From positions 1-24,348 of IMG/VR virus record IMGVR_UViG_3300025101_000183: a stretch of DNA of 24,348 nucleotides. The stretch is one strand, 5' to 3'. A model generated the notes under the pieces. It had not been told where the DNA came from. It made no database searches and saw only the letters and a program-made list of their open reading frames with translations. Every line of letters starts with the position of its first letter. Position 1 is the stretch's first letter. Made by a program: the position numbers and the translations under genes. The DNA is from a virus. Positions 1-24,348 of the stretch are shown here, one piece after another.

Positions 1-2432
1 ATTTAAATGGAGTTTTTGGAACTAAAAAAAATGAGGTTGTTTTTCAACAAAGAAAAAACATAGCTCCTGCTATACAAAAACTATTAGGTGCTGAAGAAGT
101 AGATGCTTCATTAGCAGTATTTAGAACTTTAGATACTCTTGGAACACAGATTACTAATTACAAATTATATGATGACTTATATGAAAAAGGTTTAGGTAAA
201 TGGTTTTTTAAAGAAACTGGAAAGTTTTCTAAAGCTCCTGACGAGTCTTTAAAAGCTGCTACAATTGAAGGTAAGCAGTTCTTACAGCTAGATGGTTTAA
301 GAACAACACCAGAAATTGCAGAGTTGTTTAATACAATGTCTCGTAATAAAGGACAAACTAGACAAGTTTTAGAAAGAATGTACGGTTATTTTTTAACTGC
401 TAAAGGTTCTTCACAAGCTGCAGCAACTGTATTTAATGGTTTGACTCACGTTAGAAATACTTTAGGTGGTAGTATTATATTAATGAGGAACGGTATTAAT
501 CCGTTTACTGATGAAACTATTAAATCTTCTCAAATCTTAAGTAATGATTTATTTACTATGGATGCTACAAAGAAGAATAAAGTATTGTCCGATTTATATG
601 AAGATTATCAAAGGTTAGGAATAGTAAATCAAAACGTAAGAGTTGGTGAATTTAAAAATCTTATAAATGATTTAGCTGCTAATCCTAATGAAAACATGTT
701 GTCTAAATTTCCTGAAATATTTAAAAGGGCAGGACGTAAGGCTACTTCTGTATACGTAGCAGAAGATGATTTATGGAGAATCGTAGCTTACAATAAAGAA
801 CTTAACACACTTAAAAAAGCTTATCCTGATTTAGCAAGAAGAAACTTACAAGACTTAAAACAAGAAGCTGCAGATGTAGTTAGAGCTACTATGCCTACAT
901 ATGATTTGATAGCTCCCGGATTACAAGAACTAAGAAAACTTCCTATAGGTAACTTCTTTTCATTTACTGCTGAACAGTTCCGTAATAATTATAATACTAC
1001 TATGAGAGCTGCACAAGAGTTAAGGTCTGGTAACAAAGTTATTCAAGATAGAGGAATGAATAGGTTAGCTTCGCAAGTTACTTCAACATATTTATTTTCA
1101 AAAGGTTTAACAGACTTTAGTAAGTTAGCTTTTGGAATTTCAGATGAAGATGAAAAAGCTGTTAGAGATTTAAATCTTGCTCCTTGGTCAAAAAATAGTG
1201 CTTTATTATTTAGTAGAGATAACAAGGGAAACATACAGTATATAGATTTAACTTATACAGACCCTTCTGCTCCTGTTACAGATAACTTTAGAAACATTTT
1301 AAATTTAATAACTGACCCAACAGAAAGCATGGAAACTGTTAATAGAAATGTTATTGGTCAAACTGTTCAAGGTTTAGAATTTTTCTTAAGACCTTTTGTT
1401 TCTGAGTCTTTATTAACAGAAGCTATAACAGACATTCTTGTTAGAGGTGGTAAAACTAAAGAAGGATTTGGAATAAAAGTTATAAATCCAATTACTAAAG
1501 AACCTTTAATATGGGAAGAAAGAATAGACAATAATAATCTTGCAGAAGTTGCAAACAATATGGATGTTGCTTTAGCACATATTTTAGAAACTGTATTACC
1601 TAGAGAAGTAACAGACATTACAAGTTTAACACGTGGTAAAAAAGCTACTAGGATTGAAGAAGGTAAAACATCTTTACAAAGAGAATTGTTAGGTAAACTA
1701 ACTGGTCAAAGGCTAGTTACTATTAATCCAGATAAAATTAAAAATGATTTTTCTTTTAAGTTAAGAGATTTAAATAGAGCTAGAGGAATATATCAAGGCA
1801 ATATAAATAGTTCTATAACTAAGAATATGAAAGCCGAAAGTGTTTTAAGTAGGTACAAAGAAGAAAATAATAAAAACTATAGAGAGTTTGTTAAGAGTAA
1901 AAGAATGTTAGATGCTGCTAAACATTTTGACATAGACCCTTATGAGATAGAATCTTTAGTAAAAGAAAACTTAAACAACTATACTAAAGATGAGAAGAGT
2001 ACTTTTTTATATTCTAGCAATGAATATATTCCTCTAAAAATTAGTGACGAGAAATTAGAACAAGCTTATAAAGATTTAAATTTTGAAAACATTAACTTTA
2101 GAGAGTTTTATGATGCTTATACAGTCAGTTACTTAGAGTACAGTCAACTACCTTTACTAGAAGAAGAAAAACAAAGAGAGAAAGAATTAGAAAGAAAAGG
2201 ATTTGTAGAGGGAGGAAAAGTTAATAAAAATATAGAATTTAATAATGTAAATAATTGGTTAAAAAATTCTTTAAATATAAGACAACAATATTTTAAAGGT
2301 GAAGAAGTTTCAGAGGATTACCCAGTTACAGATGTTAAAGAAACAGCAGCAGATAGAGTTGACCCTTTTACAGGACAACCTTACTCAGCACAGATGGAGG
2401 AATTAGGATTAGATGTTTTTCAAGAAAGATAA
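1..2432 (+). CDS. Large phage virion-type protein, 3' part (5' end outside window)
   Basis: Open from the first complete codon at position 3 to a TAA at 2430-2432, about 809 residues, with no start needed inside the window; the gene begins upstream. The visible part is mostly helical and charged, has no signal peptide or clear membrane segment, and ends in a proline/glycine tail (residues DPFTGQPYSAQM shortly before the stop). A glycine motif FVEGGKV lies about 85 residues from the end; such FxxGGxV patches are common in large structural proteins of marine phages. Size, position just before the lysis genes and this tail suggest an internal or ejected virion protein, perhaps of the large polyvalent (LPD38-like) type, but no catalytic motif is recognised. 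Identification as a virion protein is inference. Confidence 0.75.
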   Translation, partial: LNGVFGTKKNEVVFQQRKNIAPAIQKLLGAEEVDASLAVFRTLDTLGTQITNYKLYDDLYEKGLGKWFFKETGKFSKAPDESLKAATIEGKQFLQLDGLRTTPEIAELFNTMSRNKGQTRQVLERMYGYFLTAKGSSQAAATVFNGLTHVRNTLGGSIILMRNGINPFTDETIKSSQILSNDLFTMDATKKNKVLSDLYEDYQRLGIVNQNVRVGEFKNLINDLAANPNENMLSKFPEIFKRAGRKATSVYVAEDDLWRIVAYNKELNTLKKAYPDLARRNLQDLKQEAADVVRATMPTYDLIAPGLQELRKLPIGNFFSFTAEQFRNNYNTTMRAAQELRSGNKVIQDRGMNRLASQVTSTYLFSKGLTDFSKLAFGISDEDEKAVRDLNLAPWSKNSALLFSRDNKGNIQYIDLTYTDPSAPVTDNFRNILNLITDPTESMETVNRNVIGQTVQGLEFFLRPFVSESLLTEAITDILVRGGKTKEGFGIKVINPITKEPLIWEERIDNNNLAEVANNMDVALAHILETVLPREVTDITSLTRGKKATRIEEGKTSLQRELLGKLTGQRLVTINPDKIKNDFSFKLRDLNRARGIYQGNINSSITKNMKAESVLSRYKEENNKNYREFVKSKRMLDAAKHFDIDPYEIESLVKENLNNYTKDEKSTFLYSSNEYIPLKISDEKLEQAYKDLNFENINFREFYDAYTVSYLEYSQLPLLEEEKQREKELERKGFVEGGKVNKNIEFNNVNNWLKNSLNIRQQYFKGEEVSEDYPVTDVKETAADRVDPFTGQPYSAQMEELGLDVFQER

Positions 2433-2436
2433 TAAA

Positions 2437-2886
2437 ATGGATATAGAACTTTGCAAAGCTGAAATAAAGAGACACGAAGGCGAAGTGTTAGAAATTTATA
2501 TGGATAGTTTAGGTTATAAAACTTTAGGAGTTGGACACCTTTGCCAACCTAACGACCCTGAATATAACTGGGAAGTTGGCACACCTGTCACACAAGAAGT
2601 TGTAGATATGTATTACGAGGATGACTTTGAAAAGCATTACAAGGAAGCTATACATGTCTTTGGTAGCGAGGAAGACTTTGAAAAGTTACCAGAAGTTATA
2701 CAAAGAGTCTTAGTAAACATGTGTTTTAACCTAGGAGGTTCAAGACTTTCAAAGTTTCGTAACATGTTGAAAGCTTGTAGAGAACATGATTGGGCAAAGA
2801 TGGCTGTTGAAATGGAAGATAGTCGTTGGTTTAAACAGGTAGGTAGAAGAAGTATTGAATTACAAAAAATGGTATTAGGAGCCTGA
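2437..2886 (+). CDS. T4-type lysozyme (endolysin, GH24)
   Basis: A muramidase expected to cut the MurNAc-GlcNAc bond of host peptidoglycan at lysis. Counting from the ATG at 2437 it has 149 residues and carries E14, D23 and T29 with the same spacing as T4 lysozyme E11, D20, T26, in the context RHEG...YMDSLGYKTLGVGHL. There is no signal peptide, so it should depend on a holin. I prefer ATG 2437, four bases after the preceding stop, because the N-terminus then matches the family. An upstream ATG at 2413 would give 157 residues, overlaps the previous gene by 20 nt and has a GGAGG twelve bases ahead, so it cannot be excluded. The holin gene follows after one base. Confidence 0.93.
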   Translation: MDIELCKAEIKRHEGEVLEIYMDSLGYKTLGVGHLCQPNDPEYNWEVGTPVTQEVVDMYYEDDFEKHYKEAIHVFGSEEDFEKLPEVIQRVLVNMCFNLGGSRLSKFRNMLKACREHDWAKMAVEMEDSRWFKQVGRRSIELQKMVLGA

Positions 2887-2887
2887 A

Positions 2888-3361
2888 ATGAAGAACGTAT
2901 TAAAAAACATAGTTGGAGCTGTTGCACCTACATTAGGTACTGCCTTGGGTGGACCAATGGGAGGAATGGCAGCAAACATGATAGCTGATGTATTGGGAGT
3001 ACCTAATACACCTAAAGCTATAGAGAAAGCTGTAGCAGATGCGACACCTGAACAAATGCTAGAACTTAAAAAAGCTGAACAAGCTTTTGAAGTTCAAATG
3101 AAAGAGTTAGAAGTAGATGTGTTTAAGTTAGAAACACAAGATGCTCAAGATGCTAGAAAGAACTTTAGTAAAGATTGGACTGCACGTATTATGGGTATAG
3201 CTACTGTAGGTGGATTCTTAGGATATATATTCCTAGTTACTTTACAACCACCAGAGCAAAACTCTGAAGCTCTTATAAACTTAGTACTAGGTTATCTTGG
3301 TGGTTTAGCAAGTGCTGTTATATCATTTTACTTTGGAGCTTCTAACTCACAGAAAGACTAA
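2888..3361 (+). CDS. Holin, GTA-type three-TM family
   Basis: 157 residues. A glycine-rich hydrophobic N-terminus (about 8-37), a charged amphipathic middle (45-95), and two clear membrane segments at about 97-118 and 128-152 separated by a short PPEQNSE loop. This organisation matches the GTA_holin_3TM type found beside endolysins in alphaproteobacterial phages and gene transfer agents. It should form inner-membrane lesions that release the lysozyme encoded one base upstream. Its stop overlaps the next start as TAATG. The family assignment rests on topology and position rather than on a diagnostic residue. Confidence 0.8.
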   Translation: MKNVLKNIVGAVAPTLGTALGGPMGGMAANMIADVLGVPNTPKAIEKAVADATPEQMLELKKAEQAFEVQMKELEVDVFKLETQDAQDARKNFSKDWTARIMGIATVGGFLGYIFLVTLQPPEQNSEALINLVLGYLGGLASAVISFYFGASNSQKD

Positions 3362-3711
3362 TGGAACAAGTAGTAGTCTTTATTCAAGAAGTTGGTTTTC
3401 CTATAGCAGCAGCAATAGGTCTTGGTTGGTTTATTTATAAGTTAGTCATACGTATTGTTGATGGTATGGAAGCAAAGCTAGATACTGTTGATGCAAAAGT
3501 AGAAGCACAAATAGCAGCTATAGAAGAGAGACTAGGTGTAAAGTTAGATACACAACATGGTATATTAGTTGCATTGATAGACAGAGTAAGAAGTCTTGAT
3601 AATGAAATTATAAGACAAGACACTATGATTAAAACTATACTAGGAGTGCCACAGCTAATTGATACTGCTAAGATTTCAAAAGCTAAAAGAGACGATAAAA
3701 GAAAAGATTAA
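3361..3711 (+). CDS. Single-TM protein with coiled coil, lysis cassette
   Basis: 116 residues: one N-terminal membrane segment (about residues 9-29, VGFPIAAAIGLGWFIYKLVI), then a helical region rich in A, E, K and V with heptad-like spacing (about 35-85) and a basic C-terminus. It overlaps the holin stop by one base, so it is translationally coupled to it. It resembles small second holins or holin regulators of the UviB/BhlA type in topology (N-terminal TM, charged coil), but I see no decisive motif. It could equally be an i-spanin-like protein, since no Rz/Rz1 pair is visible nearby. Confidence 0.75.
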   Translation: MEQVVVFIQEVGFPIAAAIGLGWFIYKLVIRIVDGMEAKLDTVDAKVEAQIAAIEERLGVKLDTQHGILVALIDRVRSLDNEIIRQDTMIKTILGVPQLIDTAKISKAKRDDKRKD

Positions 3712-3717
3712 ACTACA

Positions 3718-3840
3718 ATGAAACTAGATGACATAGAAAATGTACATCCTATGAAGCAGATTACAGTTGCTTCTATAGTACAAGTATTAGTATTTGGATT
3801 TATGTTATTAATGTTTTGGATAAACGATAAAATATTATGA
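3718..3840 (+). CDS. 40-residue membrane protein at lysis/csg junction
   Basis: A short frame of 40 residues: polar start (MKLDDIENVHPMKQ), then one strongly hydrophobic stretch (about residues 15-35) and a short charged tail (NDKIL). Its stop shares the ATGA tetranucleotide (3837-3840) with the csgF start, which supports a real, coupled gene and fixes the start of csgF. The ribosome binding site is weak. Function unknown. By size and topology it could be a small holin-like or antiholin peptide, or a membrane partner of the csg products. Confidence 0.65.
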   Translation: MKLDDIENVHPMKQITVASIVQVLVFGFMLLMFWINDKIL

Positions 3841-4331
3841 AATTAGTACCTACATTTAAAAGTGATAAAACCTCAAGAAACTGCAAATGGTGTATGTTTT
3901 TTTGGTCTATGTTAATTATGTTCTGGTCTGTTGGAAGTATTGCAGATGAGATAGTGTTTAAGTTTAAGAGTCCAAGTTTCAATGGTAATGGTACATCATC
4001 ACATTATCTTACAATTCAGAATCAAGAGTTTAATCGTAAAGAAGCATTGAAAGCAGAGATAAAAGCTTTACAAGACCAAATAAAAAGAGACAAAGAAAAT
4101 ACAACACTTGCAAGATTTATAAGAAATTTAGAGTCTAGAATATACGCACAATTATCTAGACAGTTAGTAGAAAATTTATTTGGTGAGACTCCAAGTGATA
4201 GTGGTGTACTAGAATTAGAAGGCAACAGAATAGAATATAGTGTTGTCGATGGAATAATAACTTTGAATATAACGGACAGTGATGGGAATACAACGACTAT
4301 ATCTTTGCCTGTTGGTAATTTTTACTTCTAG
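3837..4331 (+). CDS. csgF: CsgF-like curli assembly protein
   Basis: 164 residues. In curli systems CsgF is secreted through the CsgG pore, plugs its mouth at the cell surface and couples fibre nucleation to export. Seen here: a basic N-terminus and hydrophobic segment (about 18-36) with likely cleavage at A36/D37. Then comes EIVFKFKSPSFNGNG, matching the E. coli CsgF mature start TMTFQFRNPNFGGNP that inserts into CsgG. A helical middle (about 65-120) and a C-terminal beta part (VDGIITLNITDSDGNTTTI) match the E. coli QLQLNVTDRKTGQTSTI segment. The N-terminal extension before the signal core is longer than usual. The start is tied to the previous stop by ATGA. It overlaps csgG by about 50 nt in another frame. 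Confidence 0.92.
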   Translation: MKLVPTFKSDKTSRNCKWCMFFWSMLIMFWSVGSIADEIVFKFKSPSFNGNGTSSHYLTIQNQEFNRKEALKAEIKALQDQIKRDKENTTLARFIRNLESRIYAQLSRQLVENLFGETPSDSGVLELEGNRIEYSVVDGIITLNITDSDGNTTTISLPVGNFYF

Positions 4332-5136
4332 TTGTGCTGTACTAAATCAGAATCAAGACTTAGCATTAACACAAAATATTAAAGCTAGTTCAACATTAGA
4401 CTTACAATCAGAAGAATTAAAAAACTTACCAAGTGCAAAAGCAAAACCAACTATAGCTATATACCCTAATAGCTTTAGAGACTTAACAGGTCAACGTAGA
4501 AGTAATAGTTCGTTTGCTTTGTTTAGTACAGCTATTACACAAGCTCCTGAAGCATTTTTAATTAGAGCTTTTAAACATGCAGCAGGTGGTGAATTTTTTA
4601 GAGTAGTAGAACGTGTAGGTTTAGATGACTTAACAAAAGAAAGACAACTAATAAGAAGTACTCGTAAAGAATTTAAAGAAGATAACAAAATGAAACCTCT
4701 GCTATTTGCAGGGTTATTGGTTCAGGGAGGAGTTGTTAGCTACGAGGCTAACCTCAAATCTGGAGGTGCTGGTGCTAGATATCTAGGAATAGGTAATAGT
4801 AAACAGTACAGAGAAGATACAGTTACTATATCATTGCGATTAGTTTCTGTATCAACTGGAGAAGTGCTAATGGAAACTTTAGTTTCTAAAAGCATTATAT
4901 CCACAAGTGTTTCTCAGGATGTGTTTCGTTTTATAGAAGCCGGTACTGAACTGGTAGAAATAGAAGGAGGAGTTGCTGAGAACGAGAGTGTTTCTATAGC
5001 TTTGCAAAAAGCAATAGAGACTGGAGTATTAAATATAATATATACAGGAATAGAGAGAGGCTATTGGGAATATGAAAACATTAAAATTGATGAGCCTAGT
5101 TGTGATGACGAGTGCATCGCTGCTGTACGGGGCTGA
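4282..5136 (+). CDS. csgG: CsgG-like outer-membrane secretion pore lipoprotein
   Basis: 284 residues from ATG 4282 (an adjacent GTG at 4279 is possible). CsgG forms a ring-shaped outer-membrane channel that exports curlin subunits. Seen: signal peptide ending TSSC with the lipidated cysteine at C18 and Ala at +2 (outer-membrane sorting); the -3 residue is Thr, a slightly unusual lipobox. Shared blocks with E. coli CsgG are TGQ...FSTA, ERVGLDDLTKERQLIR, YEANLKSGGAGARYLGIG, STGEVL, VFRFIE, AIETGV and GIERGYW. In the constriction loop the Phe56 equivalent (F81) is kept, Asn55 is replaced by Leu, and the loop is one residue longer with no Tyr at the Tyr51 position. The last 20 residues are extra and overlap the next gene. 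Confidence 0.95.
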   Translation: MGIQRLYLCLLVIFTSSCAVLNQNQDLALTQNIKASSTLDLQSEELKNLPSAKAKPTIAIYPNSFRDLTGQRRSNSSFALFSTAITQAPEAFLIRAFKHAAGGEFFRVVERVGLDDLTKERQLIRSTRKEFKEDNKMKPLLFAGLLVQGGVVSYEANLKSGGAGARYLGIGNSKQYREDTVTISLRLVSVSTGEVLMETLVSKSIISTSVSQDVFRFIEAGTELVEIEGGVAENESVSIALQKAIETGVLNIIYTGIERGYWEYENIKIDEPSCDDECIAAVRG

Positions 5137-5788
5137 TAACGAAATATTTGTTGACCAATCAGGTGCTACAGCTAACATAGATTTAGAGCAGTTAGGTTCA
5201 GGTAATATCATAGGTGGATTACAATCTGCTGCAGGAAGTATGAATGCATTAGATTTAGATGGTCTTAATCTTACTTTAGATATAAATCAAATAGGAAACA
5301 CTAATAAATTCCTAGGAGATATTTATGGTGATTCTATAACAGGATTTTTTGAGTTTGATGGTGATAGTAATACATTTACTATACAATCAGACCCAACAAA
5401 TACTTTTGGTATTGATAACTCTAATTATAATGTTGATGTTACTGGAGGTTCTAATACATTTACTTTAGACCACGGTACAACTGCATTAGCTGCAACATTA
5501 GATTTAGATTGGATTGTCAATGGTGACAGTAACACATTTGATTTTGATATAAACTATGATGGTGCTACTAACTATGTTGATGTAGACGGAGATGATAACA
5601 CTGTAAACTTTACAGGTTCAGGATATGCAGGTGGATATTTTTATCTTGACCAAACAGGTGATAACAGAACTTTTAACATTCAACAACTGAGTACACAAGA
5701 CAATGACTGGCTTAAAATTTTATCTAACGGTAATAATGGTACTGTTTGTGTCATTCAAAATGACCAAGGTACAAGCACAAGTTGCTAA
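5072..5788 (+). CDS. Curlin-repeat (CsgA/CsgB-like) secreted protein
   Basis: 238 residues with a signal peptide (1-21, cleavage after YGA), then an acidic, Asn/Gly/Asp-rich region. It contains about eight curlin-like strand-turn-strand units at roughly 25-48, 66-83, 91-106, 117-135, 145-161, 167-182, 189-206 and 214-230. Three keep the curlin core Q-x-G-x-x-N (DQSGATAN, NQIGNTN, DQTGDNR). Others use a GDSNTF-type core, and the flanking Ser/Gln ladder of classical CsgA is incomplete. Two cysteines lie in the last 13 residues. The obvious role is the fibre or nucleator substrate exported by the CsgG pore encoded just upstream. Whether it polymerises as amyloid cannot be read from sequence. It overlaps csgG by 65 nt and the FecR gene by 86 nt. 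Confidence 0.85.
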   Translation: MKTLKLMSLVVMTSASLLYGADNEIFVDQSGATANIDLEQLGSGNIIGGLQSAAGSMNALDLDGLNLTLDINQIGNTNKFLGDIYGDSITGFFEFDGDSNTFTIQSDPTNTFGIDNSNYNVDVTGGSNTFTLDHGTTALAATLDLDWIVNGDSNTFDFDINYDGATNYVDVDGDDNTVNFTGSGYAGGYFYLDQTGDNRTFNIQQLSTQDNDWLKILSNGNNGTVCVIQNDQGTSTSC

Positions 5789-6812
5789 TATTGGAAACAT
5801 AACAGAACTTAATGGAGCTGGTAGAGTAGTCAGGGATGACACTTACCAAGCTTCATTAGATTTTAACATAGAAAGTTACGATAATGTCCAAACTTCTAAC
5901 GGGAGATTGGGCATTACTTTTTTAGATGACAGTCAAGTTAGACTTACTGAACATTCTGAATTAATAATAGATGAGTTTATATACGACCCCGACCCATCTA
6001 AATCTAAGATGGCTTTACAATTTGCCAGTGGTACTGCAAGATTTATCACTGGTAAGTTAGCTACAATAGATAAAGAAAATATACTAATACAAACTCCTAG
6101 TGCTACGATAGGTATTCGTGGTACAGATTTTACAGTTACTGTAGATGAGCTAGGTAGAAGTTTAGTTATATTATTACCAGACGATGACGGTCTTCCAAGT
6201 GGAGAGATAGTTGTCGCAACAGCTATGGGACAGGTAACACTTAACAAGCCTTACCAAGCTACAACAGTTTCAATGTACGAGACTGAACCAACAAAACCCG
6301 TTATCCTTGACTTGACAGTAGAGTTAATTGATAACATGTTAATAGTAAATAGACCAGAGGAGATAAAACAAGAAAATGAAGGACAAGATGGAAGTAATGT
6401 TTCTAGTATCCTTGATGTTGATTTCCTTGAGTTCGATGATTTAGAAGTAGATTATCTTGCAGAAGATGAGTTAGAGTTTACAGAACTAGATATCAATTAT
6501 CTTGATGTAAACTTTCTTGAAGACTTGTTAGATATCATAGAAGATGTAAATGAGTTAGAACAGACTGAAACACTTTTAAAAACTGATATAGATTTAAAAG
6601 GAACACAAGTCGGATATGATGCTAATACTCAGATAAATACTTTTATGACTGATAACATCATAACCTTTTATAAAACTTTAGAAGATACCATACGTTTAGA
6701 TTTAGACAAACAGAATGCTTATACTGTTATCTTAATTCAAAACGGTAAGAGTACACAGATAATAGTTAATGGTGGAGGAGACTCTACTATAAAAATTACA
6801 CAGGATAATTAA
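5703..6812 (+). CDS. Secreted FecR-domain protein with acidic repeats
   Basis: 369 residues. Signal peptide about 1-25 (cleavage near VQA/QVA). A FecR domain at about 45-150 carries NGRLGITFLDDSQVRLTEHSE, the GTARFITGK strand and ILIQTPSATIGIRGTDF, the hallmark of this fold. FecR domains outside iron transport often sit in periplasmic or surface proteins. Residues about 236-290 are a strongly acidic stretch with recurring (D/E)x(D/N)(F/Y)L units. The C-terminal 30 residues (AYTVILIQNGKSTQIIVNGG to KITQDN) look like one curlin-like repeat. The start at 5703 lies inside the curlin gene; ATG 5736 would leave a shorter signal peptide. The cyclase gene follows after one base. Likely a periplasmic or surface adaptor between fibre and the CHASE2 sensor (inference). 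Confidence 0.87.
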   Translation: MTGLKFYLTVIMVLFVSFKMTKVQAQVANIGNITELNGAGRVVRDDTYQASLDFNIESYDNVQTSNGRLGITFLDDSQVRLTEHSELIIDEFIYDPDPSKSKMALQFASGTARFITGKLATIDKENILIQTPSATIGIRGTDFTVTVDELGRSLVILLPDDDGLPSGEIVVATAMGQVTLNKPYQATTVSMYETEPTKPVILDLTVELIDNMLIVNRPEEIKQENEGQDGSNVSSILDVDFLEFDDLEVDYLAEDELEFTELDINYLDVNFLEDLLDIIEDVNELEQTETLLKTDIDLKGTQVGYDANTQINTFMTDNIITFYKTLEDTIRLDLDKQNAYTVILIQNGKSTQIIVNGGGDSTIKITQDN

Positions 6813-6813
6813 T

Positions 6814-8556
6814 ATGAAGTGGTCATCTTTACTATTAGCTTTACTAACCCTACCATTACTATTCAATAGTGTCCCACTAGAAGTACTAAGACTCAAAACT
6901 TTTGATGCTCTTGTGCCTCAACAAAATCCTACCGGACATTTTACAATCCTGAACATTACTGAACAAGACCTAGACGATATGGGAGGATATCCTTTACCTC
7001 GTCAAAACTTAGCAAAGATTCACAACGATATAATAAATGCAGGTGCGTATGGCGTAGGCTGGGTTATGTTATTTCCACACAAAGATAGAATGGGTGGAGA
7101 TATAGAGTTTGCTAAAGCCTTACAAAGTTCTGCAAGTGTTATCGCTATGCCAGAAATAAACAACAATAGTTATCCTGCTACACATGGTACAGTTATCAAA
7201 GGACCGATAGTATCATTACCGAAAGCTCAAGGATTTTTAGAGAACATAGATGTTTTAAAACAGTCAGCTAGTCAAGGTGCTATATCTGCACCAGTAGATG
7301 TAGATAATTTAGTAAGGCGAATACCTTTACTACAACAAACAGATAATGGGTGGGTTGCTTCTTTTGGAACGGAAGTTTTAAAAATACTAGGAGGTGGTCG
7401 TACTTATCAGATTGTAACAAATCTGAATGGAATAGAACAGGTTAGAGTGAGAGGTATTCCACCCGTTTCAACAGATAGTCTTGGACGTAAGTGGATTAGT
7501 TGGGTAGATACACCACAGATAACATTAGATGAACTTGACAAAGCTGAATCTACTTTTGTATTTGTAGGATTCACAGCCAAAGGAATATCACCACAAGTTG
7601 CAACACCAGTTGGGTTATTAGAACCACATAAAATTCAAGCAGCTCTATCAGAAAGTATGTTGATGGACACACCTTACATACCTGATTATAGGTTAGTAGT
7701 AGAACTATTATTATTAATAGTCTGTGGCTTCCTCACAGCTCTTCTAATAGCACGATTAGGTATCACATGGGGTATTGTATCAGTTGGTTCTTTGATGGCA
7801 GGAACAGGGTACTTTGGATATAGTGTCATACAAAGTAACATACTTATAGATGTGACTTGGACTTTGATAAGTATGACACTTATTGCTACGTTACAATTCT
7901 ATTTAAACTTTAGAACTCAATACAAACTTAGACAACAAATCAAGAAACAATTTGAACATTACCTTGACCCAAGACAAGTTAAACAACTACAAGATAATCC
8001 TGAACTTCTGAAGTTAGGTGGAGAACGAAGAAGATGTACGTTTTTATTTACAGACGTTAGAGGCTTTACAAGTTTATCAGAACGATTAGAACCTGAACAA
8101 GTTACAGAGATTATGAATAAAGCATTAACGATACAAGCTGATGCAGTTAAAAAGTATGACGGTATGGTAGATAAATATATTGGTGATGCAATGATGGCTA
8201 TCTTTAATGCACCTATAGATGTTCCTGAACACGAGACCAAAGCCATCCAAGCAGCATTACAGATACACCGAGATATGGAAGAAGCACAATTAGGAATCGA
8301 AATAGGAATAGGTATAAATACAGGAGAAGCAGTAGTAGGGAATATGGGAAGTGAGACACGATTTGATTACTCTGCTATTGGTGATGCTGTAAATCTAGCT
8401 GCAAGACTAGAGAGTTCTACTAAAGAAGTTGGAGAAGATATAGTGATTGGGTATACCACAGCTATGAACTCTGATATACCCACTCGTTATTTAGACCCTA
8501 TAAAAGTAAAGGGTAAAAAAGATGAGATAATTATTTATACTATTCAAGAGCATTAA
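6814..8556 (+). CDS. CHASE2-transmembrane class III adenylate/guanylate cyclase
   Basis: 580 residues. Order of parts: N-terminal anchor (about 5-20), CHASE2 sensor outside the inner membrane (about 22-290), three membrane segments (about 293-314, 318-338, 343-364), cyclase catalytic domain (about 400-578). Catalytic residues are all present: metal ligands D414 (FTDVRGF) and D458 (KYIGDAM), substrate-base residues K454 and D518 (FDYSAIGD), and transition-state N527 and R531 (NLAARLE). It should be an active enzyme, and the K/D pair favours ATP, so cAMP is the likely product. CHASE2 proteins and FecR proteins are, to my knowledge, frequent bacterial neighbours, as here. A membrane sensor-cyclase inside a phage genome is unusual. 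It ends 17 nt into the convergent minus-strand gene. Confidence 0.95.
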   Translation: MKWSSLLLALLTLPLLFNSVPLEVLRLKTFDALVPQQNPTGHFTILNITEQDLDDMGGYPLPRQNLAKIHNDIINAGAYGVGWVMLFPHKDRMGGDIEFAKALQSSASVIAMPEINNNSYPATHGTVIKGPIVSLPKAQGFLENIDVLKQSASQGAISAPVDVDNLVRRIPLLQQTDNGWVASFGTEVLKILGGGRTYQIVTNLNGIEQVRVRGIPPVSTDSLGRKWISWVDTPQITLDELDKAESTFVFVGFTAKGISPQVATPVGLLEPHKIQAALSESMLMDTPYIPDYRLVVELLLLIVCGFLTALLIARLGITWGIVSVGSLMAGTGYFGYSVIQSNILIDVTWTLISMTLIATLQFYLNFRTQYKLRQQIKKQFEHYLDPRQVKQLQDNPELLKLGGERRRCTFLFTDVRGFTSLSERLEPEQVTEIMNKALTIQADAVKKYDGMVDKYIGDAMMAIFNAPIDVPEHETKAIQAALQIHRDMEEAQLGIEIGIGINTGEAVVGNMGSETRFDYSAIGDAVNLAARLESSTKEVGEDIVIGYTTAMNSDIPTRYLDPIKVKGKKDEIIIYTIQEH

Positions 8557-8758
8557 GTTCTCTTTGAAAGTAATCGTGTAAGTTTTCTAATTTAGCTTTA
8601 CCGTTTCTAATAATAGTTCTCATAAGAGGTCTATCATCAGGAGGAAATACTTCATCAACCATATCCTCTGGTAACATACTAAACTCTGTCATTATTTTAT
8701 TATCTCTTGTTAAGACAATCTTGAAACTAACTAGGTTAGCTTCTTGTTTATTAATCAT
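8540..8758 (-). CDS. Small protein downstream of nrdB, unknown
   Basis: 72 residues, polar, no signal peptide or membrane segment. Centre reads EVFPPDDRPLMRTIIRNG and is followed by a Leu/Glu helix. A good ribosome binding site (AGAGGAG, seven bases before ATG) lies in the end of nrdB, which it overlaps by eight bases, so it is translated with the reductase. It is the last gene of the minus-strand block and its stop is inside the 3' end of the cyclase gene on the other strand. Function not recognised. Confidence 0.75.
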   Translation of the reverse strand: MINKQEANLVSFKIVLTRDNKIMTEFSMLPEDMVDEVFPPDDRPLMRTIIRNGKAKLENLHDYFQRELNALE

Positions 8759-9734
8759 GGGACTCCTCTAAATTTGTAAATTTAATATTGTCCTGTCTAC
8801 CTCTTAGCCCTGCCTTCATGTAGGTAGTAGCCCTACCTTCAAAAAAGTTCTGGTGTTCTACTCCGGTAACTTCATCAATCCAACCAAGAGGATTTTCTCT
8901 TTGGTCATAGTTAGTCTTAAGACCAAGTTGAAGTAACCTTCTATCAGCTATATATCTATTATAAGCATACATATCTTTTTTAGTTAGTCCTCGAATATCT
9001 CCCATATCAAAAACTAAATCTAAAAACTTATCTTCAAGCTCTACCATATGTCTACATATTTCATATAGTTCTTTCTTGAAATCATCTGTCCATATTTCTA
9101 TGTTCTCTTTTATAAATTCTCTGAATAACTTTGTCATTGCTTCAACGTGCATAGATTCATCACGTATAGAATAGGTAACTATCTGTCCCATACCTTTCAT
9201 TTTACCGAACCTTGGAAAGTTTAATAAGATTGCAAAGCTACTGAACAACTGTAGTCCTTCTGTAAAAGCTGAATAGACTGCTAAAGTTTTAGCAATAGTT
9301 TCTTTTTTAGCTCTAGTAGGTTTAAAGTTACCAACATAATCATGTTTGTCTGACATCTCTTCATAATCAGCAAATGCTTTATACTCTATATCTGGCATAC
9401 CTACTGTATCAAGTAGTAAGCTGTAAGCATGTTGATGTATTGATTCCATGTTTGCAAAAGAACCCATCATCATTCTTGCTTCAGGCTTTTTAAATATAGG
9501 CATATACTTATCTATATATCCTGCTCCTACATCTACATCTGATTGAGTAAACAATCTAAATATTTGTGTTAGTAAATTCTTTTCTTTGTCTGAAAGTTCT
9601 TGCCAATCTTTAACATCTGTATGTAATGGCACAGACTCAGGCATCCAATGCATCTGATTTTGTAGTACATAATAGTCAAACATCCAAGGATATTCAAACG
9701 GTTTATAATAATCTCTACTGCCCAACAAACTCAT
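8751..9734 (-). CDS. nrdB: Class I ribonucleotide reductase, small subunit
   Basis: 327 residues. Supplies the radical for reduction of ribonucleotides to deoxyribonucleotides by NrdA, feeding phage DNA synthesis. Visible metal-site residues: D66 (FTQSDVDV), E97 and H100 (NMESIHQHAY), E159 (FTEGLQLF), E193 and H196 (RDESMHVE). The radical tyrosine is at Y104, seven residues after E97 as in E. coli Y122. Thus it is a tyrosyl-radical type and not one of the tyrosine-less variants. It has the short length of the alphaproteobacterial and phage branch. Ribosome binding site AAAGGAGA precedes the ATG. It overlaps a small gene on each side. Confidence 0.96.
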   Translation of the reverse strand: MSLLGSRDYYKPFEYPWMFDYYVLQNQMHWMPESVPLHTDVKDWQELSDKEKNLLTQIFRLFTQSDVDVGAGYIDKYMPIFKKPEARMMMGSFANMESIHQHAYSLLLDTVGMPDIEYKAFADYEEMSDKHDYVGNFKPTRAKKETIAKTLAVYSAFTEGLQLFSSFAILLNFPRFGKMKGMGQIVTYSIRDESMHVEAMTKLFREFIKENIEIWTDDFKKELYEICRHMVELEDKFLDLVFDMGDIRGLTKKDMYAYNRYIADRRLLQLGLKTNYDQRENPLGWIDEVTGVEHQNFFEGRATTYMKAGLRGRQDNIKFTNLEESHD

Positions 9735-9933
9735 ATCTATTCTCCTTTAATATATTTAAATTTTCTGTCGCTTCTGCATATTCTTCAAATAATTTAGCTA
9801 CAGTATCAACTGTATTAGGATGGTCAGCTACGCCTACACCATCTTTAAAATATATTTGAATATTACATAAAGCTTCTGATTGTCTTGCTTTATATCTGTC
9901 ATACAAAGCATCGTATATTTTTTCTTTTTTCAT
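9715..9933 (-). CDS. Small protein between nrdA and nrdB, unknown
   Basis: 72 residues: basic start (MKKEKIYDALYDRYKARQ), a middle containing KDGVGVADHPNTVDTV and a helical acidic end. No membrane segment. It lies three bases after nrdA and overlaps nrdB by 20 nt; AAGGAT precedes the ATG. Small genes between the two reductase subunits are common in phages. I know no function for this one, and it lacks the CxxC of a glutaredoxin, so it is not the missing electron donor. Confidence 0.75.
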   Translation of the reverse strand: MKKEKIYDALYDRYKARQSEALCNIQIYFKDGVGVADHPNTVDTVAKLFEEYAEATENLNILKENRYEFVGQ

Positions 9934-9936
9934 AAT

Positions 9937-11832
9937 TTATCCTTCACATGCGATACATTCTGTATCTTCTAAGTTTATTCTAGGTACTTTAACATTTACA
10001 TTCTCTACATTTCTAGCTGCGTTAGACCTAAAATAATAAAGAGATTTTAATTTATTCATACCATACCAATGAACATCATTTACATACTGCATATATTCAT
10101 CATGTACTTCTTGAGGCTCTGTAGCTTTTGGTAAAGTAAAGAACAGGTTGACAGACTGTGCCTGACACACAAACTCCTGTCGTTTTGCAGCATGTTCAAC
10201 AATCCATATTTGATTTATCTCATTAGCTGTTTTAAATATTTCTTTCTCATCATCAGTAAGTATATCTAAGTGTTGTACTGAGCCATCACTACCTGATATA
10301 TCTTTCCAAAGATTCTCTAACTCTTTACCTTTTAATCCTTTAGATTTTAAAAGCTTTTCAAGATATTTATTTTTTACTTGATAGCTTCCGGATAAAGTTT
10401 TGTGAGTATAGCAGTTAGCACGATAAGGCTCAATGCTAGGAGAAGTCCCACTACAAATGATACCGCTACTAGCATTAGGAGCAATAGCAAGGAGATTAGC
10501 ATTCCGCTTACCGCTACCATGGATATCAGGAGCCTCGCCCCTTTCAATAGCCAACTCTTTAGTTGCTTCTGTCGCTTTGAGTTTAATGTAAGTAAATGCT
10601 TTAAAGTTAAACCCAGTTGCGTAAATGCCCTCAAAAGGAAGTGACCTACGTTGAAGATAAGCATGGAAACCCATAGCACCAAGACCGAGACTTCTTTCTC
10701 GATACGCTGAGTAGGCACTCTTGGTAAAGCCTTCTTTACCTTCTTTAACATATTTTTGAAAGCGTTTAAAATTCGCACTATATTCTCCTAGTTGTGTTGT
10801 ATCTATTGCATTATCAATATAATGTTGGATTATATTATCAAGCATGGTTATTAAATCTTGTATAAAGTTATCGTCCTTTGACCAGTCATCAAAGTGTTCC
10901 AAGTTTACAGAAGACAAACAACATACTGCTGTTCTTTCTTCATCAGTTGGTAATGTAATCTCTGAACATAAATTACTTTGACGTATCTTAAGTCCTAAAT
11001 CTTTTTGTGCTTTAGGTAAAGCTTCGTTACACTTATCAATATTGACCATGTAAGGCTCACCTGTTTCAGCTCTAGCATTTATTATCTGCCACCATAAATC
11101 TCTGGAATTAATAGTCTTAACAGCTTCGTTAGTTTTAGGGTCAATCAATCTCCAGTCATCATCATTTTCTACAGCTTCAAGAAAAGCATTAGTAATATTT
11201 ACACCATTATGAAGATTAAGATTCTTTCTGTTTATGTCTCCACCAGATTCTTTTCTCATATTAATAAACTCTTCAATCTCCGGATGAGATATGTCCATAT
11301 AAGCTGCATAAGAACCACGTCTTGTTGTGCCTTGATTAAAGGCTAACATCTGTGAATCTACTACATGGATGAAAGGAATAGAACCAGTAGAACGACTGCC
11401 GTGAGTAGTTGAAATACCGTTGCTCCTAATATCGCCCCAATATCCACCAATGCCTCCACCTGAACTTGCCAACCATATGTTCTCATCATAGTGAGCAGAT
11501 AGACCACCCCTGCTGTCAGGAACATAATTGAGAAAACAACTGATAGGAAGCCCACGAGTGGTACCCCCGTTACTAAGAATAGGAGTGCTGAACATGAACC
11601 AACGAGAGGAAGCGTAGTTATAAAGTCTTTGAGCCAACTCAAAATCGGTCTCTCCTTTGAATGTTGCTCCGAAGACGGAGGCTCTTGCGAATGCTTCTTG
11701 TGCATGTGTTTCTCCTTCCCAAAAATATCTATCTTTGAGTGTGTCTAAACTAAATTTATCAAATGTCTTTTCTTTGTCATAGTTTATTTCAATTCCTAAG
11801 TAAGGCTTAGTTCCTATCTTATCTTCAACCAT
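9937..11832 (-). CDS. nrdA: Class I ribonucleotide reductase, large subunit
   Basis: 631 residues. Reduces ribonucleoside diphosphates using the radical from NrdB. Catalytic set: C99 (ISCFLNY) and C304 (VCCLSS) as the redox pair, N287, C289 and E291 in NLCSEI, the paired tyrosines in LYYFRSN for radical transfer, and a C-terminal CIAC shuttle motif just before the end. It is over 100 residues shorter than E. coli NrdA because the N-terminal ATP-cone is absent, so dATP feedback inhibition at that site should be lacking, as in several phage enzymes. It overlaps the DUF3310 gene by eight bases and has AGGAAC before its ATG. Confidence 0.96.
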   Translation of the reverse strand: MVEDKIGTKPYLGIEINYDKEKTFDKFSLDTLKDRYFWEGETHAQEAFARASVFGATFKGETDFELAQRLYNYASSRWFMFSTPILSNGGTTRGLPISCFLNYVPDSRGGLSAHYDENIWLASSGGGIGGYWGDIRSNGISTTHGSRSTGSIPFIHVVDSQMLAFNQGTTRRGSYAAYMDISHPEIEEFINMRKESGGDINRKNLNLHNGVNITNAFLEAVENDDDWRLIDPKTNEAVKTINSRDLWWQIINARAETGEPYMVNIDKCNEALPKAQKDLGLKIRQSNLCSEITLPTDEERTAVCCLSSVNLEHFDDWSKDDNFIQDLITMLDNIIQHYIDNAIDTTQLGEYSANFKRFQKYVKEGKEGFTKSAYSAYRERSLGLGAMGFHAYLQRRSLPFEGIYATGFNFKAFTYIKLKATEATKELAIERGEAPDIHGSGKRNANLLAIAPNASSGIICSGTSPSIEPYRANCYTHKTLSGSYQVKNKYLEKLLKSKGLKGKELENLWKDISGSDGSVQHLDILTDDEKEIFKTANEINQIWIVEHAAKRQEFVCQAQSVNLFFTLPKATEPQEVHDEYMQYVNDVHWYGMNKLKSLYYFRSNAARNVENVNVKVPRINLEDTECIACEG

Positions 11833-12097
11833 TGTCTTGTTCCTTATTGTTTACGTAGATTGCTATTATAGCATAGTGTATTATTTTATATAAGTCTAAG
11901 TTGTTCTTTCCGTCTTTCTTTCCAAACCTCATAGCATACTTCATAATGTTTCCAAGACAGAATCCTTCTCCATATCCTGAATCAATTATCATATCAGTTG
12001 CTTGGTACTTACCGTTAGCATAGTGTTGAGCATATGTATTACCTATGTATGCTTTTAATTCATTTAATATTTTATCTTCATTAAATTTATAATTCAC
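11825..12097 (-). CDS. DUF3310 (T7 gp1.7-like) protein
   Basis: 90 residues from a GTG at 12097. The diagnostic block is GFCLGNIMKYAMRFGKKDGK followed by NNLDLYKIIHYAIIAIY, which matches the DUF3310 core also found in T7 gp1.7, a protein with nucleotide kinase activity. Position beside nrdA fits nucleotide metabolism. Start choice: an ATG at 12166 gives 113 residues but overlaps the upstream resolvase gene by 80 nt. The GTG at 12097 has GGAGG nine bases ahead and overlaps by only 11 nt, so I prefer it. Kinase activity here is inference. Confidence 0.82.
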   Translation of the reverse strand: MNYKFNEDKILNELKAYIGNTYAQHYANGKYQATDMIIDSGYGEGFCLGNIMKYAMRFGKKDGKNNLDLYKIIHYAIIAIYVNNKEQDNG

Positions 12098-12521
12098 TTT
12101 TCCATTCCTCCGGTAATGTCTCTTCACTATACCATGTAAAGTTATTTGTCTCTGCCCATTCAGCATGAGTTCTTTTTGTTTTATCTTTTCTTACCTTTGC
12201 ACCCGGCATAGGTGAGTAAGGTTTTTGAAAAAGAAAAACTAACTCATAATTATCAGGTAAAGCTTTTCTAATATGTAAGTACTTACTATACTCTGCATAG
12301 TCCCAGAACCTACCTTTAGCTTCTAGTAATATTGTTTTACCATCTATAACTTTTACAAAGTCTGCTTCATACTTATGTTGAACAACATACTCTATAGTAT
12401 CCCAATGATGTTTCCAATCTTTGAGAAGTGTTTGATGTATATCATATTCCCAAGCACTATCATATCCTTTAGGTACGTTAATCTTCTTAGGTCTCGGTTT
12501 TCTTGGTACTCTTCTAGGCAT
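12087..12521 (-). CDS. T7 endonuclease I-like Holliday junction resolvase
   Basis: 144 residues. Resolves branched DNA and helps recycle host DNA in T7-type phages. Active-site pattern matches T7 endonuclease I (E20, D55, E65, K67): E25 in SAWEYD, D54 in EADF, E67 and K69 in LLEAKG. Further shared features are the KYLHIRKALP helix and the C-terminal HAEWAETNN...LPEEW. The N-terminus is basic and proline-rich. Overlaps the next small gene by eight bases. Length is close to the T7 protein (149). Confidence 0.92.
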   Translation of the reverse strand: MPRRVPRKPRPKKINVPKGYDSAWEYDIHQTLLKDWKHHWDTIEYVVQHKYEADFVKVIDGKTILLEAKGRFWDYAEYSKYLHIRKALPDNYELVFLFQKPYSPMPGAKVRKDKTKRTHAEWAETNNFTWYSEETLPEEWKSEL

Positions 12522-12762
12522 TCAAATCTTCCAAAGTAATGTTTGGATTATTCTTTACCTTTTTATAAAACCATCTAAGACTAAATGCACTTAACATAAA
12601 TCTATTGTTAGCAAAGATATGTGTTTGCTCTGGTAGAAACTCATGTAAGTTTTTCTTAGTAATCTTAGTAGCATCTTCTCCTTCAGGTACCATCGTTCTT
12701 ATCCAACTAATAAGAAGTTCTTCTGCTTTTCTTCTTAAGGCTTTTGCTTTTCTACCATTCAT
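12514..12762 (-). CDS. Small basic protein between exonuclease and resolvase
   Basis: 82 residues, basic N-terminus (MNGRKAKALRRKAEELL), then a Trp/Arg helix and a second basic stretch (LRWFYKKVKNNP). No cysteine cluster or membrane segment. Linked by ATGA to the exonuclease gene and overlapping the resolvase by eight bases, so it belongs to the DNA metabolism operon. Possibly nucleic-acid binding by charge; function not recognised. Confidence 0.75.
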   Translation of the reverse strand: MNGRKAKALRRKAEELLISWIRTMVPEGEDATKITKKNLHEFLPEQTHIFANNRFMLSAFSLRWFYKKVKNNPNITLEDLNA

Positions 12763-13634
12763 ATCTGTGTAACCTCTATAACATTAGGTGGTTTAGGTAC
12801 TTGAGTTAAGTATCTATAACCTGTTGAATATTTAAACACCCTTAAACCTTTACCATCGTTAGCATCTGCATGACATTCAAACTTATGTCTGCAATATACA
12901 CAGCCCCTTGCAAGTTTCATATTACCAGATTTACCATCTGGCTCATCATCATAACATTTATCAGGTGGTGTAGATAACTTAACAGCTTTTTTAATATCAG
13001 TTATTTTCTTTTTGATATTAGGCTTATCAAAGTTATCAGGTTTAAACATAGCTAACTCTCCAGACTCTTTGTTAAGAGCAAGGAAGCCACCATTCTTAGT
13101 TCCTTCTGCTTGTTCGTATCCTGCAAGTTGAGCCATGTATCCAAAAGCATCATCTTCTGCTAGTGTTCCGTCTCTAAACTTTTTAAATGCAAAACCAGAA
13201 GCAGTCTTTACATCTACAACTTCTCCATCAATAACACAGTCCATGTGTCCTTTGATTCCGGATACAGTTATTTCTTTTTGTTCATTAGTAACTTCATGTC
13301 CAGATAACTTAACAAGAAATAAAACTATCTCTTCAAGTAGATGTCCGTACAAGAACTTAATAAATGTAGGTGGAGAGATGACCTCTGTTGTATCAGATTC
13401 AGAGTTCATTTCATACCACAATTGTCTAGGCTGTTTGCCTATATTAGACATACGTAAAGAAGGTTTGCCTCGTGGACTAGGGTGTGACCAAGAGTAGAGA
13501 ATCTCTTTCATGGACTCTCCAAACTGTTCTATTGTGTCCTCATCTATGTCAAGATGTTCGCCTTTTCCTAAAGCCGACAATTTATTATATATATCTTCTA
13601 CTAATGTGTCAAGTGTTTTTTTATTTTTTTTCAT
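12759..13634 (-). CDS. PD-(D/E)XK exonuclease with C-terminal Cys cluster
   Basis: 291 residues. RecB/Cas4-like nuclease core: E101 in GHLLEE, D132 in GHMDCV, D141-V-K143 in VVDVKTAS, and Q169 with Y173 in AQLAGYEQ. The C-terminus has four cysteines (C227, C245, C248, C254; RGCVYCRHKFEC) that could bind an Fe-S cluster or zinc, as in Cas4 and AddB. Unlike Cas4, all four are C-terminal. In T7-type phages the gene at this place is the exonuclease that degrades host DNA and trims concatemers. The role here is by position. Confidence 0.87.
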   Translation of the reverse strand: MKKNKKTLDTLVEDIYNKLSALGKGEHLDIDEDTIEQFGESMKEILYSWSHPSPRGKPSLRMSNIGKQPRQLWYEMNSESDTTEVISPPTFIKFLYGHLLEEIVLFLVKLSGHEVTNEQKEITVSGIKGHMDCVIDGEVVDVKTASGFAFKKFRDGTLAEDDAFGYMAQLAGYEQAEGTKNGGFLALNKESGELAMFKPDNFDKPNIKKKITDIKKAVKLSTPPDKCYDDEPDGKSGNMKLARGCVYCRHKFECHADANDGKGLRVFKYSTGYRYLTQVPKPPNVIEVTQI

Positions 13635-14040
13635 CTTCTGACTCTTTGAAAGCTTTAATTACATCTGATGAAAATAATTTTTGAAGGCTAACAAGGAACA
13701 TTCTACTAGCATTGTGGTCTCCACCACATACAGTTTTAAAACTATCAAGCTCGTCAACTATAGTTTTAAGCACATCTGTTTTAAATACTAACGTACAAAA
13801 CTCATTGTCCCCTACACATAAATTATGAAACCAATAATCTGATTCAGTTGCTCTAATACCAGAAGGTTTACTCCACGATTCATATTCAATACATATATTA
13901 CCTGTCTTCATCCATGTATCTCTTTCTGATTTAACTTCTATCTTCTTACCTGTTAGCATGTCTGCTATTTTTTGTTCTCTTATTTCTCCATACTGTAAAT
14001 CTAAATCAAATTTCTTTTGGTCTTTCTTAGTGGGTTTCAC
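13621..14040 (-). CDS. Putative PD-(D/E)XK nuclease, phage family
   Basis: 139 residues. The motif KKIEVKSERDTWMKTGNICI gives an E35-x-K37 pair that looks like the second half of a PD-(D/E)XK active site. It is followed by SKPSGIRATESDYWFHNL, a block I associate with small phage nuclease-like proteins. A helical stretch before it (GEIREQKIADML) fits the fold, but the first acidic residue is not certain. Overlaps the polymerase gene by 14 nt and the exonuclease gene by 14 nt. Substrate unknown. Confidence 0.78.
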   Translation of the reverse strand: MKPTKKDQKKFDLDLQYGEIREQKIADMLTGKKIEVKSERDTWMKTGNICIEYESWSKPSGIRATESDYWFHNLCVGDNEFCTLVFKTDVLKTIVDELDSFKTVCGGDHNASRMFLVSLQKLFSSDVIKAFKESEDEKK

Positions 14041-15757
14041 TCCAATTATCTCCTATTTTGTATTCGCCATCCAACGGACAACGAAGTTTAAAATGTTCTC
14101 CTGCTTTTACAATACTATCTACAGCAAACTCTCCAATAAAATCAGCTTTATCTTCTGGTACTTCTATCTGCCATTCGTCATGTATGTTAGCAACGAACTT
14201 ATATTCTACTGCGTTTAATTTTAATACGTTATCTAGCATAACCAATCCTTGTTTCATTATGATAGCTCCTGCTCCTTGAAGTAAAGTATTCAAGGCTGAA
14301 TGAGAATTACGTATATGTAGTTTCCTACCGTCTAATCCTTTTAAGTACCCCTTTGCTGATGCTCTTTGTACTCTATCTCTAAGAGATTTAAATGATGGTT
14401 TATTATCAAAGAAATATTGTCTAGCTCTTTTACCATCTGCTGTAGTTCCTCCAACCACACTTCCAAGTTTTTCATCTCCTGCTCCGTACATGAGGGCATA
14501 GATGAATGTCTTCGCCTTATCTCTTGATTCAAGTTGTGCAAGTTTTTGATTAGAGGTGTGTATGTCTCCGTTAATGATTTCATTTGTGTATTCCTCGTCA
14601 TTCATATAATGAGCTAACATTCTAATCTCAAGACCAGAAGCATCAACTCCAAGTAAAACATTACCTTCTTCTACAGTCCAACAAGCTCTACATTCTTTAC
14701 CGTAAGGACTATAGACTGCCGGTACCTGTGCCATATTAGGATTTCTATGTGTCATCCTACCTGTAATAGCACCGTTAGGTATTACAAAGCCATGAACTCT
14801 ACCATCTTCTTGTACAGCTTCAACCCAAGAATCAACTTGAGCTATACGTTTTTGAAGCAGTAAGAAGTCTGCTATAAGTTTGGCTTCATGTATGTGTGTA
14901 ATTGCTGATAGAGTTTTTTCATCTACTATTGGCTGACCTGTAGGTGTAAACCTTTCTGGCTTCCAACCAAAGTCTACAAGATATTCTCCAATTTGTTTAC
15001 GACTACCAAGATTAAAATCCTGTAGCGTTTGTCGCATAAAAGGTTCAAAGTTATTTGTATCTAAACATCTTTGATACTCATCATCTGTAAGTCCACGTTT
15101 AGATAAGTCTCCATCTTTCTTTATGTAAGGTGTAACTAACTTATCATCTACCCATTTAGGTTTAAATGTATTATGGACTTCATCTTCGATAGCCTGTTTC
15201 TTTTCTCTAAGTTCAGCCAATAAAAGTTGAGCTTTCATTTCATCAAACTTGAATCCATTAAGCTCTTGTTGTTTCATTATCCTAGCAACATCTTGTTCTA
15301 AGTTTATAGATTGTTTAGCAAATCCTTTACTCTCTTCTCTAAGTTTCTTTAAAACTAAAGCATTGACTTGTACATCTCTAACACAATAGTCCATCATCTC
15401 TTTAGAATAGTTAAGATAGTCTGAGAACTCTATCTTATGATAGCCTAGTTTGTATCCCCACTTCTCAAGACTATGACCACCTTCTCTGTTAGGATTAAAC
15501 AACCTTGATAATACAAGAGTGTCAATGACCGGTATATCTGACAAGTCAACACCACCAAACCTTTCTACCATTGGTATATCAAATCCGATGATGTTATGTC
15601 CTATTAAAGTATCTGCATTAGATAACAGTTCATAACCTTCAGTTAATTTATCTGGTGGATATTTATATATCTTTCCAGAGTCCATGTCTTGAGCAACTAA
15701 ACAATGTATTAAAGTTGCTTTTAGGTCATCTGTTTCTATGTCAAATACTAAGTCCAT
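14027..15757 (-). CDS. Family A DNA polymerase with 3'-5' exonuclease, T7-like
   Basis: 576 residues; the replicative polymerase of the phage. Exonuclease residues: D6 and E8 (VFDIETD), D60 (GHNIIGFD), D128 (YCVRD). Polymerase residues: D372 in motif A (LLGVDASGLE), K416 and Y420 in the O helix (RDKAKTFIYALMYGAG, nearly the T7 text), D527 in motif C (IHDEW). Tyr at the E. coli F762 position is the T7 state, usually associated with virulent phages. It is clearly shorter than T7 gp5 (704), so the thioredoxin-binding insertion may be small or absent. Start overlaps the helicase stop as TAATG. Confidence 0.96.
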   Translation of the reverse strand: MDLVFDIETDDLKATLIHCLVAQDMDSGKIYKYPPDKLTEGYELLSNADTLIGHNIIGFDIPMVERFGGVDLSDIPVIDTLVLSRLFNPNREGGHSLEKWGYKLGYHKIEFSDYLNYSKEMMDYCVRDVQVNALVLKKLREESKGFAKQSINLEQDVARIMKQQELNGFKFDEMKAQLLLAELREKKQAIEDEVHNTFKPKWVDDKLVTPYIKKDGDLSKRGLTDDEYQRCLDTNNFEPFMRQTLQDFNLGSRKQIGEYLVDFGWKPERFTPTGQPIVDEKTLSAITHIHEAKLIADFLLLQKRIAQVDSWVEAVQEDGRVHGFVIPNGAITGRMTHRNPNMAQVPAVYSPYGKECRACWTVEEGNVLLGVDASGLEIRMLAHYMNDEEYTNEIINGDIHTSNQKLAQLESRDKAKTFIYALMYGAGDEKLGSVVGGTTADGKRARQYFFDNKPSFKSLRDRVQRASAKGYLKGLDGRKLHIRNSHSALNTLLQGAGAIIMKQGLVMLDNVLKLNAVEYKFVANIHDEWQIEVPEDKADFIGEFAVDSIVKAGEHFKLRCPLDGEYKIGDNWSETH

Positions 15758-17424
15758 TAAAATGCCTCGTCTAAACTATCATCAAAAGTAATATCTTCAT
15801 CTGTTAGTTCAGATAGTCTACCTGTTTCTCCATCATAAATAAGTCTACAAGCCATACCAACATCTCCTGTGTATCTTGATTTAAGTATACGCATTCTTGT
15901 TGTTCTAGCTTCATCAGGGTCATCTGATTGTTGATTACGTTCTAATGCTATCACACAATCACTAAGTTGTCCAATACTATTAGAACCTCTTAGATGAGAT
16001 AGAGATACTTCAATACCGTTCTCATGTCCTTTGTTACCGTCAACACGTCTCAAGTGTGAAACCAAAATGATTCCTGCACCTGTCTCTTCTACCAAACTTC
16101 TAAGTCTAGTCATAATAGAATCAATAGCACGTCTCTCATCTCCTTCATGTACAGCACTAACTAACATGTGAAGATGGTCAACGACTACCCACTTACAATC
16201 ACAACCTATTATCATAAATCTAAGTTTGGTAAAGATATCATCAATGTCGTTAGTACCAAAGTGTGAATGAACCCATACTCTATTCTTGTTCTCTCCGTCA
16301 TAAAGTATATCAAAGAACTTATCTAATTCTTCTTTACTGAATCTATCTCTAACTTGGTCAACATATAATCTAGCATTAGCTTCAATGGATAAGATACCGT
16401 CAATAGTTCTTCTCCAATCTTCTTCTAATGCAATGATGCCTACATTATCTGTAGTGTTCTTGATAAGATGATGTTCAAGTTCTCGTGTTACACTTGATTT
16501 ACCAAGCCCTGTACCACCTGTAAGAGTCACAAGTTCTCCTTGTCTAAGACCATACAACTTCTTGTTTAGTCCTTCATAAGGATAAGGAACACTTTCTTTT
16601 CTCTCACGATTATGGAACTTCTCACGTTGTTCAGAAACATTTATAACACCTGATGGTGTATAAACTTTAGCCGACCACCAAGCTTCAACAAACTCTTTAT
16701 GTCTGTTGTTTTTAAGCATGTCGTTAGGGTCTTTCCAACCGTTAGGTAAGGTAACTATCCTTGCTTTCCCTGGTTTGAAAAGTCTAGCAACTTTGATACT
16801 AGCTTCTTGTCCTGCCTTATCTTTATCAAAAGCAATGATGACATTTTCAAAGTTATCAAAGAACTCTAAACTTTCCTTGATGTCTCTTACCGCACCATTG
16901 GCACCACGTTTGATAGATACTACAGCCCACTTAGAACCAAGTAGTTCATAAGTAGCCATAGCATCACACTCCCCTTCAGTAACGGTAACATATTTACCGC
17001 CCTTGAAAAGTTGTTGACCAAACAATCCTGTATCATTATAAGTACCAGAAACATAGAAGTCTTTATCTCTACAGTTCCTAGTCTTAGTAGCTGATAACTC
17101 ATGCCCATTGTAATAAGGATATAAATGTTTAACGACATTACCTTGTAGGTCATGTACACATTTTACCCCATACTTCTGAGCAGTTTGTACAGAAATTTTT
17201 CTATCAGTTAATGCTGAAAACTTTCCTTCATCTACCATATCAGGTTGTTTAGTTGGTGTTGTTGTAACTGTTTGCATATCCTTTCCTCCACATGCTTTAG
17301 TATAGCTAGGCATAAACTCTCCACAACTAAAGCATTTTGCTGAGTCATCTTCATTGATTCCTACAGCATCACTACTTCCGCAAAGTGGACAAGGTTGATG
17401 TAACTTATCCCAAGTTTTATCCAT
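15757..17424 (-). CDS. Bifunctional primase-helicase, T7 gp4-like
   Basis: 555 residues from ATG 17424. Parts in order: zinc finger C12-C15/C31-C34 (CPLC...CFSC), TOPRIM primase core with E150 (VTEGECDA) and D200-K-D202 (AFDKDKAG), linker, and a DnaB/RecA-type helicase with Walker A at 303-311 (GGTGLGKSS), Walker B ending D416 (WVVVDHLH), and LVSHLRR and LRGSNSIGQ motifs. The acidic C-terminus ends in Phe like T7 gp4, where it contacts the polymerase. A GTG at 17436 would add four residues, but GAGGG six bases before ATG 17424 favours that start. Confidence 0.95.
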   Translation of the reverse strand: MDKTWDKLHQPCPLCGSSDAVGINEDDSAKCFSCGEFMPSYTKACGGKDMQTVTTTPTKQPDMVDEGKFSALTDRKISVQTAQKYGVKCVHDLQGNVVKHLYPYYNGHELSATKTRNCRDKDFYVSGTYNDTGLFGQQLFKGGKYVTVTEGECDAMATYELLGSKWAVVSIKRGANGAVRDIKESLEFFDNFENVIIAFDKDKAGQEASIKVARLFKPGKARIVTLPNGWKDPNDMLKNNRHKEFVEAWWSAKVYTPSGVINVSEQREKFHNRERKESVPYPYEGLNKKLYGLRQGELVTLTGGTGLGKSSVTRELEHHLIKNTTDNVGIIALEEDWRRTIDGILSIEANARLYVDQVRDRFSKEELDKFFDILYDGENKNRVWVHSHFGTNDIDDIFTKLRFMIIGCDCKWVVVDHLHMLVSAVHEGDERRAIDSIMTRLRSLVEETGAGIILVSHLRRVDGNKGHENGIEVSLSHLRGSNSIGQLSDCVIALERNQQSDDPDEARTTRMRILKSRYTGDVGMACRLIYDGETGRLSELTDEDITFDDSLDEAF

Positions 17425-17442
17425 GTTAGCCCTCACTATGAA

Positions 17443-17718
17443 TTAAGATACTTCGTTCAAAGACTCGTCTTCGTCTGAAGTTTCTTCAGTTTCAGTTTCT
17501 TCTATATTGTGTTCCAACATAGCTTCAGGGCTATCCTTTAACACAGATTCAAGATTGTTCTGATGTCCTTGTGAAGCAAAGTTCAAAGCTTCTACTAACA
17601 CATTTAATGTACCTATCTTATTGATAGAAACACTTGCATTAGCTCTCTTCTGTTCGTCTTCAATCTTTGAAACATCATAAACGTATTCACCGTCATCATT
17701 TTTAATAGTAATAATCAT
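17443..17718 (-). CDS. Acidic small protein between SSB and helicase
   Basis: 91 residues. N-terminal half MIITIKNDDGEYVYDVSKI and a helix with VLVEALNFASQ. The C-terminal quarter is almost entirely Glu/Asp/Ser/Thr. No catalytic motif or membrane segment. It sits two bases after the SSB gene and 18 bases before the helicase start. An acidic tail in this place could interact with replication proteins in competition with SSB tails, but that is speculation. Confidence 0.78.
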   Translation of the reverse strand: MIITIKNDDGEYVYDVSKIEDEQKRANASVSINKIGTLNVLVEALNFASQGHQNNLESVLKDSPEAMLEHNIEETETEETSDEDESLNEVS

Positions 17719-17720
17719 AA

Positions 17721-18134
17721 TTAAAACTCCTCGTTATCTGAACTAGGTTCAGTATATTCTACTAGATTTGTAACCTTCACAGCTATTAACTCTGCAAAAG
17801 TCCCATACTTTCCTGTGTAGGGTTTAATCTTCACAGTAACTTCTGAGCCATTACCAACACTAATATCTAAATCGTTGCCATCGTTGTCAACTAATTTAGG
17901 TGCAGGGTTGGTTGTCCCATCGTGTCTATCTACTTTTCTACTGAATGAGAAAGCAGGTTCATCATATTTAGGTTGACCATCTCTGGTTCTAACCCTTGAT
18001 AAACCAAGACCTTCTAATCTAGTAGCAGTATCTTCGTCAGTCAGCACAACTATTCCGTACTTATGTGGTTCAAACTTAGTGTTTGGTGTGCTGATATTTG
18101 CCCACATAGCTTTTCCATCTACATACTCATACAT
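17721..18134 (-). CDS. Single-stranded DNA-binding protein, phage type
   Basis: 137 residues. Beta-rich OB-fold-like sequence (AMWANISTPNTKFEPHKYGI, GSEVTVKIKPYTGKYGTFAE) with an acidic C-terminus ending SSDNEEF. The terminal Phe after acidic residues is typical of T7 gp2.5-type SSBs and binds the polymerase and helicase. Much shorter than gp2.5 (232), nearer to small marine-phage versions. A full GGAGG lies nine bases before the ATG. The surrounding replication genes support the call. Confidence 0.85.
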   Translation of the reverse strand: MYEYVDGKAMWANISTPNTKFEPHKYGIVVLTDEDTATRLEGLGLSRVRTRDGQPKYDEPAFSFSRKVDRHDGTTNPAPKLVDNDGNDLDISVGNGSEVTVKIKPYTGKYGTFAELIAVKVTNLVEYTEPSSDNEEF

Positions 18135-18185
18135 ATATTTGTACCTCCTATAGGTTTGTTTTTAGTATTAAGTGTTTGGAGTCTA

Positions 18186-18440
18186 TCATACTTTTTCTTT
18201 TTGTGCAAGTCTTTTTGCTCTTCTTCTTGCATTGTTTCTATCTCGTGTAAATTGTATAGCACTCTGTAAATCTTCCCAGAGTTCATCAAGTACTTGTTTC
18301 TTTTGTTCTTTATTAAGTCTTGTAATGATTTTAATATCAGACTTCTTAGGTATCCACGTATCCCAATAAGCTTTGTCCATGTCTTTCCATGTCCAACCTA
18401 TCTGTTTGTCTAGTGTTGTTGATTTAAAATATAAATTCAT
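18186..18440 (-). CDS. First gene after the leader, small basic protein
   Basis: 84 residues, Trp-rich N-terminal half (GWTWKDMDKAYWDTWIPKKSD) and a strongly basic helical C-terminus (RDRNNARRRAKRLAQKEK). No membrane segment. It is the first gene behind the promoter at 18677-18705 and its structured leader, so its translation start is the part most directly exposed to leader control. Charge suggests DNA or RNA binding; function not recognised. Confidence 0.78.
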   Translation of the reverse strand: MNLYFKSTTLDKQIGWTWKDMDKAYWDTWIPKKSDIKIITRLNKEQKKQVLDELWEDLQSAIQFTRDRNNARRRAKRLAQKEKV

Positions 18441-18670
18441 ATAACCCTCGTGTTAAAGTTTTAGTGTGATGGACGATGGGTTCTAGCACTCATTCCAACC
18501 TTTATCTTACGACCACCTTTAAGGATTTTACAGTAAGCTCATCTTACACTAAACTTTTAAAATCAGTCTGGTTTTAGTGGCACTAGACCAGAAACTAGCA
18601 CGATTGCTCGTATGTCTTTAGGTTCAGGAAGGTTAGTTGAGGGCTACACCTTTGGACACACCTGTTATAC
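18441..18670 (-). ncRNA. Long structured 5' leader before the replication operon
   Basis: About 230 nt without a convincing gene, between a consensus promoter and the gene at 18440. It can fold well. A 12-bp helix joins 18455-18467 with 18546-18557 (one bulge). There is a hairpin at 18533-18547 (GTAAG/CTTAC), a two-part hairpin at 18567-18592 (TCTGGT/ACCAGA plus an inner TAGT/ACTA) and GGTT/AACC at 18479-18500. A 10-codon frame (MSARTHRPSH) at 18461-18493 on the same strand has AAGG ahead and could be a leader peptide. It matches no riboswitch or tRNA I can recognise. It may be a cis-acting regulator or a processed small RNA. Confidence 0.5.
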
Positions 18671-18676
18671 GGAGTA

Positions 18677-18705
18677 ATTATATTATTCCTGTCCCTCTCT
18701 GTCAA
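18677..18705 (-). promoter_or_regulatory. Consensus sigma70 promoter for the replication operon
   Basis: On the minus strand TTGACA (18705-18700), 17-base spacer and TATAAT (18682-18677), a perfect match to the bacterial housekeeping consensus. Transcription should start near 18670. The -35 and spacer lie in the 3' end of the gene at 18683-18874. Confidence 0.82.
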
Positions 18706-18874
18706 CTTTTAAATCTAATAATTTAACTTTATATTCATCCTTGTCCCAAGTAAGTTCATAGCATATAGGATGTTTAGGATTATCTTCGTTATATTTTATA
18801 ACATAATCTTCCCAAGCTCTATACTCTGCCTTAGTCATTGGCGTTAGTTCAGTATCTTTTATCTCGTCCACCAT
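18683..18874 (-). CDS. Small acidic protein, unknown
   Basis: 63 residues, charged (KAEYRAWEDYVIKYNEDNPK, then a beta-like ELTWDKDEYKVKLLDLKV). Overlaps the 161-residue gene before it by 16 nt. The end of its coding sequence also carries the promoter of the replication operon. Last gene of the small-gene chain. Confidence 0.72.
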   Translation of the reverse strand: MVDEIKDTELTPMTKAEYRAWEDYVIKYNEDNPKHPICYELTWDKDEYKVKLLDLKVDREGQE

Positions 18875-19344
18875 TCAGGCTTCTCCCTGTTCTTGTTCCA
18901 TTGTGCATAGTGCTTCTCATGTATCACATAATTCCTGTAAGCCACAATAGGATTATCATCTTTGTATTCATCAGGCATAGCCTGTGCAAGTGGAGTCATG
19001 TCTCCTTTATGTATGTTATCTGGGTGCTTCTCTAAAGCCTCAAACAACTTAACATAACTTGCATGTTGTCTATTGTATCTAAAATTATATTCCATTGCAA
19101 GAGCTAAGAAATGAACATACAACCATTCATAGTTGCCTCTTGATTGTCTAGCCCATACTGTGCAAGGATGATTTTTGTATGCAGTTTTGTAAAGTCCTAC
19201 ACTATCTGCATACTCGTCTCCGTCTAACACTCTATGAGCTGTGCAAAGCATCTGAGCTGTTTCAAGTGGCATCTTCACTAACATCTTATCAGGCTGTGCT
19301 TCTGCTGATACAACAGGACACTCATCAAAATAAAATATGTTCAT
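18859..19344 (-). CDS. Conserved phage protein, MNIFYFDECP family
   Basis: 161 residues. Begins MNIFYFDECPVVSAEAQPDK and continues VKMPLETAQMLCTAHRVLDG, NHPCTVWARQSRGNYEWLYV, LAQAMPDEYKDDNPIVAYRNY and a C-terminal KPEWWTR. I recall this family from many cyanophage and marine phage genomes. Some members are labelled pyrimidine-dimer glycosylase-like because of the Trp-rich C-terminus, but I cannot confirm a DenV active site. It is ATGA-coupled to a 34-residue membrane protein upstream. Confidence 0.82.
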   Translation of the reverse strand: MNIFYFDECPVVSAEAQPDKMLVKMPLETAQMLCTAHRVLDGDEYADSVGLYKTAYKNHPCTVWARQSRGNYEWLYVHFLALAMEYNFRYNRQHASYVKLFEALEKHPDNIHKGDMTPLAQAMPDEYKDDNPIVAYRNYVIHEKHYAQWNKNREKPEWWTR

Positions 19345-19445
19345 TTATCTTCCCTCTCTCTATCCATAAGTATTATTCCTACACCTGTTATACAGAATAA
19401 CATAAATAATATTACTACTGCAAGTCCTATTAGTTCTCCTATCAT
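19341..19445 (-). CDS. 34-residue single-TM micropeptide
   Basis: MIGELIGLAVV start, one hydrophobic segment of about 22 residues (5-26), then a charged tail ending MDRERED-K. Both ends are joined to neighbours by ATGA overlaps (19442-19445 and 19341-19344), strong evidence for a translated gene despite its size. GAGGGCAGGG precedes the ATG. Function unknown; an inner-membrane peptide that modifies the host is plausible. Confidence 0.7.
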   Translation of the reverse strand: MIGELIGLAVVILFMLFCITGVGIILMDREREDK

Positions 19446-19597
19446 TTACCCTGCCCTCTATATTTCTTATGGTTAGCTTTCTTATTTTTATTCATGGTAG
19501 AGTAGCCAACATTACCTCTACCTTGACTTGTTCTCTTACCTCTAACACCTGTTGCTGAAGTATGAGATTGACTAAATGCTTTTGATTTAACTGCCAT
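19442..19597 (-). CDS. 51-residue very basic protein
   Basis: Rich in Lys, Arg, Ser, Gly and Gln (GVRGKRTSQGRGNVGYSTMN, then KNKKANHKKYRGQGK), no acidic residues, so probably disordered and nucleic-acid binding. Starts two bases after the previous small gene and ends in an ATGA overlap with the TM micropeptide. Looks like a small DNA- or RNA-binding peptide; no family recognised. Confidence 0.68.
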   Translation of the reverse strand: MAVKSKAFSQSHTSATGVRGKRTSQGRGNVGYSTMNKNKKANHKKYRGQGK

Positions 19598-19599
19598 AA

Positions 19600-19743
19600 C
19601 TATACTCTATTTCTAAAAAGATATAACAATCCCTTTAATTTTTCAACTGATAAATGTTTTAAATGTTTAGGTATATTATTATATATATTTTTATTATTCA
19701 TTTTATTATTATTTTCTTTTTTTCTTTTTAACTTGTTAAGCAT
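19600..19743 (-). CDS. 47-residue Lys/Asn-rich protein
   Basis: MLNKLKRKKENNNK followed by an Asn/Tyr stretch and a basic helix (HLKHLSVEKLKGLLYLFRNR). GGAGG six bases before the ATG and a two-base gap to the next gene support it. Low-complexity composition in the first half. The 55 nt upstream (19744-19798) hold no gene; a TTGACA at 19762-19767 has its -10 equivalent on the start codon and is probably not a promoter for this gene. Confidence 0.62.
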   Translation of the reverse strand: MLNKLKRKKENNNKMNNKNIYNNIPKHLKHLSVEKLKGLLYLFRNRV

Positions 19744-19798
19744 TTTACACCTCCTAAAAATCTTGTCAAGTAATTTTATAAAAAAATATCAATTAATT

Positions 19799-20056
19799 TT
19801 AAGCCTGTTTAAGAGCCTCTTGTTCCATATCAATACCCTCATATGACTTGGTTAGATAACTGCTTACCATGTAGCTCATATGCTCTTCTATCCTATGTAT
19901 AATATCTACTTCTGATACATTCATTGGTTCGTCCCACGTTCTTATGTCATCATAAAGAAAGTCGACAAATGTTCTAAACTTACTTGATGATAATTTATTT
20001 AGGATATATTCTCTTGCACATATGTCCTCTAGTTTTTTGTATAATGTTCTGTTCAT
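19799..20056 (-). CDS. Small helical protein, unknown
   Basis: 85 residues, mixed charge, predicted helical: LEDICAREYILNKLSSSKFR, FVDFLYDDIRTW, VSEVDIIHRIEEHMSYMVSS. No membrane segment or known motif. Overlaps the previous gene by four bases. Confidence 0.72.
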   Translation of the reverse strand: MNRTLYKKLEDICAREYILNKLSSSKFRTFVDFLYDDIRTWDEPMNVSEVDIIHRIEEHMSYMVSSYLTKSYEGIDMEQEALKQA

Positions 20057-20232
20057 TGTAATAGTCCTCGCTTGTAATCTAAGATAGCCATTTCAATAGC
20101 TGTCTCTGGTTTGTTATCGTGTGGAAAATACCACTCTCTAAATCCTCTAGGATACTTCTTACCTCTAACCTTAACAGTAAAAGCTGTAGGCTGTCCGTTG
20201 TGTTTAGCAACTTTTGATATCTTAACTTTCAT
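20053..20232 (-). CDS. 59-residue basic beta-type protein
   Basis: MKVKISKVAKHNGQPTAFTV, KVRGKKYPRGFREWYFPHDN and a C-terminal helix AIEMAILDYKRG. The ATG at 20232 overlaps the upstream stop by one base (TGATG) with GGAGG ten bases ahead; an in-frame upstream ATG at 20298 would lie deep in the previous gene and is not needed. Unknown function. Confidence 0.72.
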   Translation of the reverse strand: MKVKISKVAKHNGQPTAFTVKVRGKKYPRGFREWYFPHDNKPETAIEMAILDYKRGLLQ

Positions 20233-20489
20233 CAGTTCAATCCCTCCACTAAACTCCAACCTTCTGTTAATATATTTTCTTGTGCTGACCATTTCCAATC
20301 AGTCTCTCCTTGGTCTCCTTCATATTGTCCTGAACTTCCGTCTTTGAACTCAACATACAAAGTCCCATACTTTATGTAGTAGTCTTTGACATTGTCCCAA
20401 TCAATACCTAGTTCTTCTAAGTCAAAAGTAATAGGTGCTTCATAGATACACTCTATGTATCTTGGTTTATCGCTATCAACATTCATCAT
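20232..20489 (-). CDS. Acidic small protein, unknown
   Basis: 85 residues. PRYIECIYEAPITFDLEELG, a Trp/Tyr-rich middle (DWDNVKDYYIKYGTLYVEFK), and EGDQGETDWKWSAQE near the end. GAGG before tandem ATGs at 20489 and 20486. Directly follows the gene at 20490. Phage small acidic proteins of this type sometimes mimic DNA; nothing here proves that. Confidence 0.74.
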   Translation of the reverse strand: MMNVDSDKPRYIECIYEAPITFDLEELGIDWDNVKDYYIKYGTLYVEFKDGSSGQYEGDQGETDWKWSAQENILTEGWSLVEGLN

Positions 20490-20735
20490 CTACCTCGCAT
20501 AAATATAAACGTCCCACTTGACTGCCTTATCTAAAGGACAAAAGGGTATCGTTCTTTGGTTATAGTCTGGGTTATTGTATCCCCACCTGCCTTGACATTT
20601 AACATAGTGTTTCTTAGTGCTGTGTTTGTTCAACAGACTAACACTTTGTCTAACCTGTTGCAGTTTGTTTAGTTGTTCTAGCACATTACTACTGTTTTTA
20701 TCTACAGTCATTACATAAGTTTTAGTTCTATTCAT
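20490..20735 (-). CDS. Small basic protein, unknown
   Basis: 81 residues. MNRTKTYVMTVDKNSSNVLE and a Gln/Leu helix, then a Lys/His/Tyr segment with two cysteines (VKCQGRWGYNNP...PFCPLDKA). The cysteines are 16 residues apart and do not make a standard zinc finger. GGAGG precedes the ATG, and the start is ATGA-coupled to the gene at 20732-20872. Confidence 0.74.
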   Translation of the reverse strand: MNRTKTYVMTVDKNSSNVLEQLNKLQQVRQSVSLLNKHSTKKHYVKCQGRWGYNNPDYNQRTIPFCPLDKAVKWDVYIYAR

Positions 20736-20872
20736 TCTTTTACCTCCTCTATATCGTAATTAAGTTCATTCAAATCTATTTGGTCTGTTGCTATGTCAAG
20801 TGCTTCATACTCGTCTTTACAATCACAAACTTCAATCTCAACGTAAGTGCTTACTATGTATGTTTTACCCAT
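20732..20872 (-). CDS. 46-residue acidic protein with CxC
   Basis: MGKTYIVSTYVEIEVCDCKD, then an acidic helix (DEYEALDIATDQIDLNELNY). GGAGG six bases before the ATG; overlaps the upstream gene by eight bases and the downstream start by ATGA. Similar in style to the gene at 21076-21273 (short beta segment, acidic end), so the two may be distant relatives. Function unknown. Confidence 0.7.
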   Translation of the reverse strand: MGKTYIVSTYVEIEVCDCKDEYEALDIATDQIDLNELNYDIEEVKE

Positions 20873-21083
20873 AAGTTTCCTCCTCTACTAATTCTTTTAC
20901 CATATCTCTACTAAACCAATCAAACTTTTGGTTAGCGTTCTTCTCCAACAGATACTTGGCATTCTCAAAACCCATTGGCTCGTTTACCCAGACATTTAAA
21001 AGCCTTACACTCATGTCAAGTTTTTCAAGTGTGTCAAGTATGTCAAGCTTCTCCTCATAGTATGCATCTCTTACTTTACCCAT
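20865..21083 (-). CDS. Small helical protein, unknown
   Basis: 72 residues, helical with many Leu and charged residues (EEKLDILDTLEKLDMSVRLL, NAKYLLEKNANQKFDWFSRD). No motif. Overlaps its upstream neighbour by eight bases. Good ribosome binding site in the end of that gene. Confidence 0.73.
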   Translation of the reverse strand: MGKVRDAYYEEKLDILDTLEKLDMSVRLLNVWVNEPMGFENAKYLLEKNANQKFDWFSRDMVKELVEEETYG

Positions 21084-21273
21084 TGTCTACCTCCTCTACC
21101 TCTAAAACTTCTTCATCTTCAAAGCCATAGTCTAGCTCTCCACCTGTAGAAGCTTCTCGAAATATATCATATTCTCCTGCTAAAACTTTTTGTCCTGCTT
21201 CTTTAGGAGAACTAGCTTCTAATTCTATTTCAGAATAGCCCTTCCATTTTGTATATACTTTATAAGTTTTCAT
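21076..21273 (-). CDS. 65-residue acidic protein, unknown
   Basis: Starts MKTYKVYTKWKGYSEIELEA, then PKEAGQKVLAGEYDIFREA and an acidic end (GFEDEEVLEVEEVDNG). This is a beta-strand plus helix layout typical of small phage proteins whose N-terminus reads K-x-Y-x-V/I. ATG 21273 follows GGAGG and AAAGGA; an ATG at 21294 lacks a ribosome binding site. Confidence 0.73.
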   Translation of the reverse strand: MKTYKVYTKWKGYSEIELEASSPKEAGQKVLAGEYDIFREASTGGELDYGFEDEEVLEVEEVDNG

Positions 21274-21277
21274 TCCT

Positions 21278-21442
21278 TTATCCCTCCATTTCAAAGTTAT
21301 CTAAATCTATCAAAGCTAATCTCTCAGCTTCGTTCTCTATCCAATCTACATCATCAGAAGTTTTACTCAACTCTTGATAGTGCTTCTCGTATTGTTCTTC
21401 ATACAGCTTATCAGCGTATGTCTCTGTTATTATGTTGCTCAT
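21278..21442 (-). CDS. 54-residue acidic helical protein
   Basis: MSNIITETYADKLYEEQYEK then a Glu/Asp-rich helix ending DLDNFEMEG. Start overlaps the upstream TM peptide stop as TAATG; GGAGGG lies seven bases before the ATG. No motif; unknown function. Confidence 0.68.
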   Translation of the reverse strand: MSNIITETYADKLYEEQYEKHYQELSKTSDDVDWIENEAERLALIDLDNFEMEG

Positions 21443-21528
21443 TATTTATCCCTCCTGTGTAAGTAATAACCTGTAGCAAGTCCTGTTAATAAATATACTA
21501 ATACCCAAAGTGTTATGTTGTCAAACAT
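21442..21528 (-). CDS. 28-residue single-TM micropeptide
   Basis: MFDNITLWVLVYLLTGLATG and a basic tail YYLHRRDK, so one membrane helix with the C-terminus likely cytoplasmic. GGAGG stands ten bases before the ATG. The start overlaps the end of the 57-residue gene and the stop is TAATG-coupled to the next gene. Function unknown. Confidence 0.64.
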   Translation of the reverse strand: MFDNITLWVLVYLLTGLATGYYLHRRDK

Positions 21529-21694
21529 TTTTTTTCAACCTCCTTATCTCTACGTTCTGTGGCTGTTGTTTCATAATATCTTCTTGACATCTAACAGTTA
21601 CCCACTCCCTTTTAAAATCATGCCTGTTTTTAATCTTTGCAAAATATGTAAAGGGTATAGTCTTGTATTCGTAAAAGTCCTTGTGAAGTTTCAT
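21521..21694 (-). CDS. 57-residue basic protein, unknown
   Basis: MKLHKDFYEYKTIPFTYFAK, IKNRHDFKREWVTVRC and a basic end (RRLKKNV). GGAGG just ahead of the ATG and an ATGA overlap with the upstream gene. Net positive; possible nucleic-acid binding. No family recognised. Confidence 0.7.
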   Translation of the reverse strand: MKLHKDFYEYKTIPFTYFAKIKNRHDFKREWVTVRCQEDIMKQQPQNVEIRRLKKNV

Positions 21695-21978
21695 ATTACC
21701 TCCTTATATTTATTTATTTCTTCATTCCAATATTCATCTCTCTCTTGTTTATTTTGAAACCAACAACTACCTGCACTAGCATATGCATCGCCTGCGTCTC
21801 TATACGCAATTTCATAAATATCTTTACCTTGCATTTTTTTGTATAGCTTTTTAGTTATACATTTAGTTTCAAGTAAATAATCTAAATCAACATCGCCTGT
21901 ATTTTTAGCTTTCATCATGTAAACATCACTAATACCTTCATGGTTTTTTAAAAAAACTTCATCTGTATATATTTTCAT
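21691..21978 (-). CDS. 95-residue protein, unknown
   Basis: MKIYTDEVFLKNHEGISDVY, ITKKLYKKMQGKDIYEIAYR, then AGDAYASAGSCWFQNKQERD and a charged end. I place the start at ATG 21978, which shares ATGA with the upstream TM peptide and has AAGGA ahead. A longer frame back to 22020 would run through that peptide. Soluble; no motif. Confidence 0.72.
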   Translation of the reverse strand: MKIYTDEVFLKNHEGISDVYMMKAKNTGDVDLDYLLETKCITKKLYKKMQGKDIYEIAYRDAGDAYASAGSCWFQNKQERDEYWNEEINKYKEVI

Positions 21979-22061
21979 TTTTCTTTGTCCTTGATTATTA
22001 AGGCAATTGCATACAAGCAAAACGCCATAAACATTAGTATTGGTAATAGTTGTAAGTCCAT
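21975..22061 (-). CDS. 28-residue single-TM micropeptide
   Basis: MDLQLLPILMFMAFCLYAIA continuing LIIKDKEK: nearly all membrane helix with a basic tail. AGGGGG precedes the ATG and the stop is ATGA-coupled to the next gene. Same length and plan as the peptide at 21442-21528 (acidic/neutral start, TM, Lys/Arg tail) but no sequence match. Confidence 0.64.
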   Translation of the reverse strand: MDLQLLPILMFMAFCLYAIALIIKDKEK

Positions 22062-22072
22062 TAGTTTTCCCC

Positions 22073-22264
22073 CTAGTTTTCGTAATAAAATTCTTTAGCT
22101 TGTTCTAAAAGATTTTCTACGCCATATAATTGATGTAGTTCATCTTGCCATATAGGTTCTTTTGGCTCACTTTTAATTGAGTTTTTAGTCATACCAATTA
22201 AACATCTTATAACCTCTTGTGCTATTTCAAGTTCTTTACTTTCTTTTTTATAAGTTAGTTTCAT
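22073..22264 (-). CDS. 63-residue protein, unknown
   Basis: MKLTYKKESKELEIAQEVIR, then CLIGMTKNSIKSEPKEPIWQ and an acidic helix ending KEFYYEN. ATG 22264 is chosen: the frame is open to a TTG at 22297 but that lies inside the preceding gene. GGAGG is twelve bases upstream, rather far. Unknown function. Confidence 0.7.
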   Translation of the reverse strand: MKLTYKKESKELEIAQEVIRCLIGMTKNSIKSEPKEPIWQDELHQLYGVENLLEQAKEFYYEN

Positions 22265-22268
22265 AGTT

Positions 22269-22421
22269 CTACTCGTCCTCCGTATAACTTTCTTCAATGT
22301 CTATGTGTCTTAGTTCTGAAGTATCACTTATCTTTACTTGTATGCCTTGTTGAGATACAAGTTCTAATAAATCTGATAAGGTATCTACTTCCACCACCTT
22401 ATTATCTTTATCAACTCTCAT
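22269..22421 (-). CDS. 50-residue acidic protein, unknown
   Basis: MRVDKDNKVVEVDTLSDLLE, LVSQQGIQVKISDTSELRH, ending IEESYTEDE. GGGAGGG ahead of the ATG and an ATGA overlap with the 102-residue gene. Soluble and acidic; no family recognised. Confidence 0.7.
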   Translation of the reverse strand: MRVDKDNKVVEVDTLSDLLELVSQQGIQVKISDTSELRHIDIEESYTEDE

Positions 22422-22726
22422 CTATTTACCCTCCCATAGTTATTAGCTTCAAGGCTTTTCACATAAGCTATTGTTTCTGCAACTTCATCTGCTGTTTGAA
22501 AACTTTGAACGTCATCTCCTTTATATTTCAAAAACTTTCCGTTTGGTTTAAATATTGCTGTCTCACAATTATTACAGCTATCTAAACTGTGACGATTGCT
22601 TTTAGCTAGATATTTATTAGAACAATAGTTTACTCTGCCAAACTGAACAGATACCTCATAGCCATTTTCAAAAGCCATTGTAAAGCCTTGATAAAATCCT
22701 TTATCATCTTTTCTTATTCCTAACAT
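22418..22726 (-). CDS. 102-residue protein with Cys motif, unknown
   Basis: MLGIRKDDKGFYQGFTMAFE, NGYEVSVQFGRVNYCSNKYL, then DSCNNCETAIFKPNGKFLKY and an Ala/Val helix. Cysteines in NYCSNK and SCNNC (CxxC) could bind a metal but a full finger is not evident. GGAGG ten bases before the ATG. Sequence style matches small conserved marine phage proteins that describe an N-terminal beta sheet; role unknown. Confidence 0.77.
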   Translation of the reverse strand: MLGIRKDDKGFYQGFTMAFENGYEVSVQFGRVNYCSNKYLAKSNRHSLDSCNNCETAIFKPNGKFLKYKGDDVQSFQTADEVAETIAYVKSLEANNYGRVNR

Positions 22727-22740
22727 AATTTGTAGTCCTC

Positions 22741-22878
22741 CTATGAATAATATTTTAATGTAGCGTTTATTTCTTCAACCATACTATTAGAACTTTCTTT
22801 ATGTATTGACTCGCCTTGTGCAATACTTTCTAAATGTTCTTTAAGTTCTAGTATTAAATTTTTTATTTCTTCGTTCAT
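22741..22878 (-). CDS. 45-residue helical protein, first of small-gene chain
   Basis: MNEEIKNLILELKEHLESIA then GESIHKESSNSMVEEINATL; an amphipathic acidic helix that could oligomerise. GAGGG precedes the ATG. The bases before the start share TAGTGAGGGCTA with those before the primase-helicase start. It is the gene nearest to the promoters in the control region, so probably expressed immediately. Confidence 0.68.
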   Translation of the reverse strand: MNEEIKNLILELKEHLESIAQGESIHKESSNSMVEEINATLKYYS

Positions 22879-22907
22879 AAATGTGTAGCCCTCACTAATT
22901 AATTTAT

Positions 22908-22937
22908 TTAACACCTATAAATTTAATTTATTGTCAA
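22908..22937 (-). promoter_or_regulatory. Candidate promoter for the small-gene chain
   Basis: Minus-strand TTGACA (22937-22932), 18-base AT-rich spacer and TGTTAA (22913-22908), about 30 bases before the ATG at 22878. The -35 is perfect, the -10 poor. Upstream DNA to 23040 is strongly AT-rich. Confidence 0.42.
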
Positions 22938-23068
22938 CAAATACACAAGATATTTATTTAATTTATTTTTTATAATTTGCTTTACATTTTAGTTGATATA
23001 GTGTAGTGAATTTTTAACTACTACATCATGCTTTCAAAGTCAATAGAATTTTTAAAAGTTTTTAAAGT

Positions 23069-23098
23069 ATTTTACTGTATGAATATACAGCGTCTTAA
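23069..23098 (-). promoter_or_regulatory. LexA-type SOS box inside a candidate promoter
   Basis: 23075-23090 reads CTGTATGAATATACAG, a perfect inverted repeat that fits the gammaproteobacterial LexA pattern CTGT-N8-ACAG. On the minus strand it fills the space between TTAAGA (23098-23093) and TAAAAT (23074-23069), spacing 18, so a bound repressor would block this promoter. It points towards the small-gene chain. Confidence 0.55.
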
Positions 23099-23128
23099 AT
23101 GCTCTGTATTGCATTTTCTTAGGGTGGT

Positions 23129-23164
23129 TAAGGTCTCACTATCAACTAACCAATCAAGACCTTA
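23129..23164. repeat. Inverted repeat TAAGGTCT / AGACCTTA
   Basis: Arms 23129-23136 and 23157-23164, perfect 8-bp match, 20-base loop. GGTTA (23126-23130) can instead pair with TAACC in the loop (about 23146-23150), so two exclusive folds exist. No T-run follows, so it is not an ordinary terminator. Confidence 0.5.
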
Positions 23165-23228
23165 GAGAGGCTTAGAATTTACTACTATCACTGAAACTTA
23201 TAATAGGTTATAAATAGAGATATAAAAA

Positions 23229-23242
23229 AGTAAGTGCTTACT
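23229..23242. repeat. Operator-like dyad AGTAAG-TG-CTTACT
   Basis: Perfect 6-bp arms around two bases, 15 bp from the terminator A-run. Compact dyads of this form are often repressor sites, but no promoter is evident around it. Confidence 0.4.
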
Positions 23243-23256
23243 AACTTATTGAAGAC

Positions 23257-23283
23257 AAAAAAAAGCCCCAATATTTAGGGGCT
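23257..23283 (-). terminator. Intrinsic terminator of the 23311-23595 gene
   Basis: Minus-strand stem AGCCCC/GGGGCT (23283-23278 and 23269-23264) with an eight-base AT loop, followed by eight T (23264-23257). It lies 27 bases after the stop at 23311 and separates this gene from the small-gene chain. Confidence 0.88.
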
Positions 23284-23310
23284 ATAAAACATTAAGTTTT
23301 TACGGAGTAA

Positions 23311-23595
23311 TTAAATTAATTGTCCTTCATCATTCAAATCAACAAGCCTATATTCTCCTGATTTAATTTTCTTTCTAGTTTCAGCTATGCCTTCTCCTAG
23401 AAATTCATTCCTATATTTGCCTGTAGTCCTTGAATAATCCCAATAATGCTTATCAAGATATATAAATCCGCTATCGTTTCTCATAGCTATAACGCTGTTA
23501 TAACTTTGAAAAAATTCATTATTATGGTTATCAGTAATAATAAACTGATTAGCTACTTTGTTTCCGCTACTACTTCTCATATTTTTTACTTTCAT
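23311..23595 (-). CDS. 94-residue conserved-type phage protein, unknown
   Basis: MKVKNMRSSSGNKVANQFII, TDNHNNEFFQSYNSVIAMRN, then DKHYWDYSRTTGKYRNEFLG and TRKKIKSGEYRLVDLN. The middle (aromatic residues around DYSRTTGKYR) recalls small proteins seen in many phages with no assigned function. AAGGAG precedes the ATG, with a GCTTTT-A-AAAAGC dyad (23607-23619) just upstream that could mask the site. Ends at a clear terminator. Confidence 0.8.
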   Translation of the reverse strand: MKVKNMRSSSGNKVANQFIITDNHNNEFFQSYNSVIAMRNDSGFIYLDKHYWDYSRTTGKYRNEFLGEGIAETRKKIKSGEYRLVDLNDEGQLI

Positions 23596-23631
23596 TTTTA
23601 CTCCTTGCTTTTAAAAAGCGTTATATTTCTA

Positions 23632-23671
23632 CCACGAAAGCCCCGAATTAACGAGGCATTTTTTAACGTGG
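23632..23671 (-). terminator. Nested hairpin between two small genes
   Basis: Outer arms CCACG/CGTGG (23632-23636, 23667-23671) enclose GCCTCG/CGGGGC on the minus strand (one G-U pair). It begins eight bases after the stop of the 23680-23952 gene. On the plus strand the inner stem is followed by six T, on the minus strand by only three, so it may terminate partially, or in the other direction. Confidence 0.4.
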
Positions 23672-23679
23672 TTAGGGGA

Positions 23680-23952
23680 TTAAAACATGGCTTTGTGCGG
23701 ATAGTCAAATATTATCCAGTCATCATTAGTAAATATTTTGTATTCCTCGCATAAGTCCAAAATATCTTTTAATTCTATTTTAAACATTCGCCTAGCATCT
23801 TTTATTGTATATTCTCCATATGTGCATTTATGTCTGCCTATTTCCTCGCCACTTTTAACATTGTCAATATATCCATAAATGGTAAAAGTTCCGTTTATGT
23901 GTTTCTCAACACCACCGCTCATATAAGCTTCTAAGTTTTTAGTTTTTAACAT
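23680..23952 (-). CDS. 90-residue protein next to the repeat region, unknown
   Basis: MLKTKNLEAYMSGGVEKHIN, GTFTIYGYIDNVKSGEEIGR, HKCTYGEYTIKDARRMFKIE, ending DDWIIFDYPHKAMF. Beta-rich first half and a helical LKDILDLCEEYKIF; no HTH or metal motif. GGAG ahead of the ATG. Being the first gene beside the palindrome array it could be regulatory, but its sequence does not show DNA binding. Confidence 0.76.
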   Translation of the reverse strand: MLKTKNLEAYMSGGVEKHINGTFTIYGYIDNVKSGEEIGRHKCTYGEYTIKDARRMFKIELKDILDLCEEYKIFTNDDWIIFDYPHKAMF

Positions 23953-24004
23953 AATTAATTTCTCCGTTTAAAAAGTCATTGCTTTACTGCCCTGACTTGG
24001 AAAA

Positions 24005-24032
24005 ACAATAACAGATTAAAAACAAAATGCAA
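24005..24032 (-). promoter_or_regulatory. Candidate promoter for the 23680-23952 gene
   Basis: Minus-strand TTGCAT (24032-24027), 16-base spacer, TATTGT (24010-24005); moderate match to sigma70, about 50 bases before the ATG at 23952, with the palindrome array upstream of it. Confidence 0.42.
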
Positions 24033-24076
24033 CACTTTTTTAAATGCTGTAATAATGCGGGTTTCAGAGGTGGTGT

Positions 24077-24348
24077 TGTATAAAATTTATACAGCTATAA
24101 AAGACGAGACAATAAATCTGTATAAAAATTATACAGCTTGTGAAGTGTTAGAAATCTTTAAAAGTCTTTAAAAGTATGACAGAGTATGACACTTTTAAAA
24201 CTTTATAAGTATCATTCTTTTTTAAAACTTTATTAACTAGAAAAGTATGACACTTTTAAAGGCGAGTATGACACTTTAAAAACTGTATAATTTTTATACA
24301 ACTTGTAAAGTCTTTGAAAGTTTATGGGGAAACTGTATAAAATTTATA
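24077..24348. repeat. Array of TGTATAA-N3-TTATACA-type palindromes
   Basis: Four near-identical palindromes: 24077-24093 (TGTATAAAATTTATACA), 24118-24136 (CTGTATAAAAATTATACAG), 24284-24300 (TGTATAATTTTTATACA) and 24334-24348, cut by the window end. Non-coding from 23953 onward (about 400 bp). Evenly built sites like these are typical of operators for a dimeric repressor or of origin boxes. Confidence 0.78.
24173..24272 (+). repeat. Four AGTATGAC direct repeats
   Basis: AGTATGAC occurs at 24173-24180, 24183-24190, 24244-24251 and 24265-24272, all in one orientation; three copies continue ACTTT(T)AAA. They lie between the second and third palindromes. Iteron-like arrangement, possibly for an initiator or regulator. 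Confidence 0.7.

Follow-up and report, generated by a model that had tools for sequence, protein, structure and literature searches.

Why does a consensus promoter stand some 230 nt ahead of the first gene of an operon, and what is made from the DNA in between? The question is raised by a 24,348-nt stretch of viral DNA (positions 1 to 24,348 of IMG/VR record IMGVR_UViG_3300025101_000183; hereafter, the window), on whose minus strand the sequence TTGACA-N17-TATAAT precedes a replication operon (Table 1). The promoter is as perfect as originally predicted. By hand arithmetic, the base composition predicts ~0.04 chance occurrences of such a site in the window, and the one further perfect copy, at 13612, lies inside a gene. 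In all 86 distinct leaders that carry the RNA module A described below (A-leaders), the promoter was retained, with 12/12 matches in 53 and 11/12 in 33 and a spacer of invariably 17 nt, compared to mostly 7-9 of 12 for random 73-nt windows. The site thus combines the -35 and -10 consensus and a spacer of 16-18 nt with conservation, as a sigma70 promoter should, and it places the predicted transcription start near 18670. From 18671 to 18441, the DNA holds no listed gene and is non-coding up to the start codon at 18440, which bears out the predicted gap. The window leader contains nothing resembling a terminator, and neither a tRNA nor a tmRNA was found in the window. The folding energy of the whole leader as a single sequence did not differ significantly from that of shuffled sequences (z = -0.6), as would be expected of short pseudoknots; the support for structure is comparative.

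Table 1. Features on the minus strand of the window.
Feature	Position	Strand	Remarks
sigma70 promoter TTGACA-N17-TATAAT	18677-18705	-	12/12 consensus match
RNA module A	18610-18661	-	7-bp closing stem GUGUGUC/GACAUAC (window) around core
RNA module B	18565-18601	-	H-type pseudoknot; S1 CUAG/CUAG, S2 CUGGU/ACCAG
RNA module C	18455-18558	-	pseudoknotted junction: P1, P2, P3, P4 and pseudoknot
module C P1	18546-18558 with 18455-18467	-	closing stem
module C P2	18533-18537 with 18506-18510	-	pairing
module C pseudoknot	GAU 18541-18543 with AUC 18475-18477	-	pairing
ribosome-binding site GAGGGUUA of first gene	18442-18449	-	sequence
84-aa ORF, first gene after the array	18186-18440	-	no Pfam, PHROGs or PADLOC match
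Gp2.5-like single-stranded DNA-binding protein (SSB)	17721-18134	-	PHROG 112, E = 2.3e-8
primase-helicase, replication operon	15757-17436	-	Toprim + DnaB_C; 47% identical to pelagiphage HTVC103P

The operon runs from the 84-aa ORF through the SSB, a 91-aa ORF and the primase-helicase to a family A polymerase, nucleases and ribonucleotide reductase. Elsewhere in the window, on the plus strand at 4279-8556, genes for CsgG (a curli pore), a FecR-domain protein and a CHASE2-adenylate/guanylate cyclase adjoin one another, and a CHASE2 cyclase beside a curli pore is unusual; phage curli pores have been reported in marine myophages (PMC9004378). Near the contig end, AAAAGTGTCATACTTTT-like and TATAAAATTTATACAG-like motifs recur between 24348 and 24100 and possibly form an origin or a cluster of repressor sites.

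Relatives of the leader, many of them on short metagenomic contigs, were collected by anchoring on the primase-helicase (80 viral loci used of 598 found in viral contigs) and with a 16-nt pattern for module A, which matched 114 stretches, a few of them by chance in unrelated contigs. The leader aligned piecewise, at 90-95% nucleotide identity where alignable, in many relatives, and in most of those with long leader matches it was more similar than the next gene (94% versus 86% in locus L040, 91% versus 72% in L034). It turned out to be a mosaic of separately folding modules joined by short AT-rich linkers, with the order A-B-C1 in the window and with B, C and others following A in varying subsets elsewhere. 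Annotation with fuzzy patterns resolved 77 distinct leaders into 38 architectures, a count that shifts slightly with how inserts are counted, since the pattern for module N can match inside C. The repertoire comprises at least 17 modules, of which up to six different ones stand in a row. Arrays are exchanged quickly: among 29 pairs of phages with 98-100% identical helicase DNA, the array differed in 24. They are also heterotypic rather than tandem repeats of one unit, D-D occurring in just two A-leaders. By eye, none of the modules is present in the gaps before the SSB or primase genes of HTVC103P and HTVC115P; the latter (L180, 5141-5545) has a 400-nt unannotated, structured-looking gap before its SSB gene, free of any module.

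Module A is the first module behind the promoter in all A-leaders, its core located ~29 nt past the -10 box. This core, GUAGCCCUCAACUAACCUUCCUGAACCU (18647-18620), is nearly invariant, and the surrounding stem was paired in 94.8% of cases, with changes on both sides at three of its seven pairs; the interior fold was assigned by eye. Module B was fully paired across its nine variants (100% of cells), where an S1 pair occurs as U-A, A-U or G-C and an S2 pair as G-C or A-U. Module D does not occur in the window, but no module is commoner elsewhere. Its 27 nt form an H-type pseudoknot whose first stem has 4 bp; the 21 variants were 100% paired, and four pairs showed changes on both sides. B and D thus share the H-type pseudoknot form of a type III antitoxin unit, with covariation and both stems completely paired. 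In module F, an internal hairpin and a second stem both vary in a compensatory manner; for example, both differ between L303 and L263, whose tRNA neighbours are identical. By eye, G, H, O, P and T are H-type pseudoknots as well, whereas A and C adopt other folds; the module boundaries and the folds of I, J, K and M were likewise set by eye. Module I, noted together with the module after F in the arrays of L047, L040 and L053, has a conserved loop GGAAAGC. In some phages its stem is wholly exchanged for a different one that is again complementary (GUUCUUGG.. versus GUCUAUAA..), making it another covarying RNA domain. Downstream of F in L268, L274, L296 and L255 lie further, different pseudoknots with a recurring GAGTAGAA-like linker, and the larger phage contigs suggest a module repertoire wider than the one catalogued here.

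The most elaborate fold is that of module C, in which P1 closes the domain, P2 and P3 form one arm and P4 (assigned by eye) another, while the pseudoknot links the strand before GAG with the strand after the core ACC. The segments UGUAAAA and AUGAG..CUA..ACC are nearly invariant, and P3 accepts interchangeable inserts, one of them an N-like sequence. In 34 variants, P1 and P2 were 100% paired with at least two Watson-Crick pair types at every position; the P1 partners had been picked by best complement, which introduces a small bias, as 7/7 was reached in just 5% of shuffled tails. The pseudoknot was paired in 79% of cells, compared to at most 65% in shuffles. These pairs were counted by script on normalised columns, because the tool alignment splits the pseudoknot columns; a looser search pattern for C gave no matches. 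The 12-bp long-range helix of the original prediction is real and corresponds to P1 of a covarying module, but only ~8 bp of it are conserved, the outer pairs occurring where C is the last module (the window and L016). A 10-codon frame that had also been pointed out does exist, with its ATG at 18493; this ATG reads ATA in many homologues, and we rejected a conserved peptide.

With covariation in all three modules of the window, the leader almost certainly consists of real, modular, structured RNAs, in agreement with the structured leader first proposed. It also matches no Rfam family. Rfam at the gathering score returned 0 matches in the window and 20 relatives, and relaxed scans (E<=10; E<=5) gave chance-level hits with no credible match. 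BLASTN of the leader, F and the arrays against annotated phages and plasmids yielded one 36-nt match at chance level and nothing else, and a seven-module array query was absent from plasmids. The module D pattern did not occur in 84,980 bacterial genomes, and a GTDB search returned no relatives of the helicase. Among the sampled genes adjoining arrays, PADLOC matched no defence model and no ToxN, CptN or TenpN toxin gene.

The modules are not tied to one genomic setting. The D pattern occurred in 106 viral stretches, many of them gaps between other genes without module A, and 121 distinct clusters were nearly all in the sense of transcription and mostly before a same-strand gene, the downstream genes being of many kinds. 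Three A-leaders contain a second promoter between array and gene. Module F is found in larger contigs as well: together with pseudoknot T, it lies between tRNA-Glu and tRNA-Val in seven loci (L261, L263, L284, L287 and L303-L305), in L296 it precedes tRNA-Glu, -Asp and -His along with further pseudoknots, and in L280 it follows a gene and stands upstream of a separate consensus promoter, with a terminator-like hairpin, noted by eye alone, in between. The proteins encoded near F in these contigs include a QueD-like one (by eye) and one that is nearest to that of the T4-type pelagiphage Mosig; judged from sequence, the contigs may be T4-like.

We propose that the strong promoter would transcribe the array A-B-C as self-contained pseudoknotted modules drawn from a pool of exchangeable RNA cassettes that phages share. 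The modules may be released or exposed as small stable RNAs that act mainly in trans, each binding and occupying or inhibiting one host RNA-binding protein. The likeliest targets would be RNase-type defence proteins, as for the type III (ToxI-like) antitoxin RNAs and the PhiTE pseudo-ToxI decoy. Gain and loss of modules would then track changing host defences, and a single module would stay near-invariant since its target does. Action in trans is suggested by the invariance of the modules, the fast exchange of whole modules among near-identical phages, the sense orientation without a fixed gene or position, and the occurrence in tRNA clusters. We assign a probability of roughly 40% to this trans, anti-host role, which takes up the small RNA that was among the functions first guessed for the leader. 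Several observations speak against it: no host copy was found with the module D pattern in the 84,980 genomes or with the seven-module array query in plasmids, and no cognate toxin among the sampled array neighbours; the arrays mix different modules, whereas ToxI repeats one unit in tandem; A, C and I exceed known type III antitoxins in size; and the position of most arrays directly upstream of a same-strand gene also fits a role in cis.

Such a role in cis is the main rival, since most arrays precede a gene. The modules would then be 5'-UTR or intercistronic elements whose compact pseudoknots keep RNases off the mRNA or adjust how the following gene is translated, and A might pair its UAGCCCUC loop with the ribosome-binding site. 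We consider this possible, if on the unlikely side. In its favour, A always comes first behind the promoter, and GAGGGUUA is complementary to UAGCCCUC, one G-U included; GAGGG(C/U)UA stands before 41 of 59 first genes of A-leaders compared to 94 of 2671 other starts, and the 94 are mostly starts of the primase-helicase. However, a local hairpin at the ribosome-binding site (AAC/GUU, AGC/GCU) explains the motif equally well, and A shows no covariation with it, so we rejected the pairing. Protection would moreover require structure and not a near-invariant sequence, the same modules are also present among tRNA genes and ahead of a separate promoter, and near-identical phages carry entirely different arrays before the same gene. 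The GAGGG(C/U)UA motif is itself common to several genes of this phage group, often as a small hairpin whose loop holds the Shine-Dalgarno sequence, and the primase-helicase gene (start near 17436) has TGAGGGCTAAC in nearly all loci; the hairpin is possibly a translational operator.

Other accounts each capture part of the data. A riboswitch or attenuator of the replication and nucleotide operon, as the original prediction had it, would draw on the multi-helix pseudoknotted core and nearly invariant segments of C, which resemble a ligand-binding aptamer, and C and other modules would control the operon. The data do not support it, and we regard it as the least probable of the readings, because the window leader lacks a terminator-like site that could accompany an aptamer as its expression platform, the same modules precede unrelated genes rather than a coherent set, F lies among tRNA genes and ahead of a separate promoter, an array can string together up to six different modules, near-identical phages place different module sets before the same operon, and relaxed Rfam scans gave no credible match. 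Processive antitermination or an RNA-polymerase-binding leader of the HK022 put type, with A as the decisive element where a long early operon begins, would account for the position of A directly behind the promoter and its almost invariant core; it does not explain why B, C, D and further modules exist and are swapped, nor the arrays that have neither A nor a promoter, and is improbable. We hold an equally low opinion of attC- or MITE-like cassettes that are selfish or recombinogenic and have hairpins functioning at the DNA level: although discrete cassettes are indeed rapidly gained, lost and exchanged, the modules are almost always in the transcription sense and confined to transcribed gaps, and their helices accept G-U and seldom A-C, a strand-specific signature of RNA.

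Among known RNAs, the modules most resemble the pseudoknots of type III antitoxins and the pseudo-ToxI decoy carried by a phage. Type III toxin-antitoxin RNAs (ToxI, CptI, TenpI) are likewise short H-type pseudoknots in transcribed arrays, and the ToxI core is comparable in size to module D (PMC8860590), with which it shares a 4-bp first stem and an A-rich loop. In contrast to ToxI, where one unit is repeated in tandem beside its toxin gene, the arrays described here string together different modules with no toxin gene identified, and A, C and I have larger folds. Phage pseudo-ToxI RNAs can suppress ToxIN, and that of PhiTE is, like our modules, a phage-encoded pseudoknot RNA in an intergenic gap that is altered by recombination or expansion (PMC3475682); PhiTE has one repeat type that copies one toxin system, whereas here many module types extend over hundreds of marine phage contigs. 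AbiF/RCd22 is a similar case, in which a structured ncRNA neutralises, both in cis and in trans, a defence protein of the RNase family (PMC12373285); that ncRNA is encoded with its own toxin. As neither a cognate toxin nor a host copy was found in the searches above, we suggest antitoxin mimicry by analogy, and claim no membership in these families. Among structured RNAs of marine phages, the manA and wcaG motifs were described in 5'UTRs of phage genes (PMC2864571), as single motifs read as riboswitch candidates and not, in that paper, as swapped arrays; their Rfam models gave no match here. A further likeness arises from the SSB gene in the operon, in that the leader of T4 gene 32, which encodes an ssDNA-binding protein, contains a pseudoknot. 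Autoregulation of the present leader by the SSB is nevertheless unlikely, since the modules are swapped, precede unrelated genes and lie in tRNA clusters.

Judged against Rfam and a partly narrow search of the open-access literature, this looks like a previously unrecognised phage cassette system, and we tentatively suggest, well short of even odds, that at least 17 horizontally exchanged, structured and mostly pseudoknotted small RNAs, combined into arrays within tRNA clusters, intercistronic gaps and early 5'UTRs of different marine phages, each neutralise a different host RNA-binding defence protein. Even if their role is cis-acting, A, B, C, D and F count as new RNA families, backed by covariation and lacking an Rfam entry, in arrays common to small replication-operon phages and larger tRNA-carrying phage contigs. 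Phage counter-defence is known mostly in the form of proteins; if the proposal is true, swappable RNA arrays would add a new layer to the conflict between phages and their hosts, matching in RNA what anti-defence islands do with proteins. The modules are testable RNA ligands that, through their host targets, could lead to hitherto unknown defence proteins of abundant marine bacteria.
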